Of a DNA stretch of 64,000 nucleotides, positions 1-64,000 are shown piece by piece. The first letter of the stretch is position 1, and each line of letters starts with the position of its first letter. Both the position numbers and the translations under genes were made by a program. Source of the stretch: Alphaproteobacteria bacterium (GTDB taxonomy: Bacteria > Pseudomonadota > Alphaproteobacteria > JANQMY01); the NCBI GenBank assembly GCA_028289425.1, contig JANQPL010000017.1, positions 186,001-250,000 of the forward strand. The letters are read 5' to 3'. Below the pieces are notes generated by a model that was not told where the DNA came from, did no database searches, and saw nothing but the letters and a program-made list of their open reading frames with translations.

Positions 1-973
1 ACATCAGCTCCTGATTACCCGGCAGCAATCGCACAACGATATCTGCCGCCAATAAAAGTAACCCGCCCCCCAACGCACTTGGCAACAGTAGGGAACTCGG
101 CATGTGACCGACCAACGGTCTCATAACGTGGGGTACCACAAGCCCTACAAATCCGATCGCGCCCGCGACGGCCACCGAAGCCCCGACACATAGCGTCGTC
201 CCCAAAATGATCATCTGGCGTATACGGCGCAAATCCACACCTAGGCTTTGTGCGACATCCTCCCCCAAAGACAACGCGTCAAGACTTCTCCTGGACACTG
301 CAAGTAAGCCCCACCCAACAGCCATGAACGGCAATGAAATCCCCACATCCACCAAGCTGCGGTCGCGGACGGACCCCAATAGCCAAAAAATCATTTCGCT
401 CAAGGCAAACGGATTTGGCGACAGGTTCATCGCAAGGGACGTAAACGATACCGCTAAACTGCTCAGGGCGACACCGGCTAAAATGAGCGTTAACGGCGTC
501 GTATCCCGTAGGCTGATCAAAAGCAAAATGGTCATGGTAACGCTCGCCGACGCGATTGCGATCAACGGCGTGGCAAACCAGAATAAGGATCCAAGCCCGA
601 AATAGATGGACACAACGCCGCCGAAACCGGCGCTTGCCGACACGCCCATAATGCCGGGCTCAGCAAGCGGATTGCGGAACAGCCCTTGCAGGGCGGCACC
701 GGCCGCTCCCAACGACGCACCAATGATGACGGCCAGAAATGTTCTTGGAAAGCGGATCTCCTGCATGATGATGGCGCTGACGGACTTGTCCTGTTCCGCC
801 GGCCAGGACAACAATCCGGTCATTGCCTCCCAAAATCCGATCGGTTGATAGCCCGCAAAAAGGGAAACGACACAAACCACAGCCAGGACCGACCCTAGCA
901 AGGCATTTACTTTTGAGCCGTTCCATGTGCCGGCGCCAATGCCCTCTGCCAATACGCCGCTATCCTGGTTCAT
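1..973 (-). CDS. FecCD/BtuC-family ABC transporter permease (3' end truncated by window start)
   Basis: Reverse-strand reading from ATG at 973 gives MNQDSGVLAEGIGAG...PRTFLAVIIGASLGAAGAALQGLFRNPLAEPGIMGVSASAGFGG..., typical of FecCD permeases. Overlaps the end of the binding-protein gene. The ORF runs off the window, so it is not in the ORF track. Confidence 0.88.
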   Translation of the reverse strand, partial: MNQDSGVLAEGIGAGTWNGSKVNALLGSVLAVVCVVSLFAGYQPIGFWEAMTGLLSWPAEQDKSVSAIIMQEIRFPRTFLAVIIGASLGAAGAALQGLFRNPLAEPGIMGVSASAGFGGVVSIYFGLGSLFWFATPLIAIASASVTMTILLLISLRDTTPLTLILAGVALSSLAVSFTSLAMNLSPNPFALSEMIFWLLGSVRDRSLVDVGISLPFMAVGWGLLAVSRRSLDALSLGEDVAQSLGVDLRRIRQMIILGTTLCVGASVAVAGAIGFVGLVVPHVMRPLVGHMPSSLLLPSALGGGLLLLAADIVVRLLPGNQELM

Positions 974-1835
974 CGCTTTGCTGCTTCGTAATGCGGGCTC
1001 TACCGTCGACTAAGGCATCGAGAACTTTCGTCACAAAAGGACCGGCACAGATCCAATCAGCGCTCTTAATTTCGATTGCCGGGCTTCTGTCGACCAAGGA
1101 TCTGTACTGCGGATGTTTGGCAAACCCCGTCCGGGCGGAGCGTGCGAACCGATCTTGAAAACTAAGAACCATCACTTCCGGTGGGCGATCAAGAAGTGTT
1201 TCCAGATCGATGTGCTGCCAGCCGGTGACGCCAAGGTCGGCTGCATAGTTGCGGAATCCGGCGTGCTCAAACAGATCGTCAACGAATGTGCCTTCGCCGG
1301 GCGAACTGCCTGAGGGCAGAAAGTAAACTGCTAAGGGGCGGTGGCCGGATGATGCTAGGTCTAATGCCTTCCGGCGCACATTTGCAAACCGCGCCGCAAT
1401 TTCGCTGCCCTTGTTTGGTCGTCCGATCGCATTGGCGAAAGTTCGGGTGACCTGTTCGATTTCGCTGAGCGAGTTTGCGTCCGGAGCCCGTACGATTTTG
1501 AAACCCATTCGTTCGAGGAATGACGCCTTTCGATGGTGCCCCCATGTATCGAGGATCACGATCTGGGTGTCGCTGGCCAGTATCTGCTCCACACTGTCCC
1601 CGACGATCGGAAATCCTATTGCCTGTTCCGCAAGGGGTGAAATGTCCGGGTTCGTCGCATGAACGGACAGGCCGGCAATCTGTGAAGGATGGGCCAACAT
1701 GAGGACGAATTGGTCAGCACAAACGGAAGTGGAGACGACGCGTGGCAGCGTACCGTCCGATGCCGGTGCGTTCGCGGTGACTATAGTCACCGCGAACAGC
1801 ACAATAGACCCAATCGTTCTAAGTTTGCCAATCAA
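960..1835 (-). CDS. btuF: BtuF-like periplasmic substrate-binding protein (cobalamin ABC transporter)
   Basis: Signal peptide followed by RVVSTSVCADQFVLMLAHPSQIAGLS...; sits between the btuB-like receptor and the permease, downstream of a cobalamin riboswitch. Confidence 0.8.
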   Translation of the reverse strand: MIGKLRTIGSIVLFAVTIVTANAPASDGTLPRVVSTSVCADQFVLMLAHPSQIAGLSVHATNPDISPLAEQAIGFPIVGDSVEQILASDTQIVILDTWGHHRKASFLERMGFKIVRAPDANSLSEIEQVTRTFANAIGRPNKGSEIAARFANVRRKALDLASSGHRPLAVYFLPSGSSPGEGTFVDDLFEHAGFRNYAADLGVTGWQHIDLETLLDRPPEVMVLSFQDRFARSARTGFAKHPQYRSLVDRSPAIEIKSADWICAGPFVTKVLDALVDGRARITKQQSDEPG

Positions 1836-3756
1836 AGTTCACCTTTAGTCCGGCGAATGCGCCAATCCCTCTTGTTTCGAACCCGAAGACCTCTTGATAA
1901 TCCGCATCAAGAACGTTTTCAATGCGGCCGAACAGGGTCACATAGTCCGTCACGTCGAAAGATCCTGCCAAATTTAGCAGCACAAAGGAATCGAGGACCA
2001 GCCTGGTTGCCGGGAAGCTGGAAAAATCGTCATCCAGCTGATCGCTATTGTAATCGAGGGAGAGATTGAAATTACCTCGGCCCTGGGCGAACCGCACATC
2101 CGACTGGAAGCTCAGCAGTGTGTTGGGGCGCCGGATTTCCCGTTCCCCATTTTCGGTTGCCCGCAAATGTGAATAAGAGAAGGACAGAGTCCAATCCTCC
2201 AACGGGTTAGCATAGATCGATACCTCGACGCCTTCCCGCTTGCTTTCACCCGTCTCGTTGACAGGGGTGGGTAGGGCGGCCCCAAAATCGGTTGTGATTT
2301 CGTTCCGCAGGTTGGATTTGAAGTAAGTCACGTCAATCCGGGCAGCCCCATCGAAGAATTCACGCTCTCCGCCGATATCCCATCCGCGGGATGTTTCTGT
2401 TTGTAGGTCCGGGTTGCCCATAAATTGTGATGGAAAAAACCCGAACAGTTCGACAAATGTGGGATCCTTTGAGCCCGTCCCGTAGCTTCCGTGCACACGC
2501 ACATCGATAACCGGTACCTTCAGCGACCCAGTGCCGCGATAGGTGGTCTGATTGTCAAACATGTCGTTGTCGTCAAATCGTACCGCGCCAGTGGCGTAGA
2601 AGCGGTCTCCGATTCCGATATGGTACTCGCCGGTGATGCTCTTGGCAGTATCTTCTTGATCTTGGTTAGGGTCAAAAAGCGTTCCGAAAAATGTAAACGG
2701 CGTGCCAGTTTGGCCAAAGCGCTCTGTTTCCCGCTCCACAAGTAGTGTGGCGCGGTGGTCTAGTGGCTGCACAACATCCGTCGAGAAATTGACCGTGCTG
2801 AGCAGTTCGTATTTGACCCGCTGGCCGGACGTTCCCTCGACAACCTCAAGGCCATTGATGAAATTGGTATTTTCCGTATCAAGGATTGTCGCGGCGAATG
2901 TGTTTTCCCAATGCTCGTCGAATAGCTTGAGTGTCGCAAATACCCGCCCATAGGCCTGCCGCTGCCGGATCTCAAGATCGGCGTCCACAGGCGGACCAAA
3001 GCTTACGTCATCAAACTCGGATCGGCCTACGGAGAACCTTCCTACCACACCCACATGCAAGGCATCCGTCAGTGCGACCGATCCCTTGGCCGCGCCGGTC
3101 GCGTTCCGATACCCGTCCTTTTCCGACCCCAATTCCGACGTGTTGATACCGTCCGTTCTGAGAAAGGAACTGGACAGTGCAAAGTCGAAACCATCCCCAC
3201 CGCCCCTTAAGGCGCCGCCTGCTTGGCCCGTAGCGAATGATCCCCCCTCACCGAAACCGTGAAGTTGCACTCCCTTCTTGCCCGTCTTGGTGACGATGTT
3301 CACCACGCCGGCAAGGGCATCGCTGCCCCATAATGCGCTTTGCGGCCCGCGCAACACCTCAATGCGTTCGACCTCGTGCGCCAGCAGCGAATTGAAATCG
3401 AATTCCGAACCGAAGGCGGGGTCGTTCAATTCTATGCCATCTAAGACGATCAAAGCCTGGTTTGCTTCGGCGCCCCGGATGCGAATCTGGGTGACACCAC
3501 CCACACTGCCGGATCGGCTTACGGCCAGCGACGGCACGGAACGTAGGGCATCCGACAGCACACGAATCTGCCGGTTTTCAAGTTGTGTGTCGGTAAGGAC
3601 GGTCAGTGCGGACCCCACTTGATCCGCATTCAGCGGCGTGCGGCTCGCGGTGATGACAATCTCGTCCCGCTTCTCCTCCGCCTGAAGCGGCAGGGTGACG
3701 ACGCTTGAGGCGGTCCCCACGATTAACGTTGACCATAATAAATGCTTCTTCGTCAT
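1819..3756 (-). CDS. btuB: TonB-dependent receptor, BtuB-like
   Basis: Plug domain (DEIVITASRTPLNADQVGSALTVLTDTQLENRQ...IEVLRGPQSALWGSDALAGVVNIVTK) and C-terminal beta-barrel ending in aromatic residues; first gene after the B12 riboswitch. Confidence 0.88.
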   Translation of the reverse strand: MTKKHLLWSTLIVGTASSVVTLPLQAEEKRDEIVITASRTPLNADQVGSALTVLTDTQLENRQIRVLSDALRSVPSLAVSRSGSVGGVTQIRIRGAEANQALIVLDGIELNDPAFGSEFDFNSLLAHEVERIEVLRGPQSALWGSDALAGVVNIVTKTGKKGVQLHGFGEGGSFATGQAGGALRGGGDGFDFALSSSFLRTDGINTSELGSEKDGYRNATGAAKGSVALTDALHVGVVGRFSVGRSEFDDVSFGPPVDADLEIRQRQAYGRVFATLKLFDEHWENTFAATILDTENTNFINGLEVVEGTSGQRVKYELLSTVNFSTDVVQPLDHRATLLVERETERFGQTGTPFTFFGTLFDPNQDQEDTAKSITGEYHIGIGDRFYATGAVRFDDNDMFDNQTTYRGTGSLKVPVIDVRVHGSYGTGSKDPTFVELFGFFPSQFMGNPDLQTETSRGWDIGGEREFFDGAARIDVTYFKSNLRNEITTDFGAALPTPVNETGESKREGVEVSIYANPLEDWTLSFSYSHLRATENGEREIRRPNTLLSFQSDVRFAQGRGNFNLSLDYNSDQLDDDFSSFPATRLVLDSFVLLNLAGSFDVTDYVTLFGRIENVLDADYQEVFGFETRGIGAFAGLKVNFDWQT

Positions 3757-3984
3757 TAGACTCTCCGGTACGTAGTGTGCGGACGAAATAAGCGATCGTC
3801 GGCACAGTTAAGACGGCCGGCCTTGACGTCAAAGAGCGGTTTTCATTTGTGGAGAGTGTCTCAAAATTCCATCAGTGATCTGTTTCACTGAACCCCCACG
3901 AAAATCCATCCGCAATGAAGCGCCAATTCCGGGCGCGTCACCGCAACGGATTTCCGTTCCCTCCAAGACACCCCGCTTGTCGGG

Positions 3985-4178
3985 GAGGCGACGCTCGTGA
4001 TGGCAGGTTTCCTGGCTCGCGAGTCAGGGCGTCTCTCCGCCTTCCCAGACAATCTGTCCAGTGGCATACGTGAAGTGACGCTCGTCGCTTACAGTTGCGG
4101 GGGCAGCTTCGGCGTTGTTCGCAGAGCGAACGCACCGAATTCCCTTGAGCCCTTTCGGGACCATCACTGGGCGCACTT
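3985..4178 (-). promoter_or_regulatory. Cobalamin riboswitch (B12 box at about 4086-4107)
   Basis: The reverse complement contains GCTGCCCCCGCAACTGTAAGCGACGAGCGTCAC...TGCCACTGG...CTGGGAAGGCGGAGAGACGCCCTGACTCGCGAGCCAGGAAACCTGCC, the classical B12 box and riboswitch core, upstream of btuB. Confidence 0.93.
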
Positions 4179-4224
4179 AAACGGAAACTTGTCCGGCTGA
4201 CAAGTGCTGTTATGCGGGATGTCG

Positions 4225-5364
4225 CTATTGGGTCGACGGATAAGTGCCGCTAAGGCGGGATTCCTTAAAGATTGCCTTGAGTAAGGCGATGGGGCTTGCC
4301 GGATTGAAGCCGCGTTTGCGGTTGCGGGCGCCTACTTCGAACAACAAAGAATGCTGCCGGAAAAGGGAACGATAGGCGTCGATCAGCTTAGTGCGACTGT
4401 CCCAAATGTGGGTTGCCTCACCGCCGGCGCCGTTAACTTCGATGATGGAAAATCCGTGGCCCGCCTGCAAATCCTCAATGTCTTCAAAACGCACGTCAAA
4501 GCGCCCAAAGTAAAACTCAGGGATCTGTTTTGCGACGCGGTCGAAGGCTTGTGTCATCGCGGTGGTGATCAGGTCGTTGCCGTTTTTAAAGATCGTTCCC
4601 CGCGAGTGACTTCCCGCAAAGGCCAGGCGAAACGGCTTGCCCGCCGGCAAAACGGTCTTCAGCGCACTTTTGTGGCGCTCAAGGTAAAGATGGGGAACGC
4701 GACCCGCCCGGCGATCTTGGTGAATGAGTTCTTCAAGCGTCGAACGCCCATCGCCGGTTACGTGCGGGAAATATTTCAGCGTGAGTGAAATGATTTGGCC
4801 GGTTTCTTCCCCAGGCAATCTGACATAGAAGACACCCGCTTCGCCGTCGTAGGGAATGAGTTGTTGCAGCAGCAATCTATTGCCTGTCGGAAATTCAGAC
4901 AAGTAAGCGCGCAAGTCATCGTCATTGCGCACGGGCCGAACGCCCACGCCGCGCATTCCCAAATCCGGTTTGGCGACAACGGGATAGGACAGGCCTGCTT
5001 TTGCCAATGCGGTTTTGGCGCGTTGAAGGTCCAATTCCACATCGTCCGTGTGGCTACGAATTTGGGTCACAAAAGGCGCCACCAGCGAGCGTGCTTCTCT
5101 GTGCATTGTGTCGATCACGTCGGCCTTGGATTCGCCCATCAGACCGCCCATTGGAAATAGGGGGTTTGCAACCGTTGCCAGGGTGGTGCTGCGATACTTG
5201 GCAGCTAAATACGCCCATAAGAGCCCCACTGGTGCGTAAAACAGATAAGAAGGCCAGAACTCGAAAAAAGACAGTGCAGGCCCTTCTAGGTCAAGCGGCG
5301 GCATGCCCGCGTGAGGCTTTGTCGCTGAGAGTTTTGTAGGTGACTGAATATCAAGCGCGGTCAT
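4225..5364 (-). CDS. ATP-grasp domain protein (D-Ala-D-Ala ligase / carboxylate-amine ligase-like)
   Basis: YPVVAKPDLGMRGVGVRPV...LLLQQLIPYDGEAGVFYVRLP...IIEVNGAGGEATHIWD resembles the ATP-grasp lysine and metal-binding motifs. Confidence 0.7.
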   Translation of the reverse strand: MTALDIQSPTKLSATKPHAGMPPLDLEGPALSFFEFWPSYLFYAPVGLLWAYLAAKYRSTTLATVANPLFPMGGLMGESKADVIDTMHREARSLVAPFVTQIRSHTDDVELDLQRAKTALAKAGLSYPVVAKPDLGMRGVGVRPVRNDDDLRAYLSEFPTGNRLLLQQLIPYDGEAGVFYVRLPGEETGQIISLTLKYFPHVTGDGRSTLEELIHQDRRAGRVPHLYLERHKSALKTVLPAGKPFRLAFAGSHSRGTIFKNGNDLITTAMTQAFDRVAKQIPEFYFGRFDVRFEDIEDLQAGHGFSIIEVNGAGGEATHIWDSRTKLIDAYRSLFRQHSLLFEVGARNRKRGFNPASPIALLKAIFKESRLSGTYPSTQ

Positions 5365-5373
5365 GACACGTTC

Positions 5374-5952
5374 CTAAACCGTCTTTGGGCGACGAAATTC
5401 GTTCACGAAAGGATAGATGAAGAACGCGACGGCCACCGCCAGCCCGGCAAGCCATCCCCATGTTCCCGCGAACTCGATGATCATCTGACCGAAGAAATAG
5501 ACCGCGAAGAACAAGCCGGCGGTCCAAACGCCCGCCGCGATCAGGACAACGCCCGCGAATTTGGCAAAAGACACTCCCAAAAATCCCGCGCCCGTATATG
5601 TCGGCAGCCGCACGCCGGGCGCGAACCGCACACCGATCAGTGTACTGAGCAGACGACGATCCAGCCATTCTTGTGCTCGGCCAATCCGTTCCTCGCGCAC
5701 ATATTTTCGCGCCCATTGGTTCCGTGCGGCGAGCCAGCCAAGTCCGTAAAGGCCGAAATCGCCAAGAACAATGCCCACGTAAAGTCCGGTCAATGCATAA
5801 GGCACGGGCACTAAATGCATGGCCGCCAATAGGGCGCCAATGGTCGTTGCGGCATCTTCCAGAACGAACGTGAACAGGGCGAGGGCGACGGCAATCACAA
5901 AGGGATCGGAGGCGAGCGGGCCCAGCAATTGTAGAAACTGATCGACCGTCAT
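5374..5952 (-). CDS. DedA family membrane protein
   Basis: Hydrophobic protein with GLYVGIVLGDFGLYGLGWLAARN and RFAPGVRLPTYTGAGFLGVSFAKF motifs; start chosen at MTVDQFLQLLG. Confidence 0.8.
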   Translation of the reverse strand: MTVDQFLQLLGPLASDPFVIAVALALFTFVLEDAATTIGALLAAMHLVPVPYALTGLYVGIVLGDFGLYGLGWLAARNQWARKYVREERIGRAQEWLDRRLLSTLIGVRFAPGVRLPTYTGAGFLGVSFAKFAGVVLIAAGVWTAGLFFAVYFFGQMIIEFAGTWGWLAGLAVAVAFFIYPFVNEFRRPKTV

Positions 5953-6803
5953 TTGTTCAATCCAACCAGCGTGTGAATCGCAGCGTCGATCTCCGCTTTG
6001 GAGTTCCACGGCAAGAAATGATTCTGCCCTTCAAGAGTGACAATCGTGACGCGGTCATTCGCGCCGAACTGTTCCTCCATGTAAGCGACATTCTCATAGG
6101 GAACTAAATTGTCGACCGTGCCATGAATGATCACAATCGGCTGTTCAATGGTGCCTAGTTTCGATTGCAGCTCTTCCAGCTCGGGCTTCAGCGCCAGCAA
6201 TTCGAGATTCGCGTTGCGAATGGACCGCGGCAACAACATTCTTAGGGGCCACCATTCGCCCACCGGCTGCATGAAGTGGATTTTTTCAAGTGCCGGGTCA
6301 AGAGAACCGGCGGCAATGACAATTCCCGCCACTTGATCGGGCATGTCCGCTGCTACCTGCGCGACAACGGGTCCCCCCAGCGAATGTCCAATGAGTATGG
6401 GCCATTTTCCATCGCGCTCGACCAGAAGAGGACGAAGTGCATCTGCTTGCATGGATAGGTCGACAACCGCGCGTCGTGGGCCGCTTTCACCGAAACCCGG
6501 GCGGTCCACGGCGATAAACTCAAACCCCTCGGGAACGTCTTTGAGATAGTCCTCCCAAACATCGGCCGACCCAGGAGTGCCATGCACGAATATGACACGC
6601 TGGCCGATTGGGTCGCCCGCGGACAAGTAGCTCAATTGCCCATCAATTGAATCCGCTTGTGTATATTCCCGCTTGAACGGGGATTCCGCCGGTTTGCCGG
6701 CTTGTGCCGTGGAGATCGGGGGGGCGGTCGTCAGCGCAGTCACAACCAGCGCCGCCGTGTGCAGCTCCCTATTGTGACGCTTTCTGGATGGACGCCGCAT
6801 CAT
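5949..6803 (-). CDS. Alpha/beta fold hydrolase
   Basis: VIFVHGTPGSADVWEDYL, nucleophile elbow LIGHSLGG, and late Asp/His motifs (IIHGTVDNLVPYENV, GQNHFLPW). Confidence 0.85.
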   Translation of the reverse strand: MMRRPSRKRHNRELHTAALVVTALTTAPPISTAQAGKPAESPFKREYTQADSIDGQLSYLSAGDPIGQRVIFVHGTPGSADVWEDYLKDVPEGFEFIAVDRPGFGESGPRRAVVDLSMQADALRPLLVERDGKWPILIGHSLGGPVVAQVAADMPDQVAGIVIAAGSLDPALEKIHFMQPVGEWWPLRMLLPRSIRNANLELLALKPELEELQSKLGTIEQPIVIIHGTVDNLVPYENVAYMEEQFGANDRVTIVTLEGQNHFLPWNSKAEIDAAIHTLVGLNK

Positions 6804-6958
6804 TACTGACAGCCCGTTCTATCTCACCGATGCAGGACAGCCCTGACATCTCCCTCTCGTGAAATATGGCCGGTGCGGCAAAAGATGCAAATCACAGAGC
6901 GCCAACGCTTTCGTGATTTACCCGTTTCGGGTGATGGTACGTGTTTTGTGCGGTTTTG

Positions 6959-7564
6959 TTACGCTTTTTGCGTGCTGGAGCCGCAATCGCTTGGCGTGTT
7001 TGGCTCCAACGTTTCCACAGTGGATACGGGACCCCGATTGAGTTCAAACCCTTCCAAAAGTGCCGCCTCGTCGGCCAGCTCAGGCGGTAGCTTCGCCAAG
7101 ATATCGCCACGGCCGCCTTTTTTGGCGGGCACGAAGGGGTTGTCCGTAATCCCCAGAAAATCGCGCACGCGCAGCAAATGATGCTCAAGCTCGTCGACAA
7201 ATTGGGGGATCTGATCGCCCATTGATGCAGAGTCTTTTTCGAAGGCCTCCCGAAACTGGCCAACCATTTCCAAGAGCTCGGCCAATTCTTCGACAACGTG
7301 ACCAGAGGCGGGGGCCGAAAGCGTTTCCAGAGCGTGTGATTGAGAAGCCGAGTACCTCTCGATCGCTGCAAGAATCTCTACAGTATCTGCATGGCGATTG
7401 CGTCTGGCGTGTTCCTCGATGAACCACCGCCCTTGCGCTGTCGATGTCACCGCGTTGTAGATGGCTTCAAAATCACGATTGGATTCCTGAAACTTTCGGG
7501 CCGGCATTAAGGATACTCCGATCACGATGTGCTTGTACGGACCGTCGACCAATTCGGCGGGCAT
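6959..7564 (-). CDS. Hypothetical protein
   Basis: 201-aa ORF, mostly helical by composition (AIYNAVTSTAQGRWFIEEHARRNRHADTVEILAAIERY); no family recognised. Confidence 0.65.
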   Translation of the reverse strand: MPAELVDGPYKHIVIGVSLMPARKFQESNRDFEAIYNAVTSTAQGRWFIEEHARRNRHADTVEILAAIERYSASQSHALETLSAPASGHVVEELAELLEMVGQFREAFEKDSASMGDQIPQFVDELEHHLLRVRDFLGITDNPFVPAKKGGRGDILAKLPPELADEAALLEGFELNRGPVSTVETLEPNTPSDCGSSTQKA

Positions 7565-7762
7565 TTCGGTTTGGTCATGATTTTTGCTTGGATCAGTTGA
7601 AGATTGGTTGACCGTTAATCGGCAATGTTAAGTATTTGTGCGGAAGAAATAGTCGCCAGGGGCAGTCCTCATTAAATATAACCCAATGTTTCCGTAGATT
7701 TTTTTGCAACGGTTGCTACATTCGCGGGCGGATTAATCTACAGAAATACAATAGTTTGGTTA

Positions 7763-8395
7763 ATGGATCTTGGAATCGACATAGACCAGGTAAAGGGCTT
7801 TCTCGACCCGACTGAAGGCGCGGCGCTGCACGCCGTTGCAACGGAAGTGGGCACCACGGGACCTTGCCTCGAGGTGGGGAGTTATTGCGGGAAATCGACG
7901 GTCTATATTGGTGCTGCGTGCAAGGCCGCCGGATCGCATTTGTTTGCTGTGGATCACCATCGCGGGTCGGAAGAAAACCAGCGCGGCGAGCAGTATCACG
8001 ATCCGGATCTATTTGATCCGTTCACGGCGCGGCTGGACAGCCTGCCGTTTTTCAGGCGCACGCTCTTCAAGGCGGGATTGGAAGAGACCGTTATTCCGAT
8101 TGTCGGCCCCTCGCAGCAAGTGGCCAAATACTGGTCCACCCCGCTGTCGTTTCTTTTCATTGACGGCGGTCACAGCATGAAAGCAGCGCTCGGGGACTAT
8201 CAATTGTGGACCCGGCACGTGCGTCCCGGCGGCGTGGTCGCGATTCATGACGTATTCCCAAATCCCGCCGATGGCGGCAGACCGCCCTACGAAATCTACA
8301 AGCTGGCGCTGATGTCGGGACTCTTCGAAGAGTTAGCGATGGTAAAGTCGCTCGCTCTCCTCCGGCGCCTCGGGGATGCGGGTCTCCACAAATAG
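7763..8395 (+). CDS. Class I SAM-dependent methyltransferase (Methyltransf_24-like)
   Basis: GPCLEVGSYCGKSTVYIGAACKAAGSHLFAVDHH...PLSFLFIDGGHSMKAALGDYQLW. Confidence 0.78.
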   Translation: MDLGIDIDQVKGFLDPTEGAALHAVATEVGTTGPCLEVGSYCGKSTVYIGAACKAAGSHLFAVDHHRGSEENQRGEQYHDPDLFDPFTARLDSLPFFRRTLFKAGLEETVIPIVGPSQQVAKYWSTPLSFLFIDGGHSMKAALGDYQLWTRHVRPGGVVAIHDVFPNPADGGRPPYEIYKLALMSGLFEELAMVKSLALLRRLGDAGLHK

Positions 8396-9433
8396 ATTGC
8401 TGGCCGGTGTGGCCCTAAACAGCGCATCTGCCGCCAGCAAAACCGCGCCCGCTGTCCAAGCCGGCTTTTCCCGGGGCCAAGGCACATCCTCAGCATACTG
8501 ATATCCCATCCAATAGGCGCCGTCATCGTCACGCCATTGGTGGATCCAGCTGAACATCTCCGTTGCTTTGCTTTTTTGACCCGTGTGCAGCAGGGCGAGG
8601 GTGAGTTCACAGGTCTCCGCCACGGTCACCCAAGGCTGATCGTTGACACACCGGCAGCCATGTCCTTCCGAAACGAATTCATCCCATTTTGATGCAAGCC
8701 GGGCGCGGGCTGCATCGTCGGTCAAGGCACCGGACAAAACGGGATAGTACCAATCCATCGAAAATCGATCTTTGGGCTCCCATTGGCGGTCGAAACGGTG
8801 GGGTTTGTGGCGAATAGCGGCCCCTAATCGCGCCCGTGCTTCGGCCCAATTTCGCCAGCCTTCCCCCATTTCCTGAGCGATCAGGATCGCACATTCGAGG
8901 CTTTTGTAGATCGAGCTGCAGCCGGTTACCAGCGCGTCGTCTTGTTGGGTCTGCGGATCATTGGCTGCCCACCGGATCTCACCATGATCGCTTTGATAGG
9001 ACAGAACCCAATCCATGGCATCGCGCACGATCGGCCAATACTCTTTAAGAAAATCATCGTTGCCGGTGATCAAATAATGGTGCCAAACACCCGTCGCGAT
9101 GTAAGCGCTGAAGTTGGTGTCGCGCTTCGCTTGTTCGGTACCGTCGCCTGCATAGTGATCATCGTCCAGAGGCACGGCGGCGCCGTATTGCCCCCACCAC
9201 GAACCATCCTTGAGCTGAGTTTCTGCAAGATGACGGTATGCCCGCTCCGCATCGGCAAACGCGCCCGCGGTCGCCAAACCCATCGCGGCCTCGATATGGT
9301 TCCAGGGGTCAAAGACACCGCCATCAAACCAAGGAATGGCGCCGTTCGGGCGCTGAAGTTCCTGAATCCTGTTTACGGCTCCGTCAAAGAAGCCTTTGGG
9401 AAACGAATCTGAAAGGAGATAAAGCTTCTTCAA
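8333..9433 (-). CDS. Prenyltransferase / alpha-alpha-toroid-like protein
   Basis: Repeats such as IQELQRPNGAIPWFDGGVFDPWNHIEAAMGLATAGAFADAERAYRHLAETQLKDGSWW resemble prenyltransferase/six-hairpin toroid repeats. Confidence 0.6.
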   Translation of the reverse strand: MKKLYLLSDSFPKGFFDGAVNRIQELQRPNGAIPWFDGGVFDPWNHIEAAMGLATAGAFADAERAYRHLAETQLKDGSWWGQYGAAVPLDDDHYAGDGTEQAKRDTNFSAYIATGVWHHYLITGNDDFLKEYWPIVRDAMDWVLSYQSDHGEIRWAANDPQTQQDDALVTGCSSIYKSLECAILIAQEMGEGWRNWAEARARLGAAIRHKPHRFDRQWEPKDRFSMDWYYPVLSGALTDDAARARLASKWDEFVSEGHGCRCVNDQPWVTVAETCELTLALLHTGQKSKATEMFSWIHQWRDDDGAYWMGYQYAEDVPWPREKPAWTAGAVLLAADALFRATPASNLFVETRIPEAPEESERLYHR

Positions 9434-10149
9434 CTTGTTGGCCTTTTCGAGAAATAGAGAACAACGCTTTTACCCATCAAAGGGTCGAATATCTTTTCGA
9501 GGAGACGTGTGAGGAGAGGGCGCTTCATAAGGTCCCAAACCAGGAACTGATGATAGATCCGGATCGGGAACCATGTGTCGCGATGCTCCCATCGCAAGCA
9601 TTTCAGCCACCAATAGGGCGAATGCAGGCCATGCGCCCAATGACGCCGGAAATAGGACATGCCGGTGCGTTCGATGTCGTCACGCAATTCAGATGCATTG
9701 AAGATGCGCACGTGCCCGCCGGGCGTATTGTGATATTCAGGCGACAGTTTCCAGCAGATCCATTCCGGCCAATAGCGCGGTACACTGACGGCCAGGGTGC
9801 CCCCCGGTTTTAAGATACGTTCGATCTCGCGCAAGGCGCTTTTATAGTCCGGAATGTGTTCCAAGACTTCCGAGCACACAATTTTATCGAACGTGTCATC
9901 ACAAAAGGGAAGTGTTAGGGCATTGCCCACCGCCAAACTAAACCCTTGCCCTTCATTCGGCGAAATGTCCGGGTAGCGCTGAAATCCTTGGCGCGTTTTC
10001 ACCACGTCATCGAACCCAAGATCCACGCCCACCGCATGGACCTTGGCGTCATAATACATGGCGTGCAGGTGGCGGCCTTCGCCGCAGCCCAAATCCAGGA
10101 CCCGGTCCCCGTTCCGCAGACCTAGCGATCGCAGATCAACGGTGAGCAT
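9430..10149 (-). CDS. Class I SAM-dependent methyltransferase (Methyltransf_11)
   Basis: DRVLDLGCGEGRHLHAMYYDAKVHAVGVDLG...FDKIVCSEVLEHIPDYKSALREIERILKPGGTLAVSVP. Confidence 0.88.
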   Translation of the reverse strand: MLTVDLRSLGLRNGDRVLDLGCGEGRHLHAMYYDAKVHAVGVDLGFDDVVKTRQGFQRYPDISPNEGQGFSLAVGNALTLPFCDDTFDKIVCSEVLEHIPDYKSALREIERILKPGGTLAVSVPRYWPEWICWKLSPEYHNTPGGHVRIFNASELRDDIERTGMSYFRRHWAHGLHSPYWWLKCLRWEHRDTWFPIRIYHQFLVWDLMKRPLLTRLLEKIFDPLMGKSVVLYFSKRPTS

Positions 10150-11455
10150 TGGCGATCGCCCGACGGTAGATTTTGACGAGGTTGTGGCCGGTGAGCGACC
10201 ACTCGAACTCTCTTAGGATGCGTTCACGCCCGAGCCGCGACAATTCTTCTCGGCGTGGGGGATTTGACAGCAGGCCGTCGATCCCATCCGCAAGCGCATC
10301 CGCATTTGCCGGTTCAACCAAAACGCCGGCGTCCCCGACCACTTCGGGCAGCGAACCGCCGCTGGACGAGACAACGGGCACGCCGCAGGCCATCGCTTCG
10401 CCCGGCGGGAAGCCAAACCCTTCATAAAGGGACGGGCACACAGCGACCGTCGCTTCGGCATAGAGCTTGACGATCTCGTCGTCATCGACGCCGGACACAA
10501 AACTTATGTTCTTACCGATGCCCAATTCGCGGATCAGGCGCTCCGCCGGACCCTCGCGCAATTTGCCGATGGTCAGAAGTTCCAGATCCGGATATTTCTC
10601 CAGCAGCTTGGCGTAGGCCCGCACGAGATAGAGCAAGCCTTTAATGGGGACATCGGCACTTGTGGTCGTGATGAGGCGGTTTGGCCGCCGCTTGATGTGA
10701 GGTAGCGGCCGGAATTTATCCGTATCGATACCGTGATACACCAGTGTCAACTTGTCTTCGTCGATCCCAAATTCGGATTGTACGTCCCGGCGCGTGCTTT
10801 CGGAAACCACAATGACCGGGTCAAGCTGCCGAGCAACTTTCATCTGCATACGGAGGAATTGGTACCAGCGCCGGGTCAGCAAGTTGAGTGTGATGGTGTC
10901 CGCATGAGCGATAGCAATGTCGCGGTCCTTGGTGATCGGGTGGTGAATGGTCCCGACAATGGGCAGACCCATTTTGCGTAATTCAAGCAGGCCATAGGCC
11001 AATGTCTGATTGTCATGAACCACATCATAGCGGTAAGGCGAACTCGCCACATAATCCGCCAAGCGGCGGCCGAATGTGTAAGGCTCGCCAAATCCACCAC
11101 TGATGTGAATCATATATTCCAGAAAGTCCGTCCACGTTTTGACCTCCCGCCAGGGATAGGCCGGCAGGCCAAGAAAGACTTTGGGCTTGGCGTATAGGTC
11201 CAATGACGGCAGTTTGATAAGCCGAACCCGAGGGTCCAGATCCGGATAGGGTGGACCGGATATAACGTGGACTTCATGGCCCAGATCCGCAAGAGACTTT
11301 GACACATACCGCATGTAAACCCCTTGACCGCCCGTGAAGGGGTGCGAGCGATAGCTCGGCATCAGTACCCTAAGCGGACGTTCCGGAAGCTGAGCAACGG
11401 TTGCTTCGTCTTTTTTTGGACTTTGTTGCAATGCCTGGTCAAAGGCCAAAGACAT
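10136..11455 (-). CDS. Glycosyltransferase family 4
   Basis: PFTGGQGVYMRYVSKSLADLGHEVHVISG...VYHGIDTDKFRPL...YAEATVAVCPSLYEGFGFPPGEAMACGVPVVSSSGGSLPEVVGDAG (E-x7-E motif). Confidence 0.92.
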   Translation of the reverse strand: MSLAFDQALQQSPKKDEATVAQLPERPLRVLMPSYRSHPFTGGQGVYMRYVSKSLADLGHEVHVISGPPYPDLDPRVRLIKLPSLDLYAKPKVFLGLPAYPWREVKTWTDFLEYMIHISGGFGEPYTFGRRLADYVASSPYRYDVVHDNQTLAYGLLELRKMGLPIVGTIHHPITKDRDIAIAHADTITLNLLTRRWYQFLRMQMKVARQLDPVIVVSESTRRDVQSEFGIDEDKLTLVYHGIDTDKFRPLPHIKRRPNRLITTTSADVPIKGLLYLVRAYAKLLEKYPDLELLTIGKLREGPAERLIRELGIGKNISFVSGVDDDEIVKLYAEATVAVCPSLYEGFGFPPGEAMACGVPVVSSSGGSLPEVVGDAGVLVEPANADALADGIDGLLSNPPRREELSRLGRERILREFEWSLTGHNLVKIYRRAIANAHR

Positions 11456-11663
11456 AATGTTCTCCTGCAGCCGCCTCACAGTCGGCAGTCATACTTTCTT
11501 TTTGCCCCGAAACAGGGAGTGATCAGTTTGTTGTCATGTGCCGAGGGTTGAATTGCGCACAATCAATGGCGCGGACGCCGGTATGACGGGTCGGGATCAT
11601 AACGATCAGATTGCGGTGCAACAAGGTACCGCGGGAGGTCCAGCCGAAAATGTTGCGAAAAAA

Positions 11664-12074
11664 TCAGTTCATCGACACCGGCGTGTCTGGCGTCGGGATT
11701 TCAGGCGGCGATGCGGCAGGCCCCGCATGGTGATGGAATAATCGCCAAATGTTAGATTTTGATTGGCGAACGAACATATTTGTCGCCACCAAGAAATCCG
11801 CACCAATTTGTTCGAAGCAGATAACGGTGCCCACATTCTCCACAATATGTGGTTTGGGGTCGTGGCAGATGATCTCTGGGCGGGATCCGCCGCGCATTAT
11901 TCGCCGCCACGAGTGCAAAACCTGATCACGTCCAAAAAGCGGGTTCCAGCCCGGATGTATACAGAAAACCGGCGTGTCGGTCGCCCAAAGCTCTTCCATG
12001 GCCGACATATCTCCATCGCGGAACGCCGCGTAGAAAGCTTCATTGGCGAAGACAAGCGCGTCGTGGTCGGTCAT
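11664..12074 (-). CDS. NTF2/SnoaL-like nuclear transport factor 2 family protein
   Basis: NEAFYAAFRDGDMSAMEELWATDTPVFCIHPGWNPLFGRDQVLHSWRRIM. Confidence 0.8.
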   Translation of the reverse strand: MTDHDALVFANEAFYAAFRDGDMSAMEELWATDTPVFCIHPGWNPLFGRDQVLHSWRRIMRGGSRPEIICHDPKPHIVENVGTVICFEQIGADFLVATNMFVRQSKSNIWRLFHHHAGPAASPPEIPTPDTPVSMN

Positions 12075-12089
12075 GCATCCATCCTTAGT

Positions 12090-12575
12090 TTACGCAGCGG
12101 ATTCCTTCAAGCTGAGGCCTCCCTTACGGAATGCGGCGCGGATCAACAGGTATAAGAGCAGCCCCATGGGCCCCGCCAATAGGGTCAGGAAAAGCGGCGG
12201 AAGAACCAATAGGTGGTTTAGGTTCCGCCGTCTGGCGTCCCGCACCTCCCAGGCGCCGACGAACAAATCGAAGACGAGGTAATGGACCCACCCGGCGAGC
12301 ACGGCCGTCGGTTGACTGAACAAAATCATCAGGGCCTCAAGGGAGCCAAATCCGCCACCTTCGCGACCGTCACCGCCTGTGAAGGCTCCCGACGCGAAAA
12401 ACCACGTATAGGTAAGTCCCAAGATGATGGGGATGAAGGCCGAATGTACGAGGCGATCCGTCCACCCCCAATGAGGCAACACAGCCAACAAGATCCATGC
12501 TGGCAACACACCAAACGAACAAATCAGGAAAACGTCAGAATGGGTCAGTGGACCGGTGAATACTTCCGACAACAT
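12090..12575 (-). CDS. ABA4-like (DUF4281) membrane protein
   Basis: Four-TM pattern with SQPTAVLAGWVHYLVFDLFVGAWEVRDARRR...PPLFLTLLAGPMGLLLYLLIR. Confidence 0.75.
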   Translation of the reverse strand: MLSEVFTGPLTHSDVFLICSFGVLPAWILLAVLPHWGWTDRLVHSAFIPIILGLTYTWFFASGAFTGGDGREGGGFGSLEALMILFSQPTAVLAGWVHYLVFDLFVGAWEVRDARRRNLNHLLVLPPLFLTLLAGPMGLLLYLLIRAAFRKGGLSLKESAA

Positions 12576-12594
12576 GTTGCTCCCCGCGTTTACT

Positions 12595-13005
12595 TTACTG
12601 GCTGGCGCCCTGCATCGCGGCCCAAAGAAGGGCCGCCCATCCTACCAAAAACGCCAAGCCGCCGATTGGTGTTATCAGGACAAGCGATCTGGATCCGGTG
12701 AGCCCAAGAAAATAAAGAGATCCGGAAAATAGAATTATTCCAACAAAGAATGCCCAGCCGGCGATCGCCAGGCGGTGTTCCACGATATGTTCCGACTGCG
12801 TCATGGCCACCGCCACCAAGCCCAACGCTAACGTATGGACAAGGTGGTATTGGACGCCCGTTTGAAAGGCAGCCAAGTCGGTTTCCGACACGCGGCTTGC
12901 CAGTGCGTGGGCGCCGAATGCTCCAGCGGTCACCGCCACAAAGCCGCTGACAGCGCTCAACATCAACCAAAATCGCAAAATTGGCCTCCGGTAGAAAAAT
13001 CTCAA
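12595..13005 (-). CDS. DUF423 / YgdD-family membrane protein
   Basis: GFVAVTAGAFGAHAL...FQTGVQYHLVHTLALGLVA...FFVGIILFSGSLYFLGLTG...LVLITPIGGLAFLVGWAAL. Confidence 0.85.
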   Translation of the reverse strand: MRFFYRRPILRFWLMLSAVSGFVAVTAGAFGAHALASRVSETDLAAFQTGVQYHLVHTLALGLVAVAMTQSEHIVEHRLAIAGWAFFVGIILFSGSLYFLGLTGSRSLVLITPIGGLAFLVGWAALLWAAMQGASQ

Positions 13006-13018
13006 CTATCTCGGGAGT

Positions 13019-13990
13019 CTAACCCCAAAGCTCGGGTGATGGGGGAAAAACACAGCCTCGCCGAAAGCCCAAGGGCGGCTGACGATCGCGGGAAAGTAAG
13101 GCGGGTCCATCAAGATCGACCCAGGTCGCCAAGGGCGTCAGCATCATTGCCGGTGCCATGGCGAGTGATGTTGCCACCATGCAGCCCAGCATAATGTCAA
13201 ACCCCATCTCTTTGGCCTGCCGCGCCATATGAATGGCTTGCGTCAGTCCGCCGCTTTTGTCGAGCTTGATGTTTATTGCTTGGTACTTGTCCTGAAGGTT
13301 GGGCAGATCAGCGGACGTATGAGCTGACTCATCCGCACACAGAGGAATTGGCGGAACGATTTGTGTAAGGTATGGATCGGCTTTGGCGGGCAGGGGCTGT
13401 TCAATCAGCATCACACCCTCGGGCGGTGATGACAAAACCTTTTCAAGAACGCTCGTTGTCCACGATTCATTCGCATCAACAACAATATCGGAGGAAGGCG
13501 CGTTTTCCCGGACCGCGGCAAGACGCTCGCCAATATTCTCCGCATCCAGCTTCAGTTTCAGAAGCGGCCAATCGCGCGCCTCTTTTGCGGCCCGGCCCAT
13601 TTCTTCCGGCGTGCCCAAACTGATCGTGAAACCGGTGCGCGACGGGGTGGGCGGCGGAAGCCCCGCCAATTGCCAAACCGGTCTGCGCTTCATCTTCGCT
13701 TCGAGATCCCAAAGCGCGCAGTCAAGCGCATTGCGCGCAGCACCTGCGGGAAACATCGATTGTATTTGATTTCGGTCGATTGGGGCCCGTGAGGTATCAA
13801 CCTTTCGCAGGGTGTCCACCACATGGCTCACTGTGTGGCCAAAACGGGCATAGGGCACGCATTCGCCACGCCCCATATGTCCATCGTGCTCGACTTCCAC
13901 CAGCACAATTACCGCTTCGGATTTTGCTCCGCGTGCGATGCGGAACCCGCCGCGGATCGGCCATCGCTCTTCCCGGACAGTCAACCGCAT
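13019..13990 (-). CDS. Dipeptide epimerase (enolase superfamily, L-Ala-D/L-Glu epimerase-like)
   Basis: WPIRGGFRIARGAKSEAVIVLVEVE...LLKLKLDAENIGERLAAVRE...VDANESW...LIEQPL...LCADES...INIKLDKSGGLTQAIHMAR. Confidence 0.87.
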   Translation of the reverse strand: MRLTVREERWPIRGGFRIARGAKSEAVIVLVEVEHDGHMGRGECVPYARFGHTVSHVVDTLRKVDTSRAPIDRNQIQSMFPAGAARNALDCALWDLEAKMKRRPVWQLAGLPPPTPSRTGFTISLGTPEEMGRAAKEARDWPLLKLKLDAENIGERLAAVRENAPSSDIVVDANESWTTSVLEKVLSSPPEGVMLIEQPLPAKADPYLTQIVPPIPLCADESAHTSADLPNLQDKYQAINIKLDKSGGLTQAIHMARQAKEMGFDIMLGCMVATSLAMAPAMMLTPLATWVDLDGPALLSRDRQPPLGFRRGCVFPPSPELWG

Positions 13991-13993
13991 GGA

Positions 13994-15145
13994 TCAATTG
14001 ACTTGAGTTTCGGCGTCCTCTTGGTCGAAATCGTCGAAGTCGTCAAAGAGATCTTCCACATTTTCGTTTTCACCCGCCGCATCCCCTTCGAGAAATGCGC
14101 GGCGGTCTTGGTAGTAGGCGGAGCGCAAAGTCGAATACCAATCGATAGAGGTTGAGCGCAGCTGGTCGACGCTATCGCCTACCTCTTGGCGCAAGCTCAC
14201 CCCGTCCAAGCTATTCACGGCGATGGTGGTGCCGGCACCGAAAGACACCCATGTGGCCGGATCCGCCACGCGATCGACCAACTGTCCAAACCCATCGCGC
14301 GTGGTCGTTGGGCCCATGAGCGGCACCACCAAATAGGGGCCGGCGGAGACGCCATATGTGTAGAGTGTCTGGCCAAAGTCGGCGACTTCGCGCTCCAGGC
14401 CGACCTGGTCCGCGAAGTCGACAAACCCGGCAACGCCCACGGTCGTGTTGAGCAGGAAGCGCGCCGTACTTTTGCCGGCCATCTTGAATTCGCCTTGCAG
14501 AACCCGATTACCCACGGTCGCGGGTTCGCGCAAATTGCGGAAGATATTCCGTATGCCTTGCTCCAAGAAATCGGGGGCTACAAATCCATAAGCCTTGGCA
14601 ATAGGCCGGAAGACCCGGCGATCCAGCCAATCGTTCGCGCCTAGCACCTTCCGGTTTACGCCTTCGATCGGATCCCAGACCCGATTGCGGTCCTTTTTTT
14701 TGCCGATCCGCTCGTCCGCATCTTCGGTCGGTGAGGCGAGGGCAACCGAAATATCTTCATCGTCAAGCGTTTCGCTTTGCTCAGGCGCGTCGTTTTTGCC
14801 GCCGGCGATGTCGCCAGTCGCATCCGAATTGACGTTCTTGAGCTTGGGAATGACCGGAATGTCAGCCGCCGTTGCCAGCACCACGAACACTTCCGGCCCG
14901 TCGCCGCGCTGCGCCTTGGCGCGGGTTCGCTCGACAGTTCGAAGTTCGAAGAGTGCTTCGGACAGACTGTTACTGATGGGAACGCTTTGAATGTTCCAGC
15001 CGTGCCTGTGAGCGTCCGGCGGCAGATGCACCACATCACGTCCATATGCTTGGGCCGAGCTATGTCCCAGCATGGTCGCCGCATACGTGGCTGCAGCGAA
15101 CGTGAATGCTCTGAGATGCATTAAGTTACCCCTTCGGCAGGTCAA
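13994..15145 (-). CDS. mlaA: MlaA/VacJ family protein with an N-terminal extension
   Basis: RVWDPIEGVNRKVLGANDWLDRRVFRPIAKAYGFVAPDFLEQGIRNIFRNLREPATVGNRVLQGEFKMAG... is the MlaA core. Confidence 0.87.
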   Translation of the reverse strand: MTCRRGNLMHLRAFTFAAATYAATMLGHSSAQAYGRDVVHLPPDAHRHGWNIQSVPISNSLSEALFELRTVERTRAKAQRGDGPEVFVVLATAADIPVIPKLKNVNSDATGDIAGGKNDAPEQSETLDDEDISVALASPTEDADERIGKKKDRNRVWDPIEGVNRKVLGANDWLDRRVFRPIAKAYGFVAPDFLEQGIRNIFRNLREPATVGNRVLQGEFKMAGKSTARFLLNTTVGVAGFVDFADQVGLEREVADFGQTLYTYGVSAGPYLVVPLMGPTTTRDGFGQLVDRVADPATWVSFGAGTTIAVNSLDGVSLRQEVGDSVDQLRSTSIDWYSTLRSAYYQDRRAFLEGDAAGENENVEDLFDDFDDFDQEDAETQVN

Positions 15146-15307
15146 GGTCTTGGTCGAAGCCTCATAGTGCTGCCGTTGAAAACTGCACGACTTGTTTTTC
15201 TGATCTTTTGTCGGCAGTCAGTATATGTCGGAAAGGCGCTTTATTCCAACTTTATAGGGGCCCTGGCCAGGCGGTGGCCCCTCCATTTCTTGGCGTTTAC
15301 CCGGCTC

Positions 15308-15982
15308 CTAACGAAGCTGAGCCGATGTCAAAGTGTCGTAGTCTGCTTCTTTACCTGTGCGGTCTTCCAGCGTCTGAATCAGGCCATTCATGCCCTTCCT
15401 CTTAATGATCGCGGAAAACTCTTCTCGCTGGGTAATGACCATGCTGATGCCCTCGATCTTGATGTCAATGACACGGAAAACAGGTCCTCGGGGGCGCACA
15501 CGCCATTCAGCCAAGAAGGTCTGACCACTAGCCGGGTTCTTGATTTCAGTGGCCACCAAAATGTCCTTGGAGCCTGCAGCTTTTGCGCCGCGCACCGAAA
15601 TTTCTTCGCCCGCATAATCAGTCAAACGGGTCGCATAGGCTTGGATGACATAGTCGTCGAACAGCGAGTTGTAGGCGTTGACCTCCGCCTTGGTGGCCGT
15701 CCGTGCATTCCGGCCCAGGGTGAAGCGAGCGATATAGTTTAAGTCAAAGTTTTGCGCCAGCAGCGCCCGAAAAGCCTTCTCTCTCGCTTCGTCGTTCAGA
15801 GTGTCATTCTCGAGCACGCGTATAGCGTCGGAACTCAAGGTTTCGATAAACGCGCTTGCTTCGTCAACCAGAGCAGCGTTTGACGGGGCCGCGTTGGCGG
15901 GCGCGACGGCGATATGCGTCCAGATCAGCAATCCGGAAAGTGTTGAAATGAACAGCGAGGACAAATGGCGCGCAGACATCAT
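15308..15982 (-). CDS. mlaC: MlaC/Ttg2D family ABC transporter substrate-binding protein
   Basis: Signal peptide then LNDEAREKAFRALLAQNFDLNYIARFTLGRNARTATKAEVNAYNSLFDDYVIQAYATRLTDYAGEEISV. Confidence 0.87.
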   Translation of the reverse strand: MMSARHLSSLFISTLSGLLIWTHIAVAPANAAPSNAALVDEASAFIETLSSDAIRVLENDTLNDEAREKAFRALLAQNFDLNYIARFTLGRNARTATKAEVNAYNSLFDDYVIQAYATRLTDYAGEEISVRGAKAAGSKDILVATEIKNPASGQTFLAEWRVRPRGPVFRVIDIKIEGISMVITQREEFSAIIKRKGMNGLIQTLEDRTGKEADYDTLTSAQLR

Positions 15983-16186
15983 GTTCGATCCTTTATCGAC
16001 GGAACTCATTCGGCAGATCTTGGCCGTAGCTACATATGGGGCAGTTTGGCGGTTTGTCCCTGCCGATCCGTTAAAGTTCAACTTTTATTGTTCTGGGCGT
16101 TAGTGGCCTGGGAATGTCTAAAACAAGGCGCGATGAAGACGTGTTCTCTATCAAAGATAGCGAGAATCAAAATAATACACGTATAA

Positions 16187-18385
16187 TTAGATGGTCGGTG
16201 CGTCTGTTCCGAAAACTTGGCGGTTCTCGATGCGGTGGGCGTAGAGCTGATACAGGGGCTTGGAGGTTCCGGGCAGTTGGCGGCAGGCCTCGTTGATCTT
16301 GGCTGCTTCTTCCCAAAGGCGGCCACGCACGGCCGCAAAGAGTTGCTGATGGTGCTGATTGATTTCGCGGAAACGAGGGTTGGCGCGAATGAAGGCATTG
16401 CCGAGCAGCGCAAAGATGCGCACCTTTTTGGCGTCGGCCTGCAAGGCAATGGTGTCGATCTCCAGATGGGCCAGCTGATGCCCTTCAAGTCTCACGGTGG
16501 CTTCGTCGACGACGATTGCTGGACCATATCGTTCAGCATTTCGGCACAGCTCTGACGCCAGTGCGATCGGGGCGCCGAATGCGGAAAAGCGCTGCTTCTG
16601 CCGTTTTTTGGGCTGGGAAATCACGCAGCCGCCCGACGCAATCCCGACATTGAGTGTTACCGGCTCAAAAGAAAGCCCTTCATACGAGAACTCTTTTTCA
16701 AGTTTCGCATTCAGAGTCTCAAGCTTGCCGACCAAGTCCAGCCCACATTCGCACGCATTTGTCGCATTCGTGTTTTCGTCTTGCGCCGTGTGCCAGACAG
16801 CCAACATCGTGTCGCCGCGATTGATCATTGCTCCGCCATGCCGGGCGATTGTGCCGGCAATGGCGACAAACACTTTTTCCACGATGGCACCAACGGCGAA
16901 GGGGCTGCCTTCGTACCTTTCCGCCAAGCCCCCAATGTTACGAATGCTGCAGACAAGGACCGTGGCCTCGCGGTGGGTGGCTTGGGAAATTCTCACTTTG
17001 AACGGCGCGGGTGGCGGTGCCACATCGGAGGCCCCGGTTACGTGGCTGATCCATTCGGCATGCGCCGCTTGCCAAGCAGCCGTTGCGACAAAGATCAGAA
17101 TAAGCGTCGTACACGGAATAATGAAATCGAACAGCATCAGCTGGTTTTGAAATATGACGAGACCGAAATAGGCGGGCAGGGCAATGGCAATCGATGCAAT
17201 CACCGCCGACAAGGAAAGCGATGTGTACGCCGCGGCCGCCCAAATCAGCAGGCCGAAAACGATGATGTAAGCCTGTTCCGCCCGTCCGGCCCAAACGGGC
17301 CGATGGATAAAATGACCCGAGCTGATTTGATCGAAAGCAAGCATATGCAACTGGGCACGCGACAGTCTTGCACCATCGACCGTGCGCAGATTCGAGCGCT
17401 GAGCTTCCGCCATGCCAATGAAGACAAGTGTGTCTTCCAGTCGTTGGTCGCCCAATCCGCCATCCAAAATATCGGACCCCAAAAGTGTCACCTCAGAAGA
17501 CGGTCCGGGAGGGTGCAACCAGATCTCCGCGTTTCGTGTCGTGGGAATTGTTATGTCGCCGACCGCAATTTCCTCAATACCGTGGGATCCAGCGGTCCAA
17601 GCGCTCTGCGTTTTGGTGTTCGATCGGACAATGATCGGTGCGTCGAAAGTGTACCGCAATGCCTCCAACGCCGTACTTGGGAACACTTTGCCTTCGATCG
17701 AGAACAGCAACGGCACGCGACGCACGACACCGTCGGCCTTTGTTGGTATACTGATAATGCCGGCACCGTTCGCCGTATTGGCATATTCCGAGATGTCCGA
17801 ATATGCACCGCCGTAAGGGTCGAGGTAACTCGCCGGCGGCACGCCGTCGTACTGAATCGGTTCCATGAGGCTGGGGGCCTCTGCAGCCGCTCGGTCGTCG
17901 ATTTCAATGGCAGCGATGCTCTTGGCGTGGCGCAAGGCGGCGCTCAACAAGGCGTCAGGATCATCTAGGTCGCGCAGCGCCCGGGTAATGTTCTCAGAAA
18001 CGTTTTTTTTAGCAAGCGCATCGGCGAAGAATGACGGAGAGGCCGGGTCGGGGCGCGCGAAGGGCTGATCGAAGATGATGATTTTGGCGCCGGCCTCATT
18101 CAGCAGGTCGATAAGGCGCGCGATGTTCGTGCGGGGCCAATCCAACCCCATAGGGCCGGCCCGGTGCGCTGAATCGAGCTCTACATATAGAAGGTCGGGC
18201 CGTGCGTTCTCTGTTTCAGGTTCCGTGTCCGGTGTATTTTGCCACGGTGACGCGGCGACATAACGGTCAAACCCGAAGTTTTGGACCGCGGATGCGGCAC
18301 CGCTGGGGTCCCACTCGTGAAAGAGCAAGGCAAACAGGATCAATGCGAGCGGTATTCCCCCCATGGAATGAAGCAATGCGCGCAT
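16187..18385 (-). CDS. CHASE2-domain protein with class III adenylate/guanylate cyclase-like domain (catalytic residues degenerate)
   Basis: CHASE2-like extracytoplasmic region (GLDWPRTNIARLIDLLNEAGAKIIIFDQPFARPDP), a multi-TM segment, then a cyclase-fold region (TVLVCSIRNIGGL...GGAMINRGDTMLAVW...LNVGIASGGCV...FSAFGAPIALASEL). Confidence 0.82.
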   Translation of the reverse strand: MRALLHSMGGIPLALILFALLFHEWDPSGAASAVQNFGFDRYVAASPWQNTPDTEPETENARPDLLYVELDSAHRAGPMGLDWPRTNIARLIDLLNEAGAKIIIFDQPFARPDPASPSFFADALAKKNVSENITRALRDLDDPDALLSAALRHAKSIAAIEIDDRAAAEAPSLMEPIQYDGVPPASYLDPYGGAYSDISEYANTANGAGIISIPTKADGVVRRVPLLFSIEGKVFPSTALEALRYTFDAPIIVRSNTKTQSAWTAGSHGIEEIAVGDITIPTTRNAEIWLHPPGPSSEVTLLGSDILDGGLGDQRLEDTLVFIGMAEAQRSNLRTVDGARLSRAQLHMLAFDQISSGHFIHRPVWAGRAEQAYIIVFGLLIWAAAAYTSLSLSAVIASIAIALPAYFGLVIFQNQLMLFDFIIPCTTLILIFVATAAWQAAHAEWISHVTGASDVAPPPAPFKVRISQATHREATVLVCSIRNIGGLAERYEGSPFAVGAIVEKVFVAIAGTIARHGGAMINRGDTMLAVWHTAQDENTNATNACECGLDLVGKLETLNAKLEKEFSYEGLSFEPVTLNVGIASGGCVISQPKKRQKQRFSAFGAPIALASELCRNAERYGPAIVVDEATVRLEGHQLAHLEIDTIALQADAKKVRIFALLGNAFIRANPRFREINQHHQQLFAAVRGRLWEEAAKINEACRQLPGTSKPLYQLYAHRIENRQVFGTDAPTI

Positions 18386-18494
18386 AATCAGAAGCTCTGG
18401 CTCGCCGGTCTGTGTCTCTTATTCTACGGGACAGGGTACCGTGGCCAGATCAATTTTTGGCTAATAAACCGGCGCTGTGCGCTGAAATAAATAA

Positions 18495-18521
18495 GCCCCT
18501 GCGCTATCCCAGTGCAGGGGC
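18495..18521 (-). terminator. Rho-independent-like terminator downstream of the cytochrome c gene
   Basis: GCCCCTGC-N11-GCAGGGGC inverted repeat, followed on the minus strand by TTATTTATTT. Confidence 0.6.
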
Positions 18522-18542
18522 CTTTAAACTTAACTTAGCAGC

Positions 18543-18959
18543 CTACTCTGCTGCTGAGCCGTCTCCGCCATGTTCCTTCATATGAGCGATCACATCCAGG
18601 CGGTCCTGCTCCCTCGGCAACTTCAGAATCATCTTCGATCTGGGGACAAATCCGCGCGGGTCCTCAAGATAGGCCAGCAAATTCTCGTCGTTCCAGATAA
18701 GGCCGCCTTCGCCGGCTTCCCTCATGGCGGGAGAATATCTGTAATCAGGATCCGCACCCGCTTGGCGGCCGACAACGCCGTGCAGATTGGGGCCGGTCGG
18801 CTTCTTCTTGCCGGGCTCCAGCGAATGGCAGGCAACGCAGCGTTTGAATACGTTCTCTCCCTTCGCGGCGTCGCCTTCGGCTGCAAAACCGGCGTGGCTC
18901 GTGGCGAAAGCGCCTGTCATTACGATCGATGCCAAAACGAGTGATGTTCTGATGTTCAC
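18543..18959 (-). CDS. Cytochrome c family protein (cytochrome c2-like)
   Basis: Signal peptide; KRCVACHSLEPGKKKPTGPNLHGVVGRQAG (CXXCH) and later Met-ligand region SKMILKLP. Confidence 0.9.
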   Translation of the reverse strand: MNIRTSLVLASIVMTGAFATSHAGFAAEGDAAKGENVFKRCVACHSLEPGKKKPTGPNLHGVVGRQAGADPDYRYSPAMREAGEGGLIWNDENLLAYLEDPRGFVPRSKMILKLPREQDRLDVIAHMKEHGGDGSAAE

Positions 18960-19141
18960 AACCCTTGCCCCCTCATTGGATGTTCAACCCTTTATAACAA
19001 TGTACATGAATATGACCAAAACGGCAGCGGTTGTGGGACAACAACACGGACGCGATAAAATGGTTGCCTAAGCCGCCTATTTTGTGGCCCAAGCACTTTA
19101 CGCTAAGGTTTTCGGGACAGAATGTGGCACTTCGGTAGTGT

Positions 19142-20317
19142 TTGCGCATTCTGGGTGGAGAGGGAAAAGGGCCGGTGACAAATCCAGGCGCTGGGGGCGC
19201 GCCATCTTTCGAAGAAGTGGCAGGCCGAGCGGGGTTTTATGCTGCGCGCGGAAACTGGACCGTGTCCCATATCGCGGATTTGGATGGTCACCTCCGACGA
19301 TTGAGGCCCCCTCAGGCGAGAAAAGTCGAAATCGATCTTTCAGACGTGACCGCGCTCGATACGGCAGGTGCGTGGCTGTTCCACCGCACTGCGAAGGTCT
19401 TTCGCGAAGGAAACGCCCAGGCCGAATTCACCGGCGCGTCAGAGTCGCATCGCATCCTTCTCGATGAAGTCGCCCGGAATGACGAACCTTGCGACATTGA
19501 ACCGCCGCGCCGGAATTTCGTTATCCAGATCTTGGATCGGATCGGCCGCGGGGCTGCCTCCATGTGGGAACAGGCTGTCAGCATCACTGGATTTTTCGGG
19601 CTTATTTTGGTCGTGATGGCGCGCACCATTGTGCAGCCCAAACGCCTGCGTGTGACCTCCATGGTGCACCACATGGAAGAGGCAGGATGGAACGCCATAC
19701 CCATCGTGACGTTGTTGACCTTTCTCATTGGCGCGGTCCTGGCCTATCAGGGGTCGGTGCAGCTTCGAAATTTTGGTGCCGAAGTCTTCACCGTGGATCT
19801 CATCGCCATTTCTATTCTGAGGGAGATCGGGGTCCTCATTACGGCAATCATCGTGGCCGGCCGATCGGGCAGCGCGTTCACTGCGCAAATCGGCTCCATG
19901 AAGGTTCACGAGGAAGTGGATGCCATGCAGACACTCGCGCTCGACCCGATCGAGATGTTGGTGGTGCCGCGCGTTCTTGCGTTGGTTTTTATGCTGCCAT
20001 TGCTGGTCTTTGGCGCCGACCTTGCGGGGATCGCCGGCGGCGCTTTGGTGGCTTGGACATCGCTTGGTATCTCGCCCACCATGTTCCTCAACCGCTTTCT
20101 GGAAACCACGGACCTGGTTCAGTTTTGGATTGGTATCATCAAGGCCCCCTTCTTCGCCTTTCTCATCGCCATGGTGGGCTGTTACGAAGGGCTGAAGGTG
20201 GAAGGCAGTGCTGAATCCGTCGGCCAGCGCACGACCCAATCTGTCGTGGAATCCATCTTCTTGGTGATCATCGCCGACGCACTTTTCTCCATCTTCTTTG
20301 TTGAAATTGGATGGTAG
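19142..20317 (+). CDS. mlaE: MlaE family permease with N-terminal STAS (MlaB-like) domain
   Basis: STAS motif VEIDLSDVTALDTAGAWLFH, then MlaE core FLIGAVLAYQGSVQLRNFGAEVFTVDLIAISILREIGVLITAIIVAGRSGSAFTAQIGSMKVHEEVDAM. Start codon uncertain (TTG at 19142 or GTG at 19175). Confidence 0.9.
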   Translation: MRILGGEGKGPVTNPGAGGAPSFEEVAGRAGFYAARGNWTVSHIADLDGHLRRLRPPQARKVEIDLSDVTALDTAGAWLFHRTAKVFREGNAQAEFTGASESHRILLDEVARNDEPCDIEPPRRNFVIQILDRIGRGAASMWEQAVSITGFFGLILVVMARTIVQPKRLRVTSMVHHMEEAGWNAIPIVTLLTFLIGAVLAYQGSVQLRNFGAEVFTVDLIAISILREIGVLITAIIVAGRSGSAFTAQIGSMKVHEEVDAMQTLALDPIEMLVVPRVLALVFMLPLLVFGADLAGIAGGALVAWTSLGISPTMFLNRFLETTDLVQFWIGIIKAPFFAFLIAMVGCYEGLKVEGSAESVGQRTTQSVVESIFLVIIADALFSIFFVEIGW

Positions 20318-21108
20318 AAATGGGGCGTAGTGCATTGCACCAGAACATTATTTCGGTTCGCGGTCTGCGAACTCAGTTTGGGTCTCACGTGGTTCACGAC
20401 CATTTGGACCTGGACGTTCGCCGGGGCGAAGTGATCGGCATTGTGGGTGGTTCGGGCACCGGGAAGTCGGTGCTGCTCAAAGCCATCACCGGTCTTTTAA
20501 CGCCCGCCGCGGGTCAAATCGAGGTGTTCGGCGTGGATCTGACGGCGTTGCCGGATGATGAGAGACGCCAGCAAGAGCGCCGTTGGGGTGTGCTTTTTCA
20601 GGATGGGGCGCTTTTCTCTTCGCTCACGGTGGCACAGAACATTCAAGTCCCGCAGCGCGAACATCTCAAACTGCCCCAGGAACTGATGGACGAACTTGCA
20701 GCAATCAAGATCCGAATGGTTGGTCTGCCGGCCGATGCGGGGGCAAAGTTTCCGTCGGAATTGTCAGGCGGCATGCGCAAACGATCCGGACTTGCCCGGG
20801 CTCTGTCTCTTGATCCTGAAATCGTCTTTCTGGACGAGCCGACGGCGGGGCTCGATCCCATCGGCGCGGCCGCCTTCGATCAACTCATAAAGAAGTTGCA
20901 ACAAACTCTTGGTTTAACTGTGTTTATGGTCACGCACGATTTGGACAGCCTCTATGCGATCTGCGACCGGATAGCCGTGCTGGCGGAAAAACGTGTTATC
21001 GTCGTGGGGACGATGGACGACATGATGGCTCATGATCATCCATGGATCCGAGAGTACTTCCACGGACCAAGGTCGCGGGCAGCACAGCATTCATTAGGGA
21101 AGGCTTAA
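20311..21108 (+). CDS. mlaF: MlaF family ABC transporter ATP-binding protein
   Basis: Walker A GGSGTGKSVLL, signature LSGGMRKRSGLARAL, Walker B IVFLDEPTAGLDPIGA. Confidence 0.93.
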   Translation: MVEMGRSALHQNIISVRGLRTQFGSHVVHDHLDLDVRRGEVIGIVGGSGTGKSVLLKAITGLLTPAAGQIEVFGVDLTALPDDERRQQERRWGVLFQDGALFSSLTVAQNIQVPQREHLKLPQELMDELAAIKIRMVGLPADAGAKFPSELSGGMRKRSGLARALSLDPEIVFLDEPTAGLDPIGAAAFDQLIKKLQQTLGLTVFMVTHDLDSLYAICDRIAVLAEKRVIVVGTMDDMMAHDHPWIREYFHGPRSRAAQHSLGKA

Positions 21109-21168
21109 CGAGGGCTCGGGGTAGATGGCGGCGAGAATCTGCGTTGACGCGGAAGGGGTGTTACGGTT

Positions 21169-22113
21169 GTGGAAATAAGAGCGAACTACGTTCTCATCGG
21201 TCTGTTTTCGATTGCCTGTGTCTTCGCGGCGTTTCTGTTTGTCCTGTTGTTGGCGAAGCAGCAGTTCGATCGCGAGTTTGCCTATTACGAAATTCTCTTT
21301 GATGGGGACGTTTCCGGACTCTCCGTCGGTGCCGAGGTCCGATATAACGGCATTTCCGTGGGCGAAGTCCGCACAATCAAGCTCGACCCGGACGATCCGC
21401 GCAAAGTGCGGGTGCTCATTCAGGTTGCCGCCGATACACCCGTCCGGGAAGATTCCGTGGCTTCTTTGGAAGCCCAGCTCCTGACCGGCGTGTCGATTGT
21501 CCAGATAAGCGGTGGTTCTCCGGATAGCCCTCGGCTGACGGCGAAAGCGGGCGAGCGATACCCCGTGCTCAAGTCCCAGAAATCTGGCCTGCAGGAATTG
21601 TTCACAGGTGCCCCGGATCTGATCGCCAAGGCAAATATTCTTGTGGAGCGGCTTGCTGCGGTCGTTGATCGCGAGAACCGCGCCTCCATCGCACAATCCC
21701 TCAAGAATGTTGAGAAGCTCACGCAGGCCTTTGCCGACAACTCGGAGGAACTGAATCAGATCCTCGACAATTTTGCGGCAGCCTCGACAGACATTGCGTC
21801 ATTGGTAAAGCAGTTGGACACGCTTGCAACGACCGCGAATGAGCTCCTTGACGAAGACGCCCGTACCTTGCTGACCGAAGCCGCCCAGGCGGCGCGAAAT
21901 GTGGCGACGCTCGCTGAGGATCTCGACAACGTGGTGGTCGAAAACGAAGAAGCGATTTCAGATTTTTCCAGACAGGGCCTGGCCCAGCTTGGCCGGCTCG
22001 TCACCGAAGCACGGCAGCTGGTGGCAACTTTGGACCGTGTCGCAACCAGGATCGAAAGCGATCCGGCGGCGTTTTTCTTTGGCAATCAAGCGGCGGAGTT
22101 TGAACCCAGATGA
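21169..22113 (+). CDS. mlaD: MlaD/MCE family protein
   Basis: N-terminal TM helix then MCE domain (FDGDVSGLSVGAEVRYNGISVGEVRTIKLDPDDPRKVRVLIQV). Confidence 0.9.
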   Translation: MEIRANYVLIGLFSIACVFAAFLFVLLLAKQQFDREFAYYEILFDGDVSGLSVGAEVRYNGISVGEVRTIKLDPDDPRKVRVLIQVAADTPVREDSVASLEAQLLTGVSIVQISGGSPDSPRLTAKAGERYPVLKSQKSGLQELFTGAPDLIAKANILVERLAAVVDRENRASIAQSLKNVEKLTQAFADNSEELNQILDNFAAASTDIASLVKQLDTLATTANELLDEDARTLLTEAAQAARNVATLAEDLDNVVVENEEAISDFSRQGLAQLGRLVTEARQLVATLDRVATRIESDPAAFFFGNQAAEFEPR

Positions 22114-22886
22114 TGAGGAAAGCCGGCTCACCGAGCCCGACCAGCATTGCGCCGCGCGGGACCATGCCAAAAGTGCGCGTGGGGCTTCTAATTGCCGCGT
22201 TTGGATTGTCTCTTGGCGGATGCGGGCTGTTGAGTTTGCCCGGCACGGGGCCTGCACCTGATCTTTATGATTTGTCGCCGAAGAGCACATTCGAAGAAGG
22301 GCTGCCCACAGCGTCGTACCAATTGGTGGTCGAAGAACCGGTGGCAAGCCGTGCCCTCGATTCCGACCGCATTGCAATCCGCACCTCGCCTTTGGAGCTT
22401 AAATACTATGCGGGCGCGCGTTGGAGTGACCGGGCGCCCAGCCTTGTCCAGACGTTGTTGGTGGAATCATTCGAAAACTCCGGATTGATCGTTGCCGTGG
22501 GGCGCCAGGCCATCGGCCTGCGCGGTGATTATGACCTCAAGCTGGAATTGCGCGAGTTTCATGCGGAATTGTTCAGCGACACCGGCGTGCCGACCATCCG
22601 GACGCGGCTGAATGTAAAGATTATCAAACAGCCGTCGGCGCAGATTATCGCGTCCGAGACGTTTGAACGAACGGCGGACGCGCTCAGCGATTCCGTGCCG
22701 GATGTGGTAAACGCGTTCGACGAGGCCTTGGGCGCGACCATGAAGCGGGTCGTGGGCTGGACGCTCAGGTCCATTGACGCCTATCAGCAGCGTAGAAAGG
22801 CGGAACAGGACGCCCGCCGGACGCTACCGTCGAACGAACAAATCGATGAAGACGGCAATCCGGTTGAGGAGAAGATCGGGCTTTAG
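22110..22886 (+). CDS. ABC-type transport auxiliary lipoprotein (PqiC/LptE-like component)
   Basis: Lipobox-like LSLGGCGLL; LYDLSPKSTF...YYAGARWSDRAPSLVQTLLVESFENSG is typical of this auxiliary family; stop/start overlap with mlaD. Confidence 0.85.
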   Translation: MMRKAGSPSPTSIAPRGTMPKVRVGLLIAAFGLSLGGCGLLSLPGTGPAPDLYDLSPKSTFEEGLPTASYQLVVEEPVASRALDSDRIAIRTSPLELKYYAGARWSDRAPSLVQTLLVESFENSGLIVAVGRQAIGLRGDYDLKLELREFHAELFSDTGVPTIRTRLNVKIIKQPSAQIIASETFERTADALSDSVPDVVNAFDEALGATMKRVVGWTLRSIDAYQQRRKAEQDARRTLPSNEQIDEDGNPVEEKIGL

Positions 22887-22987
22887 GCGGCGCAGCGACC
22901 GGCCATTGTTCAGTCATAATACTCTTTTAGGAAGCGGGCCTCTAAATTGGCGCCGCTTTAATTCATCATTGTTGAGTTGATTGCTTA

Positions 22988-23989
22988 GTGTTCGAGCGTT
23001 TGCTTTTTGTTGCGCGGCCCGCGTTTTATGCTGCTTTTGTCGTGGGGGTCGCCATATCCGCCGCCGGATTGTTCGGCAGCTGGCATGTGGTCTTTGACGC
23101 CACAAATCATTTTCGCCCACATTTCATTCTGTTGTCGCTGATCGGGCTGGCTGCTGCTTGGCCCATCGACCGTGGGCGCGCGGTTCTCGCCGCTTTCGGA
23201 TGTTTAACGCTTAATCTGTTTGCGCTTCAGGTACATCTGGCAAGCGCTGCGCCGGTTGCCGCGGCAGACGCGAAGAATACGATCACGTTGGCGACCTTTA
23301 ACGTTTGGGGGCGCAACGACGATGTCGCGAACATTGAAGCGTTTTTGAGAACGCACGAGCCGGGCGTCATCGTTTTGCAGGAGGTATCCCTTCGCAAAGC
23401 ACAGTTCTTAGAAGACTTGCGGGCGATCTATCCTTATCAGAAGAACTGTGCCGAAGACCTGCATTGCCGGTTGGCCTTGCTCTCGAAACATCCGTTTGAG
23501 GCTGCCGGCACTGTGAGCCGAACCAGCGGAGGCCCCCCAATCATTTGGGCGCAATTTGGGGGACAGGCCAACAATCGCGCTTCTACAACCACTGTTGTGG
23601 GAACGCACTTTCACGTGGCTTTGCCGACCCGAACTCAGTTTCGCGATAAGGAGCGGCTGGTTGATTTCGTGGAGCAGATTGACGGGAACGTCGTCCTGCT
23701 TGGCGATTTCAACGCTACGCCGTGGTCCCATGTCATCGGCGACTTGACGGATCGCACAGGTCTGCGGCCACTTCATCGTTTCTTACCCACCTGGCCTGCT
23801 CAATTCGCGGTGGCGCAGTTTCCCATCGACCTGTTGTTCGTGTCTGCGGGGATCGAAAACCACGGAGTGTGGCGGGGCTCGGCCGGGGGATCGGATCATC
23901 GGCCGGTCATCGCCGAAATTGCATTGCCGGACCAAGTAGACTTTGCGCGTGTTGAAGGGAAAACGCAGGCGGCCGGTCAGCCGAAATAG
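22988..23989 (+). CDS. Endonuclease/exonuclease/phosphatase family protein
   Basis: N-terminal TM segments then TLATFNVWGRNDDVANIEAFLRTHEPGVIVLQEVS...VLLGDFNATPWSHV...GSDHRPVIAEI. Confidence 0.9.
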   Translation: MFERLLFVARPAFYAAFVVGVAISAAGLFGSWHVVFDATNHFRPHFILLSLIGLAAAWPIDRGRAVLAAFGCLTLNLFALQVHLASAAPVAAADAKNTITLATFNVWGRNDDVANIEAFLRTHEPGVIVLQEVSLRKAQFLEDLRAIYPYQKNCAEDLHCRLALLSKHPFEAAGTVSRTSGGPPIIWAQFGGQANNRASTTTVVGTHFHVALPTRTQFRDKERLVDFVEQIDGNVVLLGDFNATPWSHVIGDLTDRTGLRPLHRFLPTWPAQFAVAQFPIDLLFVSAGIENHGVWRGSAGGSDHRPVIAEIALPDQVDFARVEGKTQAAGQPK

Positions 23990-26613
23990 CCGATCGATTG
24001 GCCAAGCAGTAAGTAAACCTTGCCCGTCTGAGAAGCCAGGTATGAGTCCGCGAGCTGATTATCACGGTCTCGCGTCAACGCTTCGTCGAGCAAGCGTTCG
24101 AACTGCCTCACATAGCGATCGGCATTGTCGCGGAATTCCTGATCTTCCCGATACTTTTGTTCGATCCGTTCCGACAGCCCGGTTGTCCGTAGGCTGAGTA
24201 ACCGGTTTGCAAAGACGTTCTTTTCGCCATGCTGATAACGTTGCCACAGCTCAATCGGTGGCGTGTCTTCAAGAAGGTGATCGATATCGATGGCCATAGC
24301 CTGAAGGCTCTCCACAATCGACGCGGACGCTTGCTGAAATTCGCTGTCCCCCAAATGCGTCGGCAGATCGCCAGGCTCTTCCGGTTGCGGCCGAGGCTGT
24401 TCGGCGTCTTCGGCCTCTCTTTCCTCGTCAATTCGGGTGAACAGTGTCTGCCAAAATCCTTTTTCCGGCAGATTGGTGCCCCGACGGCGGGCAAGTTGCT
24501 GCGGGTGTTCGGGTTGTGGCAGTTCGGCCGGGACGTCTTGGTGGGGAAGGGGACTTTCGTCCGCCGGCCAGGGCATGGCGTCGTTGGGTTCGGCGCCACC
24601 GGCATCGTCAGAGGAAGACCACTGACCCCGTTTGAAGACACCTAAGAACTCTTCATCGTCTTGGGCATGGTCGGACCGTACCGGTTCAACGTCTTCGACC
24701 GCGGGTGGCTCTTCGGCGTCTTTGTCCATCATGCCCATATGCATGTCGATCAGCAGCTGGCGGCGCTCTTGTATAGCTGCCTGCAGCTTAGCTGCTTCAT
24801 CCGTCACCGATTGTGCGAGTGCGTTCATCTGCGAGATTTCGGATTTGAACATGTCGCGCAGTCGGGATGCCTCACTCGCAGCCTTGTCGGGGATTTGGGC
24901 GATGCGGTTCTCCACGTCGCGAGACAGGCCCTCCAGCTTTGTTTGAAGCTTACCCGACTGACCTTCCACGACGCCGATGGTTTGGTTGAGTTTGGCGCCG
25001 GCGTCGCCCAGCGCGGTTAGCGCCTTGTCCAGATGAGTGACCAACTCTTCGGCGGACATGCGGGAGTCCTTGATGCGCGCCGTCAGTTTTTCGCTTGCGG
25101 CTTCCGCGGCAGCAGTACTGTCGCCGACGGAACGGTTGATCGCTTCCGCCTGTTCGTGCATGGACCGGCGCACGTCTTCGGCGACTTGGTTGGCCGTGGA
25201 CAGGGCCTCGCGAATGGCTTTGGCCGTATCTTCGCCGATTTCGATGACGGTCGCCGCCTCAACCCGGATCTTCTTGTTGAGGTCTGCGGCCCGTAGCATG
25301 AATTGTGCTGCCGCCTCGTCGCTTTCCGAAATCGCTTCGTTCGCTTTGGCCTTAAACGCGATGGCTGCGTTTTGTGCCGACTTCTCGATGGCCACCGCCG
25401 CCTTGGCGCTGTCCTCGAGCGAGCGTTTGGTTTCCGCCCTGAACTTTTCGCTGGCGTCTCCGGCGCGCGCCATCATGGCGGCAAACGCTTCTTCGAATTT
25501 GTCGCGTGCCTGCCCAAGAGCTTCGTCCAATTGGGTTGATTGGTCCGCTAAGACCTCCGACATGCGGCCCAGGAAATCCCGCTGACGCGTGATCGCACCG
25601 TCGAGGAAGGTTCCCTGGCCCTCTAGCTTGCGGACCATATTGTCCAGGTCGACGCGCTTTTGTTCGTACTTCTGAACCACTTCCTCCGAGCGCTTGGCAA
25701 CCGCATCCGCCACATTATGAAGCTTGTCGTGCTGTTGACTGATCGCGGTTGCTGCATGTTCGGAACCAGCGGACATTGTGTCCAACGCCTTTCGAAATGT
25801 TTCCAAATGGCTGGAAACCAAATCTTCCGTACGCTTCATTTCTTTTTGGGCTTGCAAGCTGGTGTTGGACAAGTCCGCGAGTTTGCCTTCGATCGACTTT
25901 GCGTTTTTCCCCATTTCTTTATGGAGCTTTTCGGCAAAGCTGCTCAGCGACTGTCTTTCTTTTTCCAGATCGGTCTTGATGTCGTTAGTTTGGGCACGAG
26001 CCCTGCGCCCTGCCTCGTCAAGGGCGGCCACTTTCTTCTCCAAAGCGGCTTCCATCTTCTCGACCCGCGCAGATGCAGCATCCAGCGCGAGAGAGATCTT
26101 TTCGATCTGCTGTTCGACAGCGATACCAACGGTGGTCACGTCCTGGGCCGCGCTGTCGCCGGGTCGGGTGAGCCGCTCCGCCATGGAGCGCATGGCATCA
26201 GCACTGCGCCGCAACTTGGTCGACTGGGACACGATGATGGCCATCATCCAAAAGAAGCCGACAGGACCTAGGGCGCCGACCAGTAAGGCCGCAAGCCAAG
26301 CGCTCGGAAAGATCGACAGGACCGGGATTTCTTCGTTGAAGGCATAGATGTAGCCGGCCCAAAGGCCAAGCCAGGAAACAGTAGCAATGAAAGCCCAACC
26401 ATAAGCGCCGACCCATCGGCGGCGGCGTCCCGAAGCCCGTCGCGACTTTCGATCACTTTCCCCATGGGCCTGCTCGCGCACCGCGAGGGCGCGTGCCGTC
26501 GGCTCGGCATCGGCGTCAGTGGGGGCCGATGCATCGGTCCGTTTGTTCACCTTGGTTTCCCGGGCAATACCGCCAAAAGCAGCCGACCCTGTGTCACTGG
26601 AGGCCTGGCTCAC
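23977..26613 (-). CDS. Large coiled-coil protein with two N-terminal TM helices (TipN-like architecture)
   Basis: TM1 GWAFIATVSWLGLWAGYIYAF and TM2 WLAALLVGALGPVGFFWMMAIIV, about 500 residues of coiled coil, and a conserved-looking C-terminal helical domain (IEQKYREDQEFRDNADRYVRQFERLLDEAL...TGKVYLLLGQSIGYFG). Confidence 0.75.
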   Translation of the reverse strand: MSQASSDTGSAAFGGIARETKVNKRTDASAPTDADAEPTARALAVREQAHGESDRKSRRASGRRRRWVGAYGWAFIATVSWLGLWAGYIYAFNEEIPVLSIFPSAWLAALLVGALGPVGFFWMMAIIVSQSTKLRRSADAMRSMAERLTRPGDSAAQDVTTVGIAVEQQIEKISLALDAASARVEKMEAALEKKVAALDEAGRRARAQTNDIKTDLEKERQSLSSFAEKLHKEMGKNAKSIEGKLADLSNTSLQAQKEMKRTEDLVSSHLETFRKALDTMSAGSEHAATAISQQHDKLHNVADAVAKRSEEVVQKYEQKRVDLDNMVRKLEGQGTFLDGAITRQRDFLGRMSEVLADQSTQLDEALGQARDKFEEAFAAMMARAGDASEKFRAETKRSLEDSAKAAVAIEKSAQNAAIAFKAKANEAISESDEAAAQFMLRAADLNKKIRVEAATVIEIGEDTAKAIREALSTANQVAEDVRRSMHEQAEAINRSVGDSTAAAEAASEKLTARIKDSRMSAEELVTHLDKALTALGDAGAKLNQTIGVVEGQSGKLQTKLEGLSRDVENRIAQIPDKAASEASRLRDMFKSEISQMNALAQSVTDEAAKLQAAIQERRQLLIDMHMGMMDKDAEEPPAVEDVEPVRSDHAQDDEEFLGVFKRGQWSSSDDAGGAEPNDAMPWPADESPLPHQDVPAELPQPEHPQQLARRRGTNLPEKGFWQTLFTRIDEEREAEDAEQPRPQPEEPGDLPTHLGDSEFQQASASIVESLQAMAIDIDHLLEDTPPIELWQRYQHGEKNVFANRLLSLRTTGLSERIEQKYREDQEFRDNADRYVRQFERLLDEALTRDRDNQLADSYLASQTGKVYLLLGQSIGYFG

Positions 26614-26780
26614 CGGTTGCCACTATCTTCCTGCATCATTATCTCAAAGAATCACCTGATCGCCATCATTCACAATAGCAGAAGCCGGCGGTTCGGATGT
26701 ACTTTTTGCTGAAGCTGTGAATTGGCTAACTATATGGTCAATAGGCATAAAACGGTATCACATAAGGGGAGACGATCTCC

Positions 26781-27488
26781 GTGGACAACAATCTAATCAT
26801 GCTGGCCTTGGCCGGTTTTCTGTTTTTAGCGCTTCATTTAGGCGTATCTGGGACCCGCTTGCGCGACACGGTCGTCGGCATGATCGGCGAAGGCCCTTAT
26901 ATGGGGCTGTTTTCCCTGGCCTCTCTGGCCGGAATTGTCTGGCTCTCGACGGCCTACAATGCGGCGTCCGCCGAAAGCTATGTCGAGACCTGGGGTCAGC
27001 TGGCCAATCTGCATATTTTGGCGTCGGTGATCATGCTGTTTGCCTTTTTGATCGGTGTACCCGGAATCCTGACCCCCAGCCCAACGGGTGTCGGAGGTGA
27101 AGGACAGCTAGACCAGGAGGAGCCGGCCAAAGGCATGACGCGCATCACGCGTCATCCCTTCTTGTGGGGCACCCTGTTATGGGCATTGGCGCATCTGATG
27201 GTCAACGGGGATCTCGCCTCGCTTCTCATGTTCGGCACATTCATCATCCTGACCTATTTCGGTACGCTATCGATCGATGCCAAGCGGCAACGCAAACTGG
27301 GCGACAAATGGGACGCCTTCGCCGCCAAGACGTCAAACGTGCCGTTCATGGCGATCGCGCAAGGGCGCAACAGCTTGAACATCGGCGAAATCGGCTGGTG
27401 GCGGATCGCGGTGGCGTTGATTTTGTACCTCGTCTTCTTTGGCGCCCATGGCTGGATGTTCGGTGTTATGCCCGACATCATCCGGTAG
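26781..27488 (+). CDS. NnrU family membrane protein
   Basis: TRITRHPFLWGTLLWALAHLMVNGDLASLLMFGTFIILTYFGTLSIDAKRQRKLGDKWDAFAAKTSNVPF. Confidence 0.88.
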   Translation: MDNNLIMLALAGFLFLALHLGVSGTRLRDTVVGMIGEGPYMGLFSLASLAGIVWLSTAYNAASAESYVETWGQLANLHILASVIMLFAFLIGVPGILTPSPTGVGGEGQLDQEEPAKGMTRITRHPFLWGTLLWALAHLMVNGDLASLLMFGTFIILTYFGTLSIDAKRQRKLGDKWDAFAAKTSNVPFMAIAQGRNSLNIGEIGWWRIAVALILYLVFFGAHGWMFGVMPDIIR

Positions 27489-27532
27489 CCGCTCGGCCGA
27501 AAACGCTGATCAACTTTTATTCCGAATACGGC

Positions 27533-27564
27533 GCGTTTTGTGTTTTGACATGAACACAAAACGC
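27533..27564. terminator. Perfect 12-bp inverted repeat downstream of the nnrU-like gene
   Basis: GCGTTTTGTGTT-TTGACATG-AACACAAAACGC; possible intrinsic terminator but no strong U tract. Confidence 0.4.
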
Positions 27565-27811
27565 ATTCTTCCGCATGCGTTGTTCATCCCCTGTTCAGGT
27601 TAGGCACCTGCAGGAGCGCGTAGGGCCCATCCATAGTTTGAGCCTATCGGTTTGATGGGTCGCATTTAATTCAAATGCCTCAAATTAGCCCCAATCGATC
27701 CACACATGAACATCCGAGCGCCAAATTGGTGCCAAGCTTAATTCCTTAATTATTTGGTAGAAGCCGCTCCGTAAGATGTTGGGTGTAGGCGTAGGATGAG
27801 GAACAGAATTA

Positions 27812-28213
27812 ATGACACTGCTCTCTGAAAAAAATCCCGTCGACGTTGTTGAGTCCGTTGAGGCAGCACCGAGCAGATCGATACCCATCGATCTTGACCA
27901 CCTTCATCAGTACACCCTTGGCGACCGCAACCTCGAACGCGAGCTGCTCACCCTGTTTCGTGACCAGGCGAAAATCTATCTAAACAAAATGGATCCGGAC
28001 TGCGATGTGCAAAGCTGGGTCGACACGGCGCACACGCTGAAGGGATCAGCAAAGGGCGTCGGCGCATGGCAGGTAGCGCACTTGGCCGAGACGGCGGAAG
28101 CAATGGCCACTGTCGATTATCGCCAGCGCCAGGACATGATCCACAAGCTCGAGCTTGCCGTCATGCAGGCCAAGCGGTTTATCGACTGTCGCTTGCTGGA
28201 CTGCGCTTCCTAA
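27812..28213 (+). CDS. Hpt domain protein
   Basis: LLTLFRDQAKIYLNKMDPDCDVQSWVDTAHTLKGSAKGVGAWQVAHLAETAEAMA; AHTLKGSA is the Hpt phosphohistidine motif. Confidence 0.87.
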   Translation: MTLLSEKNPVDVVESVEAAPSRSIPIDLDHLHQYTLGDRNLERELLTLFRDQAKIYLNKMDPDCDVQSWVDTAHTLKGSAKGVGAWQVAHLAETAEAMATVDYRQRQDMIHKLELAVMQAKRFIDCRLLDCAS

Positions 28214-28307
28214 ATCGTTTCCGGTAATCGCCGGATCGCTGCGTGTCATTGCGCAGCGCCGCCCGCGTGGCTTAAGGTCTCCCGATCAACAAAAAAGGGA
28301 CCGAAAT

Positions 28308-28904
28308 ATGCCGCGCCTCACCACCCTTGACCGAAAAGACCTTGCCGAATTGGAACCCTTCTTCGAACTCGTCGAAGGGGCCATGGGCTTTGTCCCCAAC
28401 AGTCTTATGACCATGGGGCGCAATCCGGCGCTGGTGAACGCTTTTGGGGGACTTGCAGCTCTGATCCAAGGGCCGGGCAAAGTGCCAGGCGAGCTCAAAG
28501 CGCTCATATCTTTCGTCGCCAGCCGATCCGCCGGTTGCCAATACTGCATGGCCCACACCAGCCATGTGAGTGTGAACCACCCAGGGGCCTCGCGGGAAAA
28601 ATTCGATGCCATTTGGGAATATGAGAAAAGCCCGCTTTTCACCGAAGGCGAACGGGCCGCCTTGCGCGTGGCACAAGGGGCAGGACAAGTCCCCAACGCC
28701 GTGTCGGATCAAGACTTTGACGCGCTTAAGCAGCACTTTGATGAAAATCAAATCGTCGAGATCGTTTCCGTAATCGCGCTGTTCGGGTTTCTCAATCGCT
28801 GGAACGACACGCTTGCAACCGAGCTTGAATCGACGCCCCTGCAATTCGCGGAAAAGAATATCGCGGCCCATGGTTGGCAAGCCGGGAAACACTCCCCAGG
28901 CTAG
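28308..28904 (+). CDS. Carboxymuconolactone decarboxylase/AhpD-like family protein
   Basis: ELKALISFVASRSAGCQYCMAHTSHV contains the CxxC-x3-H AhpD-like motif. Confidence 0.88.
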   Translation: MPRLTTLDRKDLAELEPFFELVEGAMGFVPNSLMTMGRNPALVNAFGGLAALIQGPGKVPGELKALISFVASRSAGCQYCMAHTSHVSVNHPGASREKFDAIWEYEKSPLFTEGERAALRVAQGAGQVPNAVSDQDFDALKQHFDENQIVEIVSVIALFGFLNRWNDTLATELESTPLQFAEKNIAAHGWQAGKHSPG

Positions 28905-29021
28905 CAAGCCCGAAAGTTGACGGAGGCGTCATTTTTTGCTCTAAGGTTTGTGGTTGAATTCCGGCAGTTGGAACCGTAAGACACGGTCCAACAACAAGCT
29001 AAGCCTCATTCACGGAACAAG

Positions 29022-29342
29022 ATGGCGAAAATCACATACATCGAATTCGGTGGCACCGAACACGTGGTCGACGTGGAAAACGGCAACAGCGTCATGGAAG
29101 GGGCGGTCAAAAACTCCATCCCCGGTGTGGACGCTGATTGTGGTGGTGCCTGCGCCTGTTCAACCTGTCATCTCTACATCGACCCGGCATGGATCGAAAA
29201 AGTCGGACCGCCGAAGGAGATGGAAGAAGACATGCTCGATTTCGCGTTCGACGTGAAGGAGAACAGCCGGCTGAGCTGTCAAATTGAAGTCACGGACGAG
29301 TTGGACGGCCTAATCGTTCGGATGCCCGAGCGGCAGTTTTAG
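29022..29342 (+). CDS. [2Fe-2S] ferredoxin (adrenodoxin/P450-partner type)
   Basis: [54 protein letters not shown]-x5-C-x2-C...C pattern. Confidence 0.92.
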
Positions 29343-29363
29343 CGTTTTTGGAAACAATCCAAG

Positions 29364-29436
29364 CCGCCCCACTCCCCCGGCCCAACCTCCCCAAGGGTAC
29401 ACTCTTTCGGGTGCTTGGGCCGGGGGAGTGGGGCGG
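29364..29436. repeat. Long hairpin, family member A (degenerate loop)
   Basis: Perfect 22-bp stem CCGCCCCACTCCCCCGGCCCAA / TTGGGCCGGGGGAGTGGGGCGG; loop CCTCCCCAAGGGTACACTCTTTCGGGTGC is related to members B and C. Confidence 0.9.
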
Positions 29437-29455
29437 ATAAGCCGTCAAACAAAGA

Positions 29456-29788
29456 CTACTCGGCAGCGGGCCGCTTGCGGGCATCGAAGACATCGAATTC
29501 ATGGGCGATGAAACGGTCGACCATGGTGCGCCAAACGGCTTCCGCTACATCCGCTGACAGTCCGGCCTGGCGTGCTTCTGACAGGACTTTCGAGACCACA
29601 TCTTCAATCCGTGCTTCGTCGCGCACGGTGTCCCTCGACCCCTTAATGTGGCCGGCACGCTCGATATATGTTTGCCGTTCCGCCAGCAGGTGCACCAAAA
29701 TGCGATCAATCCGATCGATCTCCGAACGGATATCGGCCATATTTTCGCAGTCTTTCGCGGATTTCGCTTTTGTGGATGTGTCGGTCAT
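29456..29788 (-). CDS. Chorismate mutase (AroQ-type)
   Basis: IRSEIDRIDRILVHLLAERQTYIERAGHIKG...EDVVSKVLSEARQAGLSADVAEAVWRTMVDRFIAHE. Confidence 0.87.
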   Translation of the reverse strand: MTDTSTKAKSAKDCENMADIRSEIDRIDRILVHLLAERQTYIERAGHIKGSRDTVRDEARIEDVVSKVLSEARQAGLSADVAEAVWRTMVDRFIAHEFDVFDARKRPAAE

Positions 29789-29962
29789 TTCTCAACCACC
29801 CGGCTGCGCCACACGGACAATCCCTCGATTCCTGACTTATTTGGCATTTTGAGCGGTCCCTGCCAATGCACCGTGGCAAAGTATCGCAAAATCGCGTCAT
29901 AATGACGTTGGCGCGCCGTTTGCCGCCCAACACAGTGTGACGATTTCTCTGGGTAGGATGCA

Positions 29963-30574
29963 ATGGGTTTTTACGACAAGTACATATTGCCGTTCATGTT
30001 GAACGCCGCAATGAATCAAAAGCCGATCCGGTATCAGCGGCAAAAAGTGGTGCCACATGCCGAAGGACGCATTCTGGAAGTAGGTATTGGGTCGGGTCTC
30101 AATCTTGCCTACTACGATCCCGACAAAGTTGAAAAAGTGTGGGGGCTTGATCCGTCTGCGGAGCTTCGGGTCTATGCCGAAAAAGAGGCGGCCGAGGTGC
30201 AGTTCGATGTGGAATTCATCGGCCTGGAGGCAGAGAACATCCCGCTCGACGATGCCAGCATGGACACCGTGCTCATGACCTACACGCTGTGCACCATTCC
30301 CGATGCAATTGCAGCGTTGAGGGGAATGCGCCGCGTTCTGAAACCCGGCGGCAAATTGATCTTTTGCGAACACGGAAAAGCTCCCGATGAATCTGTTCGA
30401 AAATGGCAGGATCGCCTGAACCCGATTTGGAAACGCATCGGCGGCGGGTGCAATCTCAACCGCGATATACCGGGGTTGATCAAACAGGGCGGTTTCGCGG
30501 TGGAGGATCTGGACACCATGTACATCCCCGGTCCTAAACCGATGACGTTTAATTACTGGGGCAGTGCCGTTTAG
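29963..30574 (+). CDS. Class I SAM-dependent methyltransferase
   Basis: GRILEVGIGSGLNLAYYDPDKVEKVWGLDPSAEL...LKPGGKLIFCEHGKAPDESVRKWQDRLNPIWKRIGGGCNLNRDI. Confidence 0.9.
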   Translation: MGFYDKYILPFMLNAAMNQKPIRYQRQKVVPHAEGRILEVGIGSGLNLAYYDPDKVEKVWGLDPSAELRVYAEKEAAEVQFDVEFIGLEAENIPLDDASMDTVLMTYTLCTIPDAIAALRGMRRVLKPGGKLIFCEHGKAPDESVRKWQDRLNPIWKRIGGGCNLNRDIPGLIKQGGFAVEDLDTMYIPGPKPMTFNYWGSAV

Positions 30575-30588
30575 GCCCTGACAAGCTC

Positions 30589-31767
30589 ATGTTGCGTTGG
30601 GGCGTTCGCATCCTTGTGATCCTCGGGGTGCTGATGACTGTGCTGTTGGCCGCCGCTTGGTGGAAGCCGGTAGAGACATCAAGGCTCATTTGGCCGCACA
30701 TCGAAGACCATATGCTGCGCGACCCGTTTGTCGGCATCACCACCAATGGGACAGTGCAAGATGGCTTGTTTACCATTCGGACGACAGGCGTGTCGACGGC
30801 GCCCATTCGCGACGCGGCGGATGCATTCGTCGACAGTCTGTCGACCGAGCAGCAGGAACGTCTGTTGTTTCCGATCGATGATCTGGAATGGCGGCGGTGG
30901 GCGAACATACATTTGAGCACGCGCCAGGGGGTCGGTTTCCTCGAAATGAATGATGAGCAAGCGCAGGCGGCGGTTCAACTGTTGGCGGAAAGCTTGAGCC
31001 CAGACGGCCTTCAGACAGCCGTCGACATTATGCGGCTGGAAGGCCATTTGGCCGATCTTTTGGACAATGCGCCGGGTTATGGAGAGAAACGTTATTGGTT
31101 CACATTGATGGGCACGCCATCCGACAGCGAACCGTGGGGCTGGCAAATTGATGGGCATCACCTGGTGATCAATTTCTTTGTCCTGGGCGACCAGATCGTC
31201 ATGACGCCCACCTTTATGGGATCCGAGCCACCGGTCGCGAAGTCGGGCCGCTACGATGGAATTGCCGTTTTGCAAGAAGAGCAAAGCGAGGGCCTTGCCT
31301 TCATCAATGCGCTGCCGCCCGAACAGCGGTCCGTCGCGATCCTCAGCAACCGGAAGGTGGACAATGACAATCACGGGGAATTGTTCAGCGACAATGCGAT
31401 CGTTCCCTTCCAGGGCATCAAGCTTGCGGATCTGTCCCAAGATTTGCAGGCTCAGGCAAGGCAGCTGATCCGCCTCTACATCGGTAAAATGCGCGCCCGG
31501 CACGCGGCGCTTAAGATGACCGAGATATTGCGCCATTGGGACGAAACCTATTTTGCATGGATTGGAGAAACGTCGGCCGACGCGGTTTTTTATTATCGCA
31601 TTCAAAGTCCCGTAGTGATGATCGAATTCGATCACCAAAAGCCGATTGCCTTACCGGGCCCCAATCGGCCCACGCGAGATCACGTGCACACGGTAATCCG
31701 TACACCGAACGGCAACGACTACGGCAAAGACCTGTTGCGACAGCATTTGGAGCGTCATCCTCATTGA
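30589..31767 (+). CDS. DUF3500 family protein
   Basis: DPFVGITTNGTVQDGLFTIRTTGVSTAPIRDAADAFVDSLSTEQQERLLFPIDDLEWRRWANIHLSTRQGVGFLEMNDEQ...FTLMGTPSDSEPWGWQIDGHHLVINFFVLGDQIVMTPTFMGSEP. Confidence 0.8.
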   Translation: MLRWGVRILVILGVLMTVLLAAAWWKPVETSRLIWPHIEDHMLRDPFVGITTNGTVQDGLFTIRTTGVSTAPIRDAADAFVDSLSTEQQERLLFPIDDLEWRRWANIHLSTRQGVGFLEMNDEQAQAAVQLLAESLSPDGLQTAVDIMRLEGHLADLLDNAPGYGEKRYWFTLMGTPSDSEPWGWQIDGHHLVINFFVLGDQIVMTPTFMGSEPPVAKSGRYDGIAVLQEEQSEGLAFINALPPEQRSVAILSNRKVDNDNHGELFSDNAIVPFQGIKLADLSQDLQAQARQLIRLYIGKMRARHAALKMTEILRHWDETYFAWIGETSADAVFYYRIQSPVVMIEFDHQKPIALPGPNRPTRDHVHTVIRTPNGNDYGKDLLRQHLERHPH

Positions 31768-31875
31768 GGGTGGCCCATTCACTCTTGTCCGAATATGTGG
31801 GAAGAATGGCAGTGCCCATGCTTGCTCCCCTGTCCGCTTCCGAACAAAACTCCTTGATTACAACAGGACAATCAT

Positions 31876-32415
31876 ATGCCTCACATTGGCCCAGACGTAA
31901 CGCTTGACGATCCGGCCTTCGTTCACGACACGGCTCTCTTGTATGGGAAGGTCTATATCGGTCCCGGCGCGTCGGTTTTTGCGCGTACGGTGATGCGTTC
32001 GGAAACATTTGAAATCCGGATTGGTGCACGCACGAACATCCAAGACTTCGTTATGGTCCATGAAGGGAGTAGGTCGCCAACCATCGTCGGGGAAGATTGC
32101 TCGATAACGCACCACGTCACGCTCCATGGGTGCGAGATAGGGGACCGGTGTCTTGTCGGCATTAACGCTACGGTCATGGACGAGGCTAAAATTGGGGCGA
32201 ACTCGATCGTTGCGGGACATGCAATCGTCTCCGAACGCAAAGAGTTTCCCGAGAACTCTGTGATTGCCGGTGTACCGGCGAAGCTGGTTGCGACACGGGA
32301 CAATAGCGCTGCGAACTTGCGCAATTCGAGGTTTTACCAGGTGATTGCGGCCAATTACGCCAAAGGAATTGAACGCCTAAGTCCAGAACAAATAGAAGAG
32401 CTTTCGAAGGGATGA
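31876..32415 (+). CDS. Gamma carbonic anhydrase-like hexapeptide-repeat protein
   Basis: Left-handed beta-helix pattern: DTALLYGKVYIGPGASVFARTVMRSETFEIRIGARTNIQDFVMVHEG...ITHHVTLHGCEIGDRCLVGINATVMDEAKIGANSIVAGHAIV. Confidence 0.87.
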   Translation: MPHIGPDVTLDDPAFVHDTALLYGKVYIGPGASVFARTVMRSETFEIRIGARTNIQDFVMVHEGSRSPTIVGEDCSITHHVTLHGCEIGDRCLVGINATVMDEAKIGANSIVAGHAIVSERKEFPENSVIAGVPAKLVATRDNSAANLRNSRFYQVIAANYAKGIERLSPEQIEELSKG

Positions 32416-32425
32416 GGCTGAAAGG

Positions 32426-32671
32426 ATGGCTATGCTTGAGTTGAGGCCTGGGTGCGAATGTTGCGACAAGGACCTGCCTCCAGAAAGTCAAGAAGCGCGG
32501 ATTTGCACATTCGAATGTACCTTCTGCGCAATTTGTGCGGATGAAAAGCTTAAAGGTGTTTGTCCCAATTGCGGTGGCAATCTGGTGCAGCGGCCAATTC
32601 GGCCCGCAGCGCTGCTGGACCGGTTCCCGGCTTCGAAAGAGCGCGTGTTCAAACCGGAAGGGTGTGTCTAG
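32426..32671 (+). CDS. DUF1272 domain protein
   Basis: LELRPGCECCDKDLPPESQEARICTFECTFCAICADEKLKGVCPNCGGNLVQRPIRP; multiple Cys pairs. Confidence 0.88.
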   Translation: MAMLELRPGCECCDKDLPPESQEARICTFECTFCAICADEKLKGVCPNCGGNLVQRPIRPAALLDRFPASKERVFKPEGCV

Positions 32672-32675
32672 GCGA

Positions 32676-32778
32676 CCTCATACTTCGAGACCGACGCCAA
32701 ACGGCGTCCTCCTCAGCATGAGGTCTAAGTGTAAGCTTCATCCTGAGGGCCGCCGAAGGCGGCGTCTCGAAGGATGAA
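32676..32778. repeat. Intergenic palindromic repeat (CCTCATxCTTCGAGACxG... / ...GTCTCGAAGGATGA type)
   Basis: CCTCATACTTCGAGACCG at one end, GGCGTCTCGAAGGATGAAG at the other, with inner TCAGCATGAGG and TTCATCCTGAGG. Confidence 0.7.
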
Positions 32779-32793
32779 GTGGAAAACAAAGAG

Positions 32794-33435
32794 ATGTCTT
32801 CGATCCTCAAAATCTACGCCCCCGTGATTTCCACCTATGGGCGGATTGCGGCCATGACGGCGGAAGAAGCGGGACTGGTCTGGGAGAATGTTCCGACCCA
32901 TGCGGGCGCCGGCGAACACCGCGCACGGCACCCGTTCCAGAAAACGCCGGCTGTTGAAATTGACGGTATCCAGCTCTACGAGACCATCGCCATTTGTCAG
33001 TATGTGGATGATGTGCACGGCCGTGGGCAGCTTCAGCCGAAAGATCCGTTAGAGCGGGCACGCATGAGCCAATGGATTTCCATTGCAAATGCTTATGTCT
33101 TTCCCACGACGGAAAACGGATTGGTCTTGCCCCGCCTCGTGGTCCCCATGATGGGGGGCACGCCGCGGGAAGAGCTCATCGAGCAAGCGCTGCCGACCAT
33201 CGCGTATCAGATGACGCTCGTCAGCAACCGGCTCGAAGAAGCGGCATACCTGGCAGGTAATCGCTTTTCCCTCGCCGACATCTTTATGTACTGCATTTTG
33301 AGGGCCGTTCAGCTTACGCCGGAAGGGCGCATGATCTTCGATCAGCTTCTGCCTTTGAAAAAGTGGGCTAGCACTGTTTCGACCCGAAAAAGCGCGCAAG
33401 CGACCCAATGGTCGACGGAAGACTTTATGGATTAG
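32794..33435 (+). CDS. Glutathione S-transferase family protein
   Basis: KIYAPVISTYGRIAAMTAEEAGLVWENVPTHAGAGEHRARHPFQKTPAVEIDGIQLYETIAICQYVDD; C-terminal YLAGNRFSLADIFMYCIL. Confidence 0.85.
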   Translation: MSSILKIYAPVISTYGRIAAMTAEEAGLVWENVPTHAGAGEHRARHPFQKTPAVEIDGIQLYETIAICQYVDDVHGRGQLQPKDPLERARMSQWISIANAYVFPTTENGLVLPRLVVPMMGGTPREELIEQALPTIAYQMTLVSNRLEEAAYLAGNRFSLADIFMYCILRAVQLTPEGRMIFDQLLPLKKWASTVSTRKSAQATQWSTEDFMD

Positions 33436-33440
33436 CTTGG

Positions 33441-33512
33441 CCGTCCCGCTCCCCCTTCCCAACCACCCGATAAGGGTACCCTAGGGGTGGTTGGGAAGGG
33501 GGAGCGGGACGG
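33441..33512. repeat. Long hairpin, family member B
   Basis: Perfect 28-bp stem CCGTCCCGCTCCCCCTTCCCAACCACCC / GGGTGGTTGGGAAGGGGGAGCGGGACGG around the 16-nt core GATAAGGGTACCCTAG. Confidence 0.95.
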
Positions 33513-33531
33513 TCGTAGGAGATATCAAAAC

Positions 33532-33921
33532 ATGTCCGACAATCTCGCTGACTTCATGCCGTTCTCGAAGCTTATGGGCGTCCAGGTCACGGAAGCTACG
33601 AAGGAAAGAGTCGTGGGCACGCTGACGGTTGGGCCTGAGCTGTGCACCAGCAACAACATCATGCATGGCGGGGCGATGATGGCGTTTGCGGATACATTGG
33701 GGGCGATCGCCGCGTCCTTGAACCTGCCGGAGGGGGCCAATGGGACAACAACCATCGAAAGCAAAACCAATTTCCTAAGGGCCGCCCCGGAAGGGTCCAC
33801 GATCACCGCCGAAACCACGCCCGTCAATGTGGGTCGGCGGCTGTCGGTCTGGCAGACTAAACTGTTCCGCGAAGACGGCAAACCAGCGGCCATTATCACC
33901 CAATCGCAATTGGTGCTGTAA
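33532..33921 (+). CDS. PaaI family thioesterase (hotdog fold)
   Basis: PFSKLMGVQVTEATKERVVGTLTVGPELCTSNNIMHGGAMMAFADTLGAIAA...IESKTNFLRAAPEGSTITAETTPVNVGRRLSVWQTKLFREDGK. Confidence 0.88.
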   Translation: MSDNLADFMPFSKLMGVQVTEATKERVVGTLTVGPELCTSNNIMHGGAMMAFADTLGAIAASLNLPEGANGTTTIESKTNFLRAAPEGSTITAETTPVNVGRRLSVWQTKLFREDGKPAAIITQSQLVL

Positions 33922-33923
33922 GA

Positions 33924-34313
33924 TCAGTCGGAAACCTTAAACCAAAACTCCACTTCCTCGGTTTCCACATCGCAATGGGCCGAATGTTCTAATCCGGCCG
34001 GCACGTGGTACCAGTCGCCCGGACCATACACATAATCAGAGCCATTCATGGTGATGGTCATTTCGCCTTTTGTGATCACCCCCCAATTGTCCGTGTCGTG
34101 GGTGTGAGGCTCAATCACCGTGCCGCCTGGATAAGTGCCAAACAGCACATCGCAGTTTTCGGCTGGAAGACGGAAGGCGTCAAACCGCCCCCGATAAGGT
34201 TGGAGCTGCTTAATGCGCTCTGGAAATTCTGACCATCTCATATACGGCATCCAAAGTTGTTGCGCTGCAGTGTGCCCATCCTGGGGTCGAAAGCTTTCAA
34301 AAAAGTGCCCCAA
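33924..34313 (-). CDS. Cupin domain protein
   Basis: PGGTVIEPHTHDTDNWGVITKGEMTITMNGSDYVYGPGDWYHVPAGLEHSAHCD. Confidence 0.88.
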   Translation of the reverse strand: MGHFFESFRPQDGHTAAQQLWMPYMRWSEFPERIKQLQPYRGRFDAFRLPAENCDVLFGTYPGGTVIEPHTHDTDNWGVITKGEMTITMNGSDYVYGPGDWYHVPAGLEHSAHCDVETEEVEFWFKVSD

Positions 34314-34391
34314 TCAGTGCAAGGGGCGTTCATTGCCGGTCCGAAATGTTAATGTGCCGGAGGAAATGGTTGCCGATAGCGTGCCAAGATC

Positions 34392-35189
34392 ATGTTGAGC
34401 CGAACCACCGATCAGTTTGCGGTCTCGCTGTTGCCGCGCAGCGCCTATGAGGCGCGATTCACGGCCGACCGCACCCGGATCGGTTTTGCCTTTGACATTC
34501 AACGGGGAAGCCATGCCATCGGCACGGACCGGCACACACCGTTCATCACGCGGCCGTCGACGGTTGCCGTTACGCCGCGAGGGTGCGATGTGTTTTCCCA
34601 GTCGGCTGTGGGCGGCGAGTACCTCACGATCGAGCCATTGGACAAGGATTGGCACCTTCCACCTTCAGCCTGCACAAATCGTGTCGTTCCGGAGGCGGAT
34701 CAAATCGCCCACGCACTGAGGCGGTTGATGTTCCGCTTGGGCCCGCACCGGGAAGAGCTGAACGAGCATGCCTTCACGTTTGTGGATTTGGTGGAGGAAA
34801 GTTTGGGTGATGGTCCGATTGCGCATTCACATCTTGGGTCGCTGACAGACCGCCGCCTCAATACCCTGAACGATTTCATCGAAGCGCACTTGCCCGGTGA
34901 TCTTGGCGTGGACAAAATGGCGGCACAGGTGGGCCTGCGGCCGCGGCACTTCATGCGCGCCTTCAAACATGCAACCGGAACAACGCCGCATGCTTATGTG
35001 GTGGAACGCCGGTTGGAGCGGGCACGCCGGCTTCTTGTTGCGGGCAGCCAGCATGTCTCTGACGTCGCGATGGCATGTGGGTTTTCGTCCCACGCCCATC
35101 TCACATCCTGCTTCACCAAGCGGTTTGGGGTGCCGCCATCGGCCTTCAGACGACACGAGCGCGCTAGCGGATCAGCCCTTCGATCATGA
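34392..35189 (+). CDS. AraC family transcriptional regulator
   Basis: C-terminal double HTH: LNDFIEAHLPGDLGVDKMAAQVGLRPRHFMRAFKHATGTTPHAYVVERRLERARRLLVAGSQHVSDVAMACGFSSHAHLTSCFTKRFGVPPSAFRR. Confidence 0.92.
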   Translation: MLSRTTDQFAVSLLPRSAYEARFTADRTRIGFAFDIQRGSHAIGTDRHTPFITRPSTVAVTPRGCDVFSQSAVGGEYLTIEPLDKDWHLPPSACTNRVVPEADQIAHALRRLMFRLGPHREELNEHAFTFVDLVEESLGDGPIAHSHLGSLTDRRLNTLNDFIEAHLPGDLGVDKMAAQVGLRPRHFMRAFKHATGTTPHAYVVERRLERARRLLVAGSQHVSDVAMACGFSSHAHLTSCFTKRFGVPPSAFRRHERASGSALRS

Positions 35190-36237
35190 TCTGAGCGCCG
35201 GCGCCACCGAACCAGGACAGCACCGGGATCAGCAAATAGACAATGAAACGGCCGATGTCAGGTGAGTCCACCGGCCAGTCTGACAAAGAGTCCAACTCGC
35301 GCTTGTAGGCCAATAGGTCTGAAAGATGCGCCGACGGACCGTTTTGCGGCTCTGATTGACCTTTCAGAACGGCCCGACGGCCCTTAACGGCGTGAACCAC
35401 CCAATCCAACTCCTTGCTCTTCTCTCGAACAATGAAACTGCGGGCGGCAAACAGAGGGAGCAGAAACTCGACGGTAGCAAGCACGGCCGAAAGCCCGACC
35501 ATCACGTAAATTGTCGGCAGTTCGCCGAAGAGGGTTTGGTTGTTCCCTTCATCCAAAAGCAGCGTTACCAGTATGGCGAACAGAAACAAGGCGCGCAGGG
35601 CCGCGCGCATGCCGATGCGCACGAATGGACGGTAGGCATCGCGGTCGAACACGTCGATCACAAATTGCTTCCCGTACTGATAGCGAAAAAGTGTGAGAAG
35701 GGGGTGGCTGATCGCGATAGCACGGCCACCGCGGGCAAACGCGGCTGGAAAAACAAAAGCGGCAAAGATAAAGAACGACTCGACAATTCCCTCGCGCAGT
35801 AGCAGCGAACCCGATCCGGTGAAGAGAAACAAATAGATGAAGCCGACGAGACCGCCGATTCCCAGAGCCCAACGGCTGCGCCGCGCAAGTCGCTGCACGA
35901 TCGGTCCAATATCTTCCCCAATGGCGTCGGCGGGTATCCTTGCCCGCAGCTCTTTGACGTCGACGTGATTGCCCCGCTGCACATAGATGTCCGACGCATA
36001 GAGGTAGGCGAATATAACGCTGACAACAACAACTGTATCGAACTCGTACCAAAACGTCGGAGGGGGCCGGTAATACTCATTCAACGGAGGGAACTGGACA
36101 ACCGCCAGGCCCACGCCGTAAAGGCCGATCAGAAGCAGACAGAAAAGTAGCCCCGTTATCCACGGGCGCAACGGGACAGAGGCGAATAATCGTCCGTCCG
36201 GCGTGTCGATTTCTTTGAGAGCTTCTGCGTAGTCCAT
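35164..36237 (-). CDS. Multi-pass membrane protein of unknown function
   Basis: 357-aa ORF with at least six hydrophobic segments; no family recognised. Confidence 0.72.
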   Translation of the reverse strand: MDYAEALKEIDTPDGRLFASVPLRPWITGLLFCLLLIGLYGVGLAVVQFPPLNEYYRPPPTFWYEFDTVVVVSVIFAYLYASDIYVQRGNHVDVKELRARIPADAIGEDIGPIVQRLARRSRWALGIGGLVGFIYLFLFTGSGSLLLREGIVESFFIFAAFVFPAAFARGGRAIAISHPLLTLFRYQYGKQFVIDVFDRDAYRPFVRIGMRAALRALFLFAILVTLLLDEGNNQTLFGELPTIYVMVGLSAVLATVEFLLPLFAARSFIVREKSKELDWVVHAVKGRRAVLKGQSEPQNGPSAHLSDLLAYKRELDSLSDWPVDSPDIGRFIVYLLIPVLSWFGGAGAQIMIEGLIR

Positions 36238-36315
36238 GCCTCAGCACCTAATCGATGACAAGGCCGGACACAAGCCCCCTCATAACCCGTTCGAATGGAT
36301 TAGGCAAAAGCTCGA

Positions 36316-36786
36316 TTAGTTCTTGAGGGCGTCGCGGATGGCGTCTGCCTTTTGCTCCGTGAACACACCGGTTTCGAGCAAGTCGAGAATCGATATCACG
36401 CCGCCATTGGCGCCCCAGCTGCCCTCATTGATGGTGCGGAACTGGACCCACCAATTGGGCGACGGCGCGCCCATCTTAAGGGCATTCGTAAGCGCGTCGT
36501 AAAGATTTAGGATCACTTGGGCCCTGTCGGCTTGAGGCCAATGGCCATCCATCACAGCCACATCGATCACCATCACATCTGCGTCCGCTTCGGATATGAG
36601 GGTGCCGTTGATGGCCATGCTGTCTTTCGGCAGTTCGCGAAAATGCACTTGAAACCCCAGGCGGGCGAGGGGTTCGAATTGCCCCAGCTCGACCGTCAAG
36701 ACGGCATCCGTCAAGCTCGTCGAGAGTTCCTTGCGCTGAACTTTCGTAATCCGTACTTCGGGGACGGTGACGGTGATCGTTGTCAT
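36316..36786 (-). CDS. Hypothetical protein (tautomerase-like size and terminus unconfirmed)
   Basis: 156-aa ORF; stop/start overlap with the upstream alcohol dehydrogenase gene suggests an operon; no family recognised. Confidence 0.65.
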   Translation of the reverse strand: MTTITVTVPEVRITKVQRKELSTSLTDAVLTVELGQFEPLARLGFQVHFRELPKDSMAINGTLISEADADVMVIDVAVMDGHWPQADRAQVILNLYDALTNALKMGAPSPNWWVQFRTINEGSWGANGGVISILDLLETGVFTEQKADAIRDALKN

Positions 36787-37856
36787 GAAGAACCCTCCCG
36801 ATGTTGCGCGAGCAGCGCGTCATCCAAAACGAAGACGGGTTTGACGCTGTCCAGTAGGCGCTCTTGCGCTTCTAGTGCCGGAAAGACATCGGACACAACG
36901 TCGGTGACCTTCAGGACTTCTTTCCCGATGAGCGGCATAACGGTCTTCAGCTCATGGGCGGCATTCACCATTTCATTTCGCACGGTGATGCAATTGAAAT
37001 AGTTTCCCATCCAAGGCGGGCGCATGTCGGTCGGGCCGAAATAGCCGCCAACGGTTGTGCAAAACCCTTCCGGCGCCGTAGACATCATCGCAACATAAAA
37101 GCTCGCTTCTTTGATCTGCGCATCCACGGTGATGAGGTAAGGGCCAAGTGGCGCGGTTTGTTCGTCGATCCGCTGCTCGATCACGTTCGCGCCTAATCGT
37201 TCGGCAATGGCCAGCCGGTCAGGTTTGGTGTCCACATAGTCGACCTTGCCCGCACCCAGCGCCTTTGCCGTCGCGACTGCGTAGAGCCCGCAACTGCCGG
37301 CGCCGCTGCCGCCCAGCACCAGCACATCTGCACCCGGCCAGCGGGCAAGCCCAGGCGCGACCAAGCGAAACCCGTCGGGCAAATTGTCGGAAGCGGGCGC
37401 AAGCGCAATGGGCGACGCGCCATTGGGAATCGGAAACAGCATGTGATCCGCATACGGCACAAGAACACGTTCAGAGAAACCGCCGCCATATTCGATCTCG
37501 TTGCCGGGTAAGCCGAACGTTGAAAGGCGCGGCACGCTTTCGCAGGAGCGGGTCAGGCCCATCTTGCACATGCGGCATTCTCCACATGAGATTTGGAACG
37601 ACACAACAACCCGGTCGCCAGGTTTTACGGTAGACACCGCATCGCCAATCTCCACCACTTCCGCGGTGAATTCATGGCCGATGGCGAATTGTTGCTGGGT
37701 GGGCGTGTTGCCGCGAAAGATCGCCAAGTCCAGATCGCAGCGGGACACGGCGAGCGGGCGCACAAGGGCCTGCCGCGCATCGGAGATTTTTGGCGCAGGC
37801 ACCTCGCGCCATTCAAATTCCCGGGGGCCGATAAAGGTCAGTTGATGCATGTGCAT
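36783..37856 (-). CDS. Zinc-dependent alcohol dehydrogenase family (MDR)
   Basis: AIGHEFTAEVVEIGDAVSTVKPGDRVVVSFQISCGECRMCKMGLTRSCESVP: structural Zn Cys pattern; GADVLVLGGSGAGSCGLYAVATAKALGA. Confidence 0.88.
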   Translation of the reverse strand: MHMHQLTFIGPREFEWREVPAPKISDARQALVRPLAVSRCDLDLAIFRGNTPTQQQFAIGHEFTAEVVEIGDAVSTVKPGDRVVVSFQISCGECRMCKMGLTRSCESVPRLSTFGLPGNEIEYGGGFSERVLVPYADHMLFPIPNGASPIALAPASDNLPDGFRLVAPGLARWPGADVLVLGGSGAGSCGLYAVATAKALGAGKVDYVDTKPDRLAIAERLGANVIEQRIDEQTAPLGPYLITVDAQIKEASFYVAMMSTAPEGFCTTVGGYFGPTDMRPPWMGNYFNCITVRNEMVNAAHELKTVMPLIGKEVLKVTDVVSDVFPALEAQERLLDSVKPVFVLDDALLAQHREGSS

Positions 37857-37964
37857 GAAACATCCCGCTTGTGTGGGTTGAGGAGCTGATGTGAATTCCC
37901 CAAATCTCGCGCTGACTTGGGCCTTGTACAAACGAGTTCCGCACACATAAGATGAATTTGGCTC

Positions 37965-38888
37965 ATGTTAGGTTGCCAGGTACTGCAAATGTCGCAAGGA
38001 AATCCCAAGGTTTTGCCGCCAATGCCCGCTTTAAAGGCCTTTGAAGCGGCAGCCCGTCACATGAATTTTAAGCATGCGGCCACGGAGCTGGGCCTGTCCG
38101 CCTCGGCGGTGAGCCATCAAGTGCGCAAGCTCGAAGACTATTTGCAAGTACCCCTTTTCAAGCGCGGCTACCGTAAGGTGGAACTAACGGCGGACGGCGC
38201 GGCCTATGCGGCCGATCTCATCCGGGGCTTTCACGAAATTCGGTCGGGGACGGAACGTTTACTGAATGCGCGGCGGCGCGAACCGTTCCGTGTCAGCACC
38301 ATGCCGGTCTTCGCCGCGCGCTACCTCACCGAAACCATCGGCGATTTTGAACGGCAGAATCCCGAACTCGATGTGCGCTGGGAGATCAGCCACACCTGGC
38401 GCGATTTCGACAAAGATGATTTGGATGTGGCGATCCGCTACGGTACCGGCGCGTGGCCGGGTCTGCATGCGGAGCGTCTGTTCAACATTCGCGGGCGTCT
38501 TGCCTGCGCGCCGTCCATGCTCGACGGCGAAACGCCGCTCCAAAAACTTGAAGATCTTAGACACCACGTGTGGATCGGCGTTCAGCAGGCCCCAAATTCT
38601 TGGGCGGAATGGACCGAAGCCGCCGGCATGCCGGATCTTCAACCGGCGCGCATTCTTTGGTACGACACGCTGGTGGGCGCACTGCAAGCCGCCCAAACCG
38701 GGCTTGGGTTTGTTCTGGGGCCGGACGTTTTGTTCGACCGCCACATTGCGTCAGGTCAATTGGTCTATCCGTTCGATGTGGTGTCCAATTCCGCCGAAAG
38801 TTATTTTTTCGTATGCCGGCCTCAAATGCGTGACGACCCCAAAGTCAAGCGCTTCCGGTCCTGGCTCAAGAAGCAGATGGACGCCTAA
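37965..38888 (+). CDS. LysR family transcriptional regulator (GcvA-like)
   Basis: PPMPALKAFEAAARHMNFKHAATELGLSASAVSHQVRKLEDYLQVPLFKRGYRKVELTADGAAYA. Confidence 0.93.
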   Translation: MLGCQVLQMSQGNPKVLPPMPALKAFEAAARHMNFKHAATELGLSASAVSHQVRKLEDYLQVPLFKRGYRKVELTADGAAYAADLIRGFHEIRSGTERLLNARRREPFRVSTMPVFAARYLTETIGDFERQNPELDVRWEISHTWRDFDKDDLDVAIRYGTGAWPGLHAERLFNIRGRLACAPSMLDGETPLQKLEDLRHHVWIGVQQAPNSWAEWTEAAGMPDLQPARILWYDTLVGALQAAQTGLGFVLGPDVLFDRHIASGQLVYPFDVVSNSAESYFFVCRPQMRDDPKVKRFRSWLKKQMDA

Positions 38889-39303
38889 GGCCGCCCGCTT
38901 GCACCAGCCGCGTGATGGACATGCCAACCAGCATGGCCACCACAAAGGCGATGGATTGTTCCGGCGCCGCGCCCAACGACGCGATCGCCGGGCCTGGGCA
39001 GAAACCCACCAATCCCCAGCCAATACCGAAAAGCGTGGCGCCACCGACCAATGGCAGATCGATGTCGTTCCGTGTGGGAAGTGCAAAATTGCCGGCAAAT
39101 AGGGGGTGGGGGCGCCGTGTCGCCAGCCGATGGCCCATGAAATTCACGGCAACCGCGCCCGCCATCACAAAAGCAAGGCTCGCATCCCAGGCGCCGAGGA
39201 TATCCAGAAAGCCCAGCACCTTGGCCGGATTGATCATGCCGGAAATTACCAGTCCCAAGCTAAACAACAGGCCGATCAGAAAGGCGGAAACGTGTTTCAT
39301 CAT
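38866..39303 (-). CDS. YeeE/YedE (DUF6691) membrane protein
   Basis: VSGMINPAKVLGFLDILGAWDASLAFVMAGAVAVNFMGHRLATRRPHPLFAGNF...GIGWGLVGFCPGPAIASLG. Confidence 0.87.
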   Translation of the reverse strand: MMKHVSAFLIGLLFSLGLVISGMINPAKVLGFLDILGAWDASLAFVMAGAVAVNFMGHRLATRRPHPLFAGNFALPTRNDIDLPLVGGATLFGIGWGLVGFCPGPAIASLGAAPEQSIAFVVAMLVGMSITRLVQAGGLRRPSAS

Positions 39304-39306
39304 GTC

Positions 39307-39726
39307 TTAGCCTCCTAACCCGTGCCGCACGACGAAAACCGTCACCATGGCAACGCCCATGAATATGGCAGTCGCCACAAACGACCGCGGTGAGAGGCGG
39401 GGCAAACCGCACACACCATGGCCGGACGTGCAGCCGCTGCCGATGACGGTACCGGCGCCGACGATCAATCCGGCGGCGATCAGCAACGGCATATTGTTGG
39501 TGACGGTGAAGGGGATCGATGATTGGGTTGCGGCTGTAAAGGCCACCGGGGCTGCGACCACGCCCAGCACAAAGGACAAGCGCCACCCCCATTCGCTTTC
39601 AATGGGCGGTGTCAAACGGCTGACAATGCCGCTTACCCCCATGACTTTGCCGTGGGCCGCCATGAGCAGTGTGGCGGCAAGCCCGATAAGCGCGCCGCCG
39701 ATCGTTGCAAGAACGAAATCGTGCAT
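39307..39726 (-). CDS. YeeE/YedE family membrane protein
   Basis: LIGLAATLLMAAHGKVMGVSGIVSRL...IVGAGTVIGSGCTSGHGVCGLPRLSPRSFVATAIFMGVAM; conserved GSGCTSGHGVCGL motif. Confidence 0.9.
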   Translation of the reverse strand: MHDFVLATIGGALIGLAATLLMAAHGKVMGVSGIVSRLTPPIESEWGWRLSFVLGVVAAPVAFTAATQSSIPFTVTNNMPLLIAAGLIVGAGTVIGSGCTSGHGVCGLPRLSPRSFVATAIFMGVAMVTVFVVRHGLGG

Positions 39727-40052
39727 TAGGACCTCCTGTTTTGATTGTTTTTTGGGGCACAAAACGTGTCGTACAGAAACATCATGATTTTCATGATGTT
39801 CGGATCGGCGATGGCGTAGAAGATGGATTGTCCATCGCGCCGTGTACGAACAATCCCTTCCCGCCGCAAAATGGCGAGTTGTTGTGACATGGCGGGCGGC
39901 TTCATGCCGACGGCGGCGCACAGCTCGCCGGACGACATCTCTCCCTCCACCAGCTGGCACAACACCATCAACCGGCCGGGTGCCGACAGCAGCTTCATAT
40001 AGCTACTCACCTCGTCGGCGGTTTCTTCCATCTGCGCGATGTCTAATTTCAT
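39726..40052 (-). CDS. ArsR family regulator, BigR/SqrR-like (persulfide-sensor type)
   Basis: LLSAPGRLMVLCQLVEGEMSSGELCAAVGMKPPAMSQQLAILRREGIVRTRRDGQSIFYAIADPNIMKIMMFLYDTFCAP, with Cys in GELCAAV and TFCAP; adjacent to YeeE/YedE genes. Confidence 0.85.
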   Translation of the reverse strand: MKLDIAQMEETADEVSSYMKLLSAPGRLMVLCQLVEGEMSSGELCAAVGMKPPAMSQQLAILRREGIVRTRRDGQSIFYAIADPNIMKIMMFLYDTFCAPKNNQNRRS

Positions 40053-40059
40053 GAATGCA

Positions 40060-40081
40060 TATTTGCGCAATTATGCAAATA
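40060..40081. promoter_or_regulatory. Candidate operator for the BigR-like regulator
   Basis: Perfect inverted repeat TATTTGC-GCAATTAT-GCAAATA immediately upstream of the ArsR-family gene. Confidence 0.6.
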
Positions 40082-40123
40082 AAGCAAGAAGTAGTTTGGA
40101 TGTTGTTGTGACCCGAACCCCTG

Positions 40124-40216
40124 GCGTCATTCGCCGGTTTAGCCGGCGAATCCATCTATCGTTAGGAATGCGCGGGTGGCGGGTTGGATTCGCCGATCAA
40201 ATCGGCGAACGACGCT
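40124..40216. repeat. Intergenic palindromic repeat (GGCGTCATTCGCCGG...GGATTCGCCGATCAAATCGGCGAACGACGC)
   Basis: Imperfect outer palindrome with inner inverted repeats TTCGCCGG-TTTA-GCCGGCGAA and TTCGCCGAT-CAA-ATCGGCGAA. Confidence 0.7.
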
Positions 40217-40251
40217 GAGTGTTTTCAGCCAGGCGGTGCACTTTTTAGCCG

Positions 40252-40406
40252 TCATTGCGAGGGCCGGCCGCAAAGCGGGCGTGCCCGCGGCCTGCCTTCG
40301 CCGAAGCGAAGCTTAGGCTTCGCGCAGGCAGGCAATCCAGAGTCGTTGGGCACGGAGCAAATGATTCTGGATCGCCACGCATTCCATTGGAATGCTCGCG
40401 ATGACG
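40252..40406. repeat. Intergenic repeat of the GTCATTGCGAGG...CGCGATGAC type with a nested palindrome
   Basis: Outer GTCATTGCGAGG / GCTCGCGATGACGAC, inner GCAATCCAGAGTC / TGATTCTGGATCGC, and nested GCCTGCC...GGCAGGC at 40290-40333. Confidence 0.75.
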
Positions 40407-40424
40407 ACTTTGGATGTTTTCGGC

Positions 40425-41804
40425 TTATCGCTTCCCAAACACCACGGGAAGGTGCCAGCACGTGTGCATGTCGCCCACGCGCAAGGACTGAAGGGCCGGG
40501 GCAGCGCCGTCTGCCGGCTTGAGATCTTGCAGTTCCTCAAGCAGAACGCGTGAGGCGGTGACGGCCGTATCGCGTGTCAGGGCGTAGAGAGAACGCGGCC
40601 TTTCTTCGGGCAGCGCCGGGAATTTGCTCGGTGGGCCCAGCCCAAAGGCGATGCCGGAGGCGAGCCCGTCGGCGCGGTATTGGCCGCGGGGTTCGCGCTG
40701 GCACACATCCTTGCGGTCAATGCGGAAGGCATCCGGATCTTCAAAGATGCCCGGGTCGCGATTGGCGGCGGCCGCCGAACAAATCAACAGAGCGCCTTCC
40801 GGCAGCAGTTGTCCGAACCGTTCCACTTCGTGCCTTGCGAACCGCTTGGCCGACAGAATCGGCGGCGAATGGCGCAAGGTTTCGTAATAGGCGTATTTCA
40901 AAAGCCGCGTTTCGTCCGCCACCCGGGCAAGCTGATCCGGATGGGTCAGCAACAGAAACCACATATTGGCGAGGGCGCCGTGCAAGGTTTCGTGATCCGC
41001 CTCGAGCACCGTGGTGGCCACATCTTCCGCCGTCGCCGGCCCGCCTTCCAGGTCAAGGGTTGCGATGGCGGAGATAACATCTTCCCCCGGATCCGAACGC
41101 CGCGCCTCAAGCAGAGGCCGGACAAGATCTGCAAGCGCTTGAACCGCTTGCTTGCCGTCCGCTTGAGCCTTTGGCTCCCAGGTGGCACCGCGCTGGGCGC
41201 GCCAATAAAGATTTGCAAAAGCGCCTAGATCATCCGCAGGCAGATTAAGCTGGTGCCCCAGAAGTTCGATGGCGAAACGCGCCGCAACGTCCAGCGCGAG
41301 ATCGGCTGTTCCGCTCGATGCCACGTCCGAAACGATGCGGCGGGCGATGGCTTCTGCGCCCGCATCCATCCGTTGTGCCTGAGCGGCCAAGACGGGAAGC
41401 TCGAAGCGGAGGTCACGGCCAAATCCCAAAAGGCCATAGGTCCACAGTTTCGAGCGGGTTTCAAAATTGGCGTCATCGGTGAAAATGGACGTCACATCGT
41501 CATAGCGCGTGACCCAATAGGCGTTGCCCAGCCAATCCCGGTAACACGGATAGTTCTCGCGCAGGGTGGCCAAGATGGGATAGGGATCGCTGCGATACTC
41601 ATCGGAAATCAAATCGCTCGGCTTTAGTTTCTCCGTCGACTGACGGACCCGCTGACGCTGATAGATTTCGTATGAGCGGTAGCCTTCCGCATTCTTGACG
41701 TGCCGTGGTGCTGCGGCCACGCCGTTATTGCCGACAGTCAAACGCCCTTGCCAGAAGCTCTGATCTGGGGGCGCGGCGGATTGTTTTTCTTTGTCCAGTG
41801 ACAT
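40425..41804 (-). CDS. Cytochrome P450-family protein lacking the heme-ligating cysteine
   Basis: P450 fold signals: NYPCYRDWLGNAYWVTRYDDVTSIF, ExxR in AYYETLRHSPPI, and ICSAAAANRDPGIFEDPDAFRIDR. Where FGxGxHxCxG is expected the sequence is FGLGPPSKFPALPEERPRS. Start chosen at internal MSLDKEK. Confidence 0.87.
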   Translation of the reverse strand: MSLDKEKQSAAPPDQSFWQGRLTVGNNGVAAAPRHVKNAEGYRSYEIYQRQRVRQSTEKLKPSDLISDEYRSDPYPILATLRENYPCYRDWLGNAYWVTRYDDVTSIFTDDANFETRSKLWTYGLLGFGRDLRFELPVLAAQAQRMDAGAEAIARRIVSDVASSGTADLALDVAARFAIELLGHQLNLPADDLGAFANLYWRAQRGATWEPKAQADGKQAVQALADLVRPLLEARRSDPGEDVISAIATLDLEGGPATAEDVATTVLEADHETLHGALANMWFLLLTHPDQLARVADETRLLKYAYYETLRHSPPILSAKRFARHEVERFGQLLPEGALLICSAAAANRDPGIFEDPDAFRIDRKDVCQREPRGQYRADGLASGIAFGLGPPSKFPALPEERPRSLYALTRDTAVTASRVLLEELQDLKPADGAAPALQSLRVGDMHTCWHLPVVFGKR

Positions 41805-41809
41805 GCGCT

Positions 41810-43258
41810 TCACACAACTTCGAAATCGATCCACAGATCGCGCACGGAAATGAGCCCGATGGGCACCAAGCTCTTACCATCAATGTCTTTCTTCATGCGT
41901 TCCACATTGATGCGCGGATTCTTGAAATGCTTGGCCAACACCATGGAGCCCAGCACCGCTTCCTGGTGCGAGATCCATGCGCCCGGACACAGATGCGGCC
42001 CCACGCCAAAGGCCATGTGGCTGCAGCGGCCCTCTTTCCTGAAACCGCTGCGCAAAATCTTGCCGCTGTAGAGGTCGGCCCGGTGGATATCGAAATCTTC
42101 CGGGTTCTCGAAGATGCGGTCGTCGTGGTTGGCCGAAAAATCGACCATCTGAACCAGAGATCCCGCCGGGATGGTCACCCCGTGCAGTTCCACGTCATAG
42201 GTATTGTGACGCGGTTGTCCGCCGATGGGTGTGGAATGACGCAGGGTTTCGTGAAACGCGTTGTCCCACAGCGCCTCGTCCGCCATCACTTGCGCAAATT
42301 GCTCTGGATGCTGCAACAGAAGGTACCACATATTCATAATGGCGCCGCGGGTTGTCTCGCCGCCACCGCCGACGATCAGCGCCACATTGGAGGTGATTTC
42401 TTCCGTCGACAGATAATCGCCGTCGATCTTCTCTTCGCAGAGTTTAGAAATGATGTCCTTGCCGATGGACTTGCCGTCATCGCCATAGAGGAAGGTGGGC
42501 TGCTTGCGCCGCTCGCGTACGATGGGCTCCAGATAGTCTTCCAGATCCTGCCGCGCTTCGAGCCCTTGCCGGTGGGTGTCGGACCCGCCCAGCCCCGACA
42601 TCATCGAATTGTACCAATAATAGAACTGCCCCCGCGCTTCTTGAGGAAAGCCCAGCACTTCACACACCACGCGGATGGGGAATTCGTTGGCAAAGGCCTT
42701 GCCCAATTCTACCGTGCGCGTGCCGTCTTCGTTTTTCACATACCAGTCTTCGTCGGCGGCTTCCCACGCGTCGATCATTTCGCGCGCCAGCCGCTCGATG
42801 GACGGCAGGCGGTTCTTCAGCGCCTGTCCCACGAGATGTTGGCCATAGAGATTACGCCGGCGTTTGTGCTCGATACCGCTCAGCTCAAGCTGGGTGTTGC
42901 CCAGCACCCCGCTCGACGAGCCTTTGGGAATGGTGTTGAAGCCCTCATCGTCGAAATAACAGGTGGTGATGTCGTCATAGCGTGTCACCCAATAACAATT
43001 GTGCAGCGTGTCGTGATAGACCGGGTAGTGGTCGCGCAAGATCTTGTAATAGGGGTAGGGGTTGCGCGCGAATTCGTAGCTGTCGAAGACGCGCGGGTCG
43101 AAGAGCGGCGTGCCGTCGGGGCTACGTCCCATATCAGCCGCTTCGCCGATGGGCATGAGGGGAATTGCGGATGACGAACTTTTTTCAACGTCGCGCCCGT
43201 TCGTGTCTAATTCCAATACATTGGCGATGGCGGCGGTGATGGCGTTCCCCGATGACAT
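41810..43258 (-). CDS. Cytochrome P450 (canonical Cys loop)
   Basis: I-helix GGGGETTRGAI, ExxR in HETLRHSTP, heme loop FGVGPHLCPGAWISHQEA. Confidence 0.95.
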   Translation of the reverse strand: MSSGNAITAAIANVLELDTNGRDVEKSSSSAIPLMPIGEAADMGRSPDGTPLFDPRVFDSYEFARNPYPYYKILRDHYPVYHDTLHNCYWVTRYDDITTCYFDDEGFNTIPKGSSSGVLGNTQLELSGIEHKRRRNLYGQHLVGQALKNRLPSIERLAREMIDAWEAADEDWYVKNEDGTRTVELGKAFANEFPIRVVCEVLGFPQEARGQFYYWYNSMMSGLGGSDTHRQGLEARQDLEDYLEPIVRERRKQPTFLYGDDGKSIGKDIISKLCEEKIDGDYLSTEEITSNVALIVGGGGETTRGAIMNMWYLLLQHPEQFAQVMADEALWDNAFHETLRHSTPIGGQPRHNTYDVELHGVTIPAGSLVQMVDFSANHDDRIFENPEDFDIHRADLYSGKILRSGFRKEGRCSHMAFGVGPHLCPGAWISHQEAVLGSMVLAKHFKNPRINVERMKKDIDGKSLVPIGLISVRDLWIDFEVV

Positions 43259-43340
43259 GCGTCACCTCATTGCTCTTTGTCGTGTGCCAATTATGATAGC
43301 ACCCTCCGCATCGCTGCCAACGGAATAAAATTTTTCAACA

Positions 43341-43631
43341 ATGACCTATGTGATTACAGATGCTTGTATCGACGTGAAAGACGAGTCCTGCGTGGCGGTC
43401 TGCCCGGTCGATTGTATCTATGCGGATGAAGATGACCGCATGCGCTACATCCACCCCACTGAGTGCATCGATTGCGCGGTATGTGTGGAGGCCTGCCCCG
43501 TGGCGGCGATCTATGCGGAAGCCGACCTGCCGGCAGACGCCCAACCGTTCCTCGACATCAACGATCTGTGGTTCAAGGACAAGCAAGCTGCCCGCGCTCA
43601 GGTGGAAACCCAAAAACCGGCGGATCATTAG
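43341..43631 (+). CDS. Ferredoxin with two Fe-S motifs (FdxA-like, 3Fe-4S/4Fe-4S)
   Basis: [60 protein letters not shown]. Confidence 0.93.
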
Positions 43632-43642
43632 CCCCTGCTTCG

Positions 43643-43763
43643 ACTGTCATCCCGGACGCGGCGCGTCGTGAAATGACGCGCTGCAGATCCGGGATCTATA
43701 ACCCCTGACCCTACGATTTGGTTCCGGTGGTTATGGATCCCGGGTCAAGCCCGGGATGACAAT
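43643..43763. repeat. Intergenic repeat of the GTCATCCCGG...CCGGGATGAC type
   Basis: Ends TGTCATCCCGGACGC and CAAGCCCGGGATGACA, with internal GATCCGGGATC and GGATCCCGGG. Confidence 0.75.
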
Positions 43764-43821
43764 TGAGTGTGGGGCACCGTTCCGCCCAAACGCTTGGCGA
43801 ATGACGGCAGTGAGATAGGCC

Positions 43822-44586
43822 TTAACCCGTAATCCTTTTGTACGCCGGCTGGCGGGGCGGCAGGGTGACGGGTTCGCCCGCCCAGGCGCCGATGTTCTCA
43901 CCGGTGCGGCCGTCTTCGATGATGTCGAGGGCCAATTGGGCGATCTGTTCTGACTTCATCACCGTTGCTGCAAATTCCGGCGGCAGCTCGCCATTGGGGA
44001 ACGCACCGCGCAGCATGGGTGTATCGGTGGCTCCCATGCAAATGGCGTTGACCGTCACACCATGCTCGGCCAATTGATTGGCCCAGGCATCGGTAAAGCC
44101 GTTCAACGCCCATTTGGACGCATTGTAGAGATCGGTCATCGGCGAATTGGTGCCCGGAGATTTTGCGGGCAACACGTAATAGGCGCTCATATTGATGATG
44201 TTGCCGCCGCCTTGCTTCAGATGCGGCACGCAGGCGCGGGATAACATCAACACGCCCTTGAGATTGGTGTCCATGATGTAGTCCCAATCTTCAAGCGCCT
44301 GCTCCCAAGAGGACGTGACCGGTGTCTGCCGCCAATGGGCCGCGTTGTTCACCAGAATATCGATGGCGCCGAACCGCTCGACCGTGGTGGCCACGACCTG
44401 CTCCACCTCAGCGCGTTGGGACACATCGGCACGTAACCCCACGACACCGCTCGCCTCCGAAATGGCTGGGTTTTCATCGACGGCCACAACGTTCGCGCCT
44501 TTGTCCGCGAAGAGCTTGGCGACGGCCTGGCCAATGCCTTGGGCGGCGCCGGTGACGATCGCTGTCTTGTTCTCAAGCATCGCCAT
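43822..44586 (-). CDS. SDR family oxidoreductase
   Basis: KTAIVTGAAQGIGQAVAKLFADKGANVVAVD...ILVNNAAHWR...DLYNASKWALNGFTDAWANQL (YxxxK). Confidence 0.94.
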   Translation of the reverse strand: MAMLENKTAIVTGAAQGIGQAVAKLFADKGANVVAVDENPAISEASGVVGLRADVSQRAEVEQVVATTVERFGAIDILVNNAAHWRQTPVTSSWEQALEDWDYIMDTNLKGVLMLSRACVPHLKQGGGNIINMSAYYVLPAKSPGTNSPMTDLYNASKWALNGFTDAWANQLAEHGVTVNAICMGATDTPMLRGAFPNGELPPEFAATVMKSEQIAQLALDIIEDGRTGENIGAWAGEPVTLPPRQPAYKRITG

Positions 44587-45472
44587 GGAGCGCCTCCTCT
44601 TGGATGTAGAGAAGCGGCAGAGCCGGCTCCAGCTTCGGCGGGCGGCCGACACACAAATTGATGTTGTTGGCGTTACGCCCCCCTGGCCCTTCTTTCAACA
44701 GGTCGATCACTACTTGGGCCACATCTTCCTTGGCCATCCAGGTGGCGATTTCCTTTTGCTGCTCTTCGGTTTCCTCGCTCGGCGTTTGAGGAAACCTGAA
44801 AAAGTCGCGGATCATCCAGGAATCGGTGGCCCCCATGCACATGGCATTCACCCGAATGCCATGGGGTTTGAGCGCCTGTGCCCACGCAAACATCAGCCCG
44901 TTGAGCCCCCATTTCGAGGCATCGTAAATGTCCATCATGTGGCCGCCGCTGGTGGGACGCCGTGCGTCCGCCCACGGACAATTTGGGTTCTTCGGACATT
45001 GATCGTGCGGCGCGCCGCAGGTGAACATGTGGTCGGTGGCGATGTTGACAATCTCGCCGCCGCGGCCTTGCTCAAGCATCTGCGCAATCACCGCGCGGCC
45101 GATCAGGAACTCGCCCTTTAGGTTGGTGCCGACCATTTCCTCGTAATCATCGAGGGTTTTGTCGAGGGCGTCATCCGCCATACTCACTTTGCATTTGCCC
45201 GCATTGTTGATGAGGATGTCGATGCCACCTAACGCGCTGATGGTTTCGTCCACAAAGCGCCGTACATCATCAGGCTTCGACACATCTGCGATCATACCGA
45301 AGGCCCGCACGCCCTTCGCTTCAAGCTGAGCTGGCAGCTCCATGATCTCCGGTCTTATGTCGCAGACGGCAACGTCGACGCCTTCCGCAGCGAGAGCATG
45401 TGCATAGGCCGGGCCGATGCCTACGGCCGCGCCGGTGACGATTGCGGTCTTGCCGTTCAGGGAAACAGTCAT
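44573..45472 (-). CDS. SDR family oxidoreductase (paralog, with Cys-rich insertion)
   Basis: KTAIVTGAAVGIGPAYAHALAAEGVDVAVCD...ILINNAGKCK...DHMFTCGAPHDQCPKNPNCPWADARRPTSGGHMMDIYDASKWGLNGL. Confidence 0.94.
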   Translation of the reverse strand: MTVSLNGKTAIVTGAAVGIGPAYAHALAAEGVDVAVCDIRPEIMELPAQLEAKGVRAFGMIADVSKPDDVRRFVDETISALGGIDILINNAGKCKVSMADDALDKTLDDYEEMVGTNLKGEFLIGRAVIAQMLEQGRGGEIVNIATDHMFTCGAPHDQCPKNPNCPWADARRPTSGGHMMDIYDASKWGLNGLMFAWAQALKPHGIRVNAMCMGATDSWMIRDFFRFPQTPSEETEEQQKEIATWMAKEDVAQVVIDLLKEGPGGRNANNINLCVGRPPKLEPALPLLYIQEEALHGDA

Positions 45473-45606
45473 GGACAAGCTCTCCCAACAAGTTTGTTTT
45501 AGGGTAGTATACAGAGAATTCGAATGGTCAGAATAAACGACTGTGTTTTCGTTACGAGGCCCGCCCTCGTGCAGAAAAAACACAAACGCAGGGAGGCGTG
45601 CAAAGA

Positions 45607-46197
45607 ATGGATCCATCAGCGGAAGAGTTGCGCGAACTTTTTCACAAACAAAAAATCACCGACGTCATCATGACCTATTGCCGGGCCATCGATCACATGG
45701 ACGAAGCCCTTCTGCGCACCGTGTTCCATCCGGATTCGCAACATGAACATGGGTTCAAAGGCCCCAGCAGCGATCCGACCGCGGAGTCCTCCCCTGGCAA
45801 ACCTGGGGACTTTGTGTCCTTCGCACTGGCCACCCTGTCAACCCACACCCACACCCACCACCAGCTTGGCAACATCTTTGTGGAAATCGAGAACGAAAAC
45901 CTGGCGTTCACAGAAGCCTATTTCACCGCCTTCCACCGCATGCGTTCCAAGAGCGATCCCAAATCGGGGCCCATGGCGTTCGATACGGAAATGGATTTCT
46001 GGGTCGGCGGCCGTTACATGGACCGGTTCGAACGGCGCCATGGCCGCTGGAAGATCGCCTGCCGGAAAGCGACCACGGATTGGCAGCGCATTGAATCGCC
46101 AAGCTCCATGGGCATGCCGGAGGTACCTGCCCATCTCAAAAGTCATCAGAGTAGGGATGATCTGGTCTATCAGCGGCGCGAACTCCTGGTACCGTAA
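45607..46197 (+). CDS. SnoaL-like/NTF2 family protein
   Basis: LRELFHKQKITDVIMTYCRAIDHMDEALLRTVFHPDSQHEHGF...GRYMDRFERRHGRWKIACRKATTDW. Confidence 0.9.
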   Translation: MDPSAEELRELFHKQKITDVIMTYCRAIDHMDEALLRTVFHPDSQHEHGFKGPSSDPTAESSPGKPGDFVSFALATLSTHTHTHHQLGNIFVEIENENLAFTEAYFTAFHRMRSKSDPKSGPMAFDTEMDFWVGGRYMDRFERRHGRWKIACRKATTDWQRIESPSSMGMPEVPAHLKSHQSRDDLVYQRRELLVP

Positions 46198-46206
46198 GAG
46201 CTCGCC

Positions 46207-46446
46207 ATGACACCTCACCTCTGGTTCGACTTGTCGGTCATTTTGGGGCTTGCGTGCCTTTGGATGGGCACGATGATCCTGATTGTCGGCGGTTTGCCGC
46301 GGCAACTCCGGCGGGGAGAGATTCCCACAGCGCCGCCCGGCACGCCCGAAGCCTTTGGCCTGTGGTGGCTTGATCAATATGCCTATATCGGACTGACGGT
46401 GCTGGGGGTAGGCGTTGTTTCGCTGATTACCGCGGCAGTCGGCTAA
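46207..46446 (+). CDS. Small membrane protein, hypothetical
   Basis: 79 aa with two hydrophobic segments; tightly packed between SnoaL-like and MAPEG genes on the same strand. Confidence 0.7.
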   Translation: MTPHLWFDLSVILGLACLWMGTMILIVGGLPRQLRRGEIPTAPPGTPEAFGLWWLDQYAYIGLTVLGVGVVSLITAAVG

Positions 46447-46469
46447 CGAAAATCACGGGAGACCCATCC

Positions 46470-46874
46470 ATGCATGGCGTGTTTGTTCCCATTACCTTCT
46501 TCTATGCGGCACTCTTGGGCTTACTTTTAGTGGCGCTTGCCATTCAAGTATCATGGGCCAATGTGAATGCGGCGAAGCTGCCCGATTGGAAACCCAAAAC
46601 GGTTTTGCGCGTGCAGGCCAACTTCGTTGAAAACGTGCCCATGGCGCTGATCCTGTTGTTTTTGGTGGAGATGAGCGGCATGCCCAATAGCTGGGTTCAT
46701 GCGTTGGGTACCACATTGGTGATCGCGCGGGTGTCGCACGCCTGGGGTCTGTCCACCAATCCGGGTGCTACCTATGCCCGCCTGTTCGGCGCGCAGACAA
46801 CGTTTTTTCTGCTGTCGATCATGAGTGTTGCAGGGCTTTACTATTTCATCGTGCCGCGTGTGTTCGGCCAGTGA
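46470..46874 (+). CDS. MAPEG family membrane protein
   Basis: VLRVQANFVENVPMALILLFLVEMSGMPNSWVHALGTTLVIARVSHAWGLS. Confidence 0.9.
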   Translation: MHGVFVPITFFYAALLGLLLVALAIQVSWANVNAAKLPDWKPKTVLRVQANFVENVPMALILLFLVEMSGMPNSWVHALGTTLVIARVSHAWGLSTNPGATYARLFGAQTTFFLLSIMSVAGLYYFIVPRVFGQ

Positions 46875-46889
46875 CGAAGGGGAACCGCC

Positions 46890-48047
46890 ATGACCACAGA
46901 CTATAATCCCTTCTCGCCGCAGACCATGAATGATCCGGCCTCGAACTATCAATGGCTGCACGCGCACGCGCCCGTACATTACAAGGCGGATCACGAGCCG
47001 CCGTTTTATACCCTGTCCAAATATGCGGATGTGGAAGAAGCCCTTCGCGACACCGACACCTATTCCAGCCATTGGGGGCAAGGGCCCAACTTTACGCCCC
47101 CCATGGGTATGTTGTCGAACGCGCCTCAACACACCTATTACCGGCGGCTGGTGCAGCCCGCTTTCACACCGGGCGCAATCGCCGATTTGGCGCCGCGTAT
47201 CGAACGGCTGGCGGGCGACCTGCTCGACAAAGTGAGCGGCGGACCTGTCTTCGATGTGCACGACGATTACGCTTTTCCGCTGCCGGTGATCATTATTTCC
47301 GAATTGTTGGGCGTGCCGGAAGAAGACATTCAATTGTTCAAAGATTGGTCCGATGCGTCCGTGGAGGCCATGGGGGCAGAGGACCCGACGCCGTGGGCGG
47401 CGAAGCTGAAGGAATTGGCGGCCTATCAGATGGCGCAAATCGAAGAGCGCCGAGGATCGGACAATCCGCCGGACGATCTCATCACCATGCTGGTGAAAGT
47501 GCGGCGCGATGGGGAGCCCTTGCCGGATGAGCAGATCCTCAGTGTGGTGAACCAGTTATTGGTGGGCGGGAACGAGACAACCACATCTCTCATCACCAAT
47601 TGCGTTTGGCGGTTGCTGGAACAGCGGGAACTTTGGGAAGGGGTTGTGGCTGATCCCACGTTGATTGATACGGCGATTGAGGAGAGCTTGCGTTTCGATC
47701 CGCCCGTGCTGGGGCTCTACCGCACCACAACGCGTGAGGTCACCTTGCACGGCGTCAATATTCCGGAAAACGCTAAGGTGATGTTGCACTATGCGGCCGC
47801 CAATCGGGATGCGGATGTTTTTCCGGATCCGGACGCATTTTCATTGGATCGGCCGGCCACGCGCCACATGGCGTTTGGGCTTGGTATTCATTTTTGTCTG
47901 GGGGCGGAGCTTGCCCGGCTGGAAGCGCGGCTGGCGCTCAAAGTTTTGATGGAACGGCTGCCGAACCTGACCCTCGAAAATACAGGCGAACGCATCAAGC
48001 CGTTTTTCCTCTGGGGCCGCCGCAAGCTGCCTGTGAAGGCGGCTTAG
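46890..48047 (+). CDS. Cytochrome P450 (canonical Cys loop)
   Basis: I-helix LLVGGNETTTSLI, ExxR in EESLRFDPPV, heme loop FGLGIHFCLGAELARLEARLAL. Confidence 0.96.
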   Translation: MTTDYNPFSPQTMNDPASNYQWLHAHAPVHYKADHEPPFYTLSKYADVEEALRDTDTYSSHWGQGPNFTPPMGMLSNAPQHTYYRRLVQPAFTPGAIADLAPRIERLAGDLLDKVSGGPVFDVHDDYAFPLPVIIISELLGVPEEDIQLFKDWSDASVEAMGAEDPTPWAAKLKELAAYQMAQIEERRGSDNPPDDLITMLVKVRRDGEPLPDEQILSVVNQLLVGGNETTTSLITNCVWRLLEQRELWEGVVADPTLIDTAIEESLRFDPPVLGLYRTTTREVTLHGVNIPENAKVMLHYAAANRDADVFPDPDAFSLDRPATRHMAFGLGIHFCLGAELARLEARLALKVLMERLPNLTLENTGERIKPFFLWGRRKLPVKAA

Positions 48048-48055
48048 CAATTCCA

Positions 48056-48161
48056 TTGTCATTGCGAGGAGCGGTACGCGACGAAGCAATCCAGAGCCAC
48101 TTGTTCGGCACGTGCCGCCCTGGATTGCCGCGGGCGCTAACGCGCCCTCGCAATGACGATC
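48056..48161. repeat. Intergenic repeat of the GTCATTGCGAGGAGCG...CTCGCAATGAC type
   Basis: GTCATTGCGAGGAGCGGTACGCGACGAAGCAATCCAGAGCC...CCTGGATTGCC...CCCTCGCAATGAC. Confidence 0.8.
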
Positions 48162-48162
48162 G

Positions 48163-48516
48163 CTAATGCACCACCACTTTAATCGTCACGTCGCGGCCGT
48201 CATGGCGGCGGTAATAGCCTTTGGGTCCCACATAGACCGCCACGGCGCCGGGATGGGGTGGGCGTCGGCGCAGGAATTCGAACCGTCCGGGTACATAAAC
48301 CCACGCCCGGGCAGGGCAGTTGACGACACGACGGTCGCGCCGGTCTTCCCGTGCATCGCGCCTGCTCCAGGTGATGCGCGAGTCCCGAATGTCTTCGCGC
48401 AAGTCCGGACACCTGCGCGGATCAAGGCGCCATTCCCCGGCCGACGCGCTGCTGACCGGCAAAAGGCCCATCGTGAACAGGGCAATCATTGCGGCGATTA
48501 TTGTGGTCTTCATCAA
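48163..48516 (-). CDS. Hypothetical secreted protein
   Basis: Signal peptide MKTTIIAAMIALFTMGLLPVSSASA; Arg-rich mature region. Confidence 0.65.
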   Translation of the reverse strand: MMKTTIIAAMIALFTMGLLPVSSASAGEWRLDPRRCPDLREDIRDSRITWSRRDAREDRRDRRVVNCPARAWVYVPGRFEFLRRRPPHPGAVAVYVGPKGYYRRHDGRDVTIKVVVH

Positions 48517-48659
48517 ATCCCTCCGTGTGAGCCGGCGTCGTTAAACGCCTGTGTCATTGGGCGGGAGGGTAGGCTCAAAATGTATGAGGAATTTGTGAGA
48601 GAGGGCGTAACTTGTCCCAAAGTGTATCAAGTTAACCTAACTTGAATAGCGCTCCATCC

Positions 48660-49052
48660 CTATTCGCCAAACTTTCGACGCGCATAAAAGACGAAGAAGA
48701 TCACGGCCGCCCAGACCAAGAGATAAAAGACGGGCGTGGCGGCGGGAGCACCTGTCAGGACGTGGGGGTCCGGTGGCACCAGCCCCGCCGCAGCCTCCTT
48801 GGTGACCAGGGCATTGTATTCGGCAATATGCTCCACAATTCGCTCATTGACTCTCAAGCGCGCCACAAAAAGTCCGCCGACACCAAAGGAATACAGGCCG
48901 CAGATCCCAAATGCGAGGATCCAATCAAGCTTCTTACCGGCGATGTAAGCGCCGACGATTGCGGACGTGGAGATGACGAGTAGGTAACCAAAAAGCTCAA
49001 GCTGGAACAGGCTGCCATTGTTTATCAGATCAAGGAGTTGATAGCGGGTCAT
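48660..49052 (-). CDS. Hypothetical membrane protein
   Basis: 130 aa with about three TM segments. Confidence 0.65.
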   Translation of the reverse strand: MTRYQLLDLINNGSLFQLELFGYLLVISTSAIVGAYIAGKKLDWILAFGICGLYSFGVGGLFVARLRVNERIVEHIAEYNALVTKEAAAGLVPPDPHVLTGAPAATPVFYLLVWAAVIFFVFYARRKFGE

Positions 49053-49115
49053 GTCATGCCTCTATTTGTTGGGCGATCGTGTGACCGCCCAACACGTGCC
49101 ATGATCGTTAGATGG

Positions 49116-49481
49116 TTAGTCCATGGCTCTCCAGAGAGAACCGCTATTGCAGCTCATATTCTCTTGGAACTTGGCGGGCCATTCTGATGCCTGAAACCAA
49201 GTGGATACTCGCTGCATGTCGGCGAAGTCTTTAAATGATCCGTACCAAAAGAAACTATTGGGGCGTCCTGTGTCTGCATAGATCGGAAACAGGACCTTCA
49301 GATTATAGGTTTCAAGATCGGCTGCTTTGGCGGCCGCTTCGTATTCGGTCTTGAACGCGACGATGTCCGCCCGCGTCTTCCCTTCATTCATGGTGCAATC
49401 AAAGTAGTTTTCCAGATCTGCCCGGGCGCTTGTGGTCGCGAGCAGGAACCCGGCAATCGCGATGGTTAGTATGCGTGTCAT
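49116..49481 (-). CDS. Hypothetical secreted protein
   Basis: Signal peptide MTRILTIAIAGFLLATTSARA followed by DLENYFDCTMNEGKTRADIVAFKTEYEAAAKAADLETYNLKVLFPIYADTG; start chosen at the internal Met. Confidence 0.7.
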   Translation of the reverse strand: MTRILTIAIAGFLLATTSARADLENYFDCTMNEGKTRADIVAFKTEYEAAAKAADLETYNLKVLFPIYADTGRPNSFFWYGSFKDFADMQRVSTWFQASEWPAKFQENMSCNSGSLWRAMD

Positions 49482-49815
49482 TTTTATCGTTGTCCCTTCT
49501 GGTGATTGCGTTTCAAACAATTCGAACAGTAGAGGGGGTTCAGGGAGATCGCGCAAGACCTTTGGCGAATATGTTTCCCGTCAGCCGGTGAACTGGCTGA
49601 ACTCGACCGGGGCCGGTTCGTTTTGTGACGTTAGCCTGACAGCTTGTTTTGGGTGCGGCCATCAGAATATGCACCATCCGTCCCCTGACGAAATGGGGGC
49701 GTCAACTTTGACGTGGATGACGGGCGATTGCCACTTAATATAAGAGGCCGAAGAAATTCAGCCGCCAGGTTACCCTGACGGCCGATGCGTATTCGTGTGA
49801 TCGAACGCCGGTGCG

Positions 49816-49980
49816 TTATAACAACCGATCGATCACATAGGCGGCTGTGGTGACCATGCCGATCAGGGCAATCCAGGCACCCAGCGATAGGCCTGTGATG
49901 ATTGCAAATTTCGTCATATTCCCGAGCGCTTCTTCTTCCAACTCTGGTTGTTCAAACGAAGTCGCGTCTGTTTCCAGCAT
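49816..49980 (-). CDS. Small single-TM membrane protein (54 aa), below the ORF-track cutoff
   Basis: MLETDATSFEQPELEEEALGNMTKFAIITGLSLGAWIALIGMVTTAAYVIDRLL*, read from the reverse strand. Confidence 0.45.
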   Translation of the reverse strand: MLETDATSFEQPELEEEALGNMTKFAIITGLSLGAWIALIGMVTTAAYVIDRLL

Positions 49981-50205
49981 AAGTCCCGCCTCTGATCTTT
50001 GTGCCAGTGTGGCGGGTTTAGTCTTTATAGAGAGTTATTATGCCGCGTTTTGGCGGTTTTGTGTTGCAAAAATGGTTAATCAAGGTTTTTTCGAGGCGCT
50101 GGGTTTTTTGGGCCACAGAAATTGCACAAGTTTTGGGCCGTTTTTTCTGACCGCCTTGATTTTAATTGCCTTTTCCGATCTTGACTCAAGGCCTTCAAAA
50201 AACTA

Positions 50206-50220
50206 GAACAAAACAAGAAC
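50206..50220. promoter_or_regulatory. LexA (SOS) box, alphaproteobacterial type
   Basis: GAACAAAACAAGAAC = GAAC-N7-GAAC, 12 bp upstream of the imuA start. Confidence 0.88.
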
Positions 50221-50232
50221 ATTTAAGAGGCA

Positions 50233-51012
50233 ATGGTGGTTTCGCGTCGACAGATTCGGGCGGATTTGCAGGCCCGCATTGAAGCTATTGAGGGTCACAG
50301 TCATACGCTGGATGGTCCGGAAAACGGGGCGTTTTCCTTAGGCCTGCCCCAGCTGGACGAGCGTTTGCCGGGGCAGGGCTTGTCCGCGGCGGCCCTCCAC
50401 GAAGTGGCGGGGGCCGACCACCGGGACATGCCGTCCGCTTTCGGTTTTTTGCTGGCGCTGGTCATGCGCCGGCTCAAAGCGCTGGAAGGGAACGGTATTG
50501 TGTTGTGGTGCCGCCAAAGTCATGGGCCTCATGACTTTGGCTGGCTTTACGGACCGGGCCTGGCGGCGTTTGGGTTTGTCCCCGACCGGTTGCTCATGGT
50601 GACCAGTCCCAAACCGGCCGATGTGCTGTGGGTGCTGGAAGAAGCCTTACGCAGCCGGTCGCTTGCCGCCATTGTAGGGGAAGTGGGGCCGGCCTTAGAT
50701 CTTACCGCCACCCGGCGCCTGCAATTGGCCGCCGAAGCCATAGCCACCCCCGTTTTTCTTTTGCGCCCGCCTCACGCCTGCGACGCCAGTGCCGCGTCGA
50801 CCCGTTGGTCCATTGCCGCCGAACAAAAGCCGGTACAGGCCTGGCAAAACCCCCGATGGCAGGCGGATCTCGTGCGCTGCCGGGGTGGGCGGCCGCATCA
50901 TTGGTTTTTGGAGTGGGATCATGCGACGCATTGTTTCTCTATGGCTGCCGCATTGGCCGACAGACCGGCTCAGCCTCAACTGCAAGACGGGCTTCTCCAG
51001 AAAACAGGGTAA
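50233..51012 (+). CDS. imuA: ImuA (SulA/RecA-like mutasome component)
   Basis: FSLGLPQLDERLPGQGLSAAALHEVAGADHRDMPSAFGFLLALVMRRL...; directly upstream of imuB with a LexA box. Confidence 0.88.
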   Translation: MVVSRRQIRADLQARIEAIEGHSHTLDGPENGAFSLGLPQLDERLPGQGLSAAALHEVAGADHRDMPSAFGFLLALVMRRLKALEGNGIVLWCRQSHGPHDFGWLYGPGLAAFGFVPDRLLMVTSPKPADVLWVLEEALRSRSLAAIVGEVGPALDLTATRRLQLAAEAIATPVFLLRPPHACDASAASTRWSIAAEQKPVQAWQNPRWQADLVRCRGGRPHHWFLEWDHATHCFSMAAALADRPAQPQLQDGLLQKTG

Positions 51013-52516
51013 GCCGTCCTTAAAAAAAGTGCCTTTGGTTTTGGTGTCGTCTCAGCAAGGCGGCATGCGCATTACGGCGGTCAATCCTCTAGCGGCAAAA
51101 CAGGGTTTGCGGATTGGGCAATTGCTTACTGATGCCCGCGCCTTAGTGTCCGATCTTGCCGTGCAGGATGCCGATCCGGCTGCGGATGAAAAAGCCCTTG
51201 AAAAGCTCAGCCGTTGGTGCGGCCGCTATACACCGTGGACAACACCGTGTACGGAGGAAAGCGGCACGGACGGTGTTTTCCTCGACATTACCGGCTGTGC
51301 CCATCTGTTCGGCGGCGAACAAGCACTCCTGGAAGATTTAAGAAACCGGCTTGCGGCCTGGGGCATTCGGGCACGCATGGCGGTTGCCGATACAGCAGGT
51401 GCGGCATGGGGGGCGGCCCGGTTCGGCAGACAGGCGCTTACTGTTGTTCCGCCTCGGCAGCACCGGGACTATGTGCTGCCCTTGCCCGTATCGGCCTTGC
51501 GCCTAGAGCCGGAAACGGTGGAAGCGCTGCACCGCATGGGTCTTAAAACCATCCGGGATTTGCTGGCTTTGCCCCGGGCACCTCTGGTGCAGCGGTTTGG
51601 CCGCACACTTGCCCGCCGCCTTGATCAGATTTTCGGGAAAGAAAACGAGCCCATCAACCCCCAAGCCCCCCATGTGCCTTATCGGGCAAAGCAGGTTTTG
51701 GCGGAGCCTATTCTCCATACGGATCATATCGCCGTGGCGATCGGCCGCCTGGCGCAGGATCTTATTCGTGCCCTCAACCGGGATGGTCAGGGGGCCCGCC
51801 AGCTAAAGCTTTTGCTGTATCGGGTCGATGGGTATGTGAGCAGTCTTGTGGTGGGCACGGCGCGCCCCTCGAACGACCCTGTACATTTGGCGCGGCTGTT
51901 CTCCGAAAAGCTTGACCGGCTGGCAAGTGATTTCGATGCGGGGTTCGGCATTGAAGTGATCAGTCTCGAAGCGCTTGTGACCGATCCGCTGCCGCCGGCG
52001 CAGCTTTCACATCAAACGTCTGACACATCAGCCGGCACCCGTGCCGCCGAAACACCGGAATTCCATCAATTTCTAGACCGTCTCAGCAACCGCTTCGGCG
52101 TGGCCCAAGTCAATTTTCTGGAACCCCGTGCAAGCCATATTCCGGAACGGGCCGTTGCCTTTGTGCCCGCTGCGGAAAAACAAGCGGAAGGGGGCGACTG
52201 GCGGGCGCGGTCCTATTCTGAAGCGGGCCGCCCGGTTATGCTTCTTGCCTGTGCGGAACCGATCGAGGTGATCGCGGAGGTCCCGGAAGGCCCGCCCCAC
52301 CGCTTTCAATGGCGCCGGGTGACGTATCGGGTTACGCAAACGACGGGGCCGGAACGCATTGCCCCTGAATGGTGGCGCGACAAAGAAAACGCCAACCCCC
52401 GCGATTATTATTGTCTGCAAGACGAGGGCGGTCGCCGTTTTTGGGTCTACAGGGATGGGTTTTACAAACCGGACACGCCGGCGCCCCGCTGGTACATGCA
52501 TGGCTTCTTTGCGTGA
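50921..52516 (+). CDS. imuB: ImuB (Y-family polymerase-like)
   Basis: RRIVSLWLPHWPTDRLSLN...ITAVNPLAAKQGLRIGQLLTDARALVSDL...VFLDITGCAHLFGGEQALLEDLRNRLAAWGIRARMAVADTAGAAW. Confidence 0.92.
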   Translation: MRRIVSLWLPHWPTDRLSLNCKTGFSRKQGKPSLKKVPLVLVSSQQGGMRITAVNPLAAKQGLRIGQLLTDARALVSDLAVQDADPAADEKALEKLSRWCGRYTPWTTPCTEESGTDGVFLDITGCAHLFGGEQALLEDLRNRLAAWGIRARMAVADTAGAAWGAARFGRQALTVVPPRQHRDYVLPLPVSALRLEPETVEALHRMGLKTIRDLLALPRAPLVQRFGRTLARRLDQIFGKENEPINPQAPHVPYRAKQVLAEPILHTDHIAVAIGRLAQDLIRALNRDGQGARQLKLLLYRVDGYVSSLVVGTARPSNDPVHLARLFSEKLDRLASDFDAGFGIEVISLEALVTDPLPPAQLSHQTSDTSAGTRAAETPEFHQFLDRLSNRFGVAQVNFLEPRASHIPERAVAFVPAAEKQAEGGDWRARSYSEAGRPVMLLACAEPIEVIAEVPEGPPHRFQWRRVTYRVTQTTGPERIAPEWWRDKENANPRDYYCLQDEGGRRFWVYRDGFYKPDTPAPRWYMHGFFA

Positions 52517-52847
52517 GCCCGCAGATGAAACGCTTCTGTGATATACTCAAGCCAAGGGGAGGGCCCACGGAGAGTAGCCCCATGGCGCCCGAAACATATG
52601 CCCATTGTCGCCCCAAACTTGATTTGGGGCCCATAACCCCAATCAATGCTGTTTTGATTGGCGGATCTGTTCAAAGAAAATTATCCACCCTAAAACATCA
52701 CCCCCACCCGGCGCTGCGCGGCGCCCCCGGATCCGGTCCGGGGCAGGCTCTCCCCCATCAAGGGGGAGGTAAGACGAATACGCCTGCTACTGGCGCTTCC
52801 TCCCCCCTTTATGGGGGGAGGATAGGAGGGGGGTGGAAGCCAAATTC

Positions 52848-52994
52848 GGATGAACCCCATGCACCCATTGTTGATGGGGCTAAGCCATCCCACGCCCCCA
52901 TCCCATCCACCCCCAGGGTACCCTTATCGGGTGGATGGGATGGGGGCGTGGGCCGGCCAGGTGTTCAAACATTGGATGAACCCCATGCACCCAT
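52848..52994. repeat. Pair of perfect 21-bp direct repeats bracketing hairpin C
   Basis: GGATGAACCCCATGCACCCAT at 52848-52868 and again at 52974-52994. Confidence 0.9.
52889..52952. repeat. Long hairpin, family member C
   Basis: Perfect 24-bp stem CCCACGCCCCCATCCCATCCACCC / GGGTGGATGGGATGGGGGCGTGGG around 16-nt core CCAGGGTACCCTTATC (reverse complement GATAAGGGTACCCTGG). Confidence 0.95.
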
Positions 52995-53048
52995 CTTTTG
53001 TGGGGGCAAATGTCCCGCATTGGGACAGGCTGGTGGCGAGGTTGGGCT

Positions 53049-56000
53049 ATGACCTCATACGCCGAACTGGCCGTGACCAGCAATTTCAGCTTCTTAAGAG
53101 GGGCGTCTCATCCCGAAGAACTGGTGTATCAAGCCGCCGCCAACGGTTTGTCGGCGATCGGCATTGCCGACAGAAACACGCTAGCGGGTGTCGTCAGGGC
53201 CCATAGGGCGATGCGGGACGACCCCATCAAAAGCACCAGCCTCAAATTGCTGGTAGGGGCGCGGCTGGTCACCGTTGACGGTTTCGAGGTCATTGCCTAT
53301 CCCATGGACCGGGCCGCTTACGGCCGCCTCTGTCGCCTGTTGACTTTGGGCAACCGGCGGGCGCCGAAAGGGGAATGCTATCTTTCCATTGCGGACATTG
53401 CCGAATATGGCGAGGGGCAAATTTTCATTGTCATGCCGCCCGAGGAACTGTCGGAGGGGTTTGAAGATTGTTTCTCTCAGCTAACGGAAGAGTATCCGGA
53501 TACTTCCTATTTGGCGGCGACGTGTCTTTATCGCGGCGGCAATGACGTTTGGCTTCAAAAACTGGATGCGTTGAGTGAGCGTTTTTCCATACCGCTGGTC
53601 GCCACCAATGATGTTTATTATCACTGTACGGAGCGCCGCGTTCTGCAAGATGTGGTCACGTGCATTCGCGAACATTGCACGATTGCGGAGGCCGGCTTTC
53701 TTCTCAATGCCAATGGCGAGCGCTACATCAAAGAACCCGCGGAAATGGCACGCCTGTTTCAAACCCGTCCTCAGGCAATCGACCGCACGGTCGAGATTGC
53801 GGGCCGTGTTCATTTTTCCCTGGATGAACTGCGCTACGAATACCCCGATGAAGTAAAAGGCAAGTCGACCACACCTCAGGCCGAGTTGGAGCGGCTCACC
53901 TGGATTGGTGCCAACAAACGTTATCCCCGCGGCATTCCCGACAAAGTCGACAAGGCCCTCCGTCATGAACTGGAACTGATTGCCGCCAAATCTTACGCGC
54001 CCTATTTTCTCACGGTCCACGACGCCGTTCAGTATGCGGAACGGGAAAATATTCTGTGTCAGGGGCGCGGGTCGGCGGCCAATTCGGTGGTGTGTTACTG
54101 CCTTGGCATCACGGCGGTGGACCCCACCCATGTGGACCTGTTGTTCGAGCGCTTCGTTTCCATGGAACGGAACGAGCCGCCCGATATCGACGTGGATTTC
54201 GAACACGCCCGCCGCGAAGAGGTAATTCAATATGTCTATCGCAAATACGGACGGGACCGGGCGGGCATAGCCGCCACGGTGATCACCTATCGCGCCCGCA
54301 GCGCCATTCGCGAGGTGGGCAAGGTAATGGGGTTGTCGGAAGATGTTATTGCCGCCTTGTCCGGCACGGTATGGGGGTGGTCATCCGACGGCATCAAGGC
54401 GGAGCATATCGAAGAACTCGGCCTCGATCCCAATGACGAGACCCTTCATCGGGCGACCGAGCTCGCACGCGAGATTATCGGTTTCCCCCGACATTTGTCG
54501 CAGCATGTGGGTGGCTTTGTGATGACACGCGGTCCTTTGTGCGAAGTCATTCCTATTGCCAATGCCGCCATGGACGACCGCACCATCGTGGAATGGGATA
54601 AGGACGATCTCGATACGCTCGGTATGCTGAAGGTCGATGTGTTGGCGTTAGGGATGCTCACATGCATCGCGAAGGCGTTCGATACCATGCGCGAGCATTA
54701 TGGCAAAAGCTATGATCTTGCGACCATACCGCAAGATGATCCGGCTGTTTACGACATGTTATGCAAAGCGGATTCCGTGGGCGTGTTTCAGGTGGAAAGC
54801 CGGGCGCAGATGTCCATGCTGCCGCGCCTTAAGCCCAGGGATTACTACGACCTGGTCATCGAAGTGGCGATTGTGCGTCCCGGTCCAATCCAGGGAAATA
54901 TGGTTCACCCTTACTTGCGTCGCCGGGACGGCATCGAACCTGTTGATTTTCCATCCGAAGAATTGCGCGAAGTTTTGGGCAAAACCATGGGCGTGCCCTT
55001 GTTCCAAGAACAGGCCATGCGCATCGCCATTGTCGCGGCGGGGTTTTCCCCTTCGGAATCGGATCAGTTGCGCCGCGCCATGGCCACGTTTCGTAAGAAC
55101 GGTACGATCTACACGCTGGAAGACAAATTCATCAACGGGATGATCTCACGGGGGTATGACCGGGAATTTGCCGAACGCTGTTTCAATCAGATCAAAGGCT
55201 TTGGCGATTACGGCTTTCCGGAAAGCCATGCCGCCAGCTTTGCACTGCTGGTTTACATCTCCTCTTGGATCAAATGGTACTATCCGGACGTTTTCCTGTG
55301 CACCATGCTCAACAGCCAGCCCATGGGGTTTTATGCACCTGCGCAATTGGTGCGGGATGCAAAAGATCACGGCGTTAAAGTCCTGCCGGTTGACATTAAT
55401 GCGTCCAGTTGGAACTGCACGCTAGAACCTCTTGAGGAAGGCGACCCGACACCGAATTGTACCCGTTATGCGGTGCGGCTCGGCTTCCGCCAAATCAAGG
55501 GCCTATCCCAAGACAATGCCGAGCGCATCATGGAGGTGCGGGGCAGGGGGTTTGATAGTGTGCGCGATGTGTGGCTTAGAACCGGTTTCCAGCCCGCGGT
55601 TCTGGAACGTCTTGCCAATGCGGATACGTTTACCTCCTTGGGTCTCAACCGCCGCGATGCGGCCTGGGCAGTGAGGGGGTTGAGCGCCGGCGTGCTGCCT
55701 CTGTTTTCCGCCTCCGGTGCAACGGAGCTGCAACGCGAGGCCGAAGTAAGTCTGCCCTCCATGCCTTTGGGCGAACATGTGGTGTATGACTATGCCACCA
55801 TGCGCCTGTCCTTGAAGGCGCACCCCATGTCATTCTTCCGCGATTCCTTTCAACGGCAGGGATATGTGCGAAGCGATCAACTACCTCATATAAAGCCGGA
55901 CACTTATGTGAAAGTTGCGGGACTGGTTTTGGTGCGCCAGCGTCCCGGCAGTGCCAGCGGGGTGATCTTCGGAACCCTCGAAGATGAAACCGGTGTGGCC

Positions 56001-56309
56001 AACATCATCGTTTGGCCCAAGACCTTCGAGAAATACCGCAAGATCGTTATAGGCGCCCGGGTCTTAGGCGTGCGGGGGCGGCTGCAACGGGAGGGCTTGG
56101 TGATCCATATCGTGGCGGATCACTTGATCGACATGAGCGACAAGCTTGCTCTGCTGTCCGATGCACATGGCGATATCAAAGAAACGCTGGCGCGTGCCGA
56201 CGAAGTCAAGCGGCCGGGTGAAGACCCACGGGAAATCACGTATCGGCGCCAAAAGGGGAGGGAAGAACAGGCGGCAAGGATCTTGCCCCGCTCACGAGAC
56301 TTTCACTGA
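53049..56309 (+). CDS. dnaE2: Error-prone DNA polymerase III alpha subunit DnaE2
   Basis: YAELAVTSNFSFLRGASHPEELV...QGRGSAANSVVCYCLGITAVDP...ERNEPPDIDVDFEHARREEVIQYVY...VGVFQVESRAQMSMLPRLKPRDYYDLVIEVAIVRPGPIQG; follows imuAB. Confidence 0.95.
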   Translation: MTSYAELAVTSNFSFLRGASHPEELVYQAAANGLSAIGIADRNTLAGVVRAHRAMRDDPIKSTSLKLLVGARLVTVDGFEVIAYPMDRAAYGRLCRLLTLGNRRAPKGECYLSIADIAEYGEGQIFIVMPPEELSEGFEDCFSQLTEEYPDTSYLAATCLYRGGNDVWLQKLDALSERFSIPLVATNDVYYHCTERRVLQDVVTCIREHCTIAEAGFLLNANGERYIKEPAEMARLFQTRPQAIDRTVEIAGRVHFSLDELRYEYPDEVKGKSTTPQAELERLTWIGANKRYPRGIPDKVDKALRHELELIAAKSYAPYFLTVHDAVQYAERENILCQGRGSAANSVVCYCLGITAVDPTHVDLLFERFVSMERNEPPDIDVDFEHARREEVIQYVYRKYGRDRAGIAATVITYRARSAIREVGKVMGLSEDVIAALSGTVWGWSSDGIKAEHIEELGLDPNDETLHRATELAREIIGFPRHLSQHVGGFVMTRGPLCEVIPIANAAMDDRTIVEWDKDDLDTLGMLKVDVLALGMLTCIAKAFDTMREHYGKSYDLATIPQDDPAVYDMLCKADSVGVFQVESRAQMSMLPRLKPRDYYDLVIEVAIVRPGPIQGNMVHPYLRRRDGIEPVDFPSEELREVLGKTMGVPLFQEQAMRIAIVAAGFSPSESDQLRRAMATFRKNGTIYTLEDKFINGMISRGYDREFAERCFNQIKGFGDYGFPESHAASFALLVYISSWIKWYYPDVFLCTMLNSQPMGFYAPAQLVRDAKDHGVKVLPVDINASSWNCTLEPLEEGDPTPNCTRYAVRLGFRQIKGLSQDNAERIMEVRGRGFDSVRDVWLRTGFQPAVLERLANADTFTSLGLNRRDAAWAVRGLSAGVLPLFSASGATELQREAEVSLPSMPLGEHVVYDYATMRLSLKAHPMSFFRDSFQRQGYVRSDQLPHIKPDTYVKVAGLVLVRQRPGSASGVIFGTLEDETGVANIIVWPKTFEKYRKIVIGARVLGVRGRLQREGLVIHIVADHLIDMSDKLALLSDAHGDIKETLARADEVKRPGEDPREITYRRQKGREEQAARILPRSRDFH

Positions 56310-56342
56310 GGGGGTGGGGATGAGGACGCATTGCTTCACAGC

Positions 56343-56496
56343 CGTCATCCCGGGTGCTGCGCAGCACTTTAGTGATGCGCTGCTAACCCGGGATCCACTG
56401 TTTCCGCCACACCGCGCGGCTGCACCACCGATGGATCCCGGATCAGCAAAGCAGCACTACGTGCCGCATTGCATCCGGGATGACAATAATCCCTAT
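56343..56496. repeat. Intergenic repeat of the GTCATCCCGG...CCGGGATGAC type
   Basis: CCGTCATCCCGGGTGC...ACCCGGGATCC...GGATCCCGGATC...CATCCGGGATGACAATAAT. Confidence 0.75.
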
Positions 56497-56517
56497 TGTT
56501 GCTGCTTAAGCGCGTTA

Positions 56518-57693
56518 CTACCGGCTCAGTTCGCGCATGGCGCCGTCGAGACCCTGAAGGGTCAACGGGAACATCCGGTCGCCCATGATCTGCTGAATAA
56601 TCTGGATCGACGGGGTGTATTCCCAATGGCGTTCCGGCACCGGGTTCAGCCAGATGGCACTTTCATAGATGTTCAGCAGACGCTCAAGCCAAATACCACC
56701 GGCCTCTTCGTTCCAATGTTCCACACTGCCGCCCGGATAGGTGATCTCGTACGGGCTCATGGTGGCGTCACCCACAAAAACCACTTTGTAGTCGTGGGGG
56801 AATTTGTGCAGCACGTCCCAGGTGGGCATTTTTTCCGTATGCCGCCGGCGATTGTCCTTCCACAAATCTTCATACAGACAATTGTGGAAGTAAAAATATT
56901 CCATGTGCTTGAACTCGGTGCGCGCGGCGGAAAACAATTCCTCGCACGTCCGAATATGCGCATCCATAGAGCCGCCAATATCGAAGAACAACAGCACTTT
57001 GATCTTGTTGCGGCGCTCGGGCACCATCTTGATATCGAGATAGCCCTGATGCGCGGTCGAGCGGATCGTATCCGGCAAGTCCAGCTCCGTGGGCGCGCCT
57101 TCGCGGGCGAATTTGCGCAAGCGGCGCAACGCCACTTTAATGTTCCGTGTGCCCAGTTCGACCTGATCGTCCAGGTTTTTGTATTCTCGCTTGTCCCAAA
57201 CTTTGACGGCCTTGCCGTGGCGGCCTTCCTTCTGGCCGATGCGAACGCCTTCCGGGTTGTAGCCATAAGCACCGAAGGGCGAGGTGCCGGCGGTGCCGAT
57301 CATTTTGTTGCCGCCTTCGTGACGCTTTTCTTGTTCCTCAAGGCGCTTCTTAAGTTCTTCCATGATCTTTTCCCAGCCGCCAAGGGATTCGATCATTTGC
57401 TTTTCTTCTTCGGTAAGGAATTTTTCGGTCAGCGCCTGCAGCCATTCATCCGGGATCTGAGCAACGTCGCCATCCCCCAGCACTTCGAGACCCTTGAAGA
57501 CTTCGCCGAAAATTCGGTCAAACTTGTCCAGGTTCCGTTCATCTTTCACCAAGGCCGCGCGGGACAAGAAATAGAAGTCTTCCACATTGTTGGAGATGAC
57601 CTTCTTATCCATGCCCTCCAAGAGCATCAAATACTCTTTGAGGGATACGGGCACTTTGCCTTTGCGCAGTTCGTGAAAGAAATCGATAAACAT
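56518..57693 (-). CDS. VWA domain-containing CoxE-like protein
   Basis: KIKVLLFFDIGGSMDAHIRTCEELFSAARTEFKHMEYFYFHNCLYEDLWKDNRRR; immediately downstream of a MoxR ATPase gene. Confidence 0.9.
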   Translation of the reverse strand: MFIDFFHELRKGKVPVSLKEYLMLLEGMDKKVISNNVEDFYFLSRAALVKDERNLDKFDRIFGEVFKGLEVLGDGDVAQIPDEWLQALTEKFLTEEEKQMIESLGGWEKIMEELKKRLEEQEKRHEGGNKMIGTAGTSPFGAYGYNPEGVRIGQKEGRHGKAVKVWDKREYKNLDDQVELGTRNIKVALRRLRKFAREGAPTELDLPDTIRSTAHQGYLDIKMVPERRNKIKVLLFFDIGGSMDAHIRTCEELFSAARTEFKHMEYFYFHNCLYEDLWKDNRRRHTEKMPTWDVLHKFPHDYKVVFVGDATMSPYEITYPGGSVEHWNEEAGGIWLERLLNIYESAIWLNPVPERHWEYTPSIQIIQQIMGDRMFPLTLQGLDGAMRELSR

Positions 57694-57729
57694 CGCGGGC
57701 TACTTTCTCAAAATCCGGACACTGACGAG

Positions 57730-58593
57730 CTAGTTCTTCTTTTCGCGGCGGGCCAAGAACGCCAGACGCTCGAACAAGTGCACATCTTGCTCGTTTTTGA
57801 GCAATGCACCGTGCAGCGGCGGGATCAGTTTCGTCGGATCCTTCTCCCGCAGGGTTTCCGGCGTAATGTCCTCGTTCAGAAGCAACTTCAGCCAATCAAG
57901 CAGCTCGGATGTGGACGGCTTCTTCTTAAGGCCGGGCACGTCGCGAATATCGTAGAAGATGTTCAACGCTTCGCGCACCAAGTCCGTCTTCAAGTTCGGG
58001 AAGTGCACATCAATGATTTCCTGCATCGTCTCCCGATCCGGAAACTTGATGTAATGGAAAAAGCAACGGCGCAAAAATGCGTCCGGCAGCTCTTTCTCAT
58101 TGTTCGAGGTGATCATCACGATGGGGCGCTGCTTCGCCTTTACCTGTTCGCCGGTTTCGTAGACGAAGAACTCCATGCGATCGAGTTCGAGCAACAAGTC
58201 ATTCGGAAACTCGATGTCCGCCTTGTCGATCTCGTCGATCAACAGGATCGGCTTTTCGTCTTGGGTAAAGGCTTCCCAAAGTTTGCCCTGGGAAATGTAA
58301 TTGTTGATGTCTTTGACCCGTTCGTCGCCCAATTGACTGTCTCGCAACCGGGAAACGGCGTCGTATTCATAAAGACCCTGCTGTGCTTTGGTGGTGGACT
58401 TGATGTGCCACTCAATCAATGGGCGGCTCAATGCCTTGGCCACTTCATGAGCCAAAACGGTTTTGCCCGTACCCGGTTCGCCTTTGATCAAAAGAGGGCG
58501 CTCCAAGGTGATGGAGGCATTTACGGCAACGCGGAGATCCTCGGTTGCCACATATTGCTGTGTACCTTCGAACTTCATAAACGGCTGTCTCAC
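57730..58593 (-). CDS. MoxR family AAA+ ATPase
   Basis: Walker A GEPGTGKTVLAHEVA, Walker B PILLIDEIDKADIEFPNDLLLELD, sensor PIVMITSNNEKELPDAFLRRCFFHYIKFP. Confidence 0.93.
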   Translation of the reverse strand: MRQPFMKFEGTQQYVATEDLRVAVNASITLERPLLIKGEPGTGKTVLAHEVAKALSRPLIEWHIKSTTKAQQGLYEYDAVSRLRDSQLGDERVKDINNYISQGKLWEAFTQDEKPILLIDEIDKADIEFPNDLLLELDRMEFFVYETGEQVKAKQRPIVMITSNNEKELPDAFLRRCFFHYIKFPDRETMQEIIDVHFPNLKTDLVREALNIFYDIRDVPGLKKKPSTSELLDWLKLLLNEDITPETLREKDPTKLIPPLHGALLKNEQDVHLFERLAFLARREKKN

Positions 58594-58851
58594 TTACATC
58601 TTGTCAGTCTTAATATCGAATGGGCGCACGTTAGGGCTATCGGCCACGGCATACAAGCGCCCACCCCCATGAACGGCGGCGCGCACTATAGCGATCATGA
58701 GGATTTAGGCAAATTCGCGCAGAAAACAGCGGTATTTTCGCAAGCGCGTTGGCACCGTGAAGTCTTGGCGAGTCGGTTTTACAGGCGAGGCAATCCGAAG
58801 CTAACCCTACGTCAAGTAGGCCTCTGCCTGTCCCGCGTCGGTTTCATTCGT

Positions 58852-60645
58852 TCAGGAAGCGGATGGGCTGAAACCCGCGACAGCGGCGCCCAGCTTCTCC
58901 ATCAGATTTGGCCAGTCCGCATAGGTGTCGGGCATGAACACTTTGTTGTTGGAAAAGAAGGGGTAGTGGTCTTCGCCCAACATGGGCCACACATAGCCGA
59001 TTGCCAGAAGCCAGATTTCGGTACCGACCGACCCCGCGATCGTGCTGGCGGCCGTCGGGGCAGACAGGACCAAATCAAGCGCAGCACAGAGGGCGGCGTT
59101 GTCGTCCAGATCGTTTTTCAGATCGATTTCGTCGAAGTCGTGGATGGTGATGCCGAACCGATCCTTCACATAGGCAATGTCTTCCGCGCAATCGCCATAC
59201 TGCAGATTGACGAAGGTTATATCTTTGTTGGCAAACACCGGCGCCCAATGTTCCATGGGGCTGAAATACTTGGAACGCTTTGCGGACATGATCAGGCTAC
59301 GCCAACAAAGACCAATAAGCGGGCCGTCTCCAAGCGTGGCGAGTTTGTCTTTCCAGTAGGCAACGCGGCCCGGATCCGGCACCAGAAGGTTTTGGTGCTT
59401 CGGAAAACGGCTTATGTCGTCGCGCATGTATCGCAGCGTTTCGCCACATGGCGCAAAGTAATCCGGCGGCTGATCTTTGGACGCATCGGGCGCCAGCCGG
59501 ATTGTCTTGCCGTTGTGTTGCCGGTTCCAATAGGGGATGATTTCGGCTTCCGGCAGCGAGCGCTGAAACAACTCCACCAGCCGTTTGTCGCAGCTGACGA
59601 TGAGTTTTCCCTCGGGACCGATTTGCTTCACCATATCGGGATAAGCATTGGCAAACATGATTTCGTCGCCCAATCCTTGTTCGCCGATGGCCAGCACGCG
59701 CTTGCCCGCGATCTCTTCGCCATTCCAACGCGGGGCGTCGATGGCATAGATCAGCGAGCCTCTGAAGTTGTGATCAAGGCGTACTTCCCAGGTGCCCCAG
59801 CCTTCCTTCAAATTGCCCAGGCCCAATTGGCAAAGGCCGCGGCTGTGTTGGATCTCGATAATGTCCGATTGGTTTTTGGCGTATTTCAGAGCATTGTTGT
59901 AATAGCGCAAAGCATCGTCCAGCGGCCCCGTGTGGTGGATCGCGTAGGCGATATTGTGGAGCGCGCGGGCAAATTTCGGTTTCAGCCGAATGGATTCTTC
60001 ATAAAAAGTGATGGCGTCCGGCACATTGCCGTCTTCCATGGCGATGGTGCCCAGCGTGTTCCAGAGTTCCGCTTGGTCCGGAAACTGATAGATGGCGTTG
60101 CGCACGGTCTCGATTGCTTCTTCGTAGCGTCCGAGATCGCGCAGGATGCCGCCAAGGTTGTTGTAGCCCGACGGTTCGCCGGGCTTCATATTGATGTAGA
60201 GCCGGACGAATTTTTCGGCAATTTCTATTTGGCTGAGCTTCCAAGCCACCAGGCTCAGATTCATGTAAAGGTCCGGATCGGTGGGGTCCAATTGGTGAGC
60301 GCGCTCATACATGGCCAGTGCTTTGCCGAGCTCCCCAAGGCCTTCGAGCGCCAGGGCGACGATGTGGCAGGCCGAGGCACAGTTTTCATCAATGCGGGTG
60401 GCATCGAGACCGCGCAGCACCGCGGATTTGAAATCCCCCTTCTTATAGGCCCTGAGTGCTTTGGTAAGCAGTTTTTGAAGCTGTTTGTTCTCGCTCAGAC
60501 GTGCCCCGCCAGGCGTTCCCGACGCGAATTGCTCAAGCTTCTTGACCACGTTTTTGGTTTCGAGCGAGGCGGTGGTCGTGTTGACCTTCACGTCGGTCGC
60601 AATTTCCGTCGCCGGCGCAGTGAGGGAGGGGGCCGCGGTCGCCAT
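58852..60645 (-). CDS. Tetratricopeptide repeat protein with C-terminal glycosyltransferase-like domain
   Basis: TPR repeats (CHIVALALEGLGELGKALAMYERAHQLDPTDPDLYMNLSLVAWKLSQIEIAEKF...YNNLGGILRDLGRYEEAIETVRNAIYQFPDQAELWNTLGTIAM) then KRVLAIGEQGLGDEIMFANAYPDMVKQIGPEGKLIVSCDKRLVELFQRSLPEAEIIPY...GPLIGLCWRS. Confidence 0.85.
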   Translation of the reverse strand: MATAAPSLTAPATEIATDVKVNTTTASLETKNVVKKLEQFASGTPGGARLSENKQLQKLLTKALRAYKKGDFKSAVLRGLDATRIDENCASACHIVALALEGLGELGKALAMYERAHQLDPTDPDLYMNLSLVAWKLSQIEIAEKFVRLYINMKPGEPSGYNNLGGILRDLGRYEEAIETVRNAIYQFPDQAELWNTLGTIAMEDGNVPDAITFYEESIRLKPKFARALHNIAYAIHHTGPLDDALRYYNNALKYAKNQSDIIEIQHSRGLCQLGLGNLKEGWGTWEVRLDHNFRGSLIYAIDAPRWNGEEIAGKRVLAIGEQGLGDEIMFANAYPDMVKQIGPEGKLIVSCDKRLVELFQRSLPEAEIIPYWNRQHNGKTIRLAPDASKDQPPDYFAPCGETLRYMRDDISRFPKHQNLLVPDPGRVAYWKDKLATLGDGPLIGLCWRSLIMSAKRSKYFSPMEHWAPVFANKDITFVNLQYGDCAEDIAYVKDRFGITIHDFDEIDLKNDLDDNAALCAALDLVLSAPTAASTIAGSVGTEIWLLAIGYVWPMLGEDHYPFFSNNKVFMPDTYADWPNLMEKLGAAVAGFSPSAS

Positions 60646-60904
60646 CGTGTCGTCTTCCACGCTTGAGAATAATCAACGGTAGCAAGTATCCGCGGACATG
60701 CTTAATGGGCACCTAAAGATGAACAAGAATTTGCGGCACGGCGACTAGGAAATGCTTAACGGAGGTAAATCGCTTGTAAACGATGATTTCAATTGCCTGA
60801 AATCCGTATACGAATTGTCAAGCATGATTTGCGACTTTGTTTTGCAGAGCTGCGCACGGCAAGTGCCGGCGTGGAGTGCAGAACGCATAGCTGGAGATGA
60901 GACC

Positions 60905-61330
60905 ATGCCTTTGAAACTGTCCCTAAAACCAGGCGAAAAATTCGTGCTGAACGGCGCCGTATTGGCGAATGGAGACCGTCGGGCCAATCTCATCATCCAA
61001 AACAAGGCGAGCATTCTCCGAGAGAAGGACATTATTCAGCAAGAGGATGTGGATACGCCGGCAAAGCGGATCTACTTCCCGGTCATGATGATGTATTTGG
61101 ATCCGGAAAACAGCAAAAACTACTATGAAGAGTTTGCGCTGCGTATGGGTGAATTCATGGGGGTCATCAAGAATCCGGATATGCTCACTTTGTGTGTGGC
61201 CATTAGTAAAGATGTGATGAGTTCGAATTACTATCGAGCGCTCATGAAATGCCGGAAGCTTTTTGCGTTCGAAAAAGAAAGGTTGGACTATGTCCCTGAA
61301 GGCGTATCAGACGACGCAGCGCACGGTTGA
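60905..61330 (+). CDS. flbT: Flagellar biosynthesis repressor FlbT
   Basis: LKLSLKPGEKFVLNGAVLANGDRRANLIIQNKASILREKDIIQQEDVDTPAKRIYFPVMMMYLDPENSKNYYEEFALRM. Confidence 0.94.
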   Translation: MPLKLSLKPGEKFVLNGAVLANGDRRANLIIQNKASILREKDIIQQEDVDTPAKRIYFPVMMMYLDPENSKNYYEEFALRMGEFMGVIKNPDMLTLCVAISKDVMSSNYYRALMKCRKLFAFEKERLDYVPEGVSDDAAHG

Positions 61331-61652
61331 AGATCCGAGGGACACGGAATACCGGCTATTTGGCCAAGTCACCCGCGCATTAATCGAAGCAAAAGAAAAA
61401 GAACTGTCTGGCGTCGAACTGCTCAAAGCACTGGACTGGAATCGTAGCCTCTGGCGCACGCTGGCCTCGGATTGTTCGAGTGACGGCAACGGATTGCCCG
61501 ATTCTTTGCGGGCGCAGATCGTTTCCCTTTCCATCTTTGTCTCGCGCCATTCCAGCGTTGTGATGCGCAAGCAAGCATCGATCGATGCGCTGATCGATAT
61601 CAACCGCGCAATCATGCAAGGATTGGCGACCAAAGCCAATCAGGAAGAGTGA
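61290..61652 (+). CDS. flaF: Flagellar biosynthesis regulator FlaF
   Basis: AYQTTQRTVEDPRDTEYRLFGQVTRALIEAKEK...LLKALDWNRSLWRTLASDCSSDGNGLPDSLRAQIVSLSIFVSRHS; overlaps flbT. Confidence 0.94.
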   Translation: MSLKAYQTTQRTVEDPRDTEYRLFGQVTRALIEAKEKELSGVELLKALDWNRSLWRTLASDCSSDGNGLPDSLRAQIVSLSIFVSRHSSVVMRKQASIDALIDINRAIMQGLATKANQEE

Positions 61653-61693
61653 TCTTTACTCCCCGTTAAGCGGAAATCCTTGCCGGGGGGTGA

Positions 61694-61730
61694 AAAATTT
61701 GCCGGTAAAATTGTCCTCCCGGCAAATTTT
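61694..61730. terminator. Perfect 12-bp inverted repeat between flaF and the flagellin promoter
   Basis: AAAATTTGCCGG-TAAAATTGTCCTC-CCGGCAAATTTT; terminator or mRNA-leader/attenuator structure. Confidence 0.5.
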
Positions 61731-61822
61731 ACCTACCTTCAGCTTGGTAAAAAATCCGTATACAAATAAAAAAACCGAACGACTCCAATCAGTTGCGATA
61801 CCCGGCCCAATTTGCCTAGCAC

Positions 61823-61838
61823 TGGCACAAAGGTTGCC
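61823..61838 (+). promoter_or_regulatory. Sigma-54-type promoter upstream of flagellin 1
   Basis: TGGCACAAAGGTTGCC: GG-N10-GC spacing, matching TGGCAC-N5-TTGC. Confidence 0.72.
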
Positions 61839-61908
61839 TATTCGTACACGGGCAAAATGCCCGCGGAGCACAAAGCTCTGAAGTAACCCGAGAACGGAGT
61901 CCATAGAA

Positions 61909-62733
61909 ATGGTTTCAGTAAATACGAATGTCGGTGCAGCAATTGCACTGCAAAGCCTTAATTCCACCAACAAAGATCTTGCCACGGTGCAAAATCGTTT
62001 GAACACGGGTCTGGAAGTTGCAGACGCGCGGGACAACGGTGCTGTTTACGCCATCGCGCAGGGCCTGCGTGCGGACGTTGGGGCATTTAACGCGATCTCA
62101 GATAGCTTTGATCGTGCAAGCAGTGCCGTTGATGTTGCAGTGAGTGCCGGTACCGCGGTTTCCGACCTGTTGGTCGAGCTTCGGACGCTTGCGCTTTCAG
62201 CAGCAGACGCATCGCTTGATACGGCAAGTCGGACGTCTTTGAACGAAGACTTCGTGTCGCTTCGTGACCAGATCACGAGCATCGTGACGAACGCCGACTT
62301 TAACGGGGTCAACCTGCTTGATGGCACGACCGCCAACATTCAGGTCCTCACCGATGTGAACGCTTCTTCCCGTATTACGGTGAGTGGTGAGAACATTTCG
62401 CTGAGTGGTTCGATTGTGACCCTTACGTCGACGGCTACGATTTCGACCCAAGCCGCTGCGTCGACGGCGATCGCTACGCTCGATACGAGCATCGCGAACG
62501 TCAACAACGCTTTGGCTCGTTTGGGTACGGATAGCCGCCGTCTGGACTTGCAGAACACCTTCGTGAAGTCGTTGGTGGACACGCTTGAAGCCGGTATTGG
62601 CAATCTGGTCGATGCGGACTTGGCACAAGAGAGTGCGAGATTGCAGTCCCTGCAGGTGCAGCAACAGCTGGGTATTCAGGCACTGTCAATCGCCAACCAG
62701 GCGCCTCAGATCGTACTGTCCCTGTTCCGATAG
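61909..62733 (+). CDS. Flagellin
   Basis: VSVNTNVGAAIALQSLNSTNKDLATVQNRLNTGLEVADARDNGAVYAIAQGLRADV...; C-terminal LVDADLAQESARLQSLQVQQQLGIQALSIANQAPQIVLSLFR. Confidence 0.96.
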   Translation: MVSVNTNVGAAIALQSLNSTNKDLATVQNRLNTGLEVADARDNGAVYAIAQGLRADVGAFNAISDSFDRASSAVDVAVSAGTAVSDLLVELRTLALSAADASLDTASRTSLNEDFVSLRDQITSIVTNADFNGVNLLDGTTANIQVLTDVNASSRITVSGENISLSGSIVTLTSTATISTQAAASTAIATLDTSIANVNNALARLGTDSRRLDLQNTFVKSLVDTLEAGIGNLVDADLAQESARLQSLQVQQQLGIQALSIANQAPQIVLSLFR

Positions 62734-62746
62734 GACCTTTAGGTGG

Positions 62747-62772
62747 AAGGGTCGGCGCTGGCGCCGACCCTT
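62747..62772 (+). terminator. Terminator downstream of flagellin 1
   Basis: AAGGGTCGGCGC-TG-GCGCCGACCCTT hairpin 14 bp after the stop codon; weak T tract. Confidence 0.6.
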
Positions 62773-62900
62773 TCCCGCCACCGATTTCGCAGTGAATTGA
62801 CTCACATTAGTTTGAATGTTTAACGGAAAGTTTATCGTCATATTAATAGAGGCTGGGGATACTCAATTGGGAGCGACCGTTTTGAATCGGCCGAAATGCG

Positions 62901-63305
62901 ATGATAAATGCGATCAATACATTTGTTCCGGTAATTGGATTCAGCCGCACGGAAGATAGTGCGCGGACGCCTGTGTCCAACAGAAAGACAAGCCTAGAGC
63001 CTGTCGACACTGTTTCCAGTCAAGCCGTCACTCAAACAGAACAAATAGCGGAACAGCGTTCGGCGTCCCTGACCGAAGAGCGGGAAGCCGAAGCTCAGAA
63101 GCTTCTGGAAGAATTGACTGCCGGTGTTGTTGGCTTTGGCACGCGGTTGAGCATCGATCTTGACGATGCAGCAGCAAGCTTTGTCTACCGTTCGATCGAT
63201 GAGTTGACGGGTGAGATTCGCAATCAATATCCGTTGGAAGATACGCTTGAGCTGCGTGCCTACTTCCGGTCTCTTGAAGGCCAGGTCTTCGATGAGGAAG
63301 CTTAA
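62901..63305 (+). CDS. Small protein between flagellin genes, possibly FlaG-like
   Basis: 134 aa; C-terminal LSIDLDDAAASFVYRSIDELTGEIRNQYPLEDTLELRAYFRSLEG resembles the FlaG-type pattern (D...TGEVIRQIP); position within the flagellin locus. Confidence 0.55.
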   Translation: MINAINTFVPVIGFSRTEDSARTPVSNRKTSLEPVDTVSSQAVTQTEQIAEQRSASLTEEREAEAQKLLEELTAGVVGFGTRLSIDLDDAAASFVYRSIDELTGEIRNQYPLEDTLELRAYFRSLEGQVFDEEA

Positions 63306-63491
63306 CGCTTCGTAAACGGATGATCCGTCCGGTAAGTCAGGCGGTTCCGATCGATCTGCAAATATGTGCGCCTGACCTGGGCGGAGTTGCCCACCTTCCG
63401 GTAAATCTTGCCGACCACGGCGGGACGCGGTCGCACATCGAAGGACCAATTAGCGAAAGAAATTCAATGACTTAGGTGGCCAGCCACCAAT

Positions 63492-63507
63492 TGGCATGGC
63501 CTTTGCC
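63492..63507 (+). promoter_or_regulatory. Sigma-54-type promoter upstream of flagellin 2
   Basis: TGGCATGGCCTTTGCC: GG-N10-GC spacing, 66 bp upstream of the flagellin ATG. Confidence 0.7.
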
Positions 63508-63572
63508 ACTCTTCGACCGAAAGCTTCACAACTCATTCCGAGGCTGGAGAAGTCGGCATAGGAGAGTAAGTC

Positions 63573-64000
63573 ATGGTATTGTCCGTCAACACAAACGTCT
63601 CAGCGGCGATTGCACTCCAGAACTTGGAAGCAACCAACCGCTCATTGGAAACCACTCAAAACCGGATCAGCACTGGCCTTCGCATCGCAAGCGCAAAGGA
63701 CAACGCGGCCGTTTACGCAATCGCACAGAACGAACGCGCCGATGTCGGTGCGTTGGATGCGATCAAACAGAGCGTTCAGCGGGCCATCAGTGTCACGGAC
63801 ATTGCGCTCGCGGCCGGCGAAACGGTGTCCGACCTTCTGGTGCAATTGAAAGAGACGGCAGTGGCGGCAAACGACCCATCATTAGACACGTTTTCCCGTC
63901 AAGCATTGAACGAAGACTTCCAGGCGCTGCTGCGGCAAATTCAGACCTCGGTCGATAACGCCACGTTCGACGGTGCCAATTTGATCAACAATTCGCTCAC
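63573..64000 (+). CDS. Flagellin (3' end truncated by window end)
   Basis: MVLSVNTNVSAAIALQNLEATNRSLETTQNRISTGLRIASAKDNAAVYAIAQNERADVGALDAIKQSVQRAISVTDIALAAGETVSDLLVQLKETAVAANDPS... Confidence 0.95.
   Translation, partial: MVLSVNTNVSAAIALQNLEATNRSLETTQNRISTGLRIASAKDNAAVYAIAQNERADVGALDAIKQSVQRAISVTDIALAAGETVSDLLVQLKETAVAANDPSLDTFSRQALNEDFQALLRQIQTSVDNATFDGANLINNSL

Follow-up and report, generated by a model that had tools for sequence, protein, structure and literature searches.

Long hairpins in the window and their anatomy

The window analysed here is the whole stretch of 64,000 nucleotides, and a scan of it for inverted repeats with at least 90% pairing returned exactly three hairpins. The best of these (copy 1) lies between two tandem genes, with the stop codon of a GST gene at 33435 on one side and the ATG of a thioesterase gene at 33532 on the other. 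Positions 33441-33468 pair with 33485-33512 over 28 bp at 100%, enclosing a core of 16 nt, and when folded as DNA the element gave -41.9 kcal/mol compared with -16.2 for shuffled sequences (z = -11.6). Pairing and the scan both confirmed the 28-bp perfect stem and 16-nt core that an initial annotation had described at this site, and 19 nt separate the hairpin from the thioesterase ATG, in keeping with the annotated estimate of about 20 bp. The second copy, annotated as inverted with a 24-bp perfect stem, was also recovered, with 24 perfect inner pairs within arms of 29. The arms of the third, which had been called degenerate, are slightly degraded (31 nt, 90% paired). All three copies are intergenic, as had been claimed. 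The features are as follows.

29364..29436, minus strand: copy 3 (C12:215339-215459), core on the minus strand, 87.1 bits with the family model, in the convergent ferredoxin/chorismate mutase gap
33441..33512, plus strand: copy 1, 28-bp perfect arms, core GATAAGGGTACCCTAG in plus orientation, 107.8 bits, in the tandem GST/thioesterase gap
33469..33484, plus strand: core of copy 1, asymmetric, containing the palindrome AGGGTACCCT
52848..52867, plus strand: left direct repeat GGATGAACCCCATGCACCCA, beside copy 2
52884..52957, minus strand: copy 2, core GATAAGGGTACCCTGG on the minus strand, 104.1 bits, in the imuB/dnaE2 gap
52974..52993, plus strand: right direct repeat GGATGAACCCCATGCACCCA, 126 bp from the left repeat

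The window also holds a cobalamin riboswitch (RF00174, 115.5 bits) at 3985-4180 on the minus strand.

A covariance model was built from 34 aligned copies. The unit is about 110-120 bp long and comprises outer ends, stem and core. In the 34-copy alignment the outer ends are weak inverted repeats resembling TTTGTTGATTnnnCCTGGCC. The stem is G+C-rich and perfect over 24-34 bp, with the inner arm consensus CCCrCTCCCCCnnCCCAACCACCC, and the core, usually 14-17 nt, is asymmetric, consisting of GAtnn or GATA followed by AGGGTACCCT and nG. Across 202 arms, most positions of the C-tracts are about 99% invariant; positions 4, 12, 13 and 18 vary, and the spacer between CCCCC and CCC takes the states GT, T, TT, GG, AT or TG. 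Two kinds of insertion were found in the arms. A 43-nt G+C-rich hairpin (CCCCCGGGTCCGCGC..GCGCGGCCCGAGGAC..GGTTCAC) is inserted at one fixed point of a single arm in L002, L003, L020, L038, L245 and L246, and matching of the arms persists across it. The second is a GGCCAA-type A+T-rich stretch in one arm. The sequence GGTTGGCCAAtgtCGGttttTGGGGGAG is another recurrent insertion; it occupies a single arm and occurs in each of the two species compared (L174, L202, L203, L035 and L039). The G-rich arm fits a G-quadruplex-like pattern, G3N5G3N1-2G5N3G3, and only 3 of 414 spacer letters on the G-rich strand are G. Since conservation extends to the non-G positions 17 and 21, a quadruplex is no more than a possible reading.

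Distribution, bracketing repeats and mobility

The sequence AAGGGTACCCT had 44 matches genome-wide on both strands, compared with three for the reversed control, and 86 distinct hairpin copies were collected from the 5.4-Mb source genome (G000) with the covariance model and follow-up searches. The one congener compared (G001) is also hairpin-rich, with about 50 copies examined. Among 386 alphaproteobacterial genomes, a draw that counts G000 and G001, the family is present in 29, spread over 20 genera, and of 19 hairpins inspected in other genera, 15 pair perfectly over arms of 25-34 bp. Plasmids yielded a single copy, with 33-bp perfect arms, on pSA1 of Novosphingobium resinovorum; phage records and viral contigs yielded zero copies at the settings used. 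The initial annotation had proposed a scan of the genome and its relatives and had taken a lack of further copies as grounds against a family, an objection that these counts remove. A literature search, including a k-mer search, found no earlier description among the papers it covered. The hairpins form a genuine alphaproteobacterial palindrome family, apparently without a name, and are a variant of the dispersed extragenic palindromes. By raw counts from a simple purpose-made gene caller, taken without a background expectation, copies occupy 35 tandem, 16 convergent and 17 divergent gaps, and the same caller placed five further copies inside ORFs.

A direct repeat of 20 bp, GGATGAACCCCATGCACCCA, stands on either side of many copies; its sequence is always the same, and the two repeats are usually 123-129 bp apart. 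Tandem arrays occur with a period like that of the bracketing repeats, and solitary repeats were found at L249, L250 and L252. An 18-mer of the repeat had 85 matches in the genome at no more than two mismatches (control, 0). Such bracketing could arise from repeated use of one target, with a long duplication, or else from recombination of one repeat with another. Besides the two sites in the window, GGATGAACCCCATGCACCCA was noted at L249, L252, L253, L161, L165 and L244, and a boxA-like motif, GCT[C/G]TTTGACA, often stands roughly 70-245 bp before it in the same orientation. Together, the repeat and the motif resemble a set of related non-coding leaders or RNAs, for which Rfam gave no match.

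One candidate empty site was identified (L030:727-746 compared with L176:2342-2407, the second copy of L176), a single case that suggests mobility of the hairpin family. No clean short target-site duplication was found around the copies examined. A transposase was sought between paired hairpins at L007 and L040 and none was found; by inspection the intervening genes encode ordinary-looking enzymes of acetyltransferase, dehydrogenase and hydratase types. Like MITEs such as ERIC or NEMIS, the hairpins are short, dispersed and non-coding, with inverted ends, and some copies lie between direct repeats. They differ from MITEs in that a parental transposase was not found and in that their bracketing 20-bp repeat is one constant sequence, not a random target duplication.

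Matched arms and inverted cores

Comparison of arms within and between 123 hairpins revealed that inner arms differ by a mean of 0.74 nt within a hairpin and 2.64 nt between hairpins. The two arms are identical in 52% of hairpins, compared with 3% of cross-hairpin arm pairs; arm lengths, which fall into two classes, are equal in 118 of 123 hairpins; and 104 of 113 copies have the same spacer state in their two arms, where 18% agreement is expected. The arms are homogenised beyond the family background, as in hairpins maintained by template switching. Across the 36-pair stem the covariation score was 0.237, compared with 0.095 after shuffling and no more than 0.070 when partners were slid, and 17 of the 36 pairs carry changes on both sides. 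The inner stem shows few G-U intermediates, and many of the spacer switches are T/G transversions, for which a G-U intermediate cannot exist. The initial annotation had every change matched by the opposite arm. Matched states do dominate, but about half of the copies carry at least one uncompensated change within the inner 24 bp.

Orthologous sites were compared in two genomes, G000 and G001. Hairpins stand at the same places within flanks that align at about 71-87% identity, and their stems have diverged through substitutions and 1-nt indels that are matched between the arms; two of the window sites, GST/thioesterase and ferredoxin, lack synteny in the congener. Between L030 and L176, TT is replaced by GG and, on the opposite arm, AA by CC, with the flanks conserved. 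L138 and L195 have CCCCCTTCCC and CCCCCTCCC, respectively, with a matching deletion on the opposite arm and again with conserved flanks. In L007/L206, GG is replaced by TG and the opposite CC by CA in nearly unchanged flanks, and arms, core sequence and core orientation are all altered together, so that here one family member appears to have been replaced with another.

In 9 of 17 scored orthologous comparisons the asymmetric core has the opposite orientation (flank homology on both sides in 9 of the 17, on one side in the rest). L159 and L172 have an essentially identical rare core, GACAGGATACACTTG, in opposite orientations, a case best read as inversion in place; L058 and L202 also have a rare core in common. 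Compared with shuffled pairs, orthologous stems are slightly closer (p = 0.016) and orthologous cores not clearly so (p = 0.11); replacement from other copies must therefore contribute. Inversion of the core at orthologous loci is likewise a mark of template switching, although exchange with other copies may also cause it.

Origin and maintenance of the matched arms

Homogenised arms together with a centre that often flips point to DNA-level copying and exchange. We think it rather probable that the hairpins are dispersed, likely mobile palindromes kept perfect by template switching and by exchange among copies. A replication fork would stall at the hairpin or cruciform and the nascent strand would copy the opposite arm, a template switch that could repair one arm from the other and might flip the core. 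Stem variants would spread by exchange with the rest of the family and, with less support, new copies may insert into intergenic gaps by a putative activity directed at the conserved C-tract/G-tract arm. A host regulatory function would not be needed to account for the data. Arm homogenisation with inversion of the spacer or loop is a signature of polymerase template switching that derives from yeast genes and rRNA (PMC8604942, PMC8794818), and it is from this signature, rather than from a directly watched event, that we infer template switching here. The likeness extends to both homogenised arms and inverted spacers or loops. The hairpins of those studies, however, have short loops and occur at single loci or in rRNA stems, whereas the present family is dispersed and has cores of 14-17 nt, about half of which are flipped where sites were compared. 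Arm copying is not the sole process, since C-tracts are about 99% invariant while spacers vary; sequence constraint or family-wide exchange also acts.

Concerted evolution could in principle suffice: if other copies overwrote whole hairpins, matched stems and random core orientation would follow without any switching between arms. The joint change of spacer, core sequence and orientation in the almost identical flanks of L007/L206 is consistent with this, as are the near-shuffled likeness of orthologous cores (p = 0.11) and the uniformity of C-tracts across the genome. Conversion spreads matched arms, however, but alone makes no new matched states, and it does not readily account for L159/L172, which retain a rare core yet invert it, or for the rare core common to L058 and L202. 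We consider ectopic gene conversion unlikely as the whole explanation. The initial annotation had read the stems as a signature of selection or gene conversion on structure; a conversion-like process is possible, but selection on structure is not established, with cores inverted in 9 of 17 comparisons.

A class-wide mobile palindrome served by a dedicated hairpin-processing enzyme, which would flip the core and renew the arms during transposition, seems to us quite doubtful. Such a putative enzyme might, with the same small likelihood, recognise the C-tract/G-tract arm and the asymmetric TAC-centred core, and fold-back synthesis, in which one arm templates the other, is offered as an equally speculative example of its route.

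That the hairpins are transcribed as terminators, attenuators or mRNA stabilisers, with two-step compensatory mutations keeping the pairing, we regard as improbable. The strong covariation of the stem, with its 17 double-change pairs, speaks for this explanation, as do several copies that have two convergent stop codons 10-25 bp away. Selection on RNA does not, however, predict inverted cores, and template switching and exchange are preferred to it for this reason. Core orientation is also independent of gene direction (18:17), divergent-gap copies are as common as convergent ones (17 and 16), and the variable inner pairs switch nearly without G-U. The U-tract that follows the G+C-rich hairpin of an intrinsic terminator was sought at 33200-33700 and was absent after the stem of the best copy. 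A search of the hairpins against Rfam gave no family at or above its gathering score; miRNA matches at 33441-33512 fell below threshold, reflect only the long hairpin and were rejected. The terminator or attenuator role suggested by the initial annotation is thus not borne out, given the lack of a U-tract, the indifference to gene direction and the copies in divergent gaps.

The initial annotation had also likened the hairpins to REP elements and had proposed a check for a linked RAYT-type transposase. Like REP, BIME and REPIN elements (PMC3116915, PMC3733652), the family is of high copy, intergenic and palindromic, with compensatory changes within the doublet, tandem clusters and suspected mobility. 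It differs in having neither a GTAG/CGTC tag (none stands beside the stem in the 34-copy alignment) nor an internal small REP hairpin in the arm, and in its much longer perfect stem, inverting core and lack of a linked RAYT. CGTC-tagged REPs are likewise alphaproteobacterial, class-wide and without a known dedicated transposase (PMC3733652), but are 20-40 bp, tagged, with 4-5-nt loops and a CCA tail (PMC3733652), unlike the present family. By eye, CGTC-type REP-like repeats (e.g. CGTCATCACGAGGAGCGAAGCGACGACGTGATCCAGG) occur at about 575-640 of L032 and about 480-520 of L245 and apparently form a separate family. The comparison with a mobile palindrome holds for a multi-copy, intergenic and possibly mobile family, but not for the tag or the RAYT link.

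The source genome encodes two Y1_Tnp genes, and a RAYT-like Y1 transposase at L043 1098-1915 (G000:C19) lies about 0.7 kb from one hairpin. Y1_Tnp is also commoner in hairpin-positive genomes (14 of 29, compared with 61 of 357; p = 0.0002, uncorrected for genome size or phylogeny). No hairpin was found, however, in the fetched flanks of 31 relatives of this RAYT, some of which are cut short by contig ends, and a Y1_Tnp match is missing from 15 of the 29 hairpin genomes, some of them complete. This RAYT has a repeat of its own, AGTGCACTGTCACCG, on its flanks, and the repeat also lies near 15 of the 16 relatives checked; this terminal repeat is conserved around relatives in other Alphaproteobacteria. 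We judge the proximity at C19 coincidental and the linkage largely refuted, and mobilisation of a REP/REPIN family by a RAYT encoded in the source genome is hardly credible.

Functional RNA structure is usually supported by covariation at paired positions, but palindromic repeats call for caution. Here, in a large natural family, strong covariation is accompanied by inversion of the unpaired core. Because the unpaired core inverts too, the covariation is best explained by exchange and arm copying at the DNA level, not by selection on RNA pairing, and since such copying and exchange are indicated, matched changes are not proof of a working RNA. The family offers many natural loci at which to measure template switching and spacer inversion.

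Follow-up and report, generated by a model that had tools for sequence, protein, structure and literature searches.

The locus considered here raises the question of what function is served by a P450-fold protein that has lost the heme-ligating cysteine and is encoded immediately downstream of a canonical cytochrome P450. The two genes lie side by side on the reverse strand of the window, i.e. the whole stretch of 64,000 nucleotides of alphaproteobacterial DNA that was analysed. The first-pass annotation had described an intact Cys-less ORF directly 3' of a P450 with the heme loop FGVGPHLCPG, and had compared its product with EryCII and DesVIII. The Cys-less P450 homologues already known to act as partners do so for glycosyltransferases of antibiotic pathways, and EryCII stabilises or allosterically activates the glycosyltransferase EryCIII.

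A P450 fold without its heme-binding elements

The Cys-less gene (40425..41804, reverse strand) runs from an ATG at 41804 to a stop at 40425, with an alternative GTG start possible at 41834, and encodes an uninterrupted protein of 459 aa. Its ATG follows the stop of the canonical P450 gene after a gap of 5 nt, which confirms the arrangement first described. The two proteins of the window share 32% identity over 379 aligned positions. The Cys-less protein scores 32.4 bits against the Pfam p450 profile PF00067 (cut-off 22.8), and its AlphaFold2 monomer model, built with 73 sequences (pLDDT 86.9), shows the whole P450 fold between about residues 57 and 459, minus the C-helix segment. The top fold match of this model is CYP134A1 (Z 40.8 over 372 residues, 23% identity), so the assignment to the P450 fold is upheld by structure comparison. 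CYP134A1 (CypX) and its relatives (TIGR04538) provide the closest solved structures and the best PDB sequence match; CYP134A1, however, is a heme P450, whereas the Cys-less protein has no such Cys and reaches 124.8 bits against the cyclodipeptide-associated, CYP134-like TIGR04538, for which the cut-off is 500.

The former heme loop FGLGPPSKFPA (40614..40646, reverse strand; FGLGPPSKFPAL, read from 40646) corresponds to FGVGPHLCPG of the canonical protein (42010-41981). It had been read as a replacement of the proximal Cys by Lys. The absence of the Cys stands, and Lys394 occupies its position if no gap is allowed, but the alignment of 73 pairs places Phe395 in this column. Across the 73 Cys-less proteins the column is always aromatic (His in 58, Tyr in 10, Phe in 3 and Trp in 2), and the axial Cys of the FxxGxxxCxG loop is found in none of these full-length homologues, whichever alignment is used. 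The ExxR motif (ETLR, 40872..40883, reverse strand) retains Glu and Arg in 73/73, as first proposed; the I-helix Glu-Thr, which was likewise said to be kept, is mostly so (Glu in 59/73, Thr in 70/73). This I-helix segment, EADHETLHG (40977..41003, reverse strand), bears Asp270 at the position of the O2-groove Gly, a conserved small I-helix residue, and the substitution is shared by all 73 proteins. A further loss, additional to those noted initially, concerns about 22 residues that are present in the partner. The resulting gap, located at residues 119/120 (41445..41450, reverse strand), removes part of the B-C region and the C helix, including the HxxxR heme-propionate motif. The gap is present in 73/73 Cys-less proteins, in each of which the column of the canonical His131 is empty.

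These losses are accompanied by motifs proper to the family. Near the C terminus lies the signature MHTCW (40455..40469, reverse strand), with Cys449 and Trp450 invariant. The N-terminal arm, residues 41-60 (GYRSYEIYQRQRVRQSTEKL; 41625..41684, reverse strand), holds R43, E46, Q49, R50, R52 and T57, all invariant among the 73 proteins. In the monomer model this arm is poorly placed (conservation 0.87 and 0.79, pLDDT 43 and 58), as are residues 371-380 (conservation 0.95, pLDDT 59) and 391-400 (conservation 0.80, pLDDT 64). All three segments are nearly invariant yet unplaced in the monomer, and they are therefore candidate binding surfaces, the arm possibly for the partner. The low pLDDT of the former heme loop may reflect no more than loop flexibility; the model of the canonical P450 is likewise uncertain near its own heme loop.

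Distribution and pairing with the canonical P450

Genome contigs scanned with a profile of four sequences yielded 77 loci; the scan patterns demand the family motifs, such that more distant Cys-bearing relatives may escape. Together with the window and the whole-genome hits, 81 copies of the Cys-less gene were collected in 77 loci, 73 of them full-length. The carriers are labelled as Alphaproteobacteria (Caulobacterales, Sphingomonadales), Gammaproteobacteria (Pseudomonadales), Acidimicrobiia and a few others; since all record titles returned are those of metagenome-assembled genomes, individual labels (e.g. 'Kuenenia') are unreliable. A phylum-wide sample of 398 genomes yielded no additional carrier. 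Two weaker matches were set aside as ordinary P450s, namely one on a Rhodococcus plasmid (28%), which has the Cys loop, and L118 (26%). One further locus (L117:1300-1614) holds just a 3' piece of the Cys-less gene, with no canonical P450 alongside; the metagenome-assembled genome concerned has an intact pair elsewhere (L057).

In the tree, the Cys-less family arose once (SH-aLRT 100) and sits on a long stem, within a clade (SH-aLRT 99) that also takes in the canonical subfamily and a third group of P450s, the branching order being tentative in this quick tree. In the 40 closest comparisons listed, Nei-Gojobori dN/dS lies between 0.05 and 0.29 for the Cys-less gene, for which 39 values are defined, and between 0.02 and 0.24 for the canonical gene; between the window and its sister genome the values are 0.109 and 0.103, respectively. 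Judged by these ratios, both genes are under purifying selection, as had been anticipated for the Cys-less copy. A pseudogene or sequencing artefact, to which the loss of catalytic residues could point, is thus virtually discounted: the ORF is intact, and the family, with its single origin and 81 copies, combines low dN/dS with invariant new motifs. The first-pass view that this is not simple decay is accordingly sustained by the intact homologues.

The genetic pairing of the Cys-less gene with the canonical P450 is exclusive and ancient. Wherever upstream sequence is available, the preceding same-strand gene belongs to the canonical P450 subfamily (78/78, 63-88% identity), the remaining 3 of the 81 copies starting at a contig edge. 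In most pairs the two genes overlap or are no more than about 30 nt apart. Among 289 sampled alphaproteobacterial genomes, the Cys-less gene occurs in 6 and the canonical gene in the same 6. A set of 21 genomes from several groups, which was picked for holding the Cys-less gene and hence tests copy number and adjacency rather than presence, contains 23 copies of each of the two genes, every one of them in an adjacent pair. The linkage suggested by the window alone is thus conserved throughout. The pair also duplicates as a unit, one alphaproteobacterial family (f40) having mostly two pairs, often in tandem. The order P450, Cys-less, P450, Cys-less can be seen at L039:10078-15855, and also in L052, L053 and L056, all of one alphaproteobacterial family.

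Whole-genome counts of Cys-less and canonical genes are 1:1 except for three divergent canonical paralogues that have no partner (L155:7555-8997, L156:2075-3523 and L157:5979-7772). Within the G040 family, 15 canonical genes of ten genomes have a Cys-less neighbour and these 3 divergent paralogues do not. Because such paralogues, with about 64% identity, do without a Cys-less partner in three genomes, the catalytic fold is not always dependent on one. They are altered at 15 of 165 otherwise invariant positions, about six of which fall within residues 94-131 (B-C region); His131 of HxxxR is replaced by Asn, and Arg350 by Lys.

The distance matrices of the Cys-less and canonical proteins are correlated (r 0.77, 0/2000 permutations). 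At loci with a third P450, the correlation is 0.87 for the pair against 0.41 for the Cys-less protein and the third P450, and on the ferredoxin set it is 0.78 for the pair against 0.63. However, gene pairing and distance correlation would also be expected from two separate enzymes of one pathway.

Surrounding genes and related systems

The canonical P450 (41810..43258, reverse strand; 482 aa) carries an ordinary heme loop, and its Cys424 is present in 73/73 homologues. An FdxA-type ferredoxin gene is transcribed divergently (43341..43631, forward strand) and is the probable electron donor of this P450. Two short-chain dehydrogenases follow as conserved neighbours according to their annotation (43822..44652 and 44573..45616, both reverse strand). 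The annotated conserved neighbours of the pair comprise FdxA-type ferredoxin, SDRs, Rieske oxygenases, SnoaL-like, ThuA-like and glyoxalase-like proteins, an aldo-keto reductase, TetR and further P450s, with no glycosyltransferase among them; in related loci the genes near the pair include CoA transferases as well as Rieske oxygenases and additional P450s. This neighbourhood suggests that a hydrophobic substrate is catabolised or tailored. Two small ORFs of the window that lie downstream of the pair (38866-39960) resemble membrane transporter genes by eye. A third P450 with the loop FGIGQHFCMG (L055:11307-12587 and similar) follows the pair at a distance of at most two genes in 23/37 gammaproteobacterial cases; it was rejected as the true partner, being near the pair in 1/14 alphaproteobacterial and 0/16 acidimicrobial cases. 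P450s are numerous in these organisms: the 5.4-Mb alphaproteobacterial genome G000 has 37 P450 matches, and P450 candidates likewise number in the dozens in relatives that carry the pair.

The closest parallel in kind is the EryCII/DesVIII family (TIGR04515), which similarly combines a P450 fold with loss of the axial Cys and of the C-helix region, possesses an extra N-terminal segment ahead of the P450 core, and is encoded next to the putative partner. The partner in that family is a glycosyltransferase, whereas the putative partner here is a canonical P450, and the hosts differ, being Alpha- and Gammaproteobacteria and Acidimicrobiia in the present case. It could be argued from the shared changes, and from a weak TIGR04515 similarity in all 73 proteins, that the Cys-less protein is itself a glycosyltransferase activator of this family. 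We regard this as extremely unlikely, since the protein's 103.9 bits fall far short of the cut-off of 343, and six pair-bearing genomes contain no activator-dependent glycosyltransferase (TIGR04516) above cut-off. The likeness proposed initially thus holds for the kind of protein and fails for the partner, and the pair, on this evidence, stands outside the macrolide-glycosyltransferase setting, as had been suggested. EryCII is absent among the best 50 structural matches listed, which does not exclude a likeness to it. A second point of comparison is the split P450 EutEFG, encoded by three genes of the euthailol cluster, which was judged catalytically inactive and for which the authors proposed a structural role and suggested an evolutionary transition (PMC11574762). 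The likeness to the Cys-less protein lies in this judged inactivity and presumed structural part; EutEFG differs in belonging to a single cluster and in not forming a conserved pair. No earlier description of a conserved P450:Cys-less P450 pair was found in the open-access literature searched.

A proposed two-part P450

Taken together, these observations suggest that the pair constitutes a two-part P450, of which the heme-free half is a permanent partner and not a dead gene. We propose, with somewhat better than even confidence, that the Cys-less gene encodes a heme-free P450-fold subunit, dedicated to the adjacent upstream canonical P450 and probably its obligate partner. The main rival reading makes the protein an enzyme in its own right, working without heme in the same pathway; the P450 fold would then be reused, possibly with a metal, for a step before or after that of the canonical P450. 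Its pocket would be built from the invariant Asp270, from Glu268 (64/73), and from His271, Glu272 and His275 (the latter in 67/73) of the I-helix HExxH, and the strict co-inheritance of the two genes also suits two steps on one substrate. Nevertheless, HExxH (HETLH in the window) is found in 51/73 members and absent from 22/73, so such a metal site is not universal and an HExxH metalloenzyme is unsupported as a family trait; moreover, the Cys-less gene is strictly adjacent, at 1:1, to one P450 and its other neighbours vary, which fits a subunit better. We therefore consider a separate enzyme unlikely, though not negligible.

A role towards the redox chain or the substrate, in which the Cys-less protein would serve as a scaffold on which the ferredoxin docks, or as a carrier passing substrate to the canonical P450, is distinctly improbable. 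The kept P450 fold could hold a substrate, and the FdxA-type ferredoxin, whose cluster occurs in 41 loci, is a frequent neighbour of the pair, mainly in proteobacterial loci; in Acidimicrobiia, however, it is close to the pair in 1/15 cases, whereas the P450 is always there. It could also be supposed that the Cys-less protein still binds heme through a non-Cys axial ligand, as an unusual catalyst or a heme sensor. The prevalence of His and Tyr in the former Cys column is compatible with this idea, and the serine-ligated P450-G9 (PDB 9cjg) is among the structural matches of the model. We judge it very improbable, given that the column holds Phe or Trp in 5/73 proteins, that of the window included, and that the C-helix HxxxR and the O2-groove Gly are gone from every member.

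In the two-part P450 that we favour, the Cys-less chain would bind no heme and would form a heterodimer with the canonical chain, docking presumably via the N-terminal arm (41-60) and via the meander and former Cys loop (~366-405). By analogy with EryCII and EryCIII, the heme-free subunit may stabilise or allosterically activate the catalytic P450, which would carry out the oxidation with the adjacent FdxA-type ferredoxin as its probable electron donor. A more elaborate form of this hypothesis, in which the active P450 is an obligate heterodimer of a heme-bearing and a heme-free chain and the emptied pocket (Asp270, Glu268, His271/His275) has a function of its own, for a metal, a substrate or a passed intermediate, appears quite doubtful.

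P450-fold pseudoenzyme partners are known for glycosyltransferases, and the novelty here would be that the partner is a P450. If the proposal is correct, a pseudoenzyme subunit would serve a P450 itself in Alphaproteobacteria, Gammaproteobacteria and Acidimicrobiia, and such P450s are predicted to be unstable or inactive when expressed alone. The pair opens a direct test of whether a P450 requires a heme-free P450 chain, for which the natural partner-less paralogues offer a ready comparison.
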